DNA of 64,000 bases from Sulfuricurvum sp. (GTDB lineage: Bacteria; Campylobacterota; Campylobacteria; Campylobacterales; Sulfurimonadaceae): the NCBI GenBank assembly GCA_020721585.1, contig DYMK01000005.1, forward strand, positions 62,001 through 126,000, read 5' to 3'. Numbering within the stretch: position 1 is the first letter of the stretch; every line of letters begins with the position of its first letter. The notes under the pieces were generated by a model, which had not been told where the DNA came from, did not search any database, and saw only the letters and a program-made list of their open reading frames with translations. This document shows positions 1 through 64,000 of this stretch, in pieces. Position numbers and translations under genes: made by a program.

Positions 1-849
<849 letters not shown>

Positions 850-852
850 TTT

Positions 853-890
853 CTCTCCCTCGTGGGAGGAAATCTCCTTTTTCTTTTTTT
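853..890 (+). terminator. Rho-independent terminator after rpoC
   Basis: A short stem CTCCC (855-859) and GGGAG (864-868) with a TCGT loop follows the rpoC stop by five bases. A T-rich tract runs to about 890. It separates rpoC from the S10 promoter. Confidence 0.7.
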
Positions 891-1035
891 CCTTTCCCTT
901 TTTTTAGCTACTCTAAAACACTCTTTTGAGAGACTTTTTGATTTTTTTGCATCAGTTTTATGAAAAGTAGTTTTTAGGATTCCTTTTAATAAGGAAGTAA
1001 AAAAGTATTTTTATTCAATTTCATCCCCAAAATCA

Positions 1036-1064
1036 TTGACCAAAATCCCCTATATTGCTATAAT
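1036..1064 (+). promoter_or_regulatory. Sigma-70 type promoter of the S10 ribosomal cluster
   Basis: TTGACC at 1036-1041 and TATAAT at 1059-1064 are separated by exactly 17 bp. The -10 is preceded by TG one base away (TGCTATAAT), an extended -10. The start would lie near 1071, giving a leader of about 50 nt. That leader contains a small stem, GTCAG 1083-1087 with CTGAC 1096-1100, and an AGAGGAAAAA ribosome site before rpsJ. No other promoter of this quality is visible before infA. Confidence 0.8.
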
Positions 1065-1123
1065 TCCGCTCGCCTTATTATAGTCAGCAATTAGACTGAC
1101 GAGTTCTTTATAGAGGAAAAATT

Positions 1124-1435
1124 ATGGAAAAGATTCGTTTGAAACTTAGAGCATACGATCACCGTGTGCTTGACCGTTCAGTAGCTTCTATCGTTGAAGC
1201 CGTAAAGCGTACCGGTGCGGAAATCCGTGGCCCAATCCCTTTGCCAACTAAGATTCGTAAGTATACGGTTCTCAAATCCCCTCACGTTAACAAAAGTTCA
1301 CGTGAACAATTTGAAATTCGTATGCACGCACGTTTGATCGACATCGTTTCAGCTACGCCTGATACCGTTGATTCATTAATGAAGCTTGACTTGGCTCCGG
1401 AAGTGGACGTAGAAGTTCGCTCTATGGACAAGTAA
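1124..1435 (+). CDS. rpsJ: 30S ribosomal protein S10
   Basis: This 103-residue protein has the normal S10 length and sequence (start [19 protein letters not shown], central [20 protein letters not shown]). S10 sits in the 30S head and, as NusE, also takes part in antitermination with NusB. It is the first gene of the S10 cluster, 50 nt downstream of the predicted transcription start, with AGAGGAAA as ribosome site. rplC follows after nine bases. Confidence 0.98.
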
Positions 1436-1444
1436 GGAGTGGGT

Positions 1445-2023
1445 ATGGAATACATTGTAGAAAAAATCGGTATGAGCCGAACAATCGGTGCAAGCAGCCA
1501 AGCGGTCACTCTTTTAAAAGTAAAAGAGGTTAAAGTTTGTAGCGTAGTAGATGGCGTAGCGTTAGTCGCTTACAGCCAAGGAAAAGGACACAATAAGCCA
1601 ATTGAGGGTCAGCAAAAGAAATATAACCTTTCTGCTGAATTCAATAAATTTGCTACGTTGGAAGTGGCTAACACGGAAGCAGGGGATCAAGATATGACTC
1701 CTCTTGTCGAAGCTAAAGTCGTTAAAAGTGCCTTTAATACTAAAGGTCGCGGTTTTACCGGCGTTATGAAACGTTGGAATTTTGCTGGTGGACCAGGGGC
1801 GCACGGTCACCGTTTCCACCGTACTGGTGGATCTATCGGTAACCGCGAATGGCCAGGTAAAGTCCAAAAAGGGCGTAAAATGTCTGGTCAATACGGTGAC
1901 GAACTTGTTACCGTAAAAAACAAAGTGATGTCTTTTGACGCACAAAACGGTGTATTGGTTGTCGTGGGCGCTGTCCCAGGTGCAAACGGTGCGCTAGGTC
2001 GAGTAAAGGTTGTTAAACAATGA
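1445..2023 (+). CDS. rplC: 50S ribosomal protein L3
   Basis: L3 of 192 residues, one of the first proteins to bind 23S rRNA during assembly. The start ATG 1445 is chosen because AAGGAG (1434-1439) lies five bases upstream; the in-frame GTG at 1439 overlaps that site. Family features include the glycine-rich loop [18 protein letters not shown] and the following region [14 protein letters not shown], which reaches toward the peptidyl-transferase centre. The stop overlaps the rplD start by ATGA, implying translational coupling. Confidence 0.97.
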
Positions 2024-2631
2024 GTGCTATTGTCTTAAACGAAAAATTCGAAACAACGGGCGAATTGGCACTACCGGAGAGCTTTAGTGGTATTCATACC
2101 CATAACCTCTACTTGTATGTTAAATCGTATCAAGCAAGTCTTCGTGCAGATACTGCATCGGCTAAAACGCGTTCGATGATCAATGGTGGTGGTAAAAAAC
2201 CATGGGCTCAAAAAGGTAAAGGGGGCGCGCGTGCTGGTTCACGTCGTTCACCAATCTTTGTGGGTGGTGCGATTGCACACGGTCCAAATACGGGTCGTAA
2301 CTACGATCAAAAGATCAACAAAAAGCAAAAGAAATTGGCGCTTAAATGTGCGTTGGATGCTTTGGCGACTGCTGGGCAATTGTTTGTTGTTGATTCGATT
2401 GAAGTTCCAAGTGGAAAAACCAAAGACGCAAAAGTATTGTTCGATACGTTGAACGTACGTGATGCGTTGTTGGTAAAACAAATTCTTGATGAGAATACTT
2501 ATCTTGCATTCCGTAACATTGCCTCTACCTACGTTGTAGAAGCCAATGAACTCAACGCCTTTTTGGCTGCGACATACCGTTCGGTGGTTATCGAAAAAGC
2601 GGTATGGGAAAATCTGACTAAAGAGAGCTGA
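2020..2631 (+). CDS. rplD: 50S ribosomal protein L4
   Basis: L4 of 203 residues. The extended loop that lines the exit tunnel is visible around residues 50-90 ([20 protein letters not shown], then [17 protein letters not shown]). Start codon overlaps the L3 stop by four bases. In E. coli L4 autoregulates its operon through the leader; whether the short leader here can do so is not evident. rplW follows after one base. Confidence 0.97.
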
Positions 2632-2632
2632 G

Positions 2633-2914
2633 ATGGCAGATATTACTGATATCAAATCGATCCTGTATACAGAGAAGACCCTTGGTCTTCAAGAAGATGG
2701 GGTCGTTGTAGTTCAAACGTCGACACGTATGACTAAAAACGGCCTTAAAGAGGTGTTTAGAGAGTATTTTGGAATTGTTCCATCACGTATTAATTCTCTT
2801 AACCAAAGCGGAAAAGTAAAACGTTTCCGTGGTCTTACTGGAAAGCAAAATGACTTTAAAAAGTTTTATGTGAAGCTTCCAGAAGGCGCACAAATTGATA
2901 GTTTGGCGGTGTAA
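2633..2914 (+). CDS. rplW: 50S ribosomal protein L23
   Basis: L23 of 93 residues, located at the exit of the peptide tunnel, where it docks trigger factor and SRP. The N-terminal half has [10 protein letters not shown] and [17 protein letters not shown], and the C-terminal part [21 protein letters not shown] matches the family. It is packed between rplD and rplB with 1-2 base gaps. Confidence 0.96.
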
Positions 2915-2916
2915 TT

Positions 2917-3756
2917 ATGGCAATCAAAACCTATAAACCAACTACCCCTAGCCGACGTTTTATGACCAATGTTGACAACTCGGATATTACGGCAAAAGCC
3001 AGTGTCCGTTCTTTGTTGACCAAACTTCCTTCCCACGCAGGTCGTAACAATAATGGTCGTATCACGTCACGCCATAAAGAGGCAGGGGCGAAAAAGCTTT
3101 ACCGTATCATCGATTTCAAGCGTAATAAATTTGGTATCTCCGGTACCGTTGCTGCGATTGAGTATGATCCGTACCGTAACTGTCGTATCGCCTTGATCAA
3201 CTATGCTGATGGAGACAAACGTTATATCCTTCAACCAAAAGGATTGGTAGTAGGTGATGTTGTCATCTCTGCTGAGAGTGGTTTGGATATTAAAGCGGGT
3301 AACGCAATGAAATTGATGAACATCCCTGTGGGGACAACCGTTCACAATATCGAGCTTAAACCGGGTAAAGGTGGACAAATCGTCCGTTCAGCAGGAACTT
3401 CTGCGCAAATCATGGGTCGTGAGGGGAAATACGTTTCTCTTCGTCTTCCATCCAGTGAAATGCGTTATATTTTGGGTGAATGTATGGCAACGGTCGGTAT
3501 TGTCGGTAACGAAGAGTTTATCAATATTGTTATTGGTAAAGCAGGTCGTTCACGCCACTTGGGTATCCGCCCTCAAACACGTGGTTCGGCAATGAACCCT
3601 ATCGATCACCCTCACGGTGGTGGTGAAGGTAAAACAAATTCAGGACGACATCCGGTTACTCCATGGGGTAAACCAACTAAGGGTGCTAAAACACGTCATA
3701 AAAAAGCAAGTGATAGACTTATTATTACTCGCCGTAAATCCAATCCGAAGAGGTAG
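2917..3756 (+). CDS. rplB: 50S ribosomal protein L2
   Basis: L2 of 279 residues, the conserved large-subunit protein needed for subunit joining and peptidyl-transferase activity. The hallmark segment [20 protein letters not shown] with the essential histidine is present at residues about 226-245, followed by [16 protein letters not shown]. Length and order (OB-like domain, then SH3-like barrel) are typical. It lies two bases downstream of rplW. Confidence 0.98.
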
Positions 3757-3759
3757 AGT

Positions 3760-4041
3760 ATGGCTAGATCAGTAAAAAAAGGACCATTCGTCGATGGCCA
3801 CCTTATCAAAAAAGTGATTGCTGCCAAAGAGACGAAAAGCAACAAGCCTATTAAAACATGGTCACGCCGTAGCATGATCTTGCCAGATATGATTGGCTTG
3901 ACGTTTACCGTCCACAATGGCCGTCAGTTTGTGCCCGTTTTCGTAACCGAAAACCATGTGGGTTACAAACTTGGTGAATTTGCACCAACACGTACGTTTA
4001 AGGGCCATAAAGGTTCTGTACAAAAGAAAATCGGGAAATAA
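3760..4041 (+). CDS. rpsS: 30S ribosomal protein S19
   Basis: S19 of 93 residues, in the 30S head close to the A-site finger. Typical sequence: [48 protein letters not shown] and [10 protein letters not shown]. Fourth position of the canonical L2-S19-L22-S3 order. Confidence 0.98.
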
Positions 4042-4050
4042 GGAAGAGAT

Positions 4051-4368
4051 ATGGCAAGAGCATTATTAAAATTCGTTCGCGTATCTCCGACTAAATCTCG
4101 TTTGATCGCTCGTGAAGTTCAAGGTATGAATGCAGAGCAAGCATTGGCAGCGTTAGAGTTTACTCCTAACAAAGCAGCAAAAATCATCGCTAAAGTGGTT
4201 GCATCTGCAGTCGCTAACAGCGGTATCGAAGCGGAAGATTGTGTGATTAAATCATGCCGTGTTGACAATGGTCCCGTCTTGAAGCGTTTTACGCAACGAG
4301 CGCGTGGTACTGCATCAGGCATCCGCAAACCGACTGCGCACATTTTGGTAGAAGTAGAGGGTAAATAA
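4051..4368 (+). CDS. rplV: 50S ribosomal protein L22
   Basis: L22 of 105 residues, whose beta-hairpin lines the peptide exit tunnel beside L4. The family pattern [17 protein letters not shown] near the N terminus and the hairpin region [19 protein letters not shown] are clear. A GGAAGAG ribosome site precedes the ATG, and rpsC starts two bases after the stop. Confidence 0.97.
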
Positions 4369-4370
4369 TT

Positions 4371-5081
4371 ATGGGTCATAAAGTTAATCCTATTGGACTT
4401 CGTCTTGGTATCAACCGCAACTGGGAATCTCGTTGGTTTCCTAACTTTAAAACAGCTGCGGTATCTTTAGGTGAAGATCATAAAATCCGTACATTTTTGA
4501 AAAAAGAACTCTACTACGCGGGTGTGAGCAACATCGTTATCGAACGTACCGCTAAACGCCTTCGTGTTACGATTATCGCAGCTCGTCCGGGAATTATCAT
4601 TGGTAAAAAAGGTTCTGATATTGAGAAAATCAAAGATTCTCTTAATAAATTGATCGGAAAACCGGTTGCCCTTAACATCAAGGAAGAGAAAAAAGCACAA
4701 GCTTCTGCCCAATTGGTCGCAGAAAATGTCGCTACTCAACTTGAAAAACGGGTTGCTTTCCGTCGTGCAATGAAAAAAGTTATGCAAAATGCACAACGTG
4801 CTGGCGCAAAAGGGATCAAAGTTTCCGTAGCAGGTCGTCTTGGCGGTGCTGAGATCGCTCGTACGGAATGGTACCTTGAGGGACGTGTTCCTCTTCATAC
4901 CCTTCGTGCAAAAATCGATTACGGTTTTGCCGAAGCGCACACCACTTACGGTGTAATCGGAATTAAAGTTTGGATTTTCAAAGGTGAGGTTCTCACTAAA
5001 GGTATCCAACCAGAAGCAAAAGAAACTAAAGAAGAGGGTCGTGACGATAAAGCACGTCGTCCTCGTCGAAAGGCTGACTAA
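4371..5081 (+). CDS. rpsC: 30S ribosomal protein S3
   Basis: S3 of 236 residues, forming part of the mRNA entry site on the 30S subunit. It starts with [20 protein letters not shown]. It has a type II KH domain with the GKKG loop (about residues 78-81) inside [20 protein letters not shown], and a C-terminal domain containing [16 protein letters not shown]. The tail (last 25 residues) is highly charged, as in relatives. Confidence 0.98.
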
Positions 5082-5083
5082 TC

Positions 5084-5509
5084 ATGTTGATGCCAAAGCG
5101 TACGAAATATCGTAAAATGATGAAAGGGCGTAACCGTGGTTACGCTACAGCTGGAAACAAACTTGAGTTTGGTTCTATCGGATTTAAAGCAACGGAAGCG
5201 GGACGTATTAACTCTCGTCAAATCGAAGCGGCTCGTATCTCAGCTACCCGTCACATCAAACGTAACGGTAAAATCTGGATTCGTGTTTTCCCAGCTAAAC
5301 CTTTGACTGCCAAACCACTTGAAGTGCGTATGGGTAAAGGTAAAGGGGCTGTGGATCAATGGGTTATGAACATCAAACCTGGCCGTATTATTTTTGAAAT
5401 GGGCGGCGTTGAAGAAGGTTTGGCGCGTGAAGCGTTAGCACTAGCAATGCAAAAACTCCCCTTCAAAACAAAAATTGTGACTGCGGAGATGAGCAATGAA
5501 ATATACTGA
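5084..5509 (+). CDS. rplP: 50S ribosomal protein L16
   Basis: L16 of 141 residues, located near the A-site tRNA elbow. The start [19 protein letters not shown] is the usual N terminus. Its 3' end overlaps rpmC by 14 bases in another frame, so the two are probably translationally coupled. Confidence 0.97.
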
Positions 5510-5681
5510 GTTAAACGGTAAAACCGCTGCTGAACTTCAAGGGATGCTCAAAGAGAAAAAGATTGAGCTTTTCACTTTGAAAATCAAGCAAAAAATGATG
5601 CAATTGACTAACACCAGCGAACTTCGCACGGCGAAAAAAGATATTGCACGTATCAACACCGCGCTTAGCGCAGTGAAGTAA
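5496..5681 (+). CDS. rpmC: 50S ribosomal protein L29
   Basis: L29 of 61 residues, two helices at the exit-tunnel rim. Recognised by position and the pattern [20 protein letters not shown] and the C-terminal [16 protein letters not shown]. The start ATG lies inside the end of rplP, with GCGGAGATGAGC as an internal ribosome site. Confidence 0.95.
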
Positions 5682-5691
5682 GGGTGAACCT

Positions 5692-5946
5692 ATGACACAT
5701 AAACGTGAAATTCAAGGTATCGTAGTAACTAACGGGGCGGATAAATCAGCAACTATTCTTGTTGAGCGTCGTGTTATGCACCCACGCTACCACAAAACGG
5801 TAAAACGTTTTAAAAAGTACATGATTCATGATGAAAACAACCAATTGAACATTGGTGATGAAGTGATTGCTATTGAGTGCCGACCACTCAGTAAAAGCAA
5901 ATCATTCCGCCTTAAAACTGTGGTTAAAGCAGGGGTGAGCGCATGA
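5692..5946 (+). CDS. rpsQ: 30S ribosomal protein S17
   Basis: S17 of 84 residues, an OB-fold primary 16S-binding protein. Typical motifs are [19 protein letters not shown] and [20 protein letters not shown], followed by [20 protein letters not shown]. It overlaps rplN by four bases (ATGA). Confidence 0.97.
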
Positions 5947-6311
5947 TTCAAAGTTTTACTCGCTTAGCCGTAGCGGATAATACCGGCGCAAAAGAGGTCA
6001 TGTGTATTAAGGTTCTTGGCGGTTCAAAACGTCGTTATGCAACCGTAGGTGATGTTATCATCGCTTCGGTTAAAAAAGCGACTCCAACCGGTAAAGTAAA
6101 AAAAGGTCAAGTTGTAACTGCGGTTGTTGTTCGTACCAAAAAAGAGATTCACCGTGAAAACGGTTCGTTGATCCGTTTTGACGAAAATGCAGCGGTCATT
6201 CTTGATAAAAAACGTGAGCCAGTGGGTACACGTATTTTCGGACCTATCGGACGTGAAGTTCGTCATGCTGGTTTCATGAAAATTGTATCCCTTGCTCCAG
6301 AGGTTGTATGA
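5943..6311 (+). CDS. rplN: 50S ribosomal protein L14
   Basis: L14 of 122 residues, in the inter-subunit bridge region. Starts [20 protein letters not shown] and carries [18 protein letters not shown] and [11 protein letters not shown], all typical. The length is the family standard. It overlaps both neighbours by a few bases. Confidence 0.98.
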
Positions 6312-6541
6312 TGGCAAAATTTAATTTCAAAAAAGGTGACATTGTTGAAGTGATCGCCGGAGATGACAAAGGTACACAAGCAGAATTGCTTGCGGTTATG
6401 CCTAAGAAAAACAAAGTAATCGTTAAGGGTGTTCGCGTTGCTAAAAAAGCGATCAAACCTACCGAGCAAAATCCACAAGGCGGATTCTTGAGCAAAGAGA
6501 TGCCTGTTGATGCATCAAATGTCCGTAAAGTTGAGGCGTAA
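6311..6541 (+). CDS. rplX: 50S ribosomal protein L24
   Basis: L24 of 76 residues, an assembly initiator with a KOW motif ([20 protein letters not shown]). Two ATG codons lie in tandem at 6308 and 6311; the second is chosen because GAGG at 6300-6303 is then at seven bases. Either start would overlap the rplN stop. rplE follows after two bases. Confidence 0.94.
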
Positions 6542-6543
6542 TC

Positions 6544-7089
6544 ATGGCACGACTAAAAGATAAATATTTGGCACTTAAGCCTGAGCTTCAAGCTTCATTG
6601 GGTATTGCCAATGTTATGCAAGTTCCTGCACTTGAAAAAGTGATCATCTCTGTTGGTTGTGGTTTTGCCATGAAAGACAACAAATTGATCCAAAGTATCC
6701 AAGATACTATCAGTAACATTGCTGGTCAACGTGCATCCGTTGTTGTTGCTCGTAAATCAGTAGCTGGTTTTAAAGTACGTGAAGGGATGCCTGTAGGTGT
6801 TAAAGTTACCCTTCGTGGCGCGCAAATGTACGATTTCATGGATAAATTGATCTCCGTATCTCTTCCTCGTATGAAAGACTTCCGTGGTATTCCACGTAAC
6901 GGTTTCGACGGTCGCGGAAACTACAACTTCGGTCTTTCTGAGCAGTTGATTTTCCCTGAAGTTGATTACGATTCAATTATGCAAATCCACGGGATGAATA
7001 TCACCGTCGTAACGAATACCACTGCGGATCGAGATGCTTTTAAACTTCTTGAAATGCTTGGTATGCCGTTTGCAAAAGGGAGAGAATAA
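6544..7089 (+). CDS. rplE: 50S ribosomal protein L5
   Basis: L5 of 181 residues, binding 5S rRNA and contacting P-site tRNA. The family segments [33 protein letters not shown] and [20 protein letters not shown] are clear. The stop shares one base with the rpsN start (TAATG). Confidence 0.98.
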
Positions 7090-7274
7090 TGGCTAAAAAG
7101 TCAATGATCGCTAAAGCGAAACGCACACCTAAGTTTGCGGTTCGCGCGTATACTCGCTGTCAGATTTGTGGTCGTCCACACTCTGTTATCAGTGATTTTG
7201 GAATTTGTCGCGTTTGCTTCCGTAAAATGGCAAACGAAGGGTTACTCCCAGGCGTAAGAAAGTCAAGCTGGTAA
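7089..7274 (+). CDS. rpsN: 30S ribosomal protein S14, zinc-binding short type
   Basis: This 61-residue S14 is the short type, with Cys24, Cys27, Cys40 and Cys43 (CQIC and CRVC) forming a zinc site. Longer zinc-free S14 proteins have about 100 residues. S14 completes the 30S head. No second, zinc-independent copy is visible in the window. A 42-base gap separates it from rpsH, the largest gap in the cluster. Confidence 0.97.
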
Positions 7275-7316
7275 GTCCAGTTTGATACTACTTACGATTT
7301 AGATAAGGAAAATTGT

Positions 7317-7712
7317 ATGGTTAATGATTTAATCGCGGATTCGTTGACGCGTATCCGTAATGCGGCTATGCGTCGTTTGGATTCAACTACACTTATGCAC
7401 TCAAAAACCGTTGAGGCAGTGGTTGCTATTTTGGCAGACAAAGGGTACATTGAAAGTTTTAACGTTGTTGAAAACGGCGTTAAGAAAACCATCAATGTAG
7501 TATTGAAATACGACGTTAACGGTCGTACAGTAATTAATGAAGTAAAACGTGTTTCTAAATCAGGACGACGTGTTTACAAGGGCAAAGACGAACTAAAGCG
7601 TTTCAAAAACGGTTACGGTACGATCATCGTCAGCAGTTCAAAAGGGGTTCTTCCTAACGATAAAGCATTCGAGCTTGGCGTTGGTGGTGAAGTCCTTTGT
7701 ACAATTTGGTAA
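7317..7712 (+). CDS. rpsH: 30S ribosomal protein S8
   Basis: S8 of 131 residues, a primary binder of 16S helix 21 and, in E. coli, the translational repressor of the spc operon. Typical start [16 protein letters not shown] and C-terminal [17 protein letters not shown], ending GGEVLCTIW. An AAGGAAAATTGT ribosome site precedes it. Confidence 0.97.
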
Positions 7713-7721
7713 GGGGATAAG

Positions 7722-8258
7722 ATGTCACGTATTGGAAAACTTCCTGTTGCGATCCCGGCTGATGTAACTGCTACCCTTGAAAATGGTGTTATCACGTTTG
7801 TAAAAGGTGCGACTACGCATACTCTTGATACGCGTGGAAACTGTATGGTAACCCTTGAAGATAATGTTTTAAGCTTTGCTACAAACTCTGATGACCGTGC
7901 TGACCGTGCGTTTTGGGGAACCTACCGTGCTTTGGCAAACAACATTATTGTTGGTTTGACAACAGGGTATGAGAAAAAACTCGAAATCAATGGTGTTGGT
8001 TACCGTGCTGCGGTTGAAGGTGCTGTTTTGAAACTTCAATTGGGCTTTAGCCATGATATCCTTTTTGATATTCCCGTAGGTGTGACTATGGCAGTTGAGA
8101 AAAACGTTATCAGTATCAAAGGTTCTGACAAACAACAAATTGGACAACTTGCAGCGGTTATCCGTTCATTCCGTCCACCTGAGCCGTATAAAGGTAAAGG
8201 TGTTAAATACTCCGATGAGATTATCCGACGTAAAGCCGGTAAGACATCTAAGAAATAA
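7722..8258 (+). CDS. rplF: 50S ribosomal protein L6
   Basis: L6 of 178 residues with the two tandem L6 folds. N-terminal [15 protein letters not shown] and C-terminal [20 protein letters not shown] are diagnostic. It lies near the GTPase-associated centre. Standard position between S8 and L18. Confidence 0.98.
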
Positions 8259-8269
8259 GGGGCGAGGAT

Positions 8270-8626
8270 ATGACAGGTAAAACACTTAAGATTAAAGCGG
8301 CAAAACGTTTACAACGTAAACGCCGTATTCGCTCTAAAATTTCAGGATGCGCGACTTTGCCACGTATCTCAGTATTTCGCTCTAACCGCTTTATCAGCGC
8401 ACAAGCGATTAATGATGAGCAAGGGGTAACTCTTGCCGCCGTACACTCAAAAACTTTGGGTCTTAAAGCCAACATTGAAAGCGCGCAAAAAGCGGGTGAA
8501 GTGTTTGCAAAAACCTTAAAAGATGCTGGGATTAATGAAGTGACGTTTGACCGTAACGGATTTTTGTATCACGGTGTCGTAAAAGCGTTTGCCGAAGCAC
8601 TTCGTGCAAATGAAATTAAGTTTTAA
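8270..8626 (+). CDS. rplR: 50S ribosomal protein L18
   Basis: L18 of 118 residues, the 5S rRNA binding partner of L5. Seen are a basic N terminus (RLQRKRRIRSKISG), PRISVFRSNRFISAQAI and the C-terminal FDRNGFLYHGVVKAFAEALR. GGGGCGAGGAT precedes the start. Confidence 0.97.
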   Translation: MTGKTLKIKAAKRLQRKRRIRSKISGCATLPRISVFRSNRFISAQAINDEQGVTLAAVHSKTLGLKANIESAQKAGEVFAKTLKDAGINEVTFDRNGFLYHGVVKAFAEALRANEIKF

Positions 8627-8636
8627 GGGCTGATGA

Positions 8637-9080
8637 ATGAATCCTATTAATAGAGAAGAATTTTCAGAAGCGATCGTTAACATCGGTCGTGTAACCAAAG
8701 TTGTAAAAGGTGGACGACGTTTCCGTTTTACAGCACTTGTAGTCGTCGGAAATAAAAAAGGGACTGTCGGTTACGGCGTTGGTAAAGCCAAAGAAGTTCC
8801 TGATGCAATCCGTAAAGCGGTTGATGAAGCGTTCAAAAATCTCACCGTTGTGAAGATCAAAGGAACCACCATCGCGCACGACATTGAAGTAAAATACAAC
8901 GCAAGTCGTATGTTGCTTAAACCTGCATCTGAAGGTACAGGGGTCATCGCCGGTGGTGCTGCTCGTCCTGTTCTTGAGCTTGCAGGAATCCAAGACATCT
9001 TGACGAAGTCTTTGGGTTCAAACAATCCAAACACCGTGGTTCGTGCAACAGTTGATGCACTTTCACGTATTAAAGGATAA
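8637..9080 (+). CDS. rpsE: 30S ribosomal protein S5
   Basis: S5 of 147 residues, part of the mRNA entry tunnel and decoding fidelity region. Recognised by [35 protein letters not shown] and [20 protein letters not shown]. The ATG at 8637 is in frame; an ATG at 8633 is out of frame. The next gene is rplO, three bases on: rpmD (L30) is absent from its usual place here. Confidence 0.98.
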
Positions 9081-9083
9081 GGT

Positions 9084-9482
9084 ATGGCACTTGAAAATTT
9101 AACCCCCGCTGAGGGTTCCACTCGCAACACAAAACGTCTTGGGCGTGGTGCGGGTAGTGGACAAGGTAAAACTGCTGGTAAAGGTCATAAAGGTCAAAAA
9201 GCACGTGGCGGTTACAATGAAAAACGTAACTTTGAGGGTGGACAACAACCCCTTGCTCGCCGTTTGCCAAAAATTGGATTTACCTCTCGTGTGGTAAAAC
9301 CAACCATTATCAACGTTGAAAAAGTAAAAGAGATTGCAGAACTCTCAGAAATCACCATGGAAACCATCCGTAGCGTATACCGTTTGAAAAAAGCGGTCAC
9401 TCAAGTGAAACTTGTGGGTGCAAGCGCGAAAGATTACGCATCTAAAATTAAAGACGAAAACGTTACAACCACTGGTAAGTAA
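9084..9482 (+). CDS. rplO: 50S ribosomal protein L15
   Basis: L15 of 132 residues. The glycine- and basic-rich N-terminal arm ([20 protein letters not shown]) and [15 protein letters not shown] are typical. It directly follows S5 with no L30 gene between, and its last base is shared with the secY start (TAATG). Confidence 0.97.
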
Positions 9483-10744
9483 TGAATCAGCAACTTGTAA
9501 ACAAGATCTTAATAACGATCGGTTTTCTCTTTATCTACCGTCTACTGGCATACGTGCCAGTTCCGGGTGTTGACACCGCTGTCATCGCTTCTTTCTTTAA
9601 CTCCCACCAAGCAGATGCACTCGGTATGTTTAATATGTTTAGCGGTAATGCCGTCGAACGTCTCTCTATTATCTCGTTGGGGATTATGCCTTATATCACT
9701 GCCTCCATTATTATGGAACTTCTCGCTGCCACTTTTCCAAATTTAGCGCAAATGAAAAAAGAACGTGATGGTATGGTGAAATACATGCAAATCATCCGAT
9801 ACGCGACTATCGTTATTACGATTGTTCAAGCTGTTGGGGTGAGTGTTGGATTACAAAGCATGACCGGTAAAGATGGTGCGAGTGCTATATTAGTCGATCA
9901 ACAAACATTTATGCTGTTAGCTGTTATTTCGATGTTAGCAGGAACGATGTTGTTGATGTGGATTGGGGAACAAATCACCCAAAGCGGTATTGGTAATGGA
10001 GTCTCTTTGATCATTTTTGCAGGGATTGTTTCGGCTATTCCCAGTGCTATTGGTCATATGATCACCATGCTTAACACGGGAGCGATGAGTTTTATTACGG
10101 TTTTGGCAATTTTTGGTTTGGTCGTAGGGACAATCTTGGTGATTATCTATGTGGAATTGGGTGAACGTCGTATCCCCATTACCTATGCTAAAAAGACCAT
10201 GCTCCAAAATCAAAATAAACGGGTTATGAACTATATTCCCGTTAAAGTGAATCTTTCAGGGGTTATTCCCGTTATTTTTGCTTCGGCAATTTTGATGTTT
10301 CCGATGACGATTCTCTCTAGCAGTACGAATCCTACAATTCAAGCGATTGCAGATGTATTGAATCCGAATCATTATTTCTTTAATGTATTGCAATTTACGT
10401 TTGTGGTGTTCTTTGCCTTTTTCTATGCATCCATTGTGTTTAATGCCAAAGACATTGCCGATAACCTCAAACGTCAAGGGGGCTTTATCCCCGGTGTTCG
10501 TCCGGGGGATTCAACCAAAGCGTTCTTGAATGAGACCGCAGGGCGTTTGACCATCACCGGTGCAATCTACCTTGGTTTGATCGCAACCTTGCCATGGGTT
10601 ATCGTTAAAGCGATGGGGGTACCCTTTTTCTTTGGAGGGACAGCGGTTTTGATCGTGGTTCAAGTTGCTTTGGATACGATGCGTAAAGTGGAAGCCCAAG
10701 TTTATACCTCTAAATATCAAACCCTTAGCGCGGTTGGCCTGTAA
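9482..10744 (+). CDS. secY: Preprotein translocase channel subunit SecY
   Basis: SecY of 420 residues, the inner-membrane pore of the Sec translocase with SecE and SecG, working with SecA or ribosomes. About ten hydrophobic segments are visible. Conserved parts include IMPYITASIIMELL, WIGEQITQSGIGNGVSLIIF, and the cytoplasmic C5 loop with RQGGFIPGVRPG that contacts SecA. Coupled to rplO by overlap; map starts two bases after the stop, with no adk between, unlike E. coli-type spc operons. Confidence 0.98.
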   Translation: MNQQLVNKILITIGFLFIYRLLAYVPVPGVDTAVIASFFNSHQADALGMFNMFSGNAVERLSIISLGIMPYITASIIMELLAATFPNLAQMKKERDGMVKYMQIIRYATIVITIVQAVGVSVGLQSMTGKDGASAILVDQQTFMLLAVISMLAGTMLLMWIGEQITQSGIGNGVSLIIFAGIVSAIPSAIGHMITMLNTGAMSFITVLAIFGLVVGTILVIIYVELGERRIPITYAKKTMLQNQNKRVMNYIPVKVNLSGVIPVIFASAILMFPMTILSSSTNPTIQAIADVLNPNHYFFNVLQFTFVVFFAFFYASIVFNAKDIADNLKRQGGFIPGVRPGDSTKAFLNETAGRLTITGAIYLGLIATLPWVIVKAMGVPFFFGGTAVLIVVQVALDTMRKVEAQVYTSKYQTLSAVGL

Positions 10745-10746
10745 TT

Positions 10747-11505
10747 ATGGCGATTGCGCTACGTAAACATGATGAAATAGCCAAACTACGCTCTGCCAAT
10801 AAAATTGTGGCAGAGACCTTGGCGTTATTACGTGAAAATGCCAAAGTAGGGGTTTCCTTAAAAGAGTTAGATGCGATGGGGGAGGAGTATATCCGAAGCC
10901 AAAATGCCAAACCCTCATTTAAGGGGCTGTATGGCTTCCCCAATGCGGTGTGTACTTCGCTCAATCAAGTGATTATTCATGGTATTCCTAGTGAGTATCG
11001 ACTTCAAGAGGGTGATATCATCGGCTTTGATGTGGGTACTCACAAAAATGGGTATTTTGGTGATGCTGCCATTACGGTGGGTGTTGGTCACATTAGTCAT
11101 GAAGATGAGGCATTGATTGCGTGCGCAAAAGATACCCTCTACCATGCGATTGAAATTATTGAAGATGGAATGCGTTTCAAAGAGCTTTCATACGAAATGG
11201 AGAAATTCATTCTGAACCGAGGTTATGTCCCTTTACGCAATTTTTGTGGACATGGGATCGGGAAAAAGCCGCATGAAGAGCCTGAAATTCCCAATTATTT
11301 TGATGGAACCAACCCAAAAGCGGGACCAAAGATTAAAAATGGAATGGTTTTTTGTTTGGAACCGATGATTTGTCAAAAAGAGGGGACTCCCAAAATTTTG
11401 ACCAATGGTTGGGATGTGGTGAGTGTGGATGAGCTGAGAGGCTCTCATTACGAGCATACGGTTGCAATTATCAACGGTAGAGCTGAAATATTATCAATCA
11501 TATAA
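10747..11505 (+). CDS. map: Methionine aminopeptidase, type I
   Basis: MetAP of 252 residues that removes the initiator methionine after deformylation. Metal ligands of the pita-bread fold are visible: two Asp in FDVGTHKNGYFGDAA, His in GHGIGKKPHEEPEIPNY, and two Glu in EPMI and HYEHTVAI. A catalytic His lies in VIIHGIPSE. There is no insertion typical of type II enzymes. Cotranscription with secY and infA is likely from the tight spacing. Confidence 0.97.
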   Translation: MAIALRKHDEIAKLRSANKIVAETLALLRENAKVGVSLKELDAMGEEYIRSQNAKPSFKGLYGFPNAVCTSLNQVIIHGIPSEYRLQEGDIIGFDVGTHKNGYFGDAAITVGVGHISHEDEALIACAKDTLYHAIEIIEDGMRFKELSYEMEKFILNRGYVPLRNFCGHGIGKKPHEEPEIPNYFDGTNPKAGPKIKNGMVFCLEPMICQKEGTPKILTNGWDVVSVDELRGSHYEHTVAIINGRAEILSII

Positions 11506-11514
11506 AGGGATTTT

Positions 11515-11733
11515 ATGGCAAAAGATGATGTCATCGAAGTTGATGGAAAGATTGTTGAAGCACTACCAAACGCTACGTTTCGTGTGGAGCTTCCAAATGG
11601 GCATGTGATTTTATGTCATATCGCCGGTAAAATGCGTATGCACTATATCAAAATTCTTCCAGGGGATACGGTAAAACTTGAACTTACCCCTTACAGTCTT
11701 GATAAAGGGCGTATTACTTATCGTTACAAGTAA
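11515..11733 (+). CDS. infA: Translation initiation factor IF-1
   Basis: IF-1 of 72 residues, an OB-fold protein that blocks the 30S A site during initiation. Sequence [20 protein letters not shown] and [20 protein letters not shown] is typical. It is the last gene of this cluster. In Helicobacter this gene is followed by rpmJ-rpsM-rpsK-rpsD-rpoA-rplQ, but here the next gene is on the other strand. Confidence 0.97.
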
Positions 11734-11743
11734 GTTCACTTTT

Positions 11744-11796
11744 GTCATTGCGGGCTTGATCCGCAATCTAAGATCCTGAATCAAGTTCAGGATGAC
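11744..11796. repeat. Modular palindromic repeat, two-hairpin type
   Basis: Two adjacent hairpins: ATTGCGG/CCGCAAT (11747-11766) and ATCCTGAA/TTCAGGAT (11773-11793). The whole unit begins GTCAT and ends ATGAC. It is the same element as 41832-41885 in opposite orientation. Lying 11 bases after infA, the stems could serve as terminator or mRNA-stabilising structure, though there is no T-run. Confidence 0.8.
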
Positions 11797-11809
11797 AGAA
11801 ATGATATTT

Positions 11810-12124
11810 CTACTTCACAAAACTACAGCAATAATCACTGATCGTCTTCACTTTTAAATGAAAAGCACTCTTAGGCGGAACATCAAAGCTTTGTGGAGCA
11901 ATGATACTGATCCACTCGGATGAATCGGGAAGTTGCACCTCCATCTCACCACTCATAATCTCCATAATCTCTTTATCGCCGGTATTAAAGGTATATTCAC
12001 CGGGCAACATGATTCCCAATGTTTTAATGCTTCCATCCTCAAAATGGAGGGTACGACTGGTAACATTCCCCCCAAAATAGACATTGGCGTTTTTCTCTAC
12101 GGTGACGTTGTTAAACTGTGACAT
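11810..12124 (-). CDS. ppnP: Pyrimidine/purine nucleoside phosphorylase (YaiE/DUF1255 family)
   Basis: A 104-residue single cupin-like domain. The family pattern is clear: FGGNVTSRTLHFEDGSIKTL, GIMLPGEYTFNTGDKEIMEI, SGEMEVQLPDSSEW and SFDVPPKSAFHLKV. The family cleaves nucleosides such as uridine, adenosine and guanosine with phosphate to base and ribose 1-phosphate. It is the downstream end of a minus-strand group with the two genes above it in transcription order; the gap to the next upstream gene is 29 bases. Confidence 0.9.
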   Translation of the reverse strand: MSQFNNVTVEKNANVYFGGNVTSRTLHFEDGSIKTLGIMLPGEYTFNTGDKEIMEIMSGEMEVQLPDSSEWISIIAPQSFDVPPKSAFHLKVKTISDYCCSFVK

Positions 12125-12153
12125 GACAATCCCTTACTCAAAATAGGGTGAGA

Positions 12154-12369
12154 TTATAGCGGATTGAGTTCTTGTTTGATCTTTTTTGGGAGATGGGCAA
12201 AGGGATATTTTGGATCCGTTCGCTCGTGACCCTCTTCTTTGATGATCACCTCTAGGGTCATTTCACTGCGATCGAAGCTTACCAACGTATAGAGTTTATC
12301 GTCTTCTTGGTAGCTAATGCGTCGCCCTTGAAGGTTCATAAAGGCTCTCTTTTTAGGTCTATATCCCAT
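12154..12369 (-). CDS. Small hypothetical protein downstream of cvfB
   Basis: A 71-residue basic protein, not recognised. The start ATG 12369 is chosen because AAGGAG lies ten bases upstream, while an in-frame GTG at 12378 abuts that site. The start overlaps the end of the S1-domain gene by 11 bases. Features are a basic N terminus (GYRPKKRAFMNLQGRRISY) and mixed beta/alpha content with no membrane segment. The overlap suggests coupled translation with the RNA-binding protein. Confidence 0.7.
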   Translation of the reverse strand: MGYRPKKRAFMNLQGRRISYQEDDKLYTLVSFDRSEMTLEVIIKEEGHERTDPKYPFAHLPKKIKQELNPL

Positions 12370-13207
12370 AAATACCACTCTCCTTAATCGTTATTTTTTG
12401 GTTTTCCTGAAGCTTGGTGAGGGCTGCTTTAAAATTTTTCTTACTCATTCCCAACATCTGTTGGATGATATTGGGATCACTTTTGTAGTTGCAGGGGAGC
12501 ATTCCCCCATTTTCGTGGAGGAGAGAAAGGATTTTTTCACTGGCATCACTTGATTTGTCTCTCCCCGTTTTTTGGAGCGAGAGATCGAGTTTACCATCTT
12601 CGCGGTGAAGTTTGATAAAACCGTGTTTGATGTCTCCGGTACGGATGGATTCAAAAATTTCATTGGCATACAACATCCCCTCGTAGCGATGATCAACAAT
12701 GGCTTTGTATCCCATAGGTGTTTTAGCGATGATCATAAAGCTCACGGGGGTATTGGGGTAAAATTTTTGGGGAGGAAGTTCCAGCGCGGCACTGATTTTT
12801 TCCGTACCGATAAGACGATTGGTTTTTTGGTCTAAAACAATCCGAAGAATCCGTTTTTCCCCGATACGAAAAGGGCGTTTTTGGTAAATTTTGGGGACAA
12901 AGAGATCTTTGGGTAATCCCCAGTCCACAAAGGCACCAATGTCAGTGGTATCAATCACCTCAACAAAGGTAAGTTGATTGAGGATCCCTTTGGGGGTAAG
13001 TGTTGTGGCAACGGGTCGATCTTCAGAGTCCGTATAGACGAAAACATCAATCGTGTTCCCGATATGCATGGTCTCTGTGACGTACTGATTGGGCAATAAA
13101 ACATCGTTCCCCTCTAACGTACGTAAAAAAAGCCCTGGAGCGGTCATTCTATCAATGATAAGGGTATTGATTTCCCCAATGTGTAGTGTTTCATTCATAC
13201 GTGCCAT
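12359..13207 (-). CDS. cvfB: CvfB/YitL-family S1 RNA-binding protein
   Basis: A 282-residue protein with an N-terminal S1-like part, a middle S1 domain (GAFVDWGLPKDLFVPKIYQK is the typical S1 turn), a further S1-like part (GYKAIVDHRYEGMLYANEIF) and a C-terminal winged helix (MSKKNFKAALTKLQENQKI). This arrangement is that of CvfB, which binds RNA and affects virulence gene expression in staphylococci; its role in this lineage is not known. It is divergent from the TPR/LprI gene, with about 75 bases between starts. Confidence 0.85.
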   Translation of the reverse strand: MARMNETLHIGEINTLIIDRMTAPGLFLRTLEGNDVLLPNQYVTETMHIGNTIDVFVYTDSEDRPVATTLTPKGILNQLTFVEVIDTTDIGAFVDWGLPKDLFVPKIYQKRPFRIGEKRILRIVLDQKTNRLIGTEKISAALELPPQKFYPNTPVSFMIIAKTPMGYKAIVDHRYEGMLYANEIFESIRTGDIKHGFIKLHREDGKLDLSLQKTGRDKSSDASEKILSLLHENGGMLPCNYKSDPNIIQQMLGMSKKNFKAALTKLQENQKITIKESGIYGI

Positions 13208-13282
13208 TATATCGACTTTAAGAAAGTATTATCGAATAAACACTATAATGTGATCAAATGGGATCAACGAAGGGGTTAGAAT

Positions 13283-14506
13283 ATGAAAAAAATGATGGCA
13301 TTTTTGGTCATGGTCGCCATGACATCCTTAGCGGTAATGGCAGGGGAAAAATACGATGCGATGGTGCAAAAAGCCAATACGGCGTATCAAGCGGGAGATA
13401 AAGAGAAGGCTAAAAAGCTCTATGAAAGTGCAGCTGCATTGGGGAGTCCCGAAGCTCATTATGCCCTTGCGTATCAGTATACCTTAACCCCAGAAGAGGG
13501 GGTCTATCATTTTTCGGAAGCGGCGAAAAAAGGGAACCAAGATGCGTTAGAATACGCCTTGGATGGGTTATTCTTTCGTGCCAATAGCCTCAAAATCGGC
13601 GATCCTCAAAAAGCGTTAGAGGTCTATACGATGGCTAAAAAAGCCAATCCGACCATCACGTACGATGAGAAAAAACTTAGAGTCATCACCCAATGTGCCG
13701 AGTCCAAAGGGTTTGATGGGGTAGCGTTTATGCAACGTTATGGTCTGAATGATAAAGGATTGGATCATTTTTATTCGGTATGGGAATTAGCTGAAGAGGC
13801 ATCGCATAAAGGGAAATTTGGGGATGCCAATGCCACCTTGGTCTTTGATTTGGTATGTCGTGGGGGAGAAGTTCCCAATGAGATGGAGCTAGCGGTTGAT
13901 GAGACCTATACCAAATGGAAAAAAGGATCAACCGAAGAGTTTGATCTGTGTAACAGCGTAATGAGTGGTGTGGGGATGGGGTATTGCGCCCAACAAGCGC
14001 AAGGAAAAGCTGATATCAAACGACAACGTCAGTATGATGCCCTAAGTACTGCATTGGATGCTCCGACAAAAAAACTCTTAGAGGGTGCCACTGCTACTGC
14101 GTTTGGTTACATAAACGCCAAAGCGTTACTGGAAGAGGGGCATGGCGGGAGTATCGCAGGTGCCGATATTATCGCCTCACAAACCCAACAAAAACAAGAG
14201 TATGTCGATTTGGTGGCAAAAGTGCAAAAGAAATTTTCCCCATCACTGAGTGGTACATTTGCCAAAAATGATCAACAACTTAACCAAGTCTACCAACAAG
14301 TGATCAAAAAATTGGGGACGAAAAAAGCGCAGTACGATGGGCAAGTGAATGCCACGAATGTTAAAAATGTTCAACGACAATGGATAGCTTATCGTGATAG
14401 CTCCGCTAAAGTGTTTGCAACGCTGAACCCTGCTGTCTCTGAGGAGAACTGGAAAAATTATTTGACCCAACTTCGGATTGATGCCCTTAAATCCTTAGCG
14501 CAATAA
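13283..14506 (+). CDS. Secreted Sel1/TPR-repeat protein with C-terminal LprI-like domain
   Basis: A 407-residue protein with a cleavable signal peptide (residues about 1-20, ending VMAG). Residues about 22-120 form Sel1/TPR-type helical repeats (ANTAYQAGDKEKAKKLYES, AAALGSPEAHYALAY). The C-terminal region from about 320 matches the LprI/DUF1311 pattern (DQQLNQVYQQVIKKL then VQRQWIAYRDSSAKVFA); the founding member is a lysozyme inhibitor of mycobacteria. Four cysteines in the middle part could form disulfides in the periplasm. Function is inferred only: a periplasmic protein that may bind a wall-active enzyme. TATAAT at 13244-13249 is a plausible -10. Confidence 0.75.
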   Translation: MKKMMAFLVMVAMTSLAVMAGEKYDAMVQKANTAYQAGDKEKAKKLYESAAALGSPEAHYALAYQYTLTPEEGVYHFSEAAKKGNQDALEYALDGLFFRANSLKIGDPQKALEVYTMAKKANPTITYDEKKLRVITQCAESKGFDGVAFMQRYGLNDKGLDHFYSVWELAEEASHKGKFGDANATLVFDLVCRGGEVPNEMELAVDETYTKWKKGSTEEFDLCNSVMSGVGMGYCAQQAQGKADIKRQRQYDALSTALDAPTKKLLEGATATAFGYINAKALLEEGHGGSIAGADIIASQTQQKQEYVDLVAKVQKKFSPSLSGTFAKNDQQLNQVYQQVIKKLGTKKAQYDGQVNATNVKNVQRQWIAYRDSSAKVFATLNPAVSEENWKNYLTQLRIDALKSLAQ

Positions 14507-14517
14507 CCTCAACGCTT

Positions 14518-14541
14518 CCCCTTAAGTCCTAAGGGGCTTTT
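14518..14541 (+). terminator. Rho-independent terminator after the LprI-like gene
   Basis: Stem CCCCTTA (14518-14524) pairs with TAAGGGG (14530-14536) around AGTCC, then a short T-rich run CTTTTG. It starts 11 bases after the stop. Confidence 0.7.
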
Positions 14542-14636
14542 GTGGGATTACTCTGCGTACTTCTAGCCTCTTTAAGAGACAAAATACTATACTTCACCAA
14601 TTTTTACAAGGGCGATATTGCCCCCAAGGATGAGGT

Positions 14637-16712
14637 ATGATTATCGACAGCGTGTGTACGTATTGTGGTGTAGGATGTGATATTGCTGCTGAGGTTGACG
14701 ATAATAAAATCATTAAAATAGGTGCCAAAGAGGAGGGAACGGTCTCTCAAGGGCGTTTGTGCATCAAGGGAAAACAGGGATGGGATTTTGTTACCCATCC
14801 CAAACGGCTGCGCAATGCCCGTGTTCGCAAATCTTTTTTAGCCAAAAATAGCGCACTCTTTGCCGATTTTGATATGGATTATCTCGAACCCGTGGATCAC
14901 GATTTTTATGAAATCAGCTATGAAAGTGCTTACGAACTCGCTGCTCGTAAACTTAAAGCCATTACCGATGAACATACTCCCTATGCGTTTGCTGCCATTG
15001 GGGGGGCGCGTACAAGTTGTGAGGGGTCGTATCTTTTTCAACATTTTACCCGTCACGTAGTGGGGTCTCCCCATGTCGATAACTGCGCCCGTGTGTGTCA
15101 CTCCCCCTCCCTTAAAGGGATGCGTACGACCATCGGTGAGGGGGCGGCAACCAACCCATTTGATGATATTTACGAAACCGAGTTTATGATCGTCATGGGA
15201 TCCAATACGACAGAGGGGCATCCCATTGTCGCCAATCGGATGTTGGATGTGATTAAAAAGGATCAAGCCCAATTGGCGGTGTTGGATGTTCGTCGTATCC
15301 AACTCTCCAAATCGGCGCAGTATCATCTAAGCATCCCTTACGAAGCCAACTTGATGATCCTTAATATGATGGCATACGTCATTATCCGTGAAGGTTTGGT
15401 AAATGCCGAGTTTATCGCCTCCCGTACCAAAGGGTATGAGGGGTATAAAGAGGCGATTTTAAATGATCCCTATGCCAATCCCGACTATCTACTCCAAATC
15501 GCAGGGTACGAATCGCTGGTGCAGGAGCTTAAAACCGTAGCCCGACTTTATGCAACCCGTAAAAGTCTCTTTTTTTGGGGACTTGGGATTACCGAACATC
15601 TCGATGGGTCGTATGCAGTGATGGCGATTACCCATTTGGCACTTTTGACCGGTAATATCGGCAAACGGGGGGCGGGATTGATGCCTTTACGAGGTCAAAA
15701 TAATGTTCAAGGGACGTGCGATGTGGGGATGCTCCCCTATTACGCACCCGATTACCAACCCCCCAAAGAGGTGGGGATGATGACCCCTGATCTGATCAAT
15801 GCGATGGAGGAGGGGAGTATCAAAGCATTGTTCAATATCAGTGAAGATATTGCCCATATCCACCCCAACCAAAACAAAGTCCATAAAGCCCTTGGGAATC
15901 TTGAGTTACTCATTGTCAATGAGCTGTTTGATAATGAGATGACCCAATTTGCCGATATTATTTTTGGGGTCAAAAGTGCCTACGAAAAAACAGGGGTTTA
16001 TGTCAACGCCGAGCGACGATTGCACCTCTCGCAACCTTTGGTAAATGTGACGATGCCCGATGATTGGGAGGTGATTGCTGAAATTTCCAAACGGTATGGA
16101 ACCGACTTAGGGGTCAAAAGTTCCCACGAGGTGTGGGAAAAAGTGCGCGTTGATGCCCCCATCCGTTTTGGGGGGGCAAGTTACGCCAAATTAGAGGCAA
16201 ACCGTTTGACTGGGTTGCAATGGCCGGTTCAAGAGGAGGATACTCCCATATTGCATTTGAGTGATTTTAGAACCAAAGATGGGTTAGGGTCGTTTCACTA
16301 TCACCAATACACCCCACGAGGGCAAGTAGCGGAGTTGGTGAAAAATGCGACACACGAAGGGTATTATCTCACGACAGGGCGGGTGTTGGTACACTATAAC
16401 AACGCGGCACAAACCAACCATTGTGAAAAACTCAGTCGCAGTCACACCGAAGATACCCTCTTGGTGAGTGTGGAAGATGAAGAGTTTTTTGAGTATAAAG
16501 ATTTTGTGGTACTGAAAAGTCAATACGGTCAAAGCGCACCTTTGCGGGTCAAAGTGAGTTCCACGGTCAAAAAAGGGACGCTCTTTACGACGTTTCACCA
16601 CGCAAAAAGTCGGATTAACTTTCTCTTTGGGGATGAGAGTGATGAATTGATTAAAACCGCCCGCTTTAAATCGATCAAAGTGGAGATTGTGAAACCCGAT
16701 TATCTGGACTAA
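14637..16712 (+). CDS. fdhF: Molybdopterin oxidoreductase of the formate dehydrogenase H (FdhF) type, cysteine form
   Basis: A 691-residue molybdenum or tungsten bis-MGD enzyme, near the 715 of E. coli FdhH. The N terminus binds one 4Fe-4S cluster through Cys7, Cys10, Cys14 and Cys42 (CTYCGVGC, LCIKG). The metal ligand in DNCARVCHSPS is Cys154, coded by TGT, where E. coli FdhH has selenocysteine; the His next to it, needed for formate oxidation, is kept. The dinucleotide-binding C-terminal domain contains TTGRVLVHYNN and LVSVEDEEFF. There is no Tat signal, so it is probably cytoplasmic. No FdhB, hydrogenase, accessory or cofactor gene is adjacent, so the electron partner is unknown. A YraN gene follows three bases later. 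Confidence 0.85.
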   Translation: MIIDSVCTYCGVGCDIAAEVDDNKIIKIGAKEEGTVSQGRLCIKGKQGWDFVTHPKRLRNARVRKSFLAKNSALFADFDMDYLEPVDHDFYEISYESAYELAARKLKAITDEHTPYAFAAIGGARTSCEGSYLFQHFTRHVVGSPHVDNCARVCHSPSLKGMRTTIGEGAATNPFDDIYETEFMIVMGSNTTEGHPIVANRMLDVIKKDQAQLAVLDVRRIQLSKSAQYHLSIPYEANLMILNMMAYVIIREGLVNAEFIASRTKGYEGYKEAILNDPYANPDYLLQIAGYESLVQELKTVARLYATRKSLFFWGLGITEHLDGSYAVMAITHLALLTGNIGKRGAGLMPLRGQNNVQGTCDVGMLPYYAPDYQPPKEVGMMTPDLINAMEEGSIKALFNISEDIAHIHPNQNKVHKALGNLELLIVNELFDNEMTQFADIIFGVKSAYEKTGVYVNAERRLHLSQPLVNVTMPDDWEVIAEISKRYGTDLGVKSSHEVWEKVRVDAPIRFGGASYAKLEANRLTGLQWPVQEEDTPILHLSDFRTKDGLGSFHYHQYTPRGQVAELVKNATHEGYYLTTGRVLVHYNNAAQTNHCEKLSRSHTEDTLLVSVEDEEFFEYKDFVVLKSQYGQSAPLRVKVSSTVKKGTLFTTFHHAKSRINFLFGDESDELIKTARFKSIKVEIVKPDYLD

Positions 16713-16715
16713 AGG

Positions 16716-17048
16716 GTGACTACCAAAGCTAAAGGGGACATCGCCGAAGAAAAAGGGTGTCATTATCTTCGCGCACGGGAGTGTCGTATTATCGATCGAA
16801 ACGTCTATAACCGTTTTGGGGAGATTGATATTATCGCGATCAAAGGGGAGGTTTTGCATTTTGTTGAGGTGAAAAGCGCGCAAAGTTATGAACAAGCGGT
16901 AAACAATATGAGCCGTACCAAACTTCAAAAACTTCATCGTACTATCCAAGGGTATCTTCAGCAAAAGAGACTCACCTTGGCGTATTGTTTGGATCTCTTA
17001 ATCGTCGTTGATGAGGAGATTGAGTGGATTGAAAACATCACTTTATAG
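16716..17048 (+). CDS. YraN/UPF0102 family nuclease-fold protein
   Basis: A 110-residue protein of the UPF0102 family, which has a restriction-endonuclease-like fold. The core signature is visible: GDIAEEKGCHYLR, NRFGEIDIIA (the D of the PD-ExK-like site) and VLHFVEVKSA (the E-x-K). The start is GTG 16716, only three bases after the fdhF stop, so coexpression is likely. Biochemical role is not established for the family. Confidence 0.88.
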   Translation: MTTKAKGDIAEEKGCHYLRARECRIIDRNVYNRFGEIDIIAIKGEVLHFVEVKSAQSYEQAVNNMSRTKLQKLHRTIQGYLQQKRLTLAYCLDLLIVVDEEIEWIENITL

Positions 17049-17084
17049 CCATTTTCCTTAGAAAAATAGGGGAAATTCTCTAAT

Positions 17085-17114
17085 AAGACATTTTAAAGCA
17101 TGAGGCGTTATAAT
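17085..17114 (+). promoter_or_regulatory. Putative trxA promoter
   Basis: TATAAT at 17109-17114 with AAGACA 17085-17090 (four of six matching TTGACA) at 18 bp. The trxA start codon is 32 bases downstream of the -10. Confidence 0.5.
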
Positions 17115-17145
17115 TGCCCATCAGAATAAAACCTAAGGAAATAAA

Positions 17146-17463
17146 ATGGGTAAATATACCGAATTAACCGCAGCGAATTTCGCAGATGTAACCAAAGAGG
17201 GTGTGAGTTTAGTGGATTTTTGGGCACCATGGTGTGGACCTTGTCGTATGATCGCCCCTGTGATTGAAGAGTTGGCAAATGATTTTGAAGGTAAAGCAAA
17301 CATTTGTAAAGTAAACACCGATGAAGAACAAGATATCGCCGTAAAATACGGTATCCGTTCTATCCCTACCATCCTTTTCTTCAAAGATGGAGTTAAAGTA
17401 GATCAAATGGTTGGCGCAGCTTCCAAGCAAGCGTTCGCTGATAAACTTAACGCCCTTCTTTAA
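17146..17463 (+). CDS. trxA: Thioredoxin
   Basis: A 105-residue thioredoxin with the active site WCGPC at residues about 28-32 ([11 protein letters not shown]) and the cis-proline loop IRSIPT. It reduces protein disulfides in the cytoplasm using thioredoxin reductase, which is not in this window. It has its own promoter and a following terminator, so it is probably monocistronic. Confidence 0.98.
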
Positions 17464-17473
17464 TCTCCCCTTC

Positions 17474-17518
17474 TCTCCGATTTTTGGTCGGAGATGAATA
17501 ATCTCTCTTCTTTTTTTT
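17474..17518 (+). terminator. Rho-independent terminator after trxA
   Basis: Two overlapping hairpins follow the stop: TCTCCGA (17474-17480) with TCGGAGA (17488-17494), and GAGAT (17491-17495) with ATCTC (17501-17505). The second is followed by a run of T residues (17511-17518). Confidence 0.7.
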
Positions 17519-17581
17519 CAAAACCACCGTTTATCTCAATCGAAAATTTCTTTTATACACATTTTGTCTTCATGTATTCGT

Positions 17582-17686
17582 AATGGTATGAGCGGAATCA
17601 GTCGTGTGACTTGGAACGATTATTAATCCATATTCGCACCAATTATGGTATGATTAAAACCATAATTCTTACCATTTGAACCATAA
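17582..17686 (+). promoter_or_regulatory. fic promoter region with repeated ATGGT/ACCAT half-sites
   Basis: A perfect inverted repeat AATTATGGT (17641-17649) and ACCATAATT (17659-17667) flanks a 9-bp centre containing a -10-like TATGAT (17649-17654). Further copies of the half-site lie at 17582-17589 (AATGGTAT), 17671-17675 (ACCAT) and 17680-17686 (ACCATAA). This looks like an operator array for a repressor, possibly the C-terminal winged-helix region of the Fic protein itself; that link is an inference. Confidence 0.5.
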
Positions 17687-17699
17687 GGGAATCGTGATT

Positions 17700-18845
17700 A
17701 TGAAACGTTGGATATGGGAACAAGAGGCTTATCCTGATTTTACGTATGACGTGAAGGCACTTGAGCCGTTAGTGCAAGCCATTTTGTTAGAGCAGGGGTA
17801 TCTTAGTGCGATAACCCAAACGATGGATCGAAACACGATCGCACAAAGACAACTTGAAGCACTCATGTATGAAGCGATAAGTACCGCGGCAATAGAGGGG
17901 GAAATACTTAATCGTGATAGCGTCAAAGCCTCAATACAAAGGAAGCTTGGGATCGTTGCTCTGGATGGGTCAAAGCGGGATGTTTCGACCGATTATCTGA
18001 TCGAAATACTCATTGATGCCAATACCAATTACGATCAGGAGTTAACCCTTGAACGGCTTTTTGGGTGGCATAATGCCCTTTTTCCCAATGGGTACAGTGG
18101 GCTTACGAAAATTAATGTCGCCACACTCAGGGGTGAAGAGACCATGGAAGTGGTTGGGGGGGCTATTGGAAAAGAGAAAACCTATTACGTTGCACCTCCA
18201 CGGGTATATCTTGAGGGGGAAATGGATCGGTATGTGCGATGGTTTAATGATACGCCTGCTAGTTTAGTGAAAGCGTGCATAGCCCATCTTTGGTTTGTAA
18301 TCCTTCACCCTTTTGATGATGGGAATGGGAGGATCGCCCGGGCTATCACCGATTTGGTCTTATCCAAAATTGAACAATCGACCACTTCACGACTCTATTC
18401 GATGTCGGGTGCTATCAATAATGATCGCGTAGGGTATTACAAAGCATTGGAAAAGACGACAGGATTTGTGCGAAAAGAGCGCGACCATTTGAACATCACG
18501 CAGTGGTGTGAATGGTTCCTCTCGACATTGTCTACTGCATTAGGGGAGACCAAAAAAAAGTTAGGCTATATCGTACAAAAAACGGTGTTTTGGGATACCT
18601 ACCAAGAGTATCATCTCAATGCTAGACAGATAAAAGTCCTTAACAAGATACTGGATATAGGAGCTGAAAACTTTCAAGGGTCACTGAGTAAAAAGAAATA
18701 TATGCGTATAGCCGATTGTGCATCCACTACCGCATCACGGGACATGACACACTTACTAAATATTGGCTGTATTGGTCATATTGAGGGGACGAATGGGAGA
18801 AATGTTCGGTATGAGATCGTTTTTGGAGGGAAAAAAAGCTCTTAG
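17700..18845 (+). CDS. Fic family protein with DUF4172 N terminus and inhibitory motif
   Basis: A 381-residue Fic protein. ATG 17700 is chosen because AAGGGA (17685-17690) lies nine bases upstream. N-terminal residues about 1-90 resemble DUF4172. The inhibitory motif (S/T)xxxE(G/N) is TAAIEG at residues 62-67, making it an N-terminally inhibited (class II) Fic enzyme. The catalytic motif HPFDDGNGR starts at about residue 203. The C-terminal part (LSKKKYMRIADCASTTASRD) resembles a winged helix. Fic proteins usually transfer AMP onto a target hydroxyl group; the target here is unknown. No separate antitoxin gene is present. Neighbours are trxA and prfB, which say nothing about its job. Confidence 0.88.
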   Translation: MKRWIWEQEAYPDFTYDVKALEPLVQAILLEQGYLSAITQTMDRNTIAQRQLEALMYEAISTAAIEGEILNRDSVKASIQRKLGIVALDGSKRDVSTDYLIEILIDANTNYDQELTLERLFGWHNALFPNGYSGLTKINVATLRGEETMEVVGGAIGKEKTYYVAPPRVYLEGEMDRYVRWFNDTPASLVKACIAHLWFVILHPFDDGNGRIARAITDLVLSKIEQSTTSRLYSMSGAINNDRVGYYKALEKTTGFVRKERDHLNITQWCEWFLSTLSTALGETKKKLGYIVQKTVFWDTYQEYHLNARQIKVLNKILDIGAENFQGSLSKKKYMRIADCASTTASRDMTHLLNIGCIGHIEGTNGRNVRYEIVFGGKKSS

Positions 18846-18869
18846 GGATCACTCCCTAGAGGTTTTTTT
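18843..18869 (+). terminator. Rho-independent terminator overlapping the fic stop codon
   Basis: TAGGGA (18843-18848) pairs with TCCCTA (18853-18858) around TCAC and is followed by GAGGTTTTTTT. The first bases of the stem are the fic stop codon. Confidence 0.7.
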
Positions 18870-18873
18870 ACGA

Positions 18874-19977
18874 TTACTCTTCTTTGCGGTTGAGGGCGAT
18901 GAGTACCCCCTCAATCATCTCATCAATATCCCCATCCAACATGGCGTTGATATTGGAATAAGGGATCCCTGAACGGGTATCTTTGATCTGTTGATAGGGG
19001 GCTAGGACGTACGAACGGATTTGGTGACCCCATCCGTTTTCACTTTTTTCGATCCCATCGACGGCGGCCTGTTTTTTCTCCATCTCCAGTTCGTAGAGGC
19101 GAGATTTGAGCATTTTAAATGCGGTCGCTTTGTTTTTGTGCTGACTACGGTCATTTTGACACTGTACGACGATACCACTGGGGATATGGGTGATGCGGAT
19201 AGCCGATTCGGTTTTATTGACGTGTTGCCCCCCCGCCCCTGAAGCACGATAGGTGTCGATCCGAATATCACGGTCTTCGATTTCAATATCGATGTCATCA
19301 TCCAGCTCAGGAGAGACCATGACGGAAGTAAAACTGGTGTGCCGTTTTGCCGCAGAATCGTAGGGACTGATACGGACAAGACGATGGATACCGTTTTCAT
19401 TTTTCAAGTAACCATAGACATTGATCCCTTTGATCAGCAAAGCAGCATCCTTGATCCCCGCCTCTTCCCCCGCTTGGTAATCCAGCACCTCAACGGTAAA
19501 ATCTCTCCGCTCTGCCCAACGGGTATACATCCGCAACAGCATCGATGCCCAATCTTGGGATTCGGTTCCCCCCGCACCCGGATGGATGGTGATAATGGCG
19601 TTGTGACCATCATGCTCACCGCTTAGGAGTACTTCGACCTCCATGGATTTGACCTCGTTTTCCAAACTCACCGCATCGTTAAAAAGGGAGTCGATGGTCT
19701 CTTCATCCCCCTCTTCTTTGGCCATTTCGTACAAATCCATCGTATCATTGAGGAGATTGTTGGTTTTAGAATAACGGCTTAAGCGTCGTTCGAGTTGCGT
19801 TTTTTCTTTTTGAATTATCCCAGCGTATGTCGCATCGTTCCAAAATCCTTCCGAATTTTCCAATTCACTAATCGCGTTTAAACGCGATTGAATCTCCTGT
19901 GGGCGCACCACATCGGTAACATTTTGCATTTTGACGGTCAATGTTTTTAATAATTCGGTATATTCGTAGTGATCCAT
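18874..19977 (-). CDS. prfB: Peptide chain release factor 2
   Basis: RF2 of 367 residues, releasing peptides at UGA and UAA. The GGQ motif for peptidyl-tRNA hydrolysis is present ([16 protein letters not shown]). The stop-recognition tripeptide position reads SPY ([15 protein letters not shown]), where E. coli RF2 has SPF. The start ATG 19977 ([11 protein letters not shown]) is chosen over an upstream extension of 32 residues that is unlike the family. The coding sequence is one uninterrupted frame: the programmed +1 frameshift found in many RF2 genes is absent. Divergent from panC. Confidence 0.95.
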
Positions 19978-20000
19978 AAAAGAATATCCTCTAACTGTAT

Positions 20001-20016
20001 TATAATGGCGATTATA
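20001..20016. promoter_or_regulatory. Divergent -10 elements for panC and prfB
   Basis: TATAAT at 20001-20006 points toward panC and the complement of ATTATA (20011-20016) points toward prfB. Each is 25-41 bases from its start codon. No good -35 is visible for either. Confidence 0.5.
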
Positions 20017-20046
20017 GTATAGATCCCCTGCATAAAGGCTAAAACA

Positions 20047-20862
20047 ATGATCATTGCACGTACGCTCACCCAATTACGAGAGGCTTTGGATGGTGTATCC
20101 GAGTCGATTGGTTTTGTCCCCACGATGGGTGCATTACACAGTGGTCACCGCACTCTCATTGAGACGGCACGTAACGAAAATGGGTGTGTGGTCGTATCAA
20201 TTTACGTCAATCCCACCCAATTTTTGGCGGGGGAAGATTTAAGTAGCTATCCCCGTAAAGAGGAAGCCGATTTTAAAATCTGTGAACTTTCAGGGGTGGA
20301 TGTGTTGTTTTATCCTCAAACGTTGTACGGAACCGATGAGGTAAGTGTCAAGGCTCCTGATATACGAGGATATATCCTTGAGGGGGCTTCTCGTCCGGGG
20401 CATTTTGATGGGGTACTGACGGTGGTGATGAAATTGTTTAACAGTGTCCGTCCCACGCGTGCTTATTTTGGGAAAAAAGATGCCCAGCAACTTGCCCTCA
20501 TTACCCAAATGGTGGAGAATTTTGGCATTCCAGTAGCCATTAGACCCCAAGAGACGGTGCGAGAAAGCGATGGTCTTGCGCTTTCTAGTCGTAACGTCTA
20601 TTTGAACCCTTCTCAGCGTCAGGAGGCATTGAAACTCTCATGCGCTCTTAAAGAATCAACCAAACTGGTGATGGGAGGGGTGTTAAGTACCGCAACCATC
20701 ACCGAGGCAATGTACGCGATCTTAGAGCCTTTGGAGGTCGAATACGTTGCTATTGTCAACCGTGCATTTGAGGCGATCTCTGAGGTTGTGGTGGGGGATA
20801 CGATTGTCTTGGTAGCCGCACGCGTGGGGACAACGCGACTAATTGACAACGTGTGGATGTGA
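20047..20862 (+). CDS. panC: Pantothenate synthetase
   Basis: A 271-residue PanC that condenses pantoate and beta-alanine using ATP, the last step of vitamin B5 synthesis. The nucleotide-binding signature [12 protein letters not shown], the segment [25 protein letters not shown] and KKDAQQL, and SSRNVYL near the C-terminal domain are all present. No other pan genes adjoin. Its 3' end overlaps the convergent ftsI gene by 24 bp. Confidence 0.97.
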
Positions 20863-22656
20863 TTTTTTTCCCTTAGTTTTTGGGTGTTTTTTGGGAGCGG
20901 TGCTATTGCGATCAGGGGTTAAATAGTGCTGCTCCACCATCATATCGACAATCCCTTTGAAGACGGGAACGGCGGTATCGGCGGCAAAATAGCCCTGTTT
21001 GGGGTTGATGATAAAAATTCCAATGGTGTATGCATGGGTTTTGTCGTTGGCAAATCCGACAAAGGAGCTGTGATAGGTATTGCTATACCCCCCATTCTTA
21101 GCAATATGGGCAGTTCCCGTTTTCCCCCCAATCTCCAATCCTGCCGTTCTTGCTCCCGTTCCTGTCCCTTTGTTGACCGTCTTGATTAAAATTTGCTTCA
21201 TTTGATCCGCCGTTGCGGGGGTGATAATCTGAAGTGGTGGGGTAACGTGCATCGAAGACACTTTCCCTTTTTCGGTGAGAATCGTATCCACAACCATGGG
21301 ATTGACCAGTGTACCGTGATTGTTGAAGGCGTTAAAAGCTTTAAGGATTTGCAACGCATTGGCACGCATCCCATACCCATACGCCGTAATGGCTTTATAG
21401 AGATAGTTGTTCAGTTGCAGGGGGCTTGGGATGGTTCCTCGTTTTTCGTAGGGTAAATCAACTCCGCTAAAATGGGTAAATCCAAACCGCTCCAACCCTT
21501 CATGGTACTCACCACCCGTGAGTTTTTGTGCCAGTTGGGCAATCCCGATATTGGAGGAGTGGACGATCACATCTTCGGCACTGATGAGTTTAAAGGGGTG
21601 TTCGTCTACGATGGTTTTGCGTCCCATGGTGTAGCGTCCGTTGTGACCGTTGACCAAATCGTTCAAATGTACCAGATGGTGGTCCAGTAAGAGGGCGAAG
21701 ATAATGGGCTTAATGACCGATCCGGGTTCATAACTGTACTCAATGGCATTGGTATTGAGTGAGGGGTAGTCATTTTTGTGGATGCTGCTGGGATCAAAAC
21801 GGTTGGAGCTTGCCAATACCAAAATTTTCCCCGTTTTTGCCTCCATGACTGTGGCGATGATCTCATCGGCTTGAAGTTTGGCATTGATCGAACGGGTAAT
21901 CATCTCAGCGCGCGCTTGGAGGGCGATGGGAATATTGAGTTTAAGGCTTAGACCGTTGATTTGTGGGGTAATGGAGCTTTGTTTATTAAGAATCAAATAG
22001 CCATTGACATCCCGTATGGCACGTTGCGATTTGTTTTGTTGGGGATTGAGTTCTTGATCAAAATATTTTTCAAGCCCTTTAATACCATACGTTCGGGTAT
22101 AGCCATCCTCTTCGATTTTGCGGGTATATCCCACAAGGGGGGTGAGGAGATTGCCATAGGGGTACTCGCGTGCTTCACCGCTTTCTAAAATATTTAATCC
22201 CTGTAAAACCCGTTGGTGATTGGGCAATTCGTATTCGATAAAAACATGAAGACTGCGCAACTCAAACGCAAGGGTACGAAGGTACATTGCCTCTTTGGGG
22301 GGGATATGATAACTAAGGGTGACGGATCCTTTTTTGCTGTGGATACGTTTGCGTACCTCTTTGGGACTCATCCCACTGTAGATACTAAAAAGTTGGATAA
22401 ACAGTTCCTCTTTTTGGGGATCAATGTTATGGGTATTGACCACCGCTTTGTAGAGTTTTTGGGTAGTAGCGATGTGAAATCCATCGGCACTGATAATGTT
22501 TCCCCGTTGGGCTTTGGAGGTCTCTTCGGAGTAAATGGAGGGGATGGCGCGTTGGTGAAGGGCAGTGTAGAGCATAACCGCCAAAAAGAGGACAAATCCG
22601 AACGTCAAAACGCTAAAAAGGGCAAAAATTTTCTTGAACTTATTGGAATGACGCAT
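20839..22656 (-). CDS. ftsI: Penicillin-binding protein FtsI-like (class B transpeptidase)
   Basis: A 605-residue class B PBP with one N-terminal membrane anchor (residues about 10-33), a pedestal domain starting RGNIISADG, and a C-terminal transpeptidase domain. Catalytic motifs: SVIK (EPGSVIKPI, nucleophile Ser), SSN (VHSSNIG) and KTGT (GGKTGTAHI). It crosslinks septal peptidoglycan. ATG 22656 is used; a TTG lies one codon earlier. The C-terminal tail is basic (about 25 residues rich in Lys and His) and overlaps panC. ftsW lies on the opposite strand just upstream, consistent with a role in division. Confidence 0.9.
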   Translation of the reverse strand: MRHSNKFKKIFALFSVLTFGFVLFLAVMLYTALHQRAIPSIYSEETSKAQRGNIISADGFHIATTQKLYKAVVNTHNIDPQKEELFIQLFSIYSGMSPKEVRKRIHSKKGSVTLSYHIPPKEAMYLRTLAFELRSLHVFIEYELPNHQRVLQGLNILESGEAREYPYGNLLTPLVGYTRKIEEDGYTRTYGIKGLEKYFDQELNPQQNKSQRAIRDVNGYLILNKQSSITPQINGLSLKLNIPIALQARAEMITRSINAKLQADEIIATVMEAKTGKILVLASSNRFDPSSIHKNDYPSLNTNAIEYSYEPGSVIKPIIFALLLDHHLVHLNDLVNGHNGRYTMGRKTIVDEHPFKLISAEDVIVHSSNIGIAQLAQKLTGGEYHEGLERFGFTHFSGVDLPYEKRGTIPSPLQLNNYLYKAITAYGYGMRANALQILKAFNAFNNHGTLVNPMVVDTILTEKGKVSSMHVTPPLQIITPATADQMKQILIKTVNKGTGTGARTAGLEIGGKTGTAHIAKNGGYSNTYHSSFVGFANDKTHAYTIGIFIINPKQGYFAADTAVPVFKGIVDMMVEQHYLTPDRNSTAPKKHPKTKGKKSHPHVVN

Positions 22657-22804
22657 CAAACTACTTCGTCATAAAAAAGCATGGGGGGTATAGTATCCAA
22701 AGCACGGGGTATTCTTTTTGCACGATTTACTCTACTTTCATTTTATTGACATCAACAGCTTGGTATACTGCCAAAAATTATACCCCAAACAAGATAAAAA
22801 CACC

Positions 22805-23977
22805 ATGCCTGATAAAAAATTATTTAGTTTAACCGCCACGCTTATTGCAATAGGGATTCTTTGTTCCTATACCCTCTCAGCGTACGCCGTGGTTCTTTTC
22901 GACTATGGGAGTTTCCATTTTGTGGTGCGTGAAGTCGTTATTGCCCTTCTCTCGCTCACTTTGATGTGGATCATTGCCCGATTGGACAGTGACCAATGGC
23001 TCCACCCTTTGGGATTAACCCTGTTTTGGGGGGGGATTTTTTTGATGCTTATTATGCCCTTTCTCCCCGCTTCGTTGGTAAGTGAAGTCAATGGTGCCAA
23101 ACGGTGGATCAAAATTTTAGGGTTATCCATCGCCCCTGTGGAATTTTTTAAAGTGGGATTTGTTTACTTTTTAGCGTGGAGTTTTTCCCGTAAATTGGGG
23201 CATCATGGGGGGATGGGGCTGATTGAAGAGTTTAAGCGGTTCGCCCCTTACGCGGGGGTTTTTGTGGTCGTGATGTTTTTGATTGCGGTCGTCCAAAACG
23301 ATTTGGGACAAGTGGTCGTATTGTCACTGACCTTAGCATTTATGCTCTTTTTTGCGGGGAGCAGTTTTCGCTTTTTTATGAGTTTGATTATGGGGGCCGT
23401 TGCCTTTTTTCTCCTTTTTATTGCCATTGCTCCGCATCGAATTGACCGTATTTTGTCGTGGTGGGCATCGGCACAAAGTACCATATTGGCATTTTTCCCC
23501 GAAGTGATTGCCAAACATTTACGCATTGCCAAAGTCGAAGAGGCATATCAGATTGGTCACTCCATGAATGCCATCTACAATGGGGGAATTTTTGGGGTGG
23601 GGTTGGGCAATGGAACCTTCAAATTGGGATTTTTGAGCGAAGTGCATACCGATTTTGTGTTAGCGGGGATTGCGGAAGAGTTTGGCTTTGTCGGTATTGT
23701 GGTGGTCACATTGCTGTTTGTGGCGTTGTTGCAACGGGTGTTTCGGATCGCCAACCGTTCGGTCAAAGACATCGAATACCTTTTTAGTCTGGGAGTAGGG
23801 TTGTTGATTACCTTTGCGTTTTTGATGAATGCGTATGGGATTAGCGGTCTCACCCCCATCAAGGGAATTTCCGTCCCTTTTTTAAGCTACGGAGGCTCTT
23901 CGATGCTGGCATCGAGTATCGCTATCGGGATGGTTTTAATGATCTCCCAAAAAATAACTACCGCACAGGGGAGATAA
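22805..23977 (+). CDS. ftsW: FtsW-type SEDS peptidoglycan glycosyltransferase
   Basis: A 390-residue polytopic membrane protein of the SEDS family that polymerises lipid II at the septum with its cognate class B PBP (ftsI lies next to it, divergent). Conserved blocks: NGAKRWI, EFFKVGFVYFLAW, QNDLGQ, GVGLGNGTFKLGFLSEVHTD, AEEFGFVG and the C-terminal SGLTPIKGISVPFLSYGGSS. The start MPDKKLFS at 22805 is chosen as the first residue before the first membrane span; the frame extends 29 codons upstream with unlikely sequence. A run of eight G (23028-23035) lies in the coding region. murG follows after three bases. Confidence 0.93.
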   Translation: MPDKKLFSLTATLIAIGILCSYTLSAYAVVLFDYGSFHFVVREVVIALLSLTLMWIIARLDSDQWLHPLGLTLFWGGIFLMLIMPFLPASLVSEVNGAKRWIKILGLSIAPVEFFKVGFVYFLAWSFSRKLGHHGGMGLIEEFKRFAPYAGVFVVVMFLIAVVQNDLGQVVVLSLTLAFMLFFAGSSFRFFMSLIMGAVAFFLLFIAIAPHRIDRILSWWASAQSTILAFFPEVIAKHLRIAKVEEAYQIGHSMNAIYNGGIFGVGLGNGTFKLGFLSEVHTDFVLAGIAEEFGFVGIVVVTLLFVALLQRVFRIANRSVKDIEYLFSLGVGLLITFAFLMNAYGISGLTPIKGISVPFLSYGGSSMLASSIAIGMVLMISQKITTAQGR

Positions 23978-23980
23978 ATC

Positions 23981-25009
23981 ATGAACATTGTTTTAACCGG
24001 AGGCGGTACGGGGGGGCATTTGGTGATCGCCTCTGCTTTGGCAACGGAAGCCAAAAAACGGGGGCATCGTGTCGTTTTTATTGGTTCACAATCGGGACAA
24101 GATTACCAATGGTTTGGGGAGAGTACCCTGTTTGAAACCACCTATTTTTTAGAGACGACCGGCGTTGTCAATAAAACAGGGTTGGGAAAAGTGGGTGCGG
24201 TGTGGAAGATTATCAAAGCCGTTGTCCTCTCCAAAGCCATTTTGCGGGAGTTTAACGCCGATGTTGTCATCAGTGTCGGAGGATTTTCCGCTGCACCCGC
24301 AGCGTTAGCCGCAGTGGTGAGTAAAACTCCCTTGTACATCCACGAACAAAATGCGGTGATGGGAACTCTTAATCGTCTCCTTCGCCCTTACGCCAAAGGA
24401 TTTTACAGCTCGTATGAGGGGGGAGAACACCATTGTGACTATCCCGTGCGAGAGACCTATTTTCACCATCGACGTACCCGTAAAAAAGTAAAAACGGTCA
24501 TTTTCTTGGGGGGATCGCAAGGGGCGATGTTTATTAATGATTTAGCTTTGGAATTAGCCGCATGGTTGGATGAAAAAGGGATCAAAATCATCCACCAATG
24601 CGGTGCCAAAGAGGAGGAACGGATTAAAGCTGCGTACCACGCATTGGGGATTAACGCAGAGGTGTATGGCTTCACTTCCCGTATTGGGGAACTCATTATC
24701 CGCAGTGATTTTGCCATCAGTCGTTCGGGTGCAAGTACCCTTTGGGAGCTGTGTGCTACGGGAATTCCTGCCTTTTATATCCCTTATCCCAGTGCAGCTG
24801 GGGATCATCAATACCACAATGCCTCGTACGTTATTGAGCATCAAGCAGGGTGGTGTGAGCGTCAGGGAGAAGGATTGGCCGAAAAACTTAAAAAGGCGAT
24901 GGGGGAAACGATTGAACCCATGAGCAAACGTGCCATGGCATTGATCGCCCCCAATGGAGCCAAAACGATTATTGAAAAAATCGAAATACTCGAAGAGAAC
25001 GCACACTAA
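23981..25009 (+). CDS. murG: UDP-GlcNAc:lipid I N-acetylglucosaminyltransferase
   Basis: MurG of 342 residues, a peripheral GT-B enzyme making lipid II at the inner face of the membrane. The G-loops are visible: TGGGTGGHLVIASALA at the N terminus, GGFSAAPAALAA, and GGSQGAMFIND in the second domain, plus SRSGASTLWELCATGIPAFYIPYP that binds the sugar nucleotide. It probably forms an operon with ftsW. Its 3' end overlaps the convergent barstar gene by four bases. Confidence 0.97.
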   Translation: MNIVLTGGGTGGHLVIASALATEAKKRGHRVVFIGSQSGQDYQWFGESTLFETTYFLETTGVVNKTGLGKVGAVWKIIKAVVLSKAILREFNADVVISVGGFSAAPAALAAVVSKTPLYIHEQNAVMGTLNRLLRPYAKGFYSSYEGGEHHCDYPVRETYFHHRRTRKKVKTVIFLGGSQGAMFINDLALELAAWLDEKGIKIIHQCGAKEEERIKAAYHALGINAEVYGFTSRIGELIIRSDFAISRSGASTLWELCATGIPAFYIPYPSAAGDHQYHNASYVIEHQAGWCERQGEGLAEKLKKAMGETIEPMSKRAMALIAPNGAKTIIEKIEILEENAH

Positions 25010-25392
25010 GAAAGCGGTGTCGTTTCCTTAACATACACCCAAAAGCGTTGACCTTGGGTTGACCAAAAATTCGCAGCCTCCGCAAAAATCTCTTTTACTA
25101 TCGTTGTGTCGGTATCGCTTAGATGCAACGGTGGAAACACCCAAAGAACCCCTTTTTTCTCGGTCGGCAAATCACATAGCGCATCCGCTAGGGCATCCCA
25201 GTTGGTCGGAAAAGGATCATAAAATCCTCCCGCTTGGGCAAGGGCATGGATGAGGTTTTCTTTGGTCGTAAGGTTTTCACCCTTCACGTCAAACAAGGCT
25301 AAATTTTCCACTTCTGCCATCAAACGCATCGCCTCAAAGGAGAGGGTCGTGGTTGCAAAAGGTTTATAGTCGGAGGTGAATAAATGGTTCAT
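25006..25392 (-). CDS. Barstar-like ribonuclease inhibitor
   Basis: A 128-residue cytoplasmic protein with the barstar pattern. Seen are a beta strand then helix (NLALFDVKGENLTTKENLIHAL) and the inhibitor helix region FYDPFPTNWDALADALCDL, aligning with the YGENLDALWDCL segment of barstar. It starts immediately after the stop of the secreted RNase gene (TAA then ATG), so toxin and inhibitor are translated together. Predicted role: bind and neutralise the RNase while it is still inside the cell. Confidence 0.88.
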   Translation of the reverse strand: MNHLFTSDYKPFATTTLSFEAMRLMAEVENLALFDVKGENLTTKENLIHALAQAGGFYDPFPTNWDALADALCDLPTEKKGVLWVFPPLHLSDTDTTIVKEIFAEAANFWSTQGQRFWVYVKETTPLS

Positions 25393-25764
25393 TTAGTGGG
25401 TGATCCGTTGGAAAGATTGGTAATGATCTTGGGTGTAGTAGTATTCCCCGACACTGCCACTGATGATACGACGCGTTCCCCGATTGGAGGCACCCGGAGT
25501 AGTAACGGTATATTCATGGTAATACCCTTTGGGGTAGATGGGGAGAAGGTGTTCTCGATTTTGAAACACGATTCCATCCCGCGGATAGGGAAAAGGGCCG
25601 CCTCGTTGAATGAGGCTTAAGGTTGTTTTAGCCTCTGGTGGGAGCATGGTGATGGATACGGTTGAGGGGGCATTGTTGTTATGGTTAAAATCGTATCCAT
25701 AACTGCTTCCTGTGAGTCCGAAAAAGAGGGCAAGGGTAAGAAGAAGGTTTTGAATGAATCGCAT
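25393..25764 (-). CDS. Secreted guanyl-specific ribonuclease of the RNase Sa/barnase family
   Basis: A 123-residue precursor with a signal peptide (about 1-23, ending SSYG). The mature domain closely follows Streptomyces RNase Sa: LPPEAKTTLSLIQRGGPFPY, DGIVFQNREHLLP, GYYHEYTVTTPGASNRGTRRI and DHYQSFQRI. The catalytic residues are all kept: Glu84 (general base), Arg99 and His114. The mature part has no cysteine, so the disulfide of RNase Sa is missing. It cuts RNA after guanosine in related enzymes. It is paired with a downstream barstar gene. This family is mostly known from actinobacteria, bacilli and fungi, so acquisition by transfer is likely but not proven. Confidence 0.92.
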   Translation of the reverse strand: MRFIQNLLLTLALFFGLTGSSYGYDFNHNNNAPSTVSITMLPPEAKTTLSLIQRGGPFPYPRDGIVFQNREHLLPIYPKGYYHEYTVTTPGASNRGTRRIISGSVGEYYYTQDHYQSFQRITH

Positions 25765-25850
25765 TGGGTTAAATTCCTTTGACTTTTGATAGATGGCATG
25801 ATACCTAAAAATTCAATTTTTTATTTTAGGTGGGCTAGAGAGGTCACTTT

Positions 25851-25859
25851 TGCTATAAT
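25851..25859 (+). promoter_or_regulatory. Extended -10 upstream of leuA
   Basis: TGCTATAAT at 25851-25859 is identical in form to the S10 cluster's extended -10. The leuA start is 58 bases downstream, after ATAGGAG. No convincing -35 is seen. Confidence 0.5.
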
Positions 25860-25917
25860 TGCGCCACTTATTGCCATGAGCAAGGGGAATAAGAAGAGAT
25901 TGTTATAGGAGTTTAGC

Positions 25918-27585
25918 ATGAAAAACGGATCCACAGGAAAATATCGCCCGTATCCACAAGTTGATTTACCCCATCGTAGTTGGCCTACCAAGACCATCAC
26001 GCACACCCCGATATGGTGCAGTGTCGATCTTCGCGACGGAAACCAAGCGTTGATCACCCCCATGAACTTGGAACAAAAACTCTCTCTTTTTACCCTCTTG
26101 CTGAAACTTGGATTTAAAACCATTGAGGTGGGATTCCCCTCCGCATCCAAGGTAGAGTTTGATTTTTTACGCACTTTGGTCGAGCAAAAGCTTATTCCCG
26201 ATGATGTGACCGTTCAAGTCCTTGTCCAAGCGCGGGAACATTTGATCGACAAAACCTTTGAATCACTCGCGGGAGTCAAAAAAGCGATTGTCCATTTGTA
26301 CAACTCCACCTCGGTCGCCCAGCGTAAAATCGTGTTTGGCAAAGAACAAGACGAGATTATTGCGCTTGCGTTAGAGGGGGTCGATATGGTCAAAGAGCGT
26401 GCAGCGAAGCATGAGGGTGAAATTATGTTGGAGTACTCCCCTGAGAGTTTTACGGGGACGGAATTGGAATTTGCCGCTCGTATTTGTAATGCGGTCACCG
26501 ATCGATGGGGGATCAGCGCAGAGCGAAAAGTGGTGATCAATCTCCCCGCAACGGTCGAAATGGCAACCCCCAATGTTTACGCCGATCAAATTGAGTGGAT
26601 GGGTGAACACCTTACCAACCGTGAACACGTGCTTATTTCGACCCACACCCATAATGACCGCGGAACCTCGGTTGCCGCGACCGAATTGGCGTTGTTGGCG
26701 GGGGCAGATCGTGTCGAGGGGACATTGCTTAGCAACGGTGAACGGACGGGGAATGTGGACATTATCACACTGGCACTCAATATGTACACTCAAGGGGTTG
26801 ATCCTGAACTTGATTTTAGTGATTTAGAGCGTGTGGTGGAGGTGGTCGAAGCGTGTACTGACATGAAAACCCATGAACGTCATCCGTACGTCGGGGAGTT
26901 GGTCTACACCGCCTTTTCAGGGTCGCATCAAGACGCGATTAACAAAGGGTTGGCGTACCAACGTGCCAAAGCGGATGAATTTTGGGAAGTGCCGTATTTG
27001 CCGATTGACCCTTCCGATGTGGGGCGCAATTATGAGGGGATTATCCGTATTAACTCCCAATCGGGTAAGGGGGGAATCGCCTATCTCCTTGAAGAAAATT
27101 TTGGCTACGCGTTACCCAAAAAAATGCACCCTGAAATTGGGCGTATTGTCCAAAAAGTGACCGATGAGGTGGGACGCGAACTCACCGCTGAGGAGATTTT
27201 GAGTATTTTTGAACAAACCTATTTTGGGGAACCACACGACATCGAATTTGTCGATTATTCTATCGTCTCTGAGCGGGCCAAAGAGCATTCGGCTAAATGT
27301 GTCTTGGAATATACCCACAATGGAATCTTAATCCAAAGCGAAGGGGAGGGGAATGGCCCTATCGATGCGTGCCGAAAAGCATTGCGAAAAGAGTATTCGC
27401 ATGAGTTCAAAATTCTCTCCTATTTTGAACATTCACGCGGGGAACTCTCCAGTGCTGAAGCGGTCGCGTACATCGAAATTCAAACGGAGAGTTTGGAGAA
27501 ATTTTTCGGGGTAGGGTGTGATAATGACATCACGGTTGCCTCGATTAAGGCGATGTTTAGCGCGCTGAATCGGGCGTTTTCGTAA
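25918..27585 (+). CDS. leuA: 2-isopropylmalate synthase (long LeuA form)
   Basis: A 555-residue enzyme condensing acetyl-CoA with 2-oxoisovalerate, the first committed step of leucine synthesis. The catalytic barrel has the metal and substrate site DLRDGNQALITPM, the HTHNDRGTSVAATELAL metal histidines, and GTLLSNGERTGNVDIITL. The linker and C-terminal allosteric domain follow (from about residue 430). Length and start resemble the actinobacterial-type LeuA2 rather than the 400-residue form. It stands alone; leuBCD are not in the window. A palindromic repeat follows eight bases after the stop. Confidence 0.95.
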   Translation: MKNGSTGKYRPYPQVDLPHRSWPTKTITHTPIWCSVDLRDGNQALITPMNLEQKLSLFTLLLKLGFKTIEVGFPSASKVEFDFLRTLVEQKLIPDDVTVQVLVQAREHLIDKTFESLAGVKKAIVHLYNSTSVAQRKIVFGKEQDEIIALALEGVDMVKERAAKHEGEIMLEYSPESFTGTELEFAARICNAVTDRWGISAERKVVINLPATVEMATPNVYADQIEWMGEHLTNREHVLISTHTHNDRGTSVAATELALLAGADRVEGTLLSNGERTGNVDIITLALNMYTQGVDPELDFSDLERVVEVVEACTDMKTHERHPYVGELVYTAFSGSHQDAINKGLAYQRAKADEFWEVPYLPIDPSDVGRNYEGIIRINSQSGKGGIAYLLEENFGYALPKKMHPEIGRIVQKVTDEVGRELTAEEILSIFEQTYFGEPHDIEFVDYSIVSERAKEHSAKCVLEYTHNGILIQSEGEGNGPIDACRKALRKEYSHEFKILSYFEHSRGELSSAEAVAYIEIQTESLEKFFGVGCDNDITVASIKAMFSALNRAFS

Positions 27586-27592
27586 GTTTTTC

Positions 27593-27618
27593 GTCATTCC
27601 CGCGAAGGCGGGAATCCA
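27593..27618. repeat. Palindromic repeat, single GTCATTCCCGC-type unit
   Basis: GTCATTCCCGCG, AAG, then CGGGAATCCA: a stem of ATTCCCGC/GCGGGAAT. It is the same unit as at 32307, 52378 and 57976. It sits just after leuA and could act as a 3' stem. Confidence 0.8.
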
Positions 27619-27685
27619 ATTTTTCCAAGCATACACTAATTTCACAGGTATGGTAAAGCGTATTTTACAGAATCGTATTTGGCTA

Positions 27686-28546
27686 TTACGTATCCATCTT
27701 ACAAATAATCGCCCCAATCTCTTGTCCTAGGGATCGGGAAACGACGGCACATTTGACTTTGAGTAAAAAACAAATATCCTGACGCATCACAGGGGTCATG
27801 CACTCATAATTACCCATCCCTTTGGCAATAATTACCTCTGCGGTATCAAAAAGGTGTTGCGCTTGAGGTGTGGCAAGGTTGTAGACAAATCCCGGCGTGG
27901 GGACACCGCTGTCCATCACATCGCACACCGTTTCGATCTGTGCTTCACGTGCTTCGCCCATCGTCACATCATTGATAATGAAATGACCCCGTACCATATA
28001 GGTGATTTTTAGCTGAGGAAAGCGTGTTGTGAGGTGTTGGATAGCGAGTTTATCAAAGAGATGTTCTCCCGTATTATCCCCGATATACACAAGGGTTGTT
28101 GCTTGGGAGAGGCGAGTTTTGAGTCTATCCGTATCATCATGGGCAAAAGGGGTATGGTACACTGACGTGATCGCTTCATGCAGATCAAAATGTACTTCAG
28201 CGGCTAAATCAATCACATTGCCCACCACCGCCGTTTTGAGTATCGCGACAAAAGGATCATCACTGTGGGAAATAGCCGTATCGCAAAAGGGAAGATAGTG
28301 GCGTGCTTGTTGCGTGGCGTGAGCTTTTTGCACATCATAGAGGTCGATTTTTCCCGCAAGTTGCGCCATTTTTTCGTATAAAGGTGCTGCGATTACGGGT
28401 GGTGATAGGGTAAAATCGGCATATTGCAGGGCATCATCAATCGCAGTAGTGATGGTATGGATAAGCGGTGCATCCGCACCGATCGCCTCGCACACACGAC
28501 GTGCTTGAGACGCGATACAATTGATGCACTCAGGTTGAATGGTCAT
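27686..28546 (-). CDS. DUF89/ARMT1-like metal-dependent phosphatase
   Basis: A 286-residue protein of the DUF89 family, some of whose members are metabolite damage-control phosphatases. Visible are the N-terminal CINCIASQARR cysteines, GNVIDLA, the metal-binding IGDNTGEHLFDKL and ITYMVRG. Cofactor and substrate in this lineage are not known; the family removes phosphate from damaged or excess sugar phosphates and related compounds. Its start codon directly follows the purE stop, which ties it to purine synthesis. Confidence 0.8.
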   Translation of the reverse strand: MTIQPECINCIASQARRVCEAIGADAPLIHTITTAIDDALQYADFTLSPPVIAAPLYEKMAQLAGKIDLYDVQKAHATQQARHYLPFCDTAISHSDDPFVAILKTAVVGNVIDLAAEVHFDLHEAITSVYHTPFAHDDTDRLKTRLSQATTLVYIGDNTGEHLFDKLAIQHLTTRFPQLKITYMVRGHFIINDVTMGEAREAQIETVCDVMDSGVPTPGFVYNLATPQAQHLFDTAEVIIAKGMGNYECMTPVMRQDICFLLKVKCAVVSRSLGQEIGAIICKMDT

Positions 28547-29041
28547 TTAGAGGATGGTTTCGATCTCTAAGGAATCCATCTCTACTTGTTTGGCTTTGGC
28601 GATACGATCTTCTTGGAGTTTCATCCGCAAGTCATCGTTTTCCAAGGCCAAAATTTGCATGGCAAGATACGCGGAGTTAATTGCCCCTGCTTTGCCGATA
28701 GCGACTGTAGCAACCGGCATCCCTGCGGGCATTTGGACGGTGGAGAGCATCGCATCCATCCCATCCATTGCGCCCCCTTTCATGGGGACACCGATGATGG
28801 GTTTGGTCGTTTTAGACGCCAATACGCCTGCTAAATGGGCAGCCATTCCCGCTGCAGCGATGAAGACCTGCGCCCCTTTGGCTTCAGCGGTGGTAATGTA
28901 CTCTTTGGTACGTTCAGGGCTTCGGTGTGCGGAGGAGATGATCAGTTCGTACGATACGCCAAATGCTTCGAGGGTATCCGAACACGATTTCATCACGTCA
29001 TAATCATTTTTACTTCCCATAATGATGGAGACAAATTTCAT
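28547..29041 (-). CDS. purE: N5-carboxyaminoimidazole ribonucleotide mutase
   Basis: PurE of 164 residues, converting N5-CAIR to CAIR in purine synthesis. The typical IIMGSKNDYDVM, SSAHRSPERTKEY and GVPMKGGAMDGMDAMLS are present. AAGGAAA precedes the start. The partner purK is not adjacent; the downstream gene is a DUF89 phosphatase. purC, purS and purQ lie 16 kb away. Confidence 0.96.
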   Translation of the reverse strand: MKFVSIIMGSKNDYDVMKSCSDTLEAFGVSYELIISSAHRSPERTKEYITTAEAKGAQVFIAAAGMAAHLAGVLASKTTKPIIGVPMKGGAMDGMDAMLSTVQMPAGMPVATVAIGKAGAINSAYLAMQILALENDDLRMKLQEDRIAKAKQVEMDSLEIETIL

Positions 29042-29112
29042 TTTTTTCCTTTTTTTTGAATTAAAATTGCTGACATTACGTCCGAATCTATGATTAACAG
29101 TTATAGACTATC

Positions 29113-29165
29113 CTCATTCCCCAAAGAGCGGAACATTAACTGGATTCCCCCCTTGAAGGGAATGA
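29113..29165. repeat. Degenerate palindromic repeat
   Basis: CTCATTCCC at 29113-29121 can pair with GGGAATGAG at 29158-29166, and the right part TGGATTCCC..AAGGGAATGA (29141-29165) is a worn version of the TGGATTCCCGCC unit. It lies between purE and pckA. Confidence 0.5.
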
Positions 29166-29195
29166 GGGAGAGTCGAAAATTGAGAAAGAGAAAGA

Positions 29196-30785
29196 TTATT
29201 CAGTAGGAAGTTGCGGTCCTGCTGCGGAATAGTCAAAATCACTTTGACCTTCGGTGTATTTTTGGAAGTTTTTGATAAACAGTGCGGCTAAACTATCACG
29301 TTGAATAATATACGCATCACGATCCGCCCACGCATTACGGGGATTGAGGATAATAGGATCAATATCTCCCAACGTTTTTGGGATATGGAACCCAAACGTA
29401 TTGGTGATGTCAAATTCACTTTCTCGGATAGAACCATCCAAAATAGCATTGATGCACGCACGGGTATCTTTAATACTCATCCGTTTACCCACACCATAAC
29501 CACCGCCTGTCCAGCCTGTATTGACCAAATAGACATTTACCCCATGCTGATCAATTTTTTCACCCAACAATTTGGCATAAACCGTAGGATGAAGGGGGAG
29601 AAAGGCTTCTCCAAAACAGGAGCTAAACGTTGCTACAGGTTCGGTAATTCCCCGCTCTGTACCCGCCACTTTGGCGGTATAGCCACTGAGGAAATAGTAC
29701 ATCGCTTGCTCTTTGGAGAGTTTACTCACCGGAGGCAATACCCCAAAGGCATCGGCAGAGAGGAAGATGATATTTTTAGGATGCGCCGCCATAAGGGAGG
29801 GTTGAAAGTTATCAATGTGTTCTATTGGGTACGAAACGCGGGTATTTTCAGTTTTAGAGCCATCGGCGTAGTTGACGACACCATTCTCATCCACGACCAC
29901 GTTTTCAAGGAGTGCGCCACGTCGTATTGCCCCATAAATTTCAGGCTCACTAGAAGGGTCAAGGTTAATGACTTTGGCATAACATCCCCCCTCGAAATTA
30001 AAGACCCCCTCATCGTCCCATCCATGCTCATCATCACCGATCAATGCCCGTTGCGGATCGGTAGAGAGGGTGGTTTTCCCCGTACCACTCAGACCGAAGA
30101 AGAGACACGTATCGCCCTCTTTCCCGACATTCGCCGAGCAGTGCATGGAGAGTTTCCCCTCCAGTGGCAACCAGTAGTTCATCATAGAGAAGATCCCTTT
30201 TTTCATCTCTCCCCCATACCATGTGCCACCGATGATCGCCAGATTTTCTTCTACATCAAAAACGACAAAGACATCCGAATTTAACCCTTGCTCTTTGTAC
30301 GAAGGGTTCACCGTTTTGCACGCATTTAACACCGTAAACGCGGGTTTAAACGTTTCTAGCTCTTCTGAGCTGGGACGGATAAACATATTGGTGACAAAAT
30401 GGGCTTGCCATGCAATCTCAGAGACAAAACGGATCGAACGCTTACTTGCGGGGCTTGAACCACAATAGGCATCGGTAAGGTAAAGGTCTTTGTTCGAGAG
30501 TTGGTGTTGTGCCAGTGACAAAAGCTCCTCAAAAATGGCTTTATCTACCTTTTTGTTCACATCTCCCCACGCGATATAACGATTAGAAGGGTCTTGATTA
30601 ACGAAATATTTATCTTTGGGACTGCGACCCGTAAAAATGCCCGTATCCACAGCTGTTGCGCCACTTTTGGTCATAACACATTCGCCATTGCGAAGTTCAT
30701 GTTCTATTAATTCATCAAAACTCAAATTACGAAAAATCGTTTGAGCATTTTTTATCCCAATTTCGCTAATTTCTGCCTTATTCAT
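29196..30785 (-). CDS. pckA: Phosphoenolpyruvate carboxykinase (ATP)
   Basis: A 529-residue ATP-type PEPCK converting oxaloacetate and ATP to PEP. Conserved parts: [12 protein letters not shown], the P-loop [11 protein letters not shown], the metal-binding [20 protein letters not shown], and [16 protein letters not shown]. In autotrophic Campylobacterota it is gluconeogenic, drawing on the reverse TCA cycle. It is divergent from the pilin gene. Its upstream region has a plausible -10 but no strong -35. Confidence 0.97.
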
Positions 30786-30917
30786 AATCGCTTACCCTTT
30801 GTATTCGCCCATTGAAGGCGATAATTGTGAGCTGAATTATACGCCCCCAATGTTTAATCGTAATTAAAAGCTATTTTAAGTACTTTGTAAGAGTAAGAAG
30901 TTCATAATGCTTACCAG

Positions 30918-30942
30918 AGTTGCTAGTGCAACTACTTTTTTT
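30918..30942 (+). promoter_or_regulatory. Terminator-like hairpin in the pilin leader
   Basis: A perfect 6-bp stem AGTTGC (30918-30923) and GCAACT (30928-30933) with loop TAGT is followed by AC and seven T residues (30936-30942). It ends five bases before the AGGAG ribosome site of the pilin gene. Its form is that of an intrinsic terminator placed in a 5' leader; it might attenuate transcription or protect the transcript end. Confidence 0.5.
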
Positions 30943-30957
30943 CTACAGGAGCTTTCT

Positions 30958-31449
30958 ATGAAACGTTCAGGTTTTACAATGATCGAGTTGATCTTTGTTA
31001 TCGTTATTCTTGGTATTTTGGCAGCAGTAGCTATCCCAAAATTGGCAGCAACACGTTCAGATGCGACATCCGCTAAAGTGACATCTAATCTTGGAACTGT
31101 GATTTCAGATATTGGATCTCGTTGGACGTCTCAAGGGTCATGGCCTGCTAAATGGACGGATATGACAAACGTTGCCCTCACTACTACCGCGGGTGGAAAT
31201 ACGGTTGCAACTACCCTTAGCGCTGGTACTAAATACTACTTGCAAACGAAAAACACGGGTGCTGCTGCAGCGGATGCATGTTTCTCTGTTCAAGTTGATG
31301 CTAATGGTACAATGGAAATAACTGCACTTACTAATGGTAATTCAGCGGAATGTAAATTGGCAAAAACTGCTGCACAAAAAAGCAATATGTCAGCAGGAGA
31401 TAATGTGGTTAAATATACTGACTTAGCTGGTGCTGGTGTAGCTTACTAA
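30958..31449 (+). CDS. Type IV prepilin / pseudopilin, major type
   Basis: A 163-residue prepilin. The start ATG 30958 is set by AGGAG six bases upstream. The short leader MKRSG is followed by the cleavage and methylation site G|FTMIELIFVIVILGILAAV, with the conserved Glu at position 5 of the mature protein. A hydrophobic helix is followed by a globular, threonine- and alanine-rich domain with two cysteines (ACFSV, ECKLA) able to form the pilin disulfide loop. No prepilin peptidase or assembly ATPase is nearby. A second prepilin gene follows 92 bases later. Confidence 0.9.
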   Translation: MKRSGFTMIELIFVIVILGILAAVAIPKLAATRSDATSAKVTSNLGTVISDIGSRWTSQGSWPAKWTDMTNVALTTTAGGNTVATTLSAGTKYYLQTKNTGAAAADACFSVQVDANGTMEITALTNGNSAECKLAKTAAQKSNMSAGDNVVKYTDLAGAGVAY

Positions 31450-31541
31450 ATCGCTTTTCTCAAGCTCTTGGGCTTGGGAATTGGATTGATTTTTAGAGAT
31501 TATGGAATAATCGTAAAACTCAGTGCAATAGGGATTCATGG

Positions 31542-31994
31542 ATGAAGCGTTTGGGTGTCAGTATGTTGGAGTTAGTATTTGTTATTGTTATCATGGGGAT
31601 TTTGGCAGCCGTTGCTCTTCCAAAACTCAATGCTACGCGCGATGATGCCCATATTGCCAAAGGGCGTAGTGATGTCTCTGCGATTCGTGCGGCGATTGTC
31701 AATGAGCGTCAAGGACGGCTTATGAAAGGGCAGTCCAATTACATTAACAAACTTCATAGAATAACAACGACTTTATTTGATAATAATGGAACAACGACAA
31801 GTACTTTATTGCAGTATGGAATTGTCACTAAAAGCAATTCCAATGGTCATTGGCAACCTTCAGCTACGTTAAGTGGTACCAATTGGGTGTATAAATACCG
31901 TATTAAAAATGTTGATAATACCTTTACCTATAATCCCACCGATGGTACCTTTAAGTGTACTAGTGGAACGTACTGTAGTCAATTGACGAATTGA
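31542..31994 (+). CDS. Type IV prepilin / pseudopilin, second gene
   Basis: A 150-residue prepilin with the same N-terminal design: leader MKRLG, then VSMLELVFVIVIMGILAAVA with the glutamate. It shares the helix (PKLNATRDDAH) with the neighbouring pilin, pointing to a gene duplication, but the globular part is different and ends in a CTSGTYC loop. The third mature residue region is VSM in place of FTM. Its stop overlaps the priA TTG start. Confidence 0.88.
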   Translation: MKRLGVSMLELVFVIVIMGILAAVALPKLNATRDDAHIAKGRSDVSAIRAAIVNERQGRLMKGQSNYINKLHRITTTLFDNNGTTTSTLLQYGIVTKSNSNGHWQPSATLSGTNWVYKYRIKNVDNTFTYNPTDGTFKCTSGTYCSQLTN

Positions 31995-33973
31995 ATCTTT
32001 TTTATTATACCATCGCCCTTTTGGGCAATCCTCTTGATCCGCTTACCTATTCATCGACACGGCAACTTCCTATTGGGAGTAAGGTTGGTGTGACGTTATC
32101 CCATCGGTCATGCGAGGGTGTTATCCTTTCTGACGTGGAAAAACCCTTTTTTCAAACACAACCTATCGTTGAAGCATTATCGTTTACGTATAGTGATTTT
32201 CAACGTAAAATTTCCCATTTTGTGGCAACCTATTATGGGTGTTCGATGGGGGAAGCGTTAACGCTTTTTGTGCCGTTTCCCAATGATGTTGTGAATAATG
32301 AAATCCGTCATTCCCGCGAAGGCGGGAATCCAGCTAAACTTGTTCCTGCTGAGGAGAATGGGAACGGTGATGCTAATGAACAGGAGCATTCCCACTCAAC
32401 AGAGTGGGAACGAGCGAAAACATCAAGTCAGATTCCCACCTACGCGGGAATGACCATTGATATTACCCTCTCCCCCACCCAAAATGAGGCATTGAATTTT
32501 CTCCGAAGTCATCCCCTTGCACTTCTTTTTGGGGATACGGGTGCGGGAAAAAGTGAAATTTACATGAAACGGATGGAAGAAATTCTTTGTGCGGGGAAAC
32601 GTGCGGTATTATTGTTACCCGAAATTGCCCTCACTCCCCAAATGGAATCCCGTTTTAAAGCCCATTTTGGAGAAGCGTTTGTGTTGTGGCACTCCAAAAT
32701 GACCCCAAAGCAAAAAACCCTCACCCTTGAAAAAATCCACACAGGAACAGCGCACATTATCGCAGGACCTCGCTCGGCACTTTTTTTACCGATTCACGAT
32801 ATGGGATTGATTATTGTCGATGAAGAACACGATGAGAGTTACAAATCCTCCTCCCGTCCCCGCTATCATGCTCGTGATATGGCGATCTACATGGGAAAAC
32901 TCCTCTCAATCCCTGTCATCTTGGGGAGTGCAACACCCAGCGTAACCAGTTACGCCAAAGTCCCTTTTTTCCGTTTACGGGGGGGATATTATCCCACCCA
33001 TCGAACGTTTGTCTTTGAACCTTCCCTCGAGACATTGAGTCCACTAATGGATGAGGCAGTAGCGCGAAATTATCATGCGGGTCATCAAGGGATCGTGTTT
33101 ATTCCCACCCGTGCCAATTTTAAAACCATGGTGTGCGATGGGTGTGGAACAACCCTTGAATGTCCCTTTTGCAGTGTGGGGATGTCGTTGCATAAAAATG
33201 CACGCGCGTTAAAATGCCACTATTGTAACTATACGGAGATGATCCCCTCGGTATGTCCCAAATGCCACAGTGGTCACCTAAGCTCCCTACGGTTGGGAAC
33301 CGCAGAAGCCTTAGCGCATTTTGAAACCACCCTTCCTGCCCTAAAAGTTCAACAATTTGATCGGGATGTCATCACGACCCAAACAAAACTCATTGACGTA
33401 CTCAAACGATTTAATCATCGAGAGATTGATCTCTTGGTCGGGACACAAATGCTCTCCAAAGGGCATGATTATCACGATATTGCCCTTGCGGTCGTGATGG
33501 GGATTGACCATCTTTTGGGACAAACCGATTATCGCGCGCGGGAAAAAGCGTTGTCCTTATTGCTCCAAATTGCGGGGCGAAGTGGTCGAAAACACGATTC
33601 GACCGTAATGGTTCAAAGTTTTAATGAATCTTTTTTTCGTCCCTATTTGGACGATTACGAACGTTTTTTGCAGGAAGAATTACGCCATCGACAAGGGCGT
33701 TATCCCCCCTATACCAAACTTGCCCGTTTACTCTTTGCCCATACCAATGGCACCAAAGCCAAAGCCCAAATGGACAGTGCTTTAGCGCATCTAAGAACCA
33801 TCGTCTCGGTGGAGATAGTGGGCTATGGGGCTTCGCCGATTGAAAAAATTGGTTCTAAATATCGGTTCCAAATTCTTTTGCGTAGCCTTAAAAGCACCGA
33901 TGTGATTCGCGCCATTAAGGCCATCAAACCCCCTATCATGGAAATCGATATGGACCCCATCGAGTTTACGTAA
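31991..33973 (+). CDS. priA: Primosomal replication restart helicase PriA, with in-frame palindromic insertion
   Basis: A 660-residue PriA that reloads the replicative helicase at stalled forks. The start is TTG 31991, overlapping the pilin stop (TTGA). The N-terminal 3'-end binding domain (LFYYTIALLGNPLDPLTYSS) leads to a helicase core with Walker A GDTGAGKSEIY, Walker B DEEHDESYKS, and eight zinc-binding cysteines from CDGCGTTLECPFC through CHYC to CPKC. Residues about 105-155 are not PriA-like. They are encoded by three palindromic repeat units (32307-32454), read as RHSREGGNP and, at the end, PTYAGMT. The frame is kept, so the protein is probably still functional with a longer linker between DNA-binding domain and helicase. 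Confidence 0.93.
   Translation: MNLFYYTIALLGNPLDPLTYSSTRQLPIGSKVGVTLSHRSCEGVILSDVEKPFFQTQPIVEALSFTYSDFQRKISHFVATYYGCSMGEALTLFVPFPNDVVNNEIRHSREGGNPAKLVPAEENGNGDANEQEHSHSTEWERAKTSSQIPTYAGMTIDITLSPTQNEALNFLRSHPLALLFGDTGAGKSEIYMKRMEEILCAGKRAVLLLPEIALTPQMESRFKAHFGEAFVLWHSKMTPKQKTLTLEKIHTGTAHIIAGPRSALFLPIHDMGLIIVDEEHDESYKSSSRPRYHARDMAIYMGKLLSIPVILGSATPSVTSYAKVPFFRLRGGYYPTHRTFVFEPSLETLSPLMDEAVARNYHAGHQGIVFIPTRANFKTMVCDGCGTTLECPFCSVGMSLHKNARALKCHYCNYTEMIPSVCPKCHSGHLSSLRLGTAEALAHFETTLPALKVQQFDRDVITTQTKLIDVLKRFNHREIDLLVGTQMLSKGHDYHDIALAVVMGIDHLLGQTDYRAREKALSLLLQIAGRSGRKHDSTVMVQSFNESFFRPYLDDYERFLQEELRHRQGRYPPYTKLARLLFAHTNGTKAKAQMDSALAHLRTIVSVEIVGYGASPIEKIGSKYRFQILLRSLKSTDVIRAIKAIKPPIMEIDMDPIEFT
32307..32454. 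repeat. Composite palindromic element inside priA
   Basis: Three hairpin units in 148 bp: 32307-32332 (GTCATTCCCGCG..), 32389-32410 (TTCCCACTC aaca GAGTGGGAA) and 32431-32454 (GATTCCCACC..GGGAATGAC). The outer units are in inverted orientation, so the element begins GTCAT and ends ATGAC like the intergenic copies. It is entirely open in the priA frame. Confidence 0.85.
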
Positions 33974-34003
33974 AATTAACATCGCTCACGCTACAATCCC
34001 CCC

Positions 34004-35059
34004 ATGATTACACGTTACCCTACCCAAAAAATTTACGTTGGCTCTGTGGCTATTGGTGGAGATGCCCCCATCTCGGTACAATCGATGACCTATTCACGCA
34101 CCTCGGATGTGGCTGCTACGGTGGAACAGATCAATCGACTCCATTTTGCCGGAGCCGATATTGTCCGTGTGGCAGTTCCTGATATTGAGGACGCATACGC
34201 CCTCAAATCGATTAAAGAACACGTATCGCTTCCGTTGGTCGCCGACATCCATTTTAATTACAAACTGGCATTGATTGCTGCTGAAGTGGTCGATTGTATC
34301 CGTTTTAATCCGGGAAATATCGGAGAAAAATCACGTATTCGTGAGATTGTCAAAGCGTGTCAAGAGCGTCATATCCCCGTACGCATTGGGGTCAATGCGG
34401 GAAGTTTGGAAAAAGAGTTTGAACAGCGTTACGGTCAGACCGCTCAAGGGATGGTCGCTTCCGCGGAATACAACATCAAATTTTTGGAAGATTTAGGATT
34501 TACCGACATCAAAGTCTCGCTCAAAGCCAGTGATGTCCAACGTACCGTAGAGGCGTATCGACTGTTGCGTCCCAAAAATCATTACCCTTTTCATCTGGGG
34601 GTCACCGAAGCGGGAACCATTTTTCATGCGACGGTCAAAAGTGCTATTGGGTTGGGATCATTACTCCTTGATGGGATCGGGGATACGATGCGCGTCTCCA
34701 TCACAGGGGAATTGGAAGAGGAGATCAACGTAGGTCGCGCCATTCTCAAAGACAGTGGCGTTGCCAAAGAGGGGCTAAATATCATCTCCTGTCCTACGTG
34801 TGGACGAATTGAAGCCGATTTGGTCAGTGCTGTCGCCCTCATCGAACAGCGCACCAGCCACATCAAAAAACCGCTCAATGTCTCGGTGATGGGATGCGTG
34901 GTCAATGCCATTGGGGAAGCCAAACACGCCGATGTCGCCATTGCGTATGGCAAAGAATCAGGGCTTGTCATGGTTCAGGGGGAAGTGGTTGCCCGACTCA
35001 AAGAAGGAGAATTGGTCGATCGGTTTATCCAAGAAGTGGAAAAAATGGCGGCGCGATAA
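34004..35059 (+). CDS. ispG: 4-hydroxy-3-methylbut-2-enyl diphosphate synthase
   Basis: IspG (GcpE) of 351 residues, a 4Fe-4S enzyme of the MEP isoprenoid pathway. N-terminal barrel: [26 protein letters not shown] and FNPGNIGEK. Cluster ligands: SCPTCGR and [11 protein letters not shown], with the Glu further on (GEAKHADV). Length matches the bacterial short form. Its stop shares one base with the dnaB start (TAATG), suggesting coupling. Confidence 0.97.
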
Positions 35060-36507
35060 TGGAAGCCTCCTTGTATAATTTGGCGTTTGAGCGGGCGATT
35101 CTGAGTTCCATTATTTTTGATCCTGCCCAATTTGATGACTTTGAATCCCGACTTAATCCCGAAGATTTTTACCTTGCCGCCCATCAAGAGGTCTTTAAGG
35201 CGATGCTTTCGTTAGCCCATCGTGATCTTCCCATCGATGAAGAGTTTCTCCAAAAAGAGCTGAGTGGGAAGAAAAAACTCGATGAGCGGGTATTGGTCGA
35301 TATTCTCACCGCCAATCCCATTGCCAATACCACCGCCTACATTGAAGAGATTAAAGACAAAGCGATTAAACGTCACCTTCTTACCCTCACCACCGAAATC
35401 AAGCGGGTGACCTTAGAGGAGAATCTTAATGGGCATGATGTGGTCGATTTGGTCGAACAAAAGCTCTATGAAATCACTCAAGATGCCCAATCGGTTGATT
35501 TTAAAGATGCTCCCGAAATTGCCGATAAAACCATGGCGTATATCGAAGAGATGAAAGCACGGGGTGATGCGATTTTGGTCGGAGTCGATACGGGGTATGC
35601 CGAACTTAACAAAATGACGACAGGATTTGGTAAAGGGGATCTGGTCATTATCGCTGCCCGTCCTGCAATGGGGAAAACCTCTTTTGCCCTTAACATGGTG
35701 CAAAATCTTATTGATAAAGGCAGAGGGGTCGCATTTTTTTCTCTGGAAATGCCATCAGAACAGTTAATGTTGCGATTGCTGAGTGTCCAAACCTCCATCC
35801 AATTGCAACGCCTTCGGGTGGGAGACATGAATCCCCAAGAGTACCAACAGCTTAACGATGCGGTGGATAAAATGCGCCATGCTAAGCTCTTCGTCGATGA
35901 TCATGGGTCGATTAATATTCATCAGCTCCGCTCCAAATTGCGTAAACTCAAAAGCCGTCACCCTGAAATCGAACTGGCGGTGATCGATTACCTCCAAATC
36001 ATGAACGGTACGGGGGGAAAAGATCGCCACCTTGAAGTGAGTGAAATTTCACGTGGGCTTAAAATGCTCGCCCGTGAACTCGAAATCCCCATCGTTGCCC
36101 TCTCACAGCTCAATCGGGGACTTGAATCGCGTTCTGACAAGCGTCCGATGCTCAGTGATATTCGTGAATCGGGGTCGATTGAACAAGATGCCGATATTAT
36201 TTTATTCGTCTACCGTAATGATGTTTATCTGTACAAAGAGGAAAAAGAGCGGGAAAAAGAGGCGATAGCAGCAGGCAAAGAATTCATCTCCAAATACGTC
36301 GAAAAAGAGGATGAAGAGGCAGAAATCATCATTGGAAAACAGCGTAATGGTCCCACGGGTCATGTAAAACTTCTGTTCCAAAAAAAGTTCACCCGTTTTA
36401 TCGATAAACCCGCGTTTGGGGGGATGCAAATTGTGTATGAAAATGTCGATATGAAATCTGCGTCGATGAATATTGATACCCCTACGGTCTCAATGCCGAT
36501 TATTTAA
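35059..36507 (+). CDS. dnaB: Replicative DNA helicase
   Basis: DnaB of 482 residues, the hexameric 5'-3' fork helicase. The start ATG 35059 overlaps the ispG stop. The N-terminal collar (NLAFERAILSSIIFDPAQF) is followed by a RecA-type domain with Walker A AARPAMGKTSFALNM, Walker B VIDYLQIM, and SQLNRGLESR and DIRESGSIEQDADIILF. Its closeness to priA fits only by function; ispG lies between. Confidence 0.97.
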   Translation: MEASLYNLAFERAILSSIIFDPAQFDDFESRLNPEDFYLAAHQEVFKAMLSLAHRDLPIDEEFLQKELSGKKKLDERVLVDILTANPIANTTAYIEEIKDKAIKRHLLTLTTEIKRVTLEENLNGHDVVDLVEQKLYEITQDAQSVDFKDAPEIADKTMAYIEEMKARGDAILVGVDTGYAELNKMTTGFGKGDLVIIAARPAMGKTSFALNMVQNLIDKGRGVAFFSLEMPSEQLMLRLLSVQTSIQLQRLRVGDMNPQEYQQLNDAVDKMRHAKLFVDDHGSINIHQLRSKLRKLKSRHPEIELAVIDYLQIMNGTGGKDRHLEVSEISRGLKMLARELEIPIVALSQLNRGLESRSDKRPMLSDIRESGSIEQDADIILFVYRNDVYLYKEEKEREKEAIAAGKEFISKYVEKEDEEAEIIIGKQRNGPTGHVKLLFQKKFTRFIDKPAFGGMQIVYENVDMKSASMNIDTPTVSMPII

Positions 36508-36515
36508 GAGATTTT

Positions 36516-36578
36516 GTCACCCCGAAGGTGATTCGGGGTCTAGGGAGAGAGAAGATACTGAATCGTATTCAGTATGAC
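36516..36578. repeat. Modular palindromic repeat, two-hairpin type
   Basis: Starts GTCACCCC and ends TATGAC. Hairpin one: ACCCCGAA (36519-36526) with TTCGGGGT (36532-36539). Hairpin two: ATACTGAA (36555-36562) with TTCAGTAT (36568-36575). Same architecture as 11744-11796 but different stem sequences. It lies between dnaB and glnK, which converge on it. Confidence 0.8.
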
Positions 36579-36590
36579 AAAGCGAGGCGA

Positions 36591-36932
<342 letters not shown>

Positions 36933-36942
36933 CTATTCCTTC

Positions 36943-38265
36943 TTATAAATTAAATCCACGTTCACCGTGTACTGATTCGTCAAGACCCATGCTCTCTTCT
37001 TCTTCATTCACACGTGATCCGCCCGTTAAAGCCATAGCGATATAATACACTACAACCGTACCAATCAAGGTAAATGCGCCAACAATTGCAACCGATTGGA
37101 ATTGAACAACGACTTGTCCCATACGATCGCCCGCATCTTTAAGGGGGCCTGCCCAAAGAAGTGCTTTATCACTCACTGCGAAGATACCGGTTGCAATCGC
37201 ACCCCAAAGACCCGCAAGGAAGTGAACCCCAAACGCATCCAAAGAGTCATCGTAACCCAATTTTTTCTTCATTACCATTACACCAAAGAACGCGATCATC
37301 GCACCCATGATACCGATGATAAAGGCACCCTCAACCAAAACAAACCCAGCAGCAGGGGTAATAGCAACCAATCCTGCAATCGCACCGGAAGCGGCACCCA
37401 ACAAGGTCGCTTTTTTGAAGACCATATACTCTAAGGCAATCCACGTAATCGTCGCAACCGCTGCAGCAATCGTAGTCGATAACATCGCAACACCCGCAAT
37501 CGCATTAGCACCAAACGCAGAACCCGCATTAAAGCCATACCAACCAAACCAAAGCATACCTGCACCTACGGCAGTCAATACAACACTTGCAGGTTTCATC
37601 GCTGTTTTAGGATAACCAACACGTTTACCGACCAATAGCGCAAGGATAAGACCCGCCAAACCGCCGTTCATATGAACAACTGTACCACCCGCAAAGTCAA
37701 GCGCACCTAAGTTAAAGAGGTATCCACCACCCCATACCATATGGGCAATTGGAGCATAAACAACGACCGTCCAAAGGGCAACGAAAACCATCCATGTCGA
37801 AAATTTCAAACGCTCAATCACTGAACCAGACGCGATGGCTACGGTAATAGCGGCAAATGTCCCTTGGAACACAACAAAGACGTATTTAGGATAGAGTTGT
37901 CCCAATTCAACACTGGTGAAATCATTCCATTTGATACCATTAAGCATTACATTGCCAAAACCACCAATAATTTGGTTCATTGACCCATCCGCGGTTCCAA
38001 ACGCAATGGAAAACCCTACGATAATCCAAACGATAAATCCAACCGCAAATGCACCAAAGACCATCGCATACGTATTAAGGATATTTTTAGCACGGGTCAT
38101 CCCGCCATAAAACAGTGCCAAACCAATCGGTGTCATCAACATAACTAAGGCAGTTGAGATCAACATCCACGCCGTGTCTCCTGAGTTAAGCACGGGTGCT
38201 GCAGCTGCGGCTGTACCATCTGCCAATGCCAACAGTGGCAAAAGCAATAACATGAATTTCTTCAT
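36943..38265 (-). CDS. amtB: Ammonium transporter with signal peptide
   Basis: A 440-residue Amt protein. The start ATG 38265 (MKKFMLLLLPLLALADG) follows AAGGAGAAACGACG and gives an N-terminal signal-like helix, as in E. coli AmtB. About eleven transmembrane helices follow. Conserved parts: LFYGGMTRAKN, DFAGGTVVHMNGGLAGL with the pore histidine region, WFGWYGFNAGSAFGAN, and DAFGVHFLAGLWG. It imports ammonium under limitation and works with glnK, cotranscribed after it. Confidence 0.95.
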   Translation of the reverse strand: MKKFMLLLLPLLALADGTAAAAAPVLNSGDTAWMLISTALVMLMTPIGLALFYGGMTRAKNILNTYAMVFGAFAVGFIVWIIVGFSIAFGTADGSMNQIIGGFGNVMLNGIKWNDFTSVELGQLYPKYVFVVFQGTFAAITVAIASGSVIERLKFSTWMVFVALWTVVVYAPIAHMVWGGGYLFNLGALDFAGGTVVHMNGGLAGLILALLVGKRVGYPKTAMKPASVVLTAVGAGMLWFGWYGFNAGSAFGANAIAGVAMLSTTIAAAVATITWIALEYMVFKKATLLGAASGAIAGLVAITPAAGFVLVEGAFIIGIMGAMIAFFGVMVMKKKLGYDDSLDAFGVHFLAGLWGAIATGIFAVSDKALLWAGPLKDAGDRMGQVVVQFQSVAIVGAFTLIGTVVVYYIAMALTGGSRVNEEEESMGLDESVHGERGFNL

Positions 38266-38302
38266 CGTCGTTTCTCCTTTTTTTTGTCTAACTTCAAACA
38301 CA

Positions 38303-38357
38303 ATTCTACAAAAATAACAAAGATTAATAATCATATCTATGCCTAAATTTTAATCAT
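38303..38357 (-). promoter_or_regulatory. amtB-glnK promoter with palindromic operator
   Basis: On the minus strand a motif ATTAAAATTTAGG (38354-38342) is followed by exactly 33 bp and a -10-like TAGAAT (38308-38303). The same motif and spacing occur before the second amt gene. No good -35 exists, which fits a promoter needing an activator. Confidence 0.55.
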
Positions 38358-38430
38358 TGTAGTGCTTCATTGGTTATAGGTATCCATGCGTTCATAGTGC
38401 GTTAAGGTGTCCTAGTTAATTGTGTGTTAT

Positions 38431-39348
38431 TTACGAAAACCACCCAAAAAGGGTGGGGATCATGCACGCTACCGCAAAAAAAAGTACCGAAGTGACCAAT
38501 ACCCCCACTGTGACATGACGTACCGAGCATCCATACAAGGAAGCAAGATTGACATTTGCTACTGCTAAGGGGACAAGAAACGCCAAAAAGACCATCTCTT
38601 TGATCACCAACGGGAGGGTCATGGTGTATAACACCCCAAAAGCGATAAGGGGTACGAGTATAAATTTGGCAAACGTTATCCACAGAGTCAAACGAAGCTT
38701 GAGATGGGTAATTTTGATTCCATACAGATAAATCCCCAACAACACCAGCTGAATGGTCATCGACGCATACGCCCCCATCATCAGGGTCTTATCGACCGTA
38801 GCACTGGGGTGATAGCCGTTTAGATTCAATGCAATTGCCACAGAGGCTGCCCATAAAACAGGGAGTTTAAGAATATTCATCAGCGAATCGCGAACGCTAA
38901 ATTCCCCTCGGGAATAGTAAAAAACCCCAAAGGTATAGACCACGAAGACGTTGACCAAATTGATCAACGTCAAATACGCCACACTCCCCTCGCCAAACAA
39001 CGTAATCCCCAAAGGGATACCCAAATTTCCCGTATTCCCAATGAGTGCGGCAACCGTAGCAATCGAACGCTCTTTTATGTCATCGGCAAACAATCCTCGG
39101 GCAAGGGGGATCATGATAAGTAATGCGATAAGGGTAATGACACAATACAGCGCGGGGGCAAGGAGGAGTTGGGTATCGATGGGGCGTTTTAAGAGTCCCC
39201 AAAAGGTAAGAAAAATTTGGAGAAAATAGACACTCAATAGCACTAAGGTTTTGTCGTCTATTTTTTCTTTGAACGCCCACTTGGCACCAAATCCCACCCC
39301 AATAAAGAGGTAAATCCCCGCAAGGGAGAGAAAGGTTTCAAGGTTCAT
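38431..39348 (-). CDS. AEC-family permease (auxin efflux carrier type)
   Basis: A 305-residue membrane protein with about ten transmembrane helices in two halves. The family region ALIGNTGNLGIPLGITLFGE and the C-terminal LVPLAVANVNLASLYGCSVRHVT match the AEC (MdcF/YfdV) permeases. Substrates of bacterial members are mostly organic acids such as malonate or malate; the substrate here is unknown. It starts six bases after the second amt stop, so it is part of that nitrogen-controlled unit. Confidence 0.85.
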   Translation of the reverse strand: MNLETFLSLAGIYLFIGVGFGAKWAFKEKIDDKTLVLLSVYFLQIFLTFWGLLKRPIDTQLLLAPALYCVITLIALLIMIPLARGLFADDIKERSIATVAALIGNTGNLGIPLGITLFGEGSVAYLTLINLVNVFVVYTFGVFYYSRGEFSVRDSLMNILKLPVLWAASVAIALNLNGYHPSATVDKTLMMGAYASMTIQLVLLGIYLYGIKITHLKLRLTLWITFAKFILVPLIAFGVLYTMTLPLVIKEMVFLAFLVPLAVANVNLASLYGCSVRHVTVGVLVTSVLFFAVACMIPTLFGWFS

Positions 39349-39354
39349 GTGAGG

Positions 39355-40533
39355 TTAAATGGCACGTTTGAATTCTGGGTAGGCTTCCAATCCGCATTCG
39401 CTCACATCCAGCCCTTGCATCTGATCTTCATCACTGGCACGGAAAGGGAAAACTTTATTGATCAGATAAATAATGACATAGGAGATCGTAAACACAAAGA
39501 CCGCGATTTCCGCCACCCCTTTGAGCTGATTCATAAAAGTGACATTATGTGCAGGATCACTGGCAAAAATACCTACTGCTAACGTCCCCCAAATACCATT
39601 AATAAGATGCACTGACAATGCCCCAACCGGATCATCAATACGCACTTTATCAAACAAAGGAACCGCAAAAACGACCAATGCCCCGCCAATAAGACCGACC
39701 ATAATGGAATCGTACAGTGTAAACAAATGCGCCCCTGCGGTAATGGCGACCAATCCCCCTAATGCCCCATTGAGAATCATCGTAATATCAAACAGTTTAT
39801 ACCGAATATAGATGATAATCCCTGCGATAATTGCCCCTGATAACCCTGCGACGTTGGTATTAAAGATGGTCAAGGCAACGCTATTGGCAGCCTCTTTGGT
39901 CGCGATGCTTCCGACCGATCCGCCATTGAACCCAAACCATCCAATCCACAATAACATGGCACCCAGTACTACCAATGGGATATTTGAGGCGGGAATAACC
40001 CGAATGTGATTCCCTGCATAACGCCCTTTTCGGGATCCAATAATCAAAATAGCGGCCAGCAAGGCCCATCCTCCTGTGGAGTGGATCACCGTCGAGCCTG
40101 CTAAATCGACCATATTAATATCCAATAGGGTATCTTTGAACCAATCACTTCCCCACGTAATATTGACCGCTGTAGGATAGATAAAGCCCCCCATGACAAT
40201 GGTAAAAAGGCTCAAGGGGAGAAGTCGCGCCCGTTCACCAACCCCTCCACTCATAATGTTGATCGCTTTGCCCACAAATGCCATTTGGAACATAAAAAAT
40301 GCCCATTTACTCATGGTCTCATTGTGCAACTCCCCAAACGCAAGGGTATACCCAATAAGAATGAATGCCATAGAGGCGACCGCATAAATCATTACATTGA
40401 CCGTTAAAACACTCGAAACATTCTTGGTGCGCACCAAGCCTGCTTCCAACATAGCAAACCCTGGTACCATAAGAATAATTAACGTAATGGCAAAGAGGGT
40501 GAACAGGGTATTAATTACATAAGCTGTATCCAT
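39355..40533 (-). CDS. amt: Second ammonium transporter, without signal peptide
   Basis: A 392-residue Amt protein distinct from the amtB at 36943-38265. It begins directly with a transmembrane helix (MDTAYVINTLFTLFAITLII). Conserved parts: PGFAMLEAGLVRTKN, DLAGSTVIHSTGGWALLAA, WIGWFGFNGGSVG and DDPVGALSVHLINGIWG. The two paralogues differ considerably. No PII gene is next to this copy; an AEC permease follows. The shared operator suggests common nitrogen control. Confidence 0.93.
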   Translation of the reverse strand: MDTAYVINTLFTLFAITLIILMVPGFAMLEAGLVRTKNVSSVLTVNVMIYAVASMAFILIGYTLAFGELHNETMSKWAFFMFQMAFVGKAINIMSGGVGERARLLPLSLFTIVMGGFIYPTAVNITWGSDWFKDTLLDINMVDLAGSTVIHSTGGWALLAAILIIGSRKGRYAGNHIRVIPASNIPLVVLGAMLLWIGWFGFNGGSVGSIATKEAANSVALTIFNTNVAGLSGAIIAGIIIYIRYKLFDITMILNGALGGLVAITAGAHLFTLYDSIMVGLIGGALVVFAVPLFDKVRIDDPVGALSVHLINGIWGTLAVGIFASDPAHNVTFMNQLKGVAEIAVFVFTISYVIIYLINKVFPFRASDEDQMQGLDVSECGLEAYPEFKRAI

Positions 40534-40567
40534 AACACTACACCTTTGATGGGGGATAAAGGTGTAT

Positions 40568-40622
40568 ATTATAGTGGCAATTTTGTGAAATGAAGCGGAA
40601 AGCGTGATTAAATTTTAATCAC
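40568..40622 (-). promoter_or_regulatory. amt promoter with 19-bp palindromic operator
   Basis: GTGATTAAATTTTAATCAC (40604-40622) is a perfect palindrome around one central base. Reading toward amt, its core ATTAAAATTTAAT is followed by 33 bp and a consensus -10 TATAAT (40573-40568). The site would be centred near -52. Confidence 0.65.
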
Positions 40623-40649
40623 TAAGCGTTATTTTTTGCACTCTCTTGT

Positions 40650-40973
40650 TTAATGTTTGAACAAAAACCCAAATTTAAGCAGCAATTCTTTGACTTTGGG
40701 GGAAATATCCCCTTGAAATTCCATCCACCCCTCTTTGTAGGTTCCGCCGCACGCCAAGGATTTTTTTAAAGAGGAGAGGGTTTTTTGGGCATCTTCTTCG
40801 CTGAGGCTAAATGAACCTACTAACGTAACGATCTTCCCTTTGCGTTTTTCTTTTTTGAAGGTTAAGCGGTGGGCGGAAGGATCCAATAGGTTAAGGGAGG
40901 GGATAGCTTTGTCGGTTTGGAGTGTCCATCCCTCCCCCCATGATGCGCCAAAATCGAGGGTCATTTTAGCCAC
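40650..40973 (-). CDS. SUI1/YciH-family translation factor
   Basis: A 107-residue protein with a SUI1 (eIF1-like) domain: RKGKIVTLVGSFSLSEEDAQ, then SLKKSLACGGTYKEGWMEFQGD and VKELLLKFGF. The bacterial relative YciH discriminates against improper initiation complexes, much as eIF1 does. Its start overlaps the end of the DUF5718-like gene by eight bases, so the two are coupled. Confidence 0.88.
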   Translation of the reverse strand: MAKMTLDFGASWGEGWTLQTDKAIPSLNLLDPSAHRLTFKKEKRKGKIVTLVGSFSLSEEDAQKTLSSLKKSLACGGTYKEGWMEFQGDISPKVKELLLKFGFLFKH

Positions 40974-41799
40974 GAACGACCTTTTGGCGTAAGTAACTCA
41001 TCTTCTCGGTGGTGAAATTACCCTCTTGCGCCATTCTGACCATGGTTTCTGGGGTATAGAGGGTACCATCGTAGGCAACGACGATAATCTCATCCCCTTC
41101 GTGGACAAAGTTGGTTTCCCCAAAGGGGGTATAGCGGGTTGCCCCGATGCTAATAATGACATTTTGAGGGGAGTGGGCATCACGAATATACGCTCCTATG
41201 GCTTCAAGGGGTCCTTGGTCGATTTGGGTATTGATCTGATTTTTGATCCATGCTAACAATTGGGTATAAAAATAGCTATACCCCAAAAGTTCTACATCCT
41301 CACCATAGGCAACCACTTCCCCCTCACGTCGCACAAACGAGGCGATACGGTAGGTGTCCATAATGCCACCGTTTTCAAAACGATCGATAGGGATGAGATT
41401 TTGGCTAATCCCTTTGGAAGAAGCACCCCAATTTTTTTTATGACTGATCTTCGCTGCCCCCTCTTTACGGAGGGAACAGTCATTATAGGCACCAAAAAAG
41501 GTGGGTTGGATATGGGTTACTTTTCCCTCGTCATCATACGTAAGGGTACATACTAGGGCAACCTCAGGTTCAGGCTGGACATTGCACGATTCAAGGGGGA
41601 GGATAATGGTCGTATGACTGAGGGGATAAACACCCAATTGCCCCGTGCGTTGGGGGATATAAAAAGGGAACATCCCCTTAGGTCCATTGGGGTCTTGGGT
41701 AATTACGTCTTTGAAATCGGCACTTTCACCTGCTTGCTCAAGATGGAGGGCAAAATTACCCGCGATCCCAAGACCTATATACGATGTGTAATCATTCAT
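40966..41799 (-). CDS. DUF5718-like protein (FAA-hydrolase-like fold suspected)
   Basis: A 277-residue soluble protein that recurs in Campylobacterota. I recognise the overall type (DUF5718) but no function. The region EPEVALVCTLTYDDEG and the C-terminal YTPFGETNFVHEGDEIIVVAYDG recall the metal-binding E-x-E and the barrel end of fumarylacetoacetate hydrolases, but the match is loose. Upstream of it lies a palindromic repeat. It is coupled to a SUI1-type factor. Confidence 0.65.
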   Translation of the reverse strand: MNDYTSYIGLGIAGNFALHLEQAGESADFKDVITQDPNGPKGMFPFYIPQRTGQLGVYPLSHTTIILPLESCNVQPEPEVALVCTLTYDDEGKVTHIQPTFFGAYNDCSLRKEGAAKISHKKNWGASSKGISQNLIPIDRFENGGIMDTYRIASFVRREGEVVAYGEDVELLGYSYFYTQLLAWIKNQINTQIDQGPLEAIGAYIRDAHSPQNVIISIGATRYTPFGETNFVHEGDEIIVVAYDGTLYTPETMVRMAQEGNFTTEKMSYLRQKVVRG

Positions 41800-41831
41800 G
41801 TTGTGTCCCTTTCTCGTCGTTCCCTTATTCC

Positions 41832-41885
41832 GTTATCCTGAATGTAATTCAGGATCTTGAGATTGCGGATCACGTCCGCAATGAC
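41832..41885. repeat. Modular palindromic repeat, two-hairpin type
   Basis: Hairpins ATCCTGAA/TTCAGGAT (41835-41855) and ATTGCGGA/TCCGCAAT (41862-41882). It is the reverse complement of the element at 11744-11796, with small changes confined mainly to the loops; the stems are kept. It lies between the ABC-F gene and the DUF5718-like gene. Confidence 0.8.
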
Positions 41886-41893
41886 AAACAAAC

Positions 41894-43498
41894 TTATAAT
41901 GTACCGCTCGCTTTTGCTTCGGCAAACTCTTCATACGTTCCTGTAAAGTCGGTGTAGCTTCCATCAGCGTGCAATTCGATGACACGACTGGCAAACGCAT
42001 CAAGCAATTCACGGTCATGACTCACACAAATAACATTTCCCTCAAAATTGTACAAGGCTTCGCCCAGTGCCACAATCGCTTCAAGGTCAAGGTGGTTGGT
42101 TGGTTCATCGAGAACGAGGAAATTCCCCCCCTCCAACATCATCTTGGAGAGCATCATACGGTGCTTTTCCCCTCCGCTGATTTTTTCAACACTTTTCTCT
42201 TGCTGTTCTCCATTAAAAAGCATTCGCCCCAAACAGTTGCGAATCTCTGAAATTTCCCGTTTAGGATCATACCCCCGTAACCAATCGTAGAGGGTTCCTG
42301 TCCCTTTGATCTTATCGGCGGTATCTTGGGGAAAATAGCTAGGTTCGATGGTCGCGCCCCATTTGACACTCCCTTCTGAAGGGGTAATCTCCTCCATGAG
42401 AATTTTGCAAAGGGTTGTTTTACCTACCCCATTGGCACCAATGACGGCAATTTTTTCATTGGGAGCAATTTTTAAATTGATGGAGTGTAAGACGTTTAAC
42501 TCACCATAGTTATGGGAAATATCCACCACTTCGAGAGCTTCATCACCCATTTGACGTTTGGCTTTGAACACGATACTGGGGTCACGACGCGATGAGGGTT
42601 TAATGTCTTCAATGGTCAATTTATCCAATTGTTTTTGACGAGAAGTCGCTTGTTTTGCTTTGGACGCATTGGCAGAGAATCGGCGGACGAACGCTTCGAG
42701 CTGCTCTTTTTCTTTTACTTTTTTATCGCGATCCAGTTGCGCTTGGTTTGCCATAACGGTTGAAGCAAGGTACCAATCGTCATACGTCCCTGTGAATTCA
42801 CGAATTTTTTGGAAATCGACATCCAAAATATTGGTCACAACGGCGTTGATAAAGTGACGGTCATGGGAGATGATGACTAAGGTTCCCTCGTGACGTTGCA
42901 GTTCGCGCTCCAACCATCCGATTGTTTCGATATCAAGGTTATTGGTCGGCTCATCGAGGAACAAAACATCGGGTTTTGGGTACAACACTTGCGCCAATAA
43001 CACTTTAAATTTTTCCGAAGAGGGGAGGCTTGACATCAAATTGTGATGATTTTCTGCTGCAATCCCGACATTCTCCAAAATTTTTGCAATTTGAACATCG
43101 TATTCATAAGTAGGATCTTCTTCGACTGAAATCATCTCTAGCTCTGCTAATCGGTCGTTGACCTTATCGTCTTCAAAATCACCCGTAGCGTAAAGAATTT
43201 CTTTCTCTTTAATTGCATCAAAAAGGCGTTTGTTTCCCCACAATACCGCATCGGCGATGGTGAAATCTTCAAAGGCAAATTGATTTTGTCCCAAAATTCC
43301 CACTTTGAGACCCGGTTCAATGGAAATATCCCCCTCGTACTCTTTAATCTCTCCACTAAGAATTTTCAAAAAAGTGGTTTTCCCCGCACCATTGGCTCCG
43401 ATGAGACCATATCGTTTGTGACGGTCAAGTTTAAGATTGATCCCCTCAAATAAAATTCGACTTCCAAAACGCATTGTTAATTTTGTGACTTGTACCAT
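41894..43498 (-). CDS. ABC-F family ATPase (YbiT-like)
   Basis: A 534-residue soluble protein with two ABC domains and no membrane part. Walker A motifs GANGAGKTT and GANGVGKTT, Walker B with EPTNNLD and EPTNHLD. The second signature is normal (ISGGEKHRM), while the first reads LPSSEKFKVLLAQ, a variant common in the YbiT branch. The linker of about 80 charged residues (P-site tRNA interaction motif) is present. ABC-F proteins act on ribosomes, clearing stalls or guarding against drugs. Which role applies is not shown. Confidence 0.92.
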   Translation of the reverse strand: MVQVTKLTMRFGSRILFEGINLKLDRHKRYGLIGANGAGKTTFLKILSGEIKEYEGDISIEPGLKVGILGQNQFAFEDFTIADAVLWGNKRLFDAIKEKEILYATGDFEDDKVNDRLAELEMISVEEDPTYEYDVQIAKILENVGIAAENHHNLMSSLPSSEKFKVLLAQVLYPKPDVLFLDEPTNNLDIETIGWLERELQRHEGTLVIISHDRHFINAVVTNILDVDFQKIREFTGTYDDWYLASTVMANQAQLDRDKKVKEKEQLEAFVRRFSANASKAKQATSRQKQLDKLTIEDIKPSSRRDPSIVFKAKRQMGDEALEVVDISHNYGELNVLHSINLKIAPNEKIAVIGANGVGKTTLCKILMEEITPSEGSVKWGATIEPSYFPQDTADKIKGTGTLYDWLRGYDPKREISEIRNCLGRMLFNGEQQEKSVEKISGGEKHRMMLSKMMLEGGNFLVLDEPTNHLDLEAIVALGEALYNFEGNVICVSHDRELLDAFASRVIELHADGSYTDFTGTYEEFAEAKASGTL

Positions 43499-43681
43499 AA
43501 TAAAAATTTCTGCCTTATGCTTGTGATAATGGCACGATTATAGCCAAGCACAGATAAGAAGATGCTTTTAGCTTCTCTCCTTTCCTCTCCCCATTTTTTA
43601 ACATTAGCCTAAGATTTTAGCAGATAAAATAACCTTAAGGATTATGCTGGTTATAGTTCGATTTTTCTCACGGAGCACAAT

Positions 43682-43963
43682 GTGACACAAATTTATGTCG
43701 GGAATATTCCCTACGGAAAAAATGAAAATGATCTTAAAGATCTTTTCGGACAATACGGAGCGGTGAATTCAGTTAAGTTCGTTAATGATAAAGAGACAGG
43801 CCGTTTTCGTGGTTTCGGTTTCGTTGAAATGGTAAACAAAGACGAAGCGAATAAAGCAATTACCGCACTTGAAAACAGTGATTTTGGTGGACGAACCCTT
43901 CGTGTGAACGAAGCGCGTGAGCGTGCTCCACGACCTCCACGTGAGCGTAACAATAACTGGTAA
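43682..43963 (+). CDS. RRM-domain RNA-binding protein
   Basis: A 93-residue protein with one RNA recognition motif: RNP2 IYVGNI and RNP1 RGFGFVEM, then a basic, arginine- and proline-rich tail. Start is GTG 43682 with CGGAG seven bases upstream; ATG 43680 is followed at once by a stop. Similar small RRM proteins in bacteria are often cold-induced or bind mRNAs. A hairpin terminator follows. Confidence 0.93.
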   Translation: MTQIYVGNIPYGKNENDLKDLFGQYGAVNSVKFVNDKETGRFRGFGFVEMVNKDEANKAITALENSDFGGRTLRVNEARERAPRPPRERNNNW

Positions 43964-43972
43964 GTACCACTG

Positions 43973-44000
43973 ACCATCTCGTATTTCGGGATGGTTTCTC
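43973..44000 (+). terminator. Terminator-like hairpin after the RRM gene
   Basis: ACCATCTCG (43973-43981) pairs with CGGGATGGT (43987-43995, one G-T pair), followed by TTCTCCTCTTT. Confidence 0.55.
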
Positions 44001-44065
44001 CTCTTTAGTGCCGTATATTTTCTACCTTTTTTATCCATCTTGTTTTATTTTAGGAAACTATTAGC

Positions 44066-44269
44066 ATGACTTTTACCTTAACTGATGACTATATCGAACT
44101 TTTTAAATTATTAAAAGTATTAGACCTTGTAGACTCTGGCGGACAAGCAAAATTTCTGATTGAAGAGGGTCATGTACGGCGTAATGGTGAGGTCGAAACC
44201 CGTAAGCGGGCTAAAATACGTACCGGAGATACCATCCAGATCGTGGATGTTACTATTGTGGTGAATTGA
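44066..44269 (+). CDS. S4-like RNA-binding protein (YbcJ type)
   Basis: A 67-residue protein consisting of a single S4-like domain: LLKVLDLVDSGGQAKFLIEEGHVRRNGEVETRKRAKIRTGD is the typical alpha-L RNA-binding motif. The family is small and probably binds structured rRNA. It follows the RRM gene but has its own ATTTTAGGAAAC ribosome site. Confidence 0.88.
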   Translation: MTFTLTDDYIELFKLLKVLDLVDSGGQAKFLIEEGHVRRNGEVETRKRAKIRTGDTIQIVDVTIVVN

Positions 44270-44335
44270 TTATTAATAGAGTTTTAACTATAATTCTCAA
44301 AACACCCAACAGTAGTAAAAAAGGTTTAATAACGT

Positions 44336-45646
44336 ATGAAAAATAAAAAAGTGATGCTGATGGGATTTGTGAGCGCACTTATGCTTAGTGTTCTCCTTTC
44401 CCCCTCTTTGGTTGCCAAAAGTGATACTTCCCAAGAAGAAGAATCTTCCCGTCTACAGTCATTGGCTAAGTTTACTAAGGTCCTTGGTATTGTTGAGGAA
44501 TATAATGTTGATAGTTTGGGGGTTGATCAACTGATTGATAAATCGTTGCAAGGGCTTTTGTCAAATTTAGATGCCCACTCGAATTTTTTGGACAAAAAAA
44601 GTTTTGATTCCCTTAAAAGTCAAACCGATGGGGAGTTTGGTGGATTAGGCATTACGGTGGGGATGCGGGATAATGCGTTGACCGTTATCTCCCCTATTGA
44701 GGGAACCCCTGCGGATAAAGCGGGGATTAAATCGGGAGATATTATCCTTAAAGTGAATAATAAATCCACGTTAGGGATGGCGATTGATGATGCCGTTGTC
44801 CTTATGCGCGGTGTCCCCAAAACCCCCGTTGATCTAACCATCGTCCGAAAAGGGGAGGCTGAACCCCTAAAATTCCATATTATTCGTCAAATTATTACCG
44901 TTGAGTCGGTCTATACCCGTATGATTGATACCAATATTTTGTACATTCGTGTGACGAGTTTTGATAAAAAAGTGGCTAATGATGTAAAAGTTGCATTGCA
45001 AAAATACGCCCCAAAAAGCAAAGGTATTATCCTTGATTTGCGTAATAACCCCGGTGGATTACTCGAACAAGCGGTCGAATTGACCGATTTATTTGTGACC
45101 AAAGGGGTAATCGTCTCCCAAAAAGGGCGGAATAAAAATGATGATACGGTTTACAGTGCGACAGGTAAAGCGATGATGCCCGATATTCCGTTGGTCGTTT
45201 TGGTCAATGAAGGATCTGCCAGTGCTTCGGAGATTGTCAGTGGTGCTATGCAAGATCTCAAACGAGGGATCATTGTGGGGACGAAAACCTTTGGTAAAGG
45301 GTCGGTGCAAGTGGTAATGCCCATTAGTGAGACAGAGGGGATTAAACTCACCATCGCCCGTTATTATCTCCCCAGTGGTCGAACCATTCAAGCTGTTGGC
45401 GTCATTCCCGATGTCGAAGTGGATGAGGGGGAGATTAAAAAACATGACAATAAATTTAACATTAAAGAAGCCGACCTCAAAAAGCATCTCGAAAGCGAAT
45501 TGGAAAAAACTACGGGGATGGTGGATGTGACCGAAGCCAATGCTACGAATAAAACCATTATTACCAAAGAACAACTTAGCAAAGATATTCAACTCAAAGA
45601 GGGTGTGGGTATCCTTAAAGCACTTATTATCAGTAAAGGAAAATAG
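44336..45646 (+). CDS. ctpA: C-terminal processing protease (S41 family)
   Basis: A 436-residue periplasmic protease with a signal peptide (about 1-27, ending LVAKS). The PDZ domain ([11 protein letters not shown] to [10 protein letters not shown]) precedes the catalytic domain. Its Ser lies in [14 protein letters not shown] and its Lys in [10 protein letters not shown]. Typical end: [14 protein letters not shown] and GVIPDVEV. It trims C termini of exported proteins and, in relatives, peptidoglycan hydrolases. A TATAAT at 44289-44294 is a likely -10. purC begins two bases after its stop, so it leads a mixed operon with purine genes. Confidence 0.93.
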
Positions 45647-45648
45647 TC

Positions 45649-46359
45649 ATGGAAAAACGGGAATTAATTTATGAGGGGAAGGCTAAGCGCCTTTTTAATA
45701 CCGACGATGTTAATGTGGTGATCGCAGAATTTAAAGATGATTTAACAGCGTTTAATGGGGCTAAAAAAGATAGCGAAGCGGGTAAAGGGGCGTTGAATAA
45801 TAAAATTTCAACGGAACTGTTTAAAATGTTAGCAAACGAAGGGGTAGAATCCCATTTTGTTGCCATGCTCGATGATAATCATATGGTGTGTAAAAAAGTG
45901 GACATTATTATGATCGAAGTCATCGTTCGTAATGTTGCTACAGGGAGTTTGAGCAAAAATTTGGGTATTCCTGATGGAAAAATTCTCCCTTTTACACTGG
46001 TAGAGTTTGACTATAAAAATGATGCGCTTGGGGATCCAAAACTCAATGATCAACATTGTCTTATTTTGGAATTGGTCAAAAATGAAGCTGAATTGGATCA
46101 ATTACGCTCCATGGCACGTCATATCAATGACATTTTACGCCCCTATTTCCATGCACGTGGACTCAATTTGGTCGATTTTAAACTCGAATTTGGACGAGAT
46201 TCGGAGGGTAAAATTATTCTTGCCGATGAGATCAGCCCCGATAATTGCCGTTTTTGGGATTTAGAGACCGGTGAAAAAATGGATAAAGATCGTTTTCGTC
46301 AAGGGATGGGGGGACTTAAAGTTGCCTATGAAGAAGTGTTAAAAAGAATTTTGAACTAA
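45649..46359 (+). CDS. purC: SAICAR synthetase
   Basis: PurC of 236 residues, joining CAIR with aspartate using ATP in purine synthesis. The family starts with [15 protein letters not shown] and has [28 protein letters not shown]-type (here [18 protein letters not shown]) and [11 protein letters not shown] with [14 protein letters not shown]. Length is standard. It heads purC-purS-purQ. Confidence 0.97.
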
Positions 46360-46373
46360 GTATAAGGAAGAGC

Positions 46374-46616
46374 ATGAAAGCGATTGTGAATGTATTTTTA
46401 AAAAATGGTGTCCTTGACTCTCAAGGGAAAGCGGTGTTGCACGCCCTCTCTCATCATGGCTTTGAAAGTGTTACCGATGTTCGAGTAGGGAAGCAAATCA
46501 TTGTTGAGATGGATGAAACCGATTCTGTTGTAGCGCAAGAGAAAGTGTCCCATATGTGCGAAGAGTTATTAGCCAATATGGTTATTGAAGAGTATGCGAT
46601 TGAGATTGTGGCATGA
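46374..46616 (+). CDS. purS: FGAM synthase subunit PurS
   Basis: PurS of 80 residues, the small dimeric partner that lets PurQ and PurL assemble into the formylglycinamidine ribonucleotide synthase. Pattern VFLKNGVLDSQGKAVLHALSHHGF and CEELLANMVIEEYAIEI are typical. AAGGAAGAGC precedes the start, and the stop overlaps purQ by four bases. purL is not in the window. Confidence 0.94.
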   Translation: MKAIVNVFLKNGVLDSQGKAVLHALSHHGFESVTDVRVGKQIIVEMDETDSVVAQEKVSHMCEELLANMVIEEYAIEIVA

Positions 46617-47299
46617 GTACACCAACCAAAGTAGGGATTATCCAATTTCCTGGCACCAATTGTGAATATGATACCCAACACGCTTTTGAAAATTTTGGGT
46701 GTGAAACGGTCATTTTGTGGCATAAAGAGGAATTGATCCCTCAAGGAATTGATTTGCTTGTGGTCGCTGGGGGATTTAGCTATGGGGATTATCTCCGTAG
46801 CGGTGCCATTGCCAAAATGTCTCCTATTATGAAAGCACTCAAAGTGTACGCGGATGAGGGGGGAAAAGTATTGGGTATTTGTAACGGATTTCAGGTACTG
46901 ACCGAAATTGGACTTCTCCCTGGGGCATTGAAACGGAATGAGGGGTTGCACTTTATCTCTCGTCATCACCATCTCACTGTCGTTTCCAATAATAATGTTT
47001 TTTTACAGCACTGTGAAGCAGGTGAGGTGATTCATATCCCCATCGCGCATCATGATGGAAATTATTATATTGACGATGCTGGCTTGGAAATGCTTCGCGC
47101 AAATGATCAGATACTGCTTCGCTATACCGATGCCAATGGGGTCATAGACAATCCCAATGGATCGATTGAGAGCATTGCTGGGGTTTGTAACCAAAACAAA
47201 ACCGTCTTTGGATTGATGCCTCACCCGGAACGGGCAATGGAATCATTATTAGGAAGCAGCGACGGTCGTCGAATGCTTGAGGGCTTTTTATCCGCTTGA
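46613..47299 (+). CDS. purQ: FGAM synthase subunit PurQ (glutaminase)
   Basis: PurQ of 228 residues, a class I glutamine amidotransferase. The catalytic Cys lies in LGICNGFQVLTE, and His and Glu in MPHPERAME. GGFSYGDYLRSGAIA is typical. Its stop TGA overlaps the TTG start of the next gene, coupling an unrelated membrane protein to the pur operon. Confidence 0.96.
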   Translation: MSTPTKVGIIQFPGTNCEYDTQHAFENFGCETVILWHKEELIPQGIDLLVVAGGFSYGDYLRSGAIAKMSPIMKALKVYADEGGKVLGICNGFQVLTEIGLLPGALKRNEGLHFISRHHHLTVVSNNNVFLQHCEAGEVIHIPIAHHDGNYYIDDAGLEMLRANDQILLRYTDANGVIDNPNGSIESIAGVCNQNKTVFGLMPHPERAMESLLGSSDGRRMLEGFLSA

Positions 47300-48468
47300 A
47301 AAAGTTACTTCTTATCTTATTATCGCTGTGTACACTTATTTGGGGAGAGCCTTCTGTGGCGACTGATGTCGCTTCACCTCTCTCTGCACCTCAAGAGGAA
47401 GTGACCCCTGCTGTCGATGATCCTGTTGTTGTCCCTGTAGCATCGGATAGTGTTCCTAGTATCTCTCAAGGTGCTAGAGGGGGGATATCTTTAAAGCTCT
47501 CTTCAATCCCCAATCATCTTCATATTGGTGAAATTTTTCCCGTGACGTTGAAAGTTACCCCTATTGATGTCGCTTCGGGGAACATTGAATACTCTTTACA
47601 AGGGGAAGAGGGGATACGTATTTTTAGTCAAACGCCTGTGCGCCGTGTGCGGGATGATGGGGTATACGATACATTTTATTTTTTGGTTCAATCCGATACG
47701 GTACGTATTCCTGATATAGCTGCGATGGTCACTTCTACAGGGGAAGTTTCTCCCACCTTAGAGGGGATGGTGCTTAGTGCTTCGCCCTTAAGTCCCCCCG
47801 CTACTTACGCTAATGTATTGGCAGATTCGTTTAAAGTGATCGATTATAAAACAACGGCGTATAACCAAACCAGTAACATCGTGGTCTTTACGGTCAAAGC
47901 AAAGCGGTGTAATATTGCTACTTTTTCGCTTGCTAATGTCTTAAGCCAAGGGTTTGAATCCAAGCTCCCCAATGTCGATGAATCGGTTATGACCTATTAT
48001 GCGATTATTCCTAATAATGTAAAAAGTCTTGATTTTACGATTTTTAACCTTAGTAAAAATCGGTATGAATCGATGAATATCCCGATTGTTGTTGTTGATG
48101 ATGCTGTCTCTACCCAAAGTGATCTCTCCCCTACCGATTTTCGTCATACGGAACTCAAAGTAGGGGCGGCCTTATTTGTTGCAGCGATAAGTATCGGGAT
48201 CTATTTTTGGAGACGTTCGCGATGGTATCTGTATTTTTCTGTTTTACCTCTTGTGTATGTTGTTATGGTATTTCTCCCTAATTCGACGGTATGTGTCAAG
48301 AAAGGGACTCCTGTTTATCTTTTACCCATTACCCATGGGACAGTCTTTGAAACCACTGCGCAAGAATCGAAGCTGGAGACAGAAAACCGTGTTGGCAATT
48401 TTGTGAAAGTTCGTCTTGAGAATGAAAAAGTAGGGTGGGTGAATGAACACGATTTTTGCTCGAATTAG
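47296..48468 (+). CDS. BatD-like exported protein with two membrane spans and C-terminal SH3-like domain
   Basis: A 390-residue protein of unassigned function. It starts with TTG 47296, overlapping the purQ stop. Residues 1-17 form a signal sequence (KKLLLILLSLCTLIWG), followed by a Pro/Val-rich low-complexity stretch to about 60. Residues about 65-270 appear as beta-rich exported domains resembling BatD-type (SSIPNHLHIGEIFPVTLKV). Two membrane spans lie at about 288-306 and 309-327. The end (CVKKGTPVYLLPITHGTVFE to KVRLENEKVGWVNEHDFC) is SH3-like. It overlaps plsC by 26 bases. A role in envelope assembly is an inference. Confidence 0.7.
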   Translation: MKKLLLILLSLCTLIWGEPSVATDVASPLSAPQEEVTPAVDDPVVVPVASDSVPSISQGARGGISLKLSSIPNHLHIGEIFPVTLKVTPIDVASGNIEYSLQGEEGIRIFSQTPVRRVRDDGVYDTFYFLVQSDTVRIPDIAAMVTSTGEVSPTLEGMVLSASPLSPPATYANVLADSFKVIDYKTTAYNQTSNIVVFTVKAKRCNIATFSLANVLSQGFESKLPNVDESVMTYYAIIPNNVKSLDFTIFNLSKNRYESMNIPIVVVDDAVSTQSDLSPTDFRHTELKVGAALFVAAISIGIYFWRRSRWYLYFSVLPLVYVVMVFLPNSTVCVKKGTPVYLLPITHGTVFETTAQESKLETENRVGNFVKVRLENEKVGWVNEHDFCSN

Positions 48469-49144
48469 GTGGCTTTATGCCATTGGTATTATCTTTTTGG
48501 GGATGACACTAATGATTGGAACATTTTATTTCCTCCCCAAGCCCTATTCGGTAAAATTTTCATCGTGGTTTATCCGTTTGTTTATTTTTTCCCCCGTCCG
48601 TGTTCGTGGATACAGTGATCCTGAGACCCAAATGTTTCTCATCAACCATCAAAGTGATATGGATATTGGGGTAATGGAGACCATCAGCTCGCACGATTTG
48701 GCGTGGGTAGCCAAAAAAGAGCTTTTTGATGTCCCCTTTTTTGGATTGGTATTGCGCTTACCCAAAGACATCGCCTTGGAACGGGAGAGTAAAACCTCGT
48801 TAATTGGGTTGCTTAAAGATACTAAGCGGGAATTGGATAAGGGACGAACCATTACCATCTTTCCTGAGGGGACACGGAGTGAAAGTGGTCTCATGAAGCC
48901 CTTTAAAGCAGGGGCAAAAATGGTTGCGGACAAATATTCTCTTAAAGTGCAACCCGTGGTACTCATTGCAACCGCCACCTATTTTAGCAATAAGAAAAAA
49001 GATTTTCGCCCTGGAACCGTCACGGCGATCTTTTTAGATCCTTTTGTTGCCGATAAAAAAGACCCTGAGTGGCTTAAAAATACCCAAATTCAGATGCAAA
49101 AGGTCTATGATGATGAGTGGGCAAACCATCCTCGCAATCGGTAG
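48443..49144 (+). CDS. plsC: 1-acyl-sn-glycerol-3-phosphate acyltransferase
   Basis: PlsC of 233 residues making phosphatidic acid from lysophosphatidic acid at the inner membrane. The H(X4)D catalytic motif is NHQSDMD at about residues 68-74, and FPEGTRS binds the phosphate. One N-terminal membrane helix (YAIGIIFLGMTLMIGTFYF). Its start lies 26 bases inside the preceding gene and its end overlaps crcB by 38 bases, an unusually compressed arrangement. Confidence 0.92.
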   Translation: MNTIFARIRWLYAIGIIFLGMTLMIGTFYFLPKPYSVKFSSWFIRLFIFSPVRVRGYSDPETQMFLINHQSDMDIGVMETISSHDLAWVAKKELFDVPFFGLVLRLPKDIALERESKTSLIGLLKDTKRELDKGRTITIFPEGTRSESGLMKPFKAGAKMVADKYSLKVQPVVLIATATYFSNKKKDFRPGTVTAIFLDPFVADKKDPEWLKNTQIQMQKVYDDEWANHPRNR

Positions 49145-49499
49145 TGGAGCATTTTTAGGGGCAGTTTTTCGTGCTTATCTCAATGGTGTGGTCAATCATC
49201 ATCTCCCCCATACTCTCCCTTTTGGAACCTTGTCGGTCAATCTTTTGGGCAGTTTTATGATCGGATCGCTTTTAGCCTATTTTACCCACACCACGTTATT
49301 TAGTGTTCCCATGAAATCGTTTTTAACCACCGGTTTTTTGGGGGGATTAACGACGTATTCCACCTTTGCGATGGAGACTTTTTTATTACTAAGTGGAGGG
49401 CATCTTTTGATGGCAATGGTCAATATGGCACTTAATACCTTTGGCACCGTTGCCATGGCGGCTTCCGGATATTATCTTTTTAGCCGTCATTTAGCCTGA
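49107..49499 (+). CDS. crcB: Fluoride exporter CrcB/Fluc
   Basis: A 130-residue four-helix membrane protein of the Fluc family, a dual-topology fluoride channel. Typical LGAVFRAYLN, FGTLSVNLLGSFMIG, and FLGGLTTYSTFAMET with the fluoride-coordinating phenylalanine/threonine track. Three ATG codons in a row (49107, 49110, 49113) may serve as start; the first is used, with AAAGG nearby. No fluoride riboswitch is visible since the start lies within plsC. It overlaps the convergent permease gene by 13 bases. Confidence 0.92.
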   Translation: MMMSGQTILAIGSGAFLGAVFRAYLNGVVNHHLPHTLPFGTLSVNLLGSFMIGSLLAYFTHTTLFSVPMKSFLTTGFLGGLTTYSTFAMETFLLLSGGHLLMAMVNMALNTFGTVAMAASGYYLFSRHLA

Positions 49500-50878
49500 T
49501 GGGTACGAAAGTAGTAATAAAACGGAACGCCCATAAGCATCAATCCAAGACCGCTGAGTGATTCAAGGGGTCGGGTATAGATTGCATTGCCCACAATAAT
49601 CGTACAGCTCAGTAAAAACAAAATCGGGACAAAGGGGTACCCAAACGTGAGGGTGATCTTACCCATTTGTTTGAGCCGTATCACCGCGATGGCTCCTAAC
49701 CCATAAAAAATAAATGCCGCAAAAATAAGCATATCGGTGAGTTGATCAAACGTACCACTGATAATGAGCAAACACGCCCAGATCATTTGTCCCACTAACG
49801 AGATATGAGGGGTGCGAAAACGGCTATGAATAGCGGAAAACGGTTTAAAAAAATAGCCCTCTTTGGACATTTGGTAGTACACCCGTGCTGCAGACATGGT
49901 GCTAGCTTGGGTCGCTCCAAACGTCGAAATCATGATGAGCAGTGAAATGATGGTCACCCCCAAAGAACCCATAGCGACTTTTGCCACTTCTACAGCAGCA
50001 ATTTTTCCCTCTTGGGTACTGAGTTGGGCAAAATCGTTGGGGCTTAGGACATGGAGGTAAGCATAATTGACCAAAAGATAGAGGGTCATGGTTAATGCGG
50101 TGCCGATAATGATGGCACGGGGGACATTCTTAGTGGGGTTTTTAAATTCACTTGCCATATTGGTGATATTAACCCATCCATCATACGCCCAAAATGCCCC
50201 TAACATAGCGGTAAAAAAGGCACTGATACGGAGTATATCCCCCATATCTGAGGGGGACGAGGGGGTAGCTGTTGGGGTGGTAGGGGTACCACTGTAGCTT
50301 AATCCCACGACCACGAGTAGTACAATCCCCAAAATTTTGGCACTGGTGACTAGATTGCTTAACCATCCTCCCCCCTCGACCCCTCGAATATTAAAGAGGG
50401 TCAAAAAGATCAAGGTACTTAACGCAATGAGTTTAATGGAAGCGTTTTGAAATGGGAAAATAACCCCTGCAATGCAGTAGTGACTGTACCCTTCCAAGAT
50501 CGGGGGGATTGGGATTAACGCATTGAGCGATTCGGCAAAAACGTAGGCAATGGAGGCAATGGAAGCGGTGCTAATAACGGTAAAAAAACTCCATCCATAC
50601 ATAAAGCCAAAAAAGCCCCCAAAAACATTTTTGAAGTATTGAAATTGCCCCCCCGCCTCTTTGGTAGTACTGGCAAGCGAGGCAAAACTAAACGCCCCCA
50701 GCATGGTAATAAGACCAGCTACTGCCCATGCCCAAAGGATGAGGGAACCGTTGTGAAGTTCAGAGGACATGGGGGTGATTTTTTTGAAGACTCCCGACCC
50801 GATCATGTTTCCAGCGACCAATAAAATGGCGGTACCCAGTCCGAGGACTTGGCGGAGGGAGGGGTTGTTTTTGTTCAT
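49487..50878 (-). CDS. APC-superfamily amino acid permease
   Basis: A 463-residue protein with about twelve transmembrane helices of the APC superfamily. The helix-1 motif GNMIGSGVFKKITP, helix-3 region KEAGGQFQYFKNVFG and helix-6 FFTAMLGAFWAYDGW fit the LAT-type exchangers such as SteT. The substrate cannot be told. It stands alone on the minus strand. Confidence 0.88.
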   Translation of the reverse strand: MNKNNPSLRQVLGLGTAILLVAGNMIGSGVFKKITPMSSELHNGSLILWAWAVAGLITMLGAFSFASLASTTKEAGGQFQYFKNVFGGFFGFMYGWSFFTVISTASIASIAYVFAESLNALIPIPPILEGYSHYCIAGVIFPFQNASIKLIALSTLIFLTLFNIRGVEGGGWLSNLVTSAKILGIVLLVVVGLSYSGTPTTPTATPSSPSDMGDILRISAFFTAMLGAFWAYDGWVNITNMASEFKNPTKNVPRAIIIGTALTMTLYLLVNYAYLHVLSPNDFAQLSTQEGKIAAVEVAKVAMGSLGVTIISLLIMISTFGATQASTMSAARVYYQMSKEGYFFKPFSAIHSRFRTPHISLVGQMIWACLLIISGTFDQLTDMLIFAAFIFYGLGAIAVIRLKQMGKITLTFGYPFVPILFLLSCTIIVGNAIYTRPLESLSGLGLMLMGVPFYYYFRTHQAK

Positions 50879-50924
50879 AAACGTAGGGTTTCCTAGTGGA
50901 TAGATGGGGTAGGGTGTAAAAAAA

Positions 50925-51548
50925 TTAAAGTATAATCTGTAAGCGCATCAATCCCGCACGTCCAAATTGTTCTTCATAATAGTCACTGCGTTTCTCATCA
51001 ATGAGATCAAAGCCCAATTTTTTGTAGAGAAGTTCATTTTCTGTTGAGCCAATCTCCAACATAGTCTGCACTTTTCGGTACCCTTTAAGCCGGGCGGTGA
51101 GAAGGCTTTTGGCAATGAGTTCTTTAAACAGTTCAAAACTTTTGTATTCAGGTTCTGCGACCATCACTTCGCACACCCAAGTTTTATTATCAATTTCAGG
51201 CTCACACAACAAATAGCCCGCGATACGTTCATGATAGCTCTCATCAATCCCCACCTCCTCTAAGGCACGGGCGAAAATATCATGGGTAGCGATACGAGGT
51301 TCGTAGCCACAAATGGTACCGAGGAGATTTTTCTCCGACTGAGCAATAAGAAAATTGGAGAAATGGCAATAACTTTTGGTTGTGGTTAAGGTGAGTTTAC
51401 GAAGCGATTCCAACAATGCCGTCTCATCGGAGGTATTAAAAATATAATCAAAAACTCCCACTTTTTTATCCGCACGAGAGTTCTTTAGCAGTGACTGCGC
51501 AATAAATAACGCGTCACTTTCCAAAGCTTTCCGCATAGTGATACTCAT
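50925..51548 (-). CDS. GNAT-family N-acetyltransferase
   Basis: A 207-residue GNAT protein. N-terminal IRKALESDALFIAQ-like start (MRKALESDALFIAQSLL), core strand TWVCEVMVAEPEYKS, acetyl-CoA loop region GYRKVQTMLEIGSTENELLYKKLGFD. The GxGx(G/A) loop is poorly conserved, so activity is uncertain. Substrate unknown. It lies upstream of the permease gene with 46 bases between. Confidence 0.8.
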   Translation of the reverse strand: MSITMRKALESDALFIAQSLLKNSRADKKVGVFDYIFNTSDETALLESLRKLTLTTTKSYCHFSNFLIAQSEKNLLGTICGYEPRIATHDIFARALEEVGIDESYHERIAGYLLCEPEIDNKTWVCEVMVAEPEYKSFELFKELIAKSLLTARLKGYRKVQTMLEIGSTENELLYKKLGFDLIDEKRSDYYEEQFGRAGLMRLQIIL

Positions 51549-51627
51549 AACTCCCTACCCCCCCTCATGATTTTCATTATGCTATACTACCTCACTTTAA
51601 AACAAACTAAGTTAGGGGAAAAATAGG

Positions 51628-52314
51628 GTGAAATGGAGAATCTTTGTGGGTGTATCTCTTTTTATCGCCCCCTTGTGGGGATTTCAGCAGTTGGTTGTCG
51701 TTATGGCTCCTGAGATGAATGCGACAACGGGGTGGTTGCAACGGTACGAAAAAGGGAGAGTATGGGAAAAACGGGGGGAACCCATTGCGGTTACCCTTGG
51801 GCGAAAGGGGCTTGGATGGGAGGGGGATCGGTTCCCCCAAAAGCGGGAGGGGGATGGTCGCTCCCCCTTGGGAGTTTTTCCGATCGTTAGCACTTTTGGG
51901 TATGCGACTACGGGACTTTCAGCTATGCCGTATTGGTATGCTAATGATCAATTGATCTGTGTGGATGAGGTCAATGATGCGCGCTATAACACCATGGTGA
52001 TCCTCAAAGAGGGTGAAATATTGCCCAAAAGCTATGAGCAAATGTACCGAAAAGATAATGTCTATCGCTACGGTGCGGTCATTGGGTACAATCCAACGGG
52101 AGAGAAGGGGAGAGGGTCGTGCCTCTTTTTTCATCTCAATCATTCCAACCATCGTCCCACCGCAGGGTGTACCGCGATGGAGGAAAAACCACTTATAGAA
52201 CTCTTGCGATGGCTTGACCCCTTTCAAAAACCGCACCTATTGCAAATACCCCAAAGCGAATGCCTGGTGTATCAAAAAGTGTTTGAGGGGATTGTATGTG
52301 TACCCAAAAATTAA
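51628..52314 (+). CDS. L,D-transpeptidase-like (YkuD) exported protein
   Basis: A 228-residue protein with a signal peptide (about 1-18, ending PLWGF). Start is GTG 51628, eight bases after AGGGGAAAA. The C-terminal part carries FFHLNHSNHRPTAGCTAM, a YkuD-type His...Gly-Cys site, and the segment DGRSPLGVFPIVSTFGY typical of YbiS/ErfK relatives (G-x-x-x-T/S-P-x-G). Such enzymes crosslink peptidoglycan by 3-3 bonds or anchor lipoproteins. It lacks a peptidoglycan-binding domain. Confidence 0.85.
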   Translation: MKWRIFVGVSLFIAPLWGFQQLVVVMAPEMNATTGWLQRYEKGRVWEKRGEPIAVTLGRKGLGWEGDRFPQKREGDGRSPLGVFPIVSTFGYATTGLSAMPYWYANDQLICVDEVNDARYNTMVILKEGEILPKSYEQMYRKDNVYRYGAVIGYNPTGEKGRGSCLFFHLNHSNHRPTAGCTAMEEKPLIELLRWLDPFQKPHLLQIPQSECLVYQKVFEGIVCVPKN

Positions 52315-52377
52315 ATTTTCTATCACGGGAATGGTGAATTCAACAGTTATTCGGATTTATTTTACAAAAAAAGAGGC

Positions 52378-52403
52378 TGGATTCCCGCCTACGCGGGAAT
52401 GAC
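52378..52403. repeat. Palindromic repeat, single unit
   Basis: TGGATTCCCGCC, TAC, then GCGGGAATGAC: the reverse orientation of the unit at 27593. It sits five bases from the glnA stop and could form its 3' stem. Confidence 0.8.
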
Positions 52404-52408
52404 AGATA

Positions 52409-53839
52409 TTAGCAAGAGTAGGTGGTTTTAAACTCGTACGCGGTTGGACGACCCTCATCTGGCCATACATCACGCTCAAATCGGTAATGACGATACGCTT
52501 CTAGGAACTCATCGGTAAAGACAGGTTTCAAGAAATCGTTATCACGAATAAGTGACTCTAATGAACCACGAAGGGTATGCGGCATTTGAGGGATCCCTTT
52601 TTCACGGATTTCATCCAATGAAAGCTCGTACAAATCTTCATCCATTGGACCAATAGGGATCTCTTTGTTTTGGATGCCATCAAGACCTGCCATCATCATA
52701 ACGGCAAAGGCAAGATAAGGACACGCCGTAGAATCAGGGAAACGCATCTCAATACGCGTTGCTTTTTCACCCGCACCGTAAGGGATACGACATGATGCTG
52801 AACGGTTTTGAGAAGAGTAGGTCAAAACGCTTGGTGCTTCAAATCCCGGAAGCAATCGTTTGTACGAGTTGGTTGTTGGGTTGGTAAAAGCTGCCACTGA
52901 ACGCGCGTGCTTAAAGATACCACCTACATAGTTGAGACCCATTTCAGAGATATTGGCGTAGTTCCCCTCTTTGTAGAAAAGGTTTTTGCCCTCTTTCCAA
53001 AGTGATTGGTGAACGTGCATACCATTCCCATTGTCCCCAAACATTGGCTTAGGCATAAATGTAGCCGTTTTACCATTAAGGTGTGCCACCATTTTGACCA
53101 CGTATTTGTATTTTTGAACGTTATCGGCTGCACCAATGATGTCAGAGAAAACTACGCCGATTTCATGTTGTCCTTGTGCTACTTCATGGTGACCCAAAAT
53201 AACTTCAAGACCCACTTGTTCTAATACTTGCATCATTTCCGCACGGATATCCACACCCGAATCGGTTGGTGCTACGGGGAAATAACCCCCTTTTGTTCCC
53301 GGTCGGTGACCGGAATTGTAATTGTCTGGGTAAGGATTATTGGAGTTCCAGCCACCCTCTTCGGTATCGATTTTATAGCCTGCTTCATTGATATTATCCA
53401 CAAAAGTGATGGAATCGAACATGAAAAATTCATTTTCAGGACCAAAGTACGCAGCATCGGCAATACCTAAAGACTCAGCGTGTTTAAGGGCAGCTTTTGC
53501 AATGGAACGTGGGCAACGCTCATACGCCTGTTTTTTGTAAATGTCAAATACATCACAGAAAACGATCACGGTTGGATCAGCCGTAAAAGGATCCATAAAT
53601 GCTGAATCAGCATCGGGGATAAGCAACATATCTGATTTATTGATTGGTTGCCATGCGTCGATGGATGACCCATCAAAAGGTAATCCACCCTCGAAATGAC
53701 CCGCATTGACCGCACTCATTCGGTAAGAAACATGGTGCCATGCACCTTTAATGTCTGTAAATCTAAAATCTACAAATTGAACATCATTTTCTTTACAAAA
53801 GGTAAAGAACTCATCGACACTGTTTACAAATTTTCCCAT
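52409..53839 (-). CDS. glnA: Glutamine synthetase type I
   Basis: GlnA of 476 residues, assimilating ammonium into glutamine. Start ATG 53839 follows GAGGTGAG; an in-frame GTG lies three codons earlier. Conserved parts: FDGSSIDAW, the active-site [27 protein letters not shown], and the metal/ATP region [12 protein letters not shown], then [26 protein letters not shown]. The Tyr of the adenylylation loop is kept ([12 protein letters not shown]). With two amt genes and glnK in the window it makes a set for ammonium uptake. Confidence 0.97.
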
Positions 53840-53870
53840 ACATCTCACCTCTAAAAAATAAAGTTCAAGC

Positions 53871-53899
53871 AGTATAGCAAATTAAATGTTAATTCTAAA
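53871..53899 (-). promoter_or_regulatory. glnA promoter with ATTAACATTTAAT in the spacer
   Basis: On the minus strand TTTAGA (53899-53894) and TATACT (53876-53871) are separated by 17 bp. The spacer holds ATTAACATTTAAT (53893-53881), one base different from the amt operator core. Here the site lies between -35 and -10, so any protein bound to it should repress. An AT-rich chance match is possible. Confidence 0.4.
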
Positions 53900-53911
53900 A
53901 AAGCAAAGTGC

Positions 53912-54691
53912 TTAAAATTTAACCATCGCTCGATCTCTGTTGCGATAAGTGGCACCGTACTCATATCCAACACTGCGGGCAAGGGTTTGCGCTTCGTGGG
54001 TAAACAGCCCCACTTGATCGGGACGATGGGCATCCGAACCAAAGGTAATGGGAATTTCAAGCTCGGCGATGGACTCTAAAAGAGAAGGTGAGGGGTAAAT
54101 CTCTTCTACGGGTTTTCGCAATCCTGCGACATTAATCTCTATGGTCATATTGGCTTTTTTAATCGCTAAAAGGGCATTTTTTGCCAAGATTCGCACATCG
54201 GTTTTGGGAAAAAAGTTAAACACTTTGAGCAAATCCAAATGCCCTACAATATCGAAACGACCACTTTTTGCCATCTCCTCAATCAATTTAAAATAGCGAA
54301 TGTACATCTCATCGCTCTCTACCTCTTGATAACGATGAAAATATTCAGGGTTATCAAACCCCCACTGATCGATAAAATGGACACTTCCAATACGGTAATC
54401 ACAGGGTCGATTTAAGACACTTGGCTCCATATAATTGGGTAAAAAATCGACCTCATACCCCAACAAAATCGTTATGCGATCAGCGTACTTCTCTTGGGCT
54501 TTACGAATCCACCGTTCATACAGCCCCATTTGAGAAATGCTCATCCGATACTCAGGGTCAAACCGCATGGGAGCATGATCCGAAAAGCCAAAATAGTGCG
54601 TCCCTGCTGCAATAGCGGCTTCAATATATTCATCCACCGTTCCTGTGGCGTGGTTACACAATACCGTATGATTATGGAGGTCAATGGTCAT
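53912..54691 (-). CDS. hisK: PHP-type histidinol-phosphatase
   Basis: A 259-residue PHP-domain protein of the HisK family, removing phosphate from histidinol phosphate. Metal ligands DLHNHTVLCNHA, GFSDHAP, the central GYEVDF and SVHFID, VGHLDLLKVF and the C-terminal GSDAHRPDQVG are in order. ATG 54691 is preferred over 54697 because AGGAA is then six bases upstream. No other his genes adjoin. Some relatives act on other phosphoesters, so the substrate is probable, not certain. Confidence 0.85.
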   Translation of the reverse strand: MTIDLHNHTVLCNHATGTVDEYIEAAIAAGTHYFGFSDHAPMRFDPEYRMSISQMGLYERWIRKAQEKYADRITILLGYEVDFLPNYMEPSVLNRPCDYRIGSVHFIDQWGFDNPEYFHRYQEVESDEMYIRYFKLIEEMAKSGRFDIVGHLDLLKVFNFFPKTDVRILAKNALLAIKKANMTIEINVAGLRKPVEEIYPSPSLLESIAELEIPITFGSDAHRPDQVGLFTHEAQTLARSVGYEYGATYRNRDRAMVKF

Positions 54692-54764
54692 CGTCATTTC
54701 CTATTTAAAAAATAATCGTTTTCATGTTATTATAGTGCCATCTTTTCCATTAAGGTAGCTAACA

Positions 54765-55076
54765 ATGACCCAAGAAGAACTTGATGCGTTTATGAATGAA
54801 ACCAATGAACCCCTTAGTGCTGTTGAAGAGGGTGAACCTAAAAAAATCAAACTGGGGGATCTAATCGAAACGATCAGTGAAGAGATTGCGTTAAGTGAGC
54901 ATTATGCGGGGGAGATTGATACCGTTCTTGACGCAAATATCGCCCTATTGACCACCTTAACCCTCAAATTTCCCAATGTTGAAAGTTTTGAGACACAGCT
55001 TGCTGCCAATCGCGATGCCAAAAAAAGTATGGAACTTCTTGCTTTGACCCTCAAAGAGATAGCGCTTCAATTATAA
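54765..55076 (+). CDS. Small acidic protein with MTQEELDxFM N terminus
   Basis: A 103-residue acidic, mostly helical protein, not recognised as a whole. The N terminus MTQEELDAFMNE resembles the short peptide found at the start of several epsilonproteobacterial flagellar and chemotaxis proteins (FliM/FliN-like, CheZ-like). The rest predicts two long helices (LGDLIETISEEIALSEHYAGE, ANRDAKKSMELLALTLKEI). There are no flagellar genes nearby. A link to motor or chemotaxis is a weak inference. Confidence 0.6.
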   Translation: MTQEELDAFMNETNEPLSAVEEGEPKKIKLGDLIETISEEIALSEHYAGEIDTVLDANIALLTTLTLKFPNVESFETQLAANRDAKKSMELLALTLKEIALQL

Positions 55077-55134
55077 CTACACGTGCATACGGTAAAATTA
55101 GGGATAAAATTAATACGAAACGGGTAAAAAGCGT

Positions 55135-56427
55135 TTGAAAAAAGTAGAGCTTCTCTCCCCAGCGGGGAATTTAGAAAAATTAAAAATCGCCATTGATTAT
55201 GGTGCCGATGCGGTTTATGGAGGGGTGAGTCACTTCTCTTTGCGCATCCGTTCGGGTAAAGAGTTCGATTTGGAAAGCTTTAAAGAGGGGATTGATTACG
55301 CCCACGCACGAGGCAAAAAGGTCTATGTGACCATCAATGGTTTCCCTTTTAACTCCCAACTCAAACTCCTTAAAGAACATATCGCTACCATGGCTGCCTT
55401 AGAACCCGATGCGTTTATCGTCGCAACCCCAGGGGTGCTCAAACTTGCGCATCAAATTGCCCCGCATATCCCCCTGCACCTCTCTACCCAAGCCAATGTG
55501 ATGAATATTTTAGATGCCCAAGTCTACTACGACATGGGGGCGCGTCGTATCATCGCCGCACGGGAAATTTCCCTCAAAGATCTCAAGCAAATCAAACAAG
55601 AACTCCCTGAGTTGGAAATTGAAGTGTTTGTCCATGGTTCGATGTGTTTTGCCTACAGCGGACGCTGTCTTATCTCTACGCTCCAAAGCGGTAGGGTTCC
55701 CAATCGAGGCAGTTGCGCCAACGATTGCCGTTTTCCTTACGAAATGTACGCTGCCAATCCCGATACGGGGACGCTGTTTAAACTGGTAGAAGATGAAGGG
55801 GTCGGAACCTATATCATGAATTCCAAAGACCTCAATTTAGCCAGCCATATCCAAGAGATTTTAGATGCAGGGTGCATTGACTCGGTTAAAATTGAGGGGC
55901 GTACCAAAGCTCCGTATTATGCGGCAATTACGGCCAAAACGTATCGTCGTGCCATCGATGACTATTATGACCATACCTCGGATGCCCAAAGTTACCAAAA
56001 AGAGTTAGGAACCATGCAAAATCGGGGCTTTACCGACGCGTATTTGGTCAATCGCCCTTTTGAAAAACACGATACCCAGAATCTTGATTACACCATGATG
56101 ATGGGAACCCACCAAGTTTCAGGGATGGTGGATGGCTCAGGAGAGTTTTTTGAGTGCAAATACAAAACGTTTCCCAATGATACCATGGAGATTGTCGCCC
56201 CTCGTGATGCGCTGATTGAAGCCATTGACAACGCAATCGGTACAATTGAATACCATGAGGGTCAGTGGGTTATCCGCTTTAAACAACTCCTTGCGGAAAA
56301 TGGTAAAGTATGGGATCAAATTCACAGTGGGAATCTCAACCGTTTTACCCTCCCCTGTAAACTTCCCCCTTTTACCTTTTTTCGGATCCCTGCAACCGAA
56401 GCGATGGGGATAGGGACGAGGTGTTAA
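55135..56427 (+). CDS. Peptidase U32 family protein (TrhP/YegQ type)
   Basis: A 430-residue U32 protein, start TTG 55135. Hallmarks are LLSPAGNLEKLKIAIDYGADAVYGG at the N terminus and the cysteine set MCFAYSGRCLIS, GSCANDCRFPY and DAGCIDSVKIEGR. Members were first called collagenases but TrhP hydroxylates uridine 34 of tRNAs; the length matches the two-domain form with the C-terminal barrel. Cysteines suggest an iron-sulfur cluster. It stands 58 bases after the small acidic protein. Confidence 0.88.
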   Translation: MKKVELLSPAGNLEKLKIAIDYGADAVYGGVSHFSLRIRSGKEFDLESFKEGIDYAHARGKKVYVTINGFPFNSQLKLLKEHIATMAALEPDAFIVATPGVLKLAHQIAPHIPLHLSTQANVMNILDAQVYYDMGARRIIAAREISLKDLKQIKQELPELEIEVFVHGSMCFAYSGRCLISTLQSGRVPNRGSCANDCRFPYEMYAANPDTGTLFKLVEDEGVGTYIMNSKDLNLASHIQEILDAGCIDSVKIEGRTKAPYYAAITAKTYRRAIDDYYDHTSDAQSYQKELGTMQNRGFTDAYLVNRPFEKHDTQNLDYTMMMGTHQVSGMVDGSGEFFECKYKTFPNDTMEIVAPRDALIEAIDNAIGTIEYHEGQWVIRFKQLLAENGKVWDQIHSGNLNRFTLPCKLPPFTFFRIPATEAMGIGTRC

Positions 56428-56460
56428 TACCGCCATCGTATGTACATCGTAGCGCAGTAA

Positions 56461-56717
56461 ATGGGAGAGTTTAAGTCTCTATTTTCAGCATTAAGAAGAC
56501 ATTAGACGGATTATCTACACTGAAAATTCAGAACCCTAACGAAAACCAAAGCCACTTTTCCCAACGAGGAGAGCTTGTTAAAATTACTCTTTATGGGGAT
56601 TGTGAATGCACAGACAAAATGAACAATACCCATGCGACATTGGAGCCTGACAATCTCTCAGCCGAAGAAGTCTTCTTTGATAGAATTACAAAAATCTTAT
56701 TCTGTAGCTTAATTTAA
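56461..56717 (+). pseudogene. Possible relic of a small gene in the gap before the tRNAs
   Basis: The 318-base gap 56428-56745 has no intact gene. An 81-codon open stretch (56475-56717) has no ordinary start; it contains KKTLDGLSTLKIQNPNEN and ITLYGDCECTDKMNN. Just before it, in another frame, ATG 56461 begins MGEFKSLFSALRRH and stops. One frameshift would join them into an 80-residue protein. The base composition is more AT-rich than that of neighbouring genes. It is not recognised and may be chance. Confidence 0.3.
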
Positions 56718-56745
56718 ATGGGGAAAGTGTAAAAATAGGGGGGGA

Positions 56746-56820
56746 TGGCTCCGAATACTGGATTCGAACCAGTGACCAAGTGATTAACAGTCACCTACTC
56801 TACCGCTGAGCTAATTCGGA
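56746..56820 (-). tRNA. tRNA-Asn (anticodon GTT), copy 1
   Basis: On the minus strand the 75 bases start TCCGAATTAGCTCAGCGG and end with the encoded CCA. Arms: acceptor TCCGAAT/ATTCGGA, D arm GCTC, anticodon loop TGTTAAT, T arm ACTGG/CCAGT with TTCGAAT. The anticodon GTT reads Asn codons AAC and AAU. Confidence 0.95.
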
Positions 56821-56847
56821 ATAAAACAATGGATAAATCTCTAAACG

Positions 56848-56922
56848 TGGCTCCGAATACTGGATTCGAACCAGTGACCAAGTGATTAACAGTCACCTAC
56901 TCTACCGCTGAGCTAATTCGGA
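56848..56922 (-). tRNA. tRNA-Asn (anticodon GTT), copy 2
   Basis: Identical over all 75 bases to the copy at 56746-56820, with a 27-base spacer between. Being upstream in transcription order, it is probably cotranscribed with the other copy. The repeat suggests a recent tandem duplication or selection for dose. Confidence 0.95.
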
Positions 56923-56979
56923 ATGTTTATGAGGGCGTAATTATACGGTATTTAAGCACTATTGTCAATGAAGAATAGA

Positions 56980-57918
56980 CTATTTCGTCCGTTTTCGACC
57001 ACTATTTGCACTCGGCGTGAAGAAAAGGACATTTGAACGTTCTACAGAGATGATTTTTCCGTGTTCTACAAGGGATTCAAACCGTTGGCGTGAGTCATCA
57101 TCCATAAGTGCATGAATATCATCAGTTGTTAATGGGCGTTTATCAAGGGTGGTGAGGATCTCTTCTTCGCTGTAGGCACTCTCTTTTGCCGTTGCATGGG
57201 TACGTGAAACGATATGAATCGGTAACTCTGAATCAAAATAGCACGAAAGGGCATAGAGTTCCTCAAAACGCAATCCTTGAACGTTATACGCAGGAGGACG
57301 GTCAATGGTGCCAATATCAATCCGCGTACAAGGGATACCCATCAAAGCCCCATTTAACGCCTCAATCTCACATAAGCTATCGTTTACCCCTTTGACAAAC
57401 AAAATTTCCAAAAATAATTTTCCGTGAAAACAATCCGCAAAACGGGTGATAGATTGAATGATGGTCTCAATGGTAATCCCCTCAGCGGGACGATCTATCT
57501 TTTTGAACGTTTCAGGGGTTGCCGCATCCAACGAAAGCTTCACTTGATCAAGCTTCAAAAGAGCCTCAAAAATTTTAGGGTCACTTAAACAGGCACTGTT
57601 AGAGAGGATTAAGGTTTGGATATCCCCTTTGATGGTATCAATATGATCCGTAAGTTCACGTAAATGGGGGTACATGGTAGGTTCGCCATTGGCAGTAAGG
57701 GTGATTACATCAATGGCAGGATGGTTGCTCAGAGCTACGGTTAAATCTGTGATAATGGTCTCTACGGGGGTGATGGTGTGTTGATGCTCCATCGCTTTCA
57801 TGGGGGCAAGTTCGCAATAGAGACAATCAAAATTACACTGCTTACCGATACTGGAGAGATCAATCCCAAGCGATACCCCAAAACGGCGTGAAGGGATGGG
57901 ACCAAAGATAGTAGACAT
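56980..57918 (-). CDS. Radical SAM protein
   Basis: A 312-residue radical SAM enzyme. The cluster motif CNFDCLYCE binds 4Fe-4S and SAM; TLTANGEPTMYPHL and TLILSNSACL are typical of the barrel. The N-terminal IFGPIPSRRFGVSLGIDL is characteristic of a family often annotated as radical SAM of unknown function (UPF0026-like). The C-terminal part from about 215 may be a winged helix (LTTDDIHALMDDDSRQRFESL). Substrate unknown. Confidence 0.88.
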   Translation of the reverse strand: MSTIFGPIPSRRFGVSLGIDLSSIGKQCNFDCLYCELAPMKAMEHQHTITPVETIITDLTVALSNHPAIDVITLTANGEPTMYPHLRELTDHIDTIKGDIQTLILSNSACLSDPKIFEALLKLDQVKLSLDAATPETFKKIDRPAEGITIETIIQSITRFADCFHGKLFLEILFVKGVNDSLCEIEALNGALMGIPCTRIDIGTIDRPPAYNVQGLRFEELYALSCYFDSELPIHIVSRTHATAKESAYSEEEILTTLDKRPLTTDDIHALMDDDSRQRFESLVEHGKIISVERSNVLFFTPSANSGRKRTK

Positions 57919-57930
57919 GATTAAATACTC

Positions 57931-58001
57931 TCATCCTCGGGCTTGCCCCAGGGATCCATTTTAAAATTTCTTAGCTGGATTCCCGCCTTCGCGGGAAGGA
58001 C
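57931..58001. repeat. Palindromic repeat, two units, worn
   Basis: Left unit TCATCCTCGGGC..AGGGATCCA (57931-57958) and right unit TGGATTCCCGCC..GCGGGAAGGAC (57976-58001). The two outer ends are TCAT and GGAC, imperfect versions of GTCAT/ATGAC. It lies between the radical SAM gene and hemE. Confidence 0.7.
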
Positions 58002-58012
58002 GAAAGAAAGAT

Positions 58013-59053
58013 TCACTTTGTACTGACTCTCTGGCATTCAGCGACAAAGTGTTGCGCATTTTCCACCGGAACATCGGGTAAAATTCCATGACCAAGGTTA
58101 AAGATGTGCCGTTTTCCCCCCATGATTGCGTGTAGAGCTTTCACACACGCGGTGGTTTCCTCTTTGGAATACAAGCGGCACGGTTCCATGTTCCCTTGGA
58201 GAACGTAACGATCGCCCAGTTTTTCTTTGGCTAAAGCCATGGGGGTACTCCAATCGACCCCAAAAACATCAAAATTGCCATACACTTGATCCAAGAAAGC
58301 GGGTATCCCTTTGGGAAACATAATCACAGGGACATGAGGGTATTTCTCTTTGAGATACTCGGCAATTTCGACCATGTAGCTCCATGAAAATTCATTGTAG
58401 TTACTAGGTTCGATAGCCGCAGCCCAACTGTCGAAAATTTGCACCACATCGATACCCGATTGAATTTGTTTTTCCATGTACAATTTGACGACATCGGTCA
58501 CTTTACGCAATATTTTGTGGAGCAATGCAGGGTTGGAATACATCATTTTTTTACAAATATTGTACGTTTTGGTTCCTTGACCCTCGATCATATAGGTTGC
58601 CAATGTCCATGGCGCACCGGTAAATCCAATCAACGCTTTATTATCTCCGCGTGCATCCAGTTGTGTGCGTAAAAGTTTGATTGTTTCATAGACGTAGGTC
58701 AATTTAGACGCTGCTGCTTCTCCACCAATGAGTCCATCTAAATCGGACTCAGTAGCAATAGGATGGTCAAAAACAGGACCCTCACCTTTGATGAAATCCA
58801 ATTGCATCCCCATCTCATTGGGAACGACCAAAATATCACTAAACAAAATGGCAGCATCGACCCCCACAATATCCAGAGGTTGCAACGTCACTTCCGCTGC
58901 CATATCGGGAGCATGACAGAGATTAAGAAAATTTCCCGCCCGTTTACGTACGGCCATGTATTCAGGGAGATAACGTCCTGCTTGACGCATCATCCAAACG
59001 GGGGTATGGGGGGTCTCTTTTCCAAAACACGCATCCACAAAAATTTTAGACAT
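58013..59053 (-). CDS. hemE: Uroporphyrinogen decarboxylase
   Basis: HemE of 346 residues, removing four carboxyls to make coproporphyrinogen III. Typical [45 protein letters not shown] and [22 protein letters not shown]. No other heme gene is next to it. Confidence 0.97.
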
Positions 59054-59094
59054 AGTATTTCCTTTGTATGCACCCCAAAAGGGCTACGTTTTAC

Positions 59095-59622
59095 TTAATG
59101 GTCGTGATGACCCACTTTACTCAAAAAGTACAATCCTACCGAAACCGCCGTAATGGAAAGGGCGAGATAAAAAAGCTCTAATGCCCCTGTAAAAATGGTG
59201 TGTCCCACTTTTTGAAAAAAGCCCACCACCAGTACCATGACAATAACCTTGGAAATTTTATCTTTGAGCTGATCCAACGAGTGAATCGCTAAAACTTTGT
59301 TTTTATTCCCCTCTTCATCACTGGCAGGATCAATTTCCGAGATAAACAACTCATACAATCCAAATGAGAAGATGATCATTACCACGCCGATGAGATAAAA
59401 ATCAATCGCGCCAATAATTCCCCCAATGACATTTTCATGAAAATGTTCAGGGTGTTCATGGTTAAAATAGGCATTGATCACGTAGGTAATCGTGTCATAA
59501 ATATCGACACTGGCAATGACAAACAATAATATTGCTCCCAAAAGTCCAAAAATAACCGCCAAAATAATAATAAAGCGAGAATTCCATAATCCGCCCTCAA
59601 AAATATTTTCGATCCAATTCAT
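59095..59622 (-). CDS. YqhA/UPF0114 family membrane protein
   Basis: A 175-residue membrane protein with about four helices and a charged middle loop, ending in a histidine-rich tail (KVGHHDH). The family start (WNSRFIIILAVIFGLLGAI) and GGIIGAIDFYLIGVVMIIF are typical of UPF0114. Function is not known. It is placed three bases after asd. Confidence 0.85.
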   Translation of the reverse strand: MNWIENIFEGGLWNSRFIIILAVIFGLLGAILLFVIASVDIYDTITYVINAYFNHEHPEHFHENVIGGIIGAIDFYLIGVVMIIFSFGLYELFISEIDPASDEEGNKNKVLAIHSLDQLKDKISKVIVMVLVVGFFQKVGHTIFTGALELFYLALSITAVSVGLYFLSKVGHHDH

Positions 59623-59625
59623 ACT

Positions 59626-60654
59626 TTATTCTCCTTGCATTTCTACCCATTTTTGGGCGATTCTCACGGCATTGGTCGCCGCACCGACACGGAGGTTATC
59701 GGCAACCACCCACAAGTGAAGGACATTTTCCCGATACAAATCGTTGCGAATACGCCCCACAAAAGTCTCATTGTGATCCATACACAATGAAGGCATAGGA
59801 TAAATACTCTCATACGGCTCATCAAGGACGATAATATTGGGTGCTTTTGCCAATAATTCCCGTGCTTCATTGGCATCCACCGCCCCATCAAATGTGAGGG
59901 TCAATGTCTCTGCATGACCGCGAAGCGTCGGGATACGAACACACGTCGCACTCACTTCAATGTCTTTGTGCATGATTTTTTGGGTCTCATTGACCATTTT
60001 GAGTTCTTCTTTGGTGTAACCCGTATCGGTAAAAGAGTCAATTTGGGGAATGGCATTAAGGGCAATGCGGTGAGGGAATTTTTTGGGTTCTACGTCATCG
60101 AGTTTAAACGCAAAAAACGCTTGCATTTGCTCCACTAACTCTTCCATCGCCGATTTACCTGCCCCTGAGGTCGCTTGGTAGGTACTCACATCGATACGTT
60201 GTAAATCGTACGCATCATCGAGAGGTTTAATGGCTTGTACCATTTGGATGGTCGAGCAGTTAGGATTGGCAATGATTCCACGGTTACGCCATTGGGCAAT
60301 ATCTTCGGGATTGACTTCAGGGACAACAAGCGGAATATCTTCCATCATCCGAAAATGGCTGGTATTATCAATCACTACCGCACCCGCTGCAGCAGCATAC
60401 GGGGCAAATTCCGCTGATACACTTCCGCCGGCACTAAAAAGGGCGATCTGAATCTTCTCTTCTTCAAATACTGTCGCGGTCAACTCTTGAATCGGGAGTT
60501 CTTGGTCATTAAATACGACCGTTTTTCCGACACTGCGCGTACTGGCAAGGGGGATTAAGGTAGCAAGAGGGAAGTCAATCTCTTCCAAAACACGTAAAAT
60601 TTCTTCTCCGACAGCACCATTGGCACCGACAACGGCAACATTATAACGTTTCAT
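59626..60654 (-). CDS. asd: Aspartate-semialdehyde dehydrogenase
   Basis: Asd of 342 residues, NADPH-dependent, giving aspartate semialdehyde for lysine, threonine, methionine and diaminopimelate. N-terminal VAVVGANGAVGEEILRVLEE, catalytic Cys in IIANPNCSTIQMV, QATSGAGKSAMEEL, and the His in VRIPTLRGHAE. The complement of ATTATA (60690-60695) is a likely -10. Divergent from the BrnTA genes. Confidence 0.97.
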   Translation of the reverse strand: MKRYNVAVVGANGAVGEEILRVLEEIDFPLATLIPLASTRSVGKTVVFNDQELPIQELTATVFEEEKIQIALFSAGGSVSAEFAPYAAAAGAVVIDNTSHFRMMEDIPLVVPEVNPEDIAQWRNRGIIANPNCSTIQMVQAIKPLDDAYDLQRIDVSTYQATSGAGKSAMEELVEQMQAFFAFKLDDVEPKKFPHRIALNAIPQIDSFTDTGYTKEELKMVNETQKIMHKDIEVSATCVRIPTLRGHAETLTLTFDGAVDANEARELLAKAPNIIVLDEPYESIYPMPSLCMDHNETFVGRIRNDLYRENVLHLWVVADNLRVGAATNAVRIAQKWVEMQGE

Positions 60655-60755
60655 TCGTATGTTCCTAAAAAGGGGGGATTAATGGCGCGATTATAGCGAA
60701 GGAAGACTTGGAAAGGATTAATGTACCCATTAGAAGTGAATAGCAAAAAAGTTTA

Positions 60756-60785
60756 TTGACACTGTCTATACCTAATGGCTACAAT
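60756..60785 (+). promoter_or_regulatory. brnTA promoter, apparently leaderless
   Basis: TTGACA (60756-60761) and TACAAT (60780-60785) are separated by 18 bp. The brnT ATG at 60792 is only seven bases after the -10, so transcription should begin at or within a base or two of the start codon. Confidence 0.65.
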
Positions 60786-60791
60786 AAGGGG

Positions 60792-61070
60792 ATGAAATTT
60801 GAGTGGAATGATGCCAAAAACCGTACCAATATTCTTAAGCATGGAATCAGTTTTGAAGAAGCTTCTGAAATCTTTAATGATCCGATGATTATTTCCAAAC
60901 TTGATGTCCGTTATGATTATGGAGAAGAGCGGTGGTTTAGTGTAGGTTCAACCAAAAAAGGGATGGTCACTATGGTGGCGCATCTCTACTTTGATGAAAA
61001 GCAAGAACCGATTATTCGTATTATCTCTGCACGAAAAGCAACCCAAAGCGAGGTGAAAGCGTATGCGTAA
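60792..61070 (+). CDS. brnT: BrnT-family ribonuclease toxin
   Basis: A 92-residue toxin of type II with the BrnT pattern: MKFEWNDAKNRTNILKHGIS, FEEASEIFNDPMI, DYGEERWFSVGSTKKG, and the C-terminal IIRIISARKATQSEVKAY. BrnT has an RNase fold and stops translation. The start 60792 fits the conserved N terminus; a 12-codon extension overlaps the promoter. It overlaps brnA by eight bases. Confidence 0.93.
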   Translation: MKFEWNDAKNRTNILKHGISFEEASEIFNDPMIISKLDVRYDYGEERWFSVGSTKKGMVTMVAHLYFDEKQEPIIRIISARKATQSEVKAYA

Positions 61071-61299
61071 GGTACTAGAAACCATGGAAGAAACGTATGA
61101 CATTCCCGATGAAGTTGATATGTCAGAGGCGATTCGAGGGTATTTTTATACCCCACATAAAGTTTCTGTGAATATCCGTTTGGATGATGACATCGTGATC
61201 TATTTTAAAAAACGTTCGTTAGCGGAAAAACAAGGGTATCAAACTCTCATGAATACTGCCCTTCGATACTATATTCAAACTCATGACAAGGCGATTTAA
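61063..61299 (+). CDS. brnA: BrnA-family antitoxin
   Basis: A 78-residue antitoxin. The N-terminal half is acidic (EETYDIPDEVDMSEAIRG), suited to bind the toxin, and the C-terminal half has a ribbon-helix-helix (VSVNIRLDDDIVIYFKKRSL, YQTLMNTALRYYI) for DNA binding. BrnA usually represses its own promoter with BrnT. The order toxin first, antitoxin second is the usual one for this family. Confidence 0.92.
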   Translation: MRKVLETMEETYDIPDEVDMSEAIRGYFYTPHKVSVNIRLDDDIVIYFKKRSLAEKQGYQTLMNTALRYYIQTHDKAI

Positions 61300-61949
61300 G
61301 GAGCCTCGCAATACAGCTCTTTAAACATCGCTACATTGTCCTCTTCTCCAATAGGATCCATCTCTTTGCCCTGAGGGCTAATCAACCAATACCAATCGTA
61401 ACTCCCCCCTGCTAGAAAATATTTATGGCGTTGGACAATGAGATGATTTTTGTATTTTCCCACAGGGACAACTTCTAACGAATTTCCCGTCGTTATAAGG
61501 TGGAGTTGATGCGTTATCCGATTCACTTGGTAAATTCCCCCCTCTACGACGGCTAATGCCGCTTCAAAGGCGATGTCTTGATTGTTGGGAAAAAATTGGG
61601 GATGGTGAATCATTGAGATGGAATAGGCTTGATTTTTACCATACGTCACCAGTCGCTGGGCGTTTTTGCCCTCCGTTGTGATCACCCACAGCTCATTGGC
61701 AACCTCAGAAACCATAGCAGAACTGGGGGAGAGGGTATCTTTTTTGCTGGGAATATCACGGACAAAGGCAATCCATTTGCCATCGGAAGAGAGTGTGGGA
61801 TCATGATCATGACCCGTATGGGTCACAAAATAGGGTTTAGCATGAAGAGGATGAAAGAGAATCGATCCTGATTTAACCGACACCTTGGGTAAAGCCTCCG
61901 CCGAAAACGCACAGACACCGATCATAAGCACCGCGATTACCCATTTCAT
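61296..61949 (-). CDS. Exported beta-propeller-like (PD40) protein
   Basis: A 217-residue protein with a signal peptide (about 1-19, ending EAL). PD40/TolB-like repeats can be seen (HDPTLSSDGKWIAFVRD and HHPQFFPNNQDIAFEA), so it probably folds as part of a beta-propeller in the periplasm. It is much shorter than TolB and lacks the TolB N-terminal domain. Function unknown. It follows gyrA by 12 bases on the same strand and overlaps brnA by four bases. Confidence 0.75.
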   Translation of the reverse strand: MKWVIAVLMIGVCAFSAEALPKVSVKSGSILFHPLHAKPYFVTHTGHDHDPTLSSDGKWIAFVRDIPSKKDTLSPSSAMVSEVANELWVITTEGKNAQRLVTYGKNQAYSISMIHHPQFFPNNQDIAFEAALAVVEGGIYQVNRITHQLHLITTGNSLEVVPVGKYKNHLIVQRHKYFLAGGSYDWYWLISPQGKEMDPIGEEDNVAMFKELYCEAP

Positions 61950-61961
61950 CGTTCTACCTCC

Positions 61962-64000
61962 TTATTCGTCGTCGAGTAGTTCTTCGTCCTCTTCTTTTTT
62001 CGGACAACGGGAGATGCTTTTCACATCATCCCCTTTGATAATGTACACGCCACTGGTGTTACGTCCCGATTTGGCAATGGTTTGCATATCGACACGGATC
62101 ATTTTACCCGCTTTGGTCAATGCCATCATGTCCATGGTCTCATCCACCATGAGACACCCTACAACGGTTGAACCGGTTTTATTGTTGAGTTTCATCGCAA
62201 TAACGCCTGTTCCTGCACGGTTAGTAAGGCGATACTCTTCGGCGGTAGTCCGTTTTCCGATCCCTTTTTCACTCACCATTAAGATCTCTTGCTCATCATT
62301 TTCGATGATATTGGCATCAACAACCACATCATCGTCAATTTTGAATTTAATTCCTCGAACCCCACGGGTACTACGCCCTTGGTCACGGGTTTTATCGATC
62401 TCGAATTTGATACATTGGGCATATTTGGTGACGATAAAGAGGTATTTCACCGCTTCGGTCGCAATATACGCCGTAATCAGTGCATCCTCTTCATCCAAAA
62501 TAATGGCACGAACGCCGTTACTGCGGACATTGGAAAACTCATTGAGCGCGGTACGTTTGACAATCCCGTTTTGGGTAAAGAAGACCAACGATTTATTCTC
62601 ATCAAAATCACTGGTTGGAATGATTGAGCGAATCTTTTCGTTTTCTTCAAGATTGATAAGATTGACCACCGCTTTACCTTTGGCCGTACGTGACCCCTCA
62701 GGAATTTTGTACACTTTAAGCCAGTGCAATTGCCCTCGATCGGTGACGAACATTAAGGTATCGTGGGTGTTGCAGGTGAAGAATTTTTCGATAAAGTCAT
62801 CATCGTAGGTGGTAACCGCAATTTTCCCTTTTCCGCCACGACGTTGTTTTTCGTACGCCACCAACGGTACGCGTTTGATATACCCACGATGGGAAATCGT
62901 TACGACCATGGGTTCATTGGGGATCAAATCTTCGATATTGATGTCATCGTAATTGTCTTCAATTTCGGTCACACGGTCAATATCGAAATACTCCACCAAT
63001 TCGGTGAGTTCCCCTTTGATAATCTCCATAAGGATTGCTTCACTGCGCAAAATACCTTCTAAAAACTCAATGAGCGAGAGTACTTCTCGAAGTTCATTTT
63101 CGATTTTTTCCCGCTCTAACCCTGTAAGACGTTGAAGACGCATATCCAAAATTGCTTGAGCTTGGATAGGGGAGAACCCAAATTCGGAAATAAGTCCCTC
63201 TTTGGCAGCTTCACCATTGGCACTGGCACGGATAAGCTTGATGATCGCTTCGATATGGTCAAGGGCTTTTTTTAACCCTTCCAAAATATGGGCGCGGGCG
63301 CGAGCTTTTTCCAAATCAAAGATGGTACGACGGATAATGACCGTTTTACGGTGATTAATAAAATGACCCAACATCTCCAACAACGTAAAAATACGCGGCT
63401 CTTGGTTAAAGACTGAGAGCATAATAATCCCAAAGGTCGTTTCCATATTGGTCGATTTATAGAGATTATTGAGGACGATTTCACTCATCGCATCCCGTTT
63501 GAGTTCGATAACGACCCGAATCCCCTCACGATCCGACTCATCCCGAATCTCACTGATCCCCTCGATTACTTTATCTTTGACCAAATCGGCGATGGTCTCA
63601 ATGAGACGCGCTTTATTGACTTGATACGGAAGTTCATCGATAACGATCACATCTTTATTGGCTTTTTTCTCGATATGAATTTTGGCACGGATACGGATAC
63701 GACCACGACCCGTTTGGTACGCATCTAAAATCCCTTTTTTACCGTAAATCGTCCCCCCTGTTGGGAAATCAGGCGCTTTGATAAACTGCATAATATCGAT
63801 CAAAGAGGCATTGGGATGATCGACCAAATAGACCAAGGCACGCAGCACTTCTTTGGGATTATGGGGAGGGATATTGGTTGCCATCCCTACGGCAATACCG
63901 CTGGAACCGTTAATCAAAAGATTGGGGACACGGGTAGGGAGAACATCAGGTTCAACGGTCGTACCATCGTAGTTTTCCACCATATTGACGGTATCTTTGT
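61962..64000 (-). CDS. gyrA: DNA gyrase subunit A, C-terminal part (5' truncated by window)
   Basis: The frame runs off the right edge; 679 residues are seen. The N-terminal part begins in the breakage-reunion domain just after the active Tyr region ([20 protein letters not shown], then [21 protein letters not shown]), followed by the coiled coil ([16 protein letters not shown]) and the C-terminal pinwheel with the GyrA-box QRRGGKGK that wraps DNA and distinguishes gyrase from topoisomerase IV. It ends in an acidic tail ([10 protein letters not shown]). The catalytic Tyr lies beyond the window. Confidence 0.97.

Follow-up and report, generated by a model that had tools for sequence, protein, structure and literature searches.

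The window, a 64-kb stretch of a Sulfuricurvum genome of 2.29 Mb, contains priA, the gene for the replication restart helicase (Table 1); it also holds two identical tRNA-Asn genes in tandem (56746–56820 and 56848–56922). The priA product was identified by the NCBIfam models TIGR00595 (E = 2.6e-144) and NF004069 (above cut-off). The preliminary description of this DNA had reported repeats in the linker between the DNA-binding domain and the helicase core, with the catalytic and zinc motifs kept, and this was borne out by the 3'BD, DEAD helicase, Zn ribbon and PriA_C domains, all of which exceeded the Pfam cut-offs. The AlphaFold2 model had a mean pLDDT of 81 overall and values below 50 for residues 102–150, and PriA structures were its best Foldseek matches. 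One of the best full-coverage matches was E. coli PriA lacking its winged-helix domain (PDB 6dcr; TMq 0.78, TMt 0.81). In PriA of E. coli and Klebsiella a winged-helix domain lies between 3'BD and helicase (PMC4129139); the domain is absent from the window protein, so that the REP segment occupies its place. Both PriA and 6dcr thus lack the winged helix, but in the window protein the lack is natural and the place is taken by a REP-derived, predicted-disordered segment. An unusual divergence of this PriA was considered and set aside: none of the 38 PriA proteins compared within the genus is more divergent, but the radical SAM protein of the same genome ranks second of 24, so that it is probably the lineage that evolves fast and not PriA that is odd.

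The repeats had been described as three hairpin units (32307–32332, 32389–32410 and 32431–32454) of one repeat element, translated within the open priA frame and adding about 50 residues. The three units and their translation (RHSREGGNP ... HSHSTEWER ... PTYAGMT) were confirmed; their number, their unity and the size of the gain had to be revised. A fourth, degenerate unit (32341–32366) dimerises with 32387–32414, and the insert consists of four palindromic units, two CGTC-type REPs surrounding a D-family dimer. The outer CGTC pair therefore stands, but a single family does not, as the middle units belong to a RAYT-type family (D). The in-frame gain is about 42 residues, the linker being 61 residues long versus 17–21 in repeat-free linkers.

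Both CGTC-type units and the D dimer differ in how well they are kept. The head unit, ATTCCCGC-GAAG-GCGGGAAT-CCA, folds into an 8-bp stem beginning with AT, with a 4-nt loop and a CCA tail; its CGTC tag is intact and unpaired (32306–32309), and the tail unit, which reads GGTC instead, is 92% complementary to 32307–32330. The right arm of the dimer forms a DNA hairpin of −9.6 kcal/mol (z −4.8; D-stem 32389–32410), and the left arm on its own only a weak one. For the whole insert the RNA folding z-score was −7.3 relative to shuffles. Among the loci searched, only one other, the PriA linker of G019, has the D dimer with its spacer (GATGCTRATRAACAG); since the CGTC units are extra in the window lineage, the insert is layered.

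Table 1. Features of the window insert and of related loci. Plain positions are those of the window; G, C and L numbers denote sampled genomes, contigs and loci.
Feature	Position or locus	Strand	Basis or remark
priA, replication restart helicase, 660 aa	31991–33973	+	TTG start overlaps stop of upstream pilin-like gene
Codons of PriA residues 102–150, predicted disordered	32294–32440	+	AlphaFold2 pLDDT <50
CGTC-1 type REP, head: CGTC-ATTCCCGC-GAAG-GCGGGAAT-CCA, read RHSREGGNP	32306–32332	+	Identical copy at 27593–27618
Degenerate D-family unit, left arm of D dimer, read VPAEENGN	32341–32366	-	By-eye alignment with better-kept arm in PriA linker of G019
Spacer of D dimer, GATGCTAATGAACAG	32369–32383	+	Exact-pattern search of sampled loci
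D-family unit CATTCCCACTCAACAGAGTGGGAACGAG, right arm, well kept, read HSHSTEWER	32387–32414	+	Four copies in own genome
CGTC-type REP, tail, degenerate tag and tail, read IPTYAGMT	32431–32454	-	Inverted-repeat pair search
RAYT genes (~179 aa) bracketed by D palindromes	L326, L327, L328, L329, L330, L332		
B12-radical SAM protein, second recurrent in-frame REP site	G000:C17:50989-52554 (L238); L287-L316, L147		
RfbB with REP-encoded residues	L118:1117-2205, L163, L209, L216, L221		CGTC subfamilies differ by species

The insert DNA has 57 matches within the same genome, and the pattern GTCATTCC-N-GGAATCCA was matched 69 times, against 0 for the reversed control. As the preliminary description had stated, the units match repeats between genes elsewhere in the window: the six other copies (27593, 29139, 52378 and 57974; C-type at 11744 and 41861) are all intergenic. 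Over the whole genome, 6 of the 61 CGTC-A units examined lie convincingly inside genes, so that gene insertion is still exceptional. Across the sampled genomes the repeats were sorted into CGTC subfamilies A, C and E and the families B (CCGTTCGCCCTGAGC...), D and F (CGCCTACGCTAACGCTGAG...CTTCGGCAGAG). Family F occurs in PriA, a radical SAM gene and other loci (L011, L090, L292, L120, L140, L142 and L165). Of the 6 reading frames through an element, 3–6 are open. A distinct arrangement was seen in another species (G006:C63:3718-4148), where six GTCATTCC...GGAATCCA hairpins follow each other in direct orientation every ~81 bases; elsewhere the copies are dispersed.

The PriA linker was then compared over 41 Sulfuricurvum species genomes, mostly MAGs, in 39 of which it was readable. 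Palindromic repeats are present in the linker of 26 of these 39 species, G023 being an additional doubtful case, and 12 species have short, repeat-free linkers. Twenty-three linkers beat all 200 shuffles in their match to the repeat consensus, some consensus sequences having been derived from PriA linkers themselves, with the genome-wide counts as the independent evidence of dispersal. The rest of the 26 are G038, which has a strict unit, and two species with a family F repeat; G020 has this repeat in its radical SAM gene, and further sampled loci carry it too. The insert of the window is thus real, but the single insertion in one lineage that had been proposed is not an isolated case: the linker is filled in most of the genus, usually by another family. 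The inserted residues themselves are, as predicted, absent from PriA of other Sulfuricurvum species and of six Campylobacterota outgroups. No repeats were found in the six outgroup linkers that were scored, and none was seen in the other outgroups inspected.

The linker inserts vary in family (CGTC subfamilies, B, D and F), in orientation and in reading frame. Family A is read as RHSREGGNP in the genome of the window (G000), as RHSRVGGNP in G026 and as VIPAKAGIQ in G035 and G038; family B lies forward in G017, G008, G013 and G021 and reversed in G033 and G039. Eroded or partly deleted copies were found in G002, G012 and G010. On a tree calculated without the linker, parsimony required the insert type to change a minimum of 20 times, or 21 when family F is counted. 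Many inner branches of this tree are weak, but the differences between sister species do not hinge on these: G030 carries C and G002 an eroded B, for example, and the two are joined with a branch support of 99. G025 and G036 have an insert type in common, so that part of the history is vertical. PriA has a second position with in-frame inserts, the 3'BD loop just before IFIYS, where the same loop carries family C or D, one species each, in G003 and G019 (L035 and L013).

Strict units of four families lie in the priA linker of 19 of the 39 genomes (21 of 694 units). The expected number of such genomes is 0.03 under uniform placement and 0.28 if units were confined to intergenic DNA at an assumed intergenic fraction of 10%, for species that are not independent and search patterns that were picked after seeing priA. 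The sole strict family-A unit in the whole genome of G005 sits in priA. When frames without a stop over 300 aa or more were surveyed for one B and one C peptide, the frames containing them were priA nine times, the radical SAM gene twice, and two others whose repeat precedes the probable start. A search for an insertion-site preference yielded only a weak T-rich upstream signal. To our knowledge, multi-family turnover at one position of a core replication gene is new; the open-access literature searched contained no report of it for the PriA linker, and the REP-encoded peptide strings had no match in the papers searched.

PriA is not the only such site. A search for other proteins with REP-encoded strings, in the genome itself, as the preliminary description had suggested, and in its relatives, yielded a B12-radical SAM protein, RfbB and restriction-type enzymes. 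One loop of the radical SAM protein has empty 8-residue alleles in 14 and is filled in at least 11 of 27 species, by A, B (in both orientations), C or E repeats; more filled cases are present in G019, G027 and G040. In RfbB (dTDP-glucose 4,6-dehydratase) two loops are filled in 3 and 5 of 30 species. The genome of the window has further in-frame units in restriction-type enzymes and a 452-aa protein, some with 2–3 units (L105, L124, L244 and L109). Two candidates were discarded, Prs (L279) and a QueH-like gene (L188), since in both the coding sequence probably begins only downstream of the repeat. The PriA linker is the strongest among several in-frame REP sites.

With respect to mobility, D palindromes bracket RAYT genes in inverted orientation at six loci of five relatives (twice in G019, and in G040, G023, G031 and G022). 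The genome of the window has two genes above the cut-off of the NCBIfam model for REP-associated tyrosine transposases (NF047646), and the bracketed genes are of the same type as one that exceeds it; the RAYT gene at L333 in the window genome has D units only ~0.7 kb to one side. In the few cases available, D stems of the CACTC type go with YTARxI transposases and those of the CAAGCT type with FTAKEI. No A, B, C or E units were found to bracket the RAYT genes examined, and a cognate transposase for CGTC, B or other non-D families was looked for and not found. The ends of the D units read TGCATTCCC...GGGAACGAG and bear no GTAG tag, which keeps D out of the GTAG REPs. Judging from the flanking genes in relatives, D would be a RAYT-mobilised family. 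The inverted flanking of RAYT-type genes is as in RAYT/REP (REPtron) systems; D differs from these in its missing tag, in occurring also inside coding sequences and in a stem subtype that tracks the transposase subtype.

The likeness to Rickettsia palindromic elements, noted at the outset, turned out to be closer than claimed, because the outer units match CGTC-1, the family of R. conorii RPE-6. According to Di Nocera et al. (2013, PMC3733652), this family also includes Neisseria dRS3, and CGTC REPs in general have no dedicated transposase; intragenic CGTC and GTAG REPs are described there, many in replication and repair genes, same-site recurrence is noted only for recB of two Xanthomonas, and the main text does not mention priA. 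With CGTC-1 REPs the head unit shares the CGTC tag, the AT-starting 8-bp stem, the 4-nt loop and the CCA tail, and the window units are likewise dispersed, mostly intergenic, oppositely paired, sometimes intragenic and without a flanking transposase gene. Rickettsia elements (RPEs) lie in frame at solvent-exposed positions of conserved proteins, and different groups occupy similar sites in orthologs (PMC3767692). The PriA insert resembles RPE-1, -4, -6 and -7 in being in frame in a conserved gene with its domains intact. In contrast to the Rickettsia case, Sulfuricurvum is a free-living member of the Campylobacterota, the families are CGTC, B, D and F, one of them is RAYT-associated, and clean empty sites exist. 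Sulfuricurvum does not belong to the Rickettsiales: the insert behaves as RPEs do and has the CGTC superfamily in common with them, without being one itself.

Overall, the data make it probable that the window insert is a mobile REP stack, in frame in a permissive, disordered linker of PriA that serves as a recurrent landing site, with inserts being gained, eroded and replaced. REP elements would insert in frame between 3'BD and helicase core, where the disordered linker would tolerate them, and unrelated families would have been gained, eroded and replaced many times there and in a few similar loops. D units may be placed by RAYT-mediated single-strand transposition, and CGTC, B and F units may move by a route other than an identified transposase. 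As the elements are open in 3–6 of 6 frames, in-frame survival is likely, and frame-breaking insertions would be lost through purifying selection on PriA. We regard it as unlikely, if worth considering, that these places are true hot spots, to which unrelated REPs are targeted or at which they are selectively retained, as a standing source of replaceable linkers or regulatory hairpins.

In a different account, any REP that landed in the linker is kept because its mRNA or DNA hairpins, or the longer tether, tune the amount or activity of PriA. The occupancy well beyond expectation speaks for it, and since it is far above that of tolerance plus uniform insertion, passive tolerance alone is insufficient, and selection or strong targeting may play a part; the inserts in REP-poor genomes (such as the one in G005), the position of the linker in place of the winged-helix domain, and the REPs that Di Nocera et al. 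noted inside genes for replication and repair point to selection. However, peptide, frame, orientation and family are all unconserved, 12 species do without an insert, copies decay in three species, and the unrelated radical SAM enzyme and RfbB behave alike, which leaves such selection improbable. Selection for the sequence of the REP-encoded peptide is most unlikely, given that neither peptide nor frame nor orientation is conserved; this does not speak against selection for the hairpin or a longer tether.

Divergence of all present forms from a single ancient insertion in the ancestor of the genus would account for the presence of something in the linker of most species, for the type common to G025 and G036 and for the D spacer common to G019 and the window genome. 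The R. japonica study weighed hot spots against one diverged insertion, leaned to a common origin (the 'same origin' model, proposed for RPE-4, -6 and -7) and kept hot spots possible (PMC3767692), so that its authors left the choice open. In Sulfuricurvum such a single origin is very improbable: many inserts are intact, belong to unrelated families and have dispersed counterparts elsewhere in the genomes that carry them; both orientations occur; the sisters G030 and G002 differ; and at the radical SAM loop some alleles are cleanly empty. Unrelated families and clean empty sites allow independent insertion to be distinguished from divergence; together with the different orientations and frames they favour repeated insertion. 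Short-read misjoins at repeats, to which the predominance of MAGs would expose the analysis, or a priA pseudogene can hardly be the cause, because the same flanks and open frame recur in dozens of independent assemblies, a 2.36-Mb contig of G003 holds two units in priA, the helicase and zinc motifs are intact and every insert is in frame.

The recurrent landing of mobile REPs in the PriA linker means that junk-like repeat DNA would keep supplying new protein sequence there, and the proposal that a mobile repeat can create protein sequence in an essential-type enzyme is supported by the dispersal of the repeats and by relatives without the residues. On the question raised in Rickettsia, hot spots or a diverged ancestor, the Sulfuricurvum data favour repeated insertion. 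With its many species, and a candidate transposase for one family, Sulfuricurvum may allow one to measure how mobile repeats build new segments in core genes.

Follow-up and report, generated by a model that had tools for sequence, protein, structure and literature searches.

Comparisons of sequence point to the sites ahead of two ammonium transporter genes of Sulfuricurvum sp. as members of a conserved set of nitrogen-gene operators, and to a stripped-down relative of NtrC (mini-NtrC hereafter) as their reader. The sites lie in the 64,000-nucleotide stretch of DNA that was analysed, which we call the window. It is very probable, in our estimate, that they are operators of mini-NtrC, acting as a global nitrogen regulator of Campylobacterota that activates promoters of the housekeeping sigma factor; binding, activation, sigma70 use and the signal are what we infer. 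Site conservation, spacing and targets, together with domain losses, co-occurrence, gene linkage and the covariation of helix and half-site, lead to mini-NtrC as the reader.

Among the important primary producers of sulfidic and hydrothermal waters are free-living Campylobacterota (Sulfurimonas, Sulfurovum, Sulfuricurvum and Arcobacter relatives). When proteobacterial regulons, that of NtrC among them, were surveyed in 2016, the epsilonproteobacterial genomes were omitted because they had no orthologues of the regulators studied (PMC5343134, available part), and the available part of the Arcobacter butzleri genome report finds no NtrB/NtrC and no RpoN (PMC2147049). For a phylum thought to be without the usual nitrogen regulator, a candidate regulator, operator, regulon and partner protein can now be named. 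If the assignment is true, mini-NtrC would regulate nitrogen genes generally in free-living Campylobacterota, which the NtrC regulon survey omitted because orthologues were lacking.

Operators and promoters in the window and in relatives

All window features given here are on the minus strand. The ammonium transporter gene amt (39355..40533; Pfam Ammonium_transp 1.9e-89) is preceded by the site GTGATTAAAATTTAATCAC (40604..40622), whose core TGATTA-N5-TAATCA is conserved in relatives, and by a −10 element TATAAT (40568..40573), the first base of which is 40 bases from the operator centre. The same 40-base offset separates the site ATGATTAAAATTTAGGCAT (38339..38357) from the −10 element TAGAAT (38303..38308) of the operon formed by the second transporter gene, amtB (36943..38265, start chosen by eye; the Ammonium_transp match of 2.6e-108 was scored on the longer ORF 36943-38334), and the P-II gene glnK (36591..36929; Pfam P-II 1e-33, with scores slightly below cut-off for the NCBIfam P-II models). 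The initial annotation had described a perfect palindrome upstream of amt, and the 9-1-9 structure of that site bears this out; the 33 bp that it placed between the 13-bp core and the −10 element are measured at both promoters. Its claim of one and the same palindrome at both holds for the TGATTA half, which is identical, but not for the second half of the amtB-glnK site, which is TGCCTA, so that the layout common to the two is TGNNTA-N5-TANNCA. Since the mixed TGATTA/TGCCTA form recurs in relatives (TTGCCTAATTTTTAATCAG, ATGCCTAAAAATTAATCAA), it is a true variant and not a decayed copy. A third operator of the window, ATGGTTAAATTTTAAGCAC (53908..53926), lies 5' of the glutamine synthetase gene glnA (52412..53839), with a −10 element TATACT (53871..53876) at offset 41.

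When the 2,286,317-base genome was scanned with the amt 19-mer, up to 3 mismatches being allowed, only two places were found, at amt and 69 bp upstream of glnA, against one place for the reversed control. At this stringent level the many sites in unrelated AT-rich DNA that would have spoken against an operator are not seen. With the loose consensus TTGMYTAWWWWWTARKCAA (up to 2 mismatches) there are 16 places versus 8 in the control, and weak matches alone are therefore about half noise. Four of the 16 coincide with assigned promoters, those of amt, amtB, an ABC-transporter operon (on C98; nitrate-type by resemblance only, through NMT1_2, with permease and ATPase recognized by eye) and a Cache-like gene; matches that fell within ORFs or upstream of unrelated genes (TatD, HTH_3 proteins, a YfiO-like lipoprotein) were taken as noise.

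The scan of relatives extends the pattern, as conserved sites lie ahead of amt and of amtB across the phylum. In 48 of 81 upstream regions there is a site with at most one mismatch, with 1.3 expected from Markov shuffles; these regions are those of 79 Campylobacterota amt loci plus the two window promoters, the 80th locus (L048) being without upstream sequence. Sorted by downstream gene, such sites precede amtB in 21/34 cases, amt in 53/81, mini-NtrC in 9/19, the Cache-like gene in 3/4, glnK in 2/56, the PAS-CA gene described below in 0/4 and the remaining ORFs in 17/333 (3 in total in the shuffled controls), and the genes downstream of sites are mostly nitrogen genes. That the palindromes are terminators, RNA hairpins or chance inverted repeats has a next to negligible probability: they are AT-rich, and the noise among loose matches would agree with such an origin, but they are conserved ahead of different genes with different upstream neighbours, and both the fixed distance to the −10 element and the recurrent asymmetric half-sites argue against chance repeats.

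Among the 60 of the 81 amt/amtB upstreams that have a site under the rule of this tally, the offset from operator centre to −10 shows a clear mode at 40, with 24 of 82 −10-like hexamers, followed by 8 at 41 and 6 at 39. In promoters of nitrogen or NifA-like genes from other genomes, a −10 element is found at offset 39-41 in 23 of 31; the 31 were chosen from 45 loci as those flanking such genes, which leaves out four TGTATA loci (L187, L188, L192 and L193, beside an oxidoreductase, two porin-like ORFs and EutB). Two offset classes can be recognized, 39-41 and about 30, differing by one helical turn. The sigma54-type signature GG-N10-GC is absent in 64 of 82 upstreams, including those of the window amt and glnA, and only L038 came within 2 mismatches in the sigma54-type scan of the 82. 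The initial annotation had proposed that a nitrogen-responsive activator binds near −52 at both promoters, and the position and target data support this: comparison among relatives favours a dedicated operator there, while activation and the response to nitrogen would follow from position and gene content. The candidate protein is a step past that proposal.

The same geometry bears on whether mini-NtrC might instead read the operator as a repressor, relieved in nitrogen starvation, which we regard as unlikely. In 8 of 9 cases the site ahead of the mini-NtrC gene itself starts 32-45 bases away from the start of the ORF, as fits an autorepressor, and the Caulobacter NtrC, which is without GAFTGA, activates some genes and represses others according to the available part of PMC10274813. 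However, the amt, amtB and glnA sites are centred near −52, upstream of the core contacts of RNA polymerase, and repressors rarely need phasing of the kind seen here, where the offset is fixed at 39-41 or, one turn away, at about 30.

Mini-NtrC as the candidate reader

Mini-NtrC is an NtrC relative of 244-276 aa that starts at the AAA+ core; in this genome it is encoded outside the window (G000, C58, 55247-55978, minus strand). By profile it aligns to residues 137-467 only of E. coli NtrC (E 3.3e-10), the receiver domain with its phosphorylatable Asp being absent, and it scores 41 bits with the NCBIfam NtrC model, whose cut-off is 558.6. The GAFTGA loop region is wholly missing in 19 aligned mini-NtrC sequences, where the NifA-like protein of the same genome has GAFTDA, and the Walker B acid pair is lost in the mini-NtrC of this genome. 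The core gives profile matches to NtrC1, and its model superposes on NtrC1 (1ny6) with Z 15.6 and rmsd 2.5 over 170 aligned residues, an NtrC-family AAA+ fold. The C-terminus is matched by Fis, and HTH_8 scores above cut-off in the proteins of this genome and of L081.

Mini-NtrC occurs in 55 of 200 phylum genomes. It lies inside the fetched amt flank in 27 of the 79 loci scanned, in differing gene orders, and often adjoins amtB-glnK; in the present genome it is flanked, away from amt, by genes that we take to be slyD-like and fabD-like, and a search upstream of it there found no operator. A perfect TGMYTA-type site is present in 25 of the 55 genomes with mini-NtrC versus 6 of the 145 without (Fisher 1.7e-11), and a perfect TGTATA-type site in 7 genomes, all among the 55. 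Residue X of the recognition-helix motif NRXTL is N in 41 of the 55, none of which has a perfect TGTATA site, and another residue in 14, of which 7 have one (Fisher 1.7e-5); the Fisher tests count related genomes as independent, so that species enter as kin and not as separate events. The tree of mini-NtrC comprised the 55 sequences and 10 locus sequences. Of the 30 perfect TGMYTA loci, 24 are in genomes with mini-NtrC and 6 in genomes without; 17 of the 24 lie beside amt, amtB, glnK, glnA or the gene of a urea-type binding protein and a further 3 beside NarK-like or molybdopterin/ABC genes, whereas 0 of the 6 lie beside nitrogen genes. As to labels, the NarK-family genes of L157 and L169 scored below cut-off, the molybdopterin oxidoreductase of L176 under all cut-offs, and the genes of L180 and L182 are NifA-like as best match, also below cut-off; the label HP1021-like is our presumption.

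Some observations run counter to these trends. The search of source genomes for mini-NtrC covered 50 loci out of 80 (in 27 others the locus itself contained it; L032, L046 and L048 were omitted), and of the six genomes in which it was not detected three keep the amt site (L028, L035, L055); these three are MAGs with sizes of 1.1-1.6 Mb and may be incomplete. A perfect site of either type is missing from 25 of the 55 mini-NtrC genomes, and the consensus is therefore loose. Moreover, V-type proteins of G054 and G090 are paired with TGATTA-type sites, and one half is TGTATA at 4 of 57 N-type loci (L012, L018, L073, L074); judging by these pairings, the half-site is not set by the helix residue alone.

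Besides mini-NtrC, the only HTH_8 proteins found in the genome are a protein labelled NifA-like by eye (C22) and a 299-aa orphan regulator (C15). Either might read the operator through its Fis-type HTH, which we hold to be extremely unlikely, as neither is among the recurrent gene clusters adjoining amt. The C15 protein is present in 195 of 200 phylum genomes whether the operator is there or not, and so does not follow the distribution of the sites; the NifA-like protein has retained GAFTDA, for which it would need sigma54 promoters, and its helix TARQIGYK differs.

TnrA/GlnR of Bacilli are nitrogen regulators of the MerR family whose sites are 17-bp palindromes around position −50 in promoters of sigma70 type, the TnrA consensus being TGTNA-N7-TNACA. 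A regulator of this type was a first lead because site length and position are alike, and was dropped after surveys of HTH and MerR_1 proteins in the genome. Family and consensus differ: the TnrA box is incompatible with TGATTA or TGCCTA, and only two MerR_1 proteins occur in the genome, one of 238 aa and one, presumably HspR-like, beside a DnaJ-like gene, with no recognised nitrogen gene beside either in the 3.2 kb read. That such a protein or one of another unrelated family reads the site is, on these surveys of HTH and MerR_1 proteins, very improbable. Sites of CRP/FNR, LysR, Fur and NikR type seemed improbable, given the odd length and 6-5-6 layout of the palindrome.

Likeness to known systems and a possible partner protein

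The box of E. coli NtrC is likewise a 17-bp palindrome, TGCACCAnnnTGGTGCA (PMC8743547, available part), and NtrC-type boxes can be seen in the E. coli glnALG record. The likeness to the operator described here, also of TG..CA form, is one of geometry only, as the inner bases differ: the half-site of enterobacterial NtrC (NR-I, GlnG) is TGCACC, and here it is TGATTA, TGCCTA or TGTATA. The core NtrC regulon of glnA, amtB and glnK (PMC5343134, available part) is matched by sites ahead of amtB, amt, glnK and glnA, which suggests a corresponding regulation. Unlike enterobacterial NtrC, mini-NtrC is without receiver and GAFTGA and would act at sigma70-like promoters. In the last two respects it resembles the NtrC of Rhodobacter capsulatus and Caulobacter, which are without the L1 GAFTGA and for which action at sigma70 promoters has been reported or inferred, but which retain the receiver and its phosphorylation site (PMC10274813, available part); mini-NtrC is devoid of any receiver, and far more of its AAA+ core is deleted. 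A literature search found no description of mini-NtrC or its operator, weak evidence given that most subscription journals lay outside its coverage, and a Sulfurimonas review (PMC4584964) has no mention of ntrC, nifA, an ammonium transporter, or nitrogen regulation or assimilation.

Mini-NtrC would then be an NtrC descendant in which a reduced AAA+ core and the Fis-type domain at the C-terminus remain, the receiver and the GAFTGA loop having been lost. Its dimer would bind the 17-bp palindrome TGNNTA-N5-TANNCA centred near −52 or, in a less common class, near −42, one helical turn nearer, and switch on housekeeping-sigma promoters in which the −10 element is not accompanied by a good −35. Likely targets are amt, amtB-glnK, glnA and uptake genes for other sources of nitrogen, in some cases a NifA-like gene, and frequently the mini-NtrC gene itself. 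The nitrogen signal would most likely arrive without phosphorylation, via P-II and/or a protein with predicted PAS and kinase-CA folds (PAS-CA), encoded by a neighbouring gene.

The top VIA match of the PAS-CA model is the CA domain of NtrB, 1r62 (Z 15.1, rmsd 2.8, 122 aligned; model residues 109-233 to NRII 194-349), with which RetS, ThkA and HK853 are tied (rows within 1 in Z); the VIA rows of either model are taken up by one domain, so the missing of other families is uninformative. The N-terminal part is PAS-like (Pfam PAS 15.8 bits, cut-off 22.6), with poor fold-search coverage. Pfam gives no HisKA match; the DHp with its phospho-accepting His is absent, CA following directly after PAS, in which the protein differs from NtrB (NR-II). 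The nucleotide boxes appear by eye to be lost, and by sequence the likeness to NtrB is not significant (E 0.044 for the CA match). PAS-CA would be a remnant of NtrB.

The two proteins together offer a case of a two-component system that seems to have dropped its phosphorelay, with regulon and operator geometry retained. That NtrB/NtrC became a phosphorylation-free switch, by loss of receiver, GAFTGA loop and DHp helices, with a PAS-CA sensor and an AAA-Fis activator as remnants that run the classical NtrC regulon via the housekeeping sigma factor, P-II or ligand binding replacing phosphotransfer, as the general nitrogen regulator of free-living Campylobacterota, is a tentative scenario to which we give slightly less than an even chance. 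Separately, initiation factor 5A is a weak hit of the PAS-CA protein (E 0.0056).

Operators and promoter geometry

According to the initial annotation, the core of one palindromic operator lies at an equal distance of 33 bp from the -10 element before amt and before amtB-glnK, and 33 bp was measured at both. As read from the sequence, the amt operator GTGATTAAAATTTAATCAC occupies 40604-40622 (minus strand), with its -10, TATAAT, at 40568-40573 (minus strand), and the amtB operator ATGATTAAAATTTAGGCAT occupies 38339-38357 (minus strand), with TAGAAT at 38303-38308 (minus strand). The distance from site centre to first -10 base (here, the offset) is 40 in both promoters; setting that base as -12 puts the centres at about -52, the position originally proposed. 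The suggested genome scan, carried out with the amt 19-mer and up to 3 mismatches, returned only amt and glnA, and the glnA match also falls within the window (gene 52412-53839, operator ATGGTTAAATTTTAAGCAC 53908-53926, both minus strand; -10 TATACT at offset 41). Elsewhere in the source genome fitting promoters precede an ABC-transporter operon on contig C98 (TACAAT at offset 41) and the gene of a Cache-like membrane protein on contig C90 (TATAAT at offset 30). The closest named Amt relatives come mostly from Sulfuricurvum MAGs (84-87% identity), and the genome of the window, which corresponds to C44:62001-126000, is Sulfuricurvum-like. A Mem_trans-family permease gene at 38431-39348 separates amt from amtB-glnK and shares their orientation.

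Relatives were to be scanned as well, and there the site does recur ahead of nitrogen genes. In 81 upstreams (the amt upstreams of 79 Campylobacterota loci plus the two window promoters), the pattern TTG[ACT][TCA]TA-N5-TA[AGT][TGA]CAA was matched perfectly in 25 (0.07 expected from shuffles), with at most 1 mismatch in 48 (expected 1.3), and with at most 2 in 71 (expected 15; maximum of 25 in 30 shuffles). The half-sites TGATTA and TGCCTA prevail at most Sulfuricurvum, Sulfurimonas and Sulfurovum loci, and TGTATA is used by Arcobacter-type loci. Counted by gene, for ORFs of amt loci that have intergenic DNA ahead of them, sites having 1 mismatch or none precede amt (53/81), amtB (21/34), glnK (2/56), the Cache-like gene (3/4) and 17 of 333 other ORFs, several of the 17 being divergent neighbours of genes counted by name. 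In 10 of 82 upstreams, such as the amt upstreams of the Sulfurovum-type loci L039, L045, L050 and L064, two sites under a loose definition begin 53 bp (about five turns) from each other; this arrangement suggests cooperative binding over five helical turns.

In the 60 promoters having a site, 82 hexamers resembling a -10 (TATAAT with 1 mismatch or none) were counted: 24 at offset 40, 8 at 41, 6 at 39, and no more than 3 at any other offset. Nitrogen or NifA-like genes of other genomes supplied 31 promoters, in which the -10 stands at 39-41 in 23 and at 30-31 in 5; the latter class, one helical turn nearer the -10, includes the Cache-like promoter of the source genome. Of 82 upstreams, 64 have no GG-N10-GC, the sigma54 signature; two or fewer mismatches to the sigma54 consensus were seen at locus L038 alone.

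A reduced relative of NtrC

Gene clustering around amt revealed a protein of 244-253 aa near amtB-glnK, hereafter mini-NtrC, which lies within the retrieved amt flank at 27 of 79 loci scanned. In Sulfurovum a PAS-like gene comes after it; in Arcobacter it is divergent from amtB and adjoins a 288 aa Cache-like gene. Its own gene is preceded by a site (at most 1 mismatch) in 9 of 19 cases. In the source genome it lies at C58:55247-55978 (minus strand), between what we take to be slyD-like and fabD-like genes. Besides mini-NtrC, HTH_8 occurs in only two proteins of this genome. One is NifA-like; the other is an orphan regulator of 299 aa (C15:54353-55246), whose start resembles a receiver and whose HTH_8 is weak, present in 195 of 200 phylum genomes and presumably resembling Helicobacter pylori HP1021. 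Locus L052, titled Desulfosporosinus, carries an Arcobacter-type amt, mini-NtrC and operator, and is probably a mislabelled MAG contig.

Pfam assigns mini-NtrC an HTH_8 domain and, in Arcobacter, a sigma54-activator domain too. Of three proteins scanned against NCBIfam, two matched the NtrC model best, far under its cut-off (41 bits against 558.6 for the source-genome protein), and that of L081 a Fis-family model. A profile search of the PDB retrieved NtrC1 and Fis, and hhalign matched residues 137-467 of E. coli NtrC (E 3.3e-10). For the Sulfurovum AR protein, the AlphaFold model (pLDDT 90) superposes on NtrC1 with Z 15.6 and rmsd 2.5 over 170 aligned residues, FlrC and NtrC4 being tied. Aligned with E. 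coli NtrC and with the source genome's NifA-like protein, mini-NtrC proves to lack the receiver and the GAFTGA-bearing region; the Walker B acid pair is HK in the source-genome protein. Mini-NtrC descends from the NtrC family and is proposed to work like NtrC; since it fails three tested defining features of NtrC (receiver, GAFTGA, sigma54 promoters), we do not class it as NtrC.

Covariation of protein and site

The protein is present in 55 of 200 Campylobacterota genomes. Perfect TTGMYTAWWWWWTARKCAA occurs in 25 of these 55 as against 6 of the 145 others, where it is always either within an ORF or upstream of a gene that is not a recognised nitrogen gene; 4 of the 200 genomes contain a match to its reversed control. 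Of 24 TTGMYTAWWWWWTARKCAA loci in mini-NtrC genomes, 17 have amt, amtB, glnK, glnA or the gene of a urea-type binding protein as a neighbour, another 3 adjoin NarK-like or molybdopterin/ABC genes, and four (L148, L159, L166, L172) are without such neighbours. Perfect TTGTATAWWWWWTATACAA is found in 7 of the 200 genomes, every one having mini-NtrC. Among the neighbouring genes are five amtB, two of amt type, two NifA-like and two for mini-NtrC, together with glnA, eutB, the PAS-CA gene (described below) and a NarK-like gene; two porin-like ORFs and an oxidoreductase are also neighbours. The TGTATA operator is perfect at the NifA-like genes L180:3-1445 and L182:3-1436, and a cascade from mini-NtrC to nitrogen fixation is possible on this reading of the sites. 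In E. coli the NtrC box, as given in PMC8743547, is TGCACCAnnnTGGTGCA, a palindrome of 17 bp that shares its length and TG..CA ends with the operator of the source genome; 17-bp NtrC-type boxes are present in the E. coli K-12 record.

The recognition helix reads NRXTL in 55/55 genomes. Where X is N (41 genomes) no perfect TGTATA site exists, as against 7 of the 14 genomes where it is I, V or A (Fisher 1.7e-5, kinship ignored). When mini-NtrC proteins are matched to amt loci (71 proteins), the TGTATA half-site accompanies 13/13 I-type but 4/57 N-type loci. Genome G146, of a family otherwise N-type in our set, has an I-type protein (G146:C3:13237-13965) placed among Arcobacter-type sequences in the tree (support 0.96), and its amtB, amt and a NarK-like gene carry TGTATA sites; joint transfer and convergence are both candidate explanations, helix and site agreeing. 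The V-type proteins of G054 and G090 are paired with TGATTA sites, and therefore residue X is not the sole determinant.

Proposed mechanism and partners

We propose that mini-NtrC, as a dimer, would bind one face of the helix at -52 (or -42) and recruit RNA polymerase with the housekeeping sigma factor to promoters without a good -35. Sigma70 use has precedent, because Arcobacter butzleri is described in PMC2147049 as lacking RpoN and NtrB/NtrC, and Rhodobacter and Caulobacter NtrC proteins without GAFTGA are reported or presumed to work at sigma70 promoters (PMC10274813); these, however, keep the receiver that mini-NtrC has lost. Mini-NtrC was not detected in L061, the sole A. butzleri-titled MAG in the set, so the missing RpoN is no direct evidence on mini-NtrC. 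We found no description of operator or protein in the open literature; one regulon survey omitted epsilonproteobacteria for want of orthologues (PMC5343134).

Since mini-NtrC has no receiver for phosphate, the nitrogen state may be relayed by P-II and/or the PAS-CA protein. This PAS-like gene is carried by 20 loci, adjoins mini-NtrC in Sulfurovum and five Arcobacter-type loci, and has an operator (at most 1 mismatch) in 0 of 4 upstreams. Its model (pLDDT 84) joins a PAS-like part to the CA fold of histidine kinases; the NtrB CA domain 1r62 heads the VIA rows (Z 15.1 and rmsd 2.8 over 122 aligned residues), with other kinases tied. The DHp segment is absent, and sequence comparison with NtrB gave no significant match. 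The source-genome homologue (37% identity, E 3.6e-38) lies on C98 at L195:3206-3892 (minus strand), directly after rpoD (L195:3892-5760), an odd position for a nitrogen-state sensor. The 288 aa Cache-like protein on C90 (L099:4682-5548, minus strand), whose operator has the closer spacing, is possibly an extracellular sensor; in Arcobacter the gene of its homologue adjoins that of mini-NtrC.
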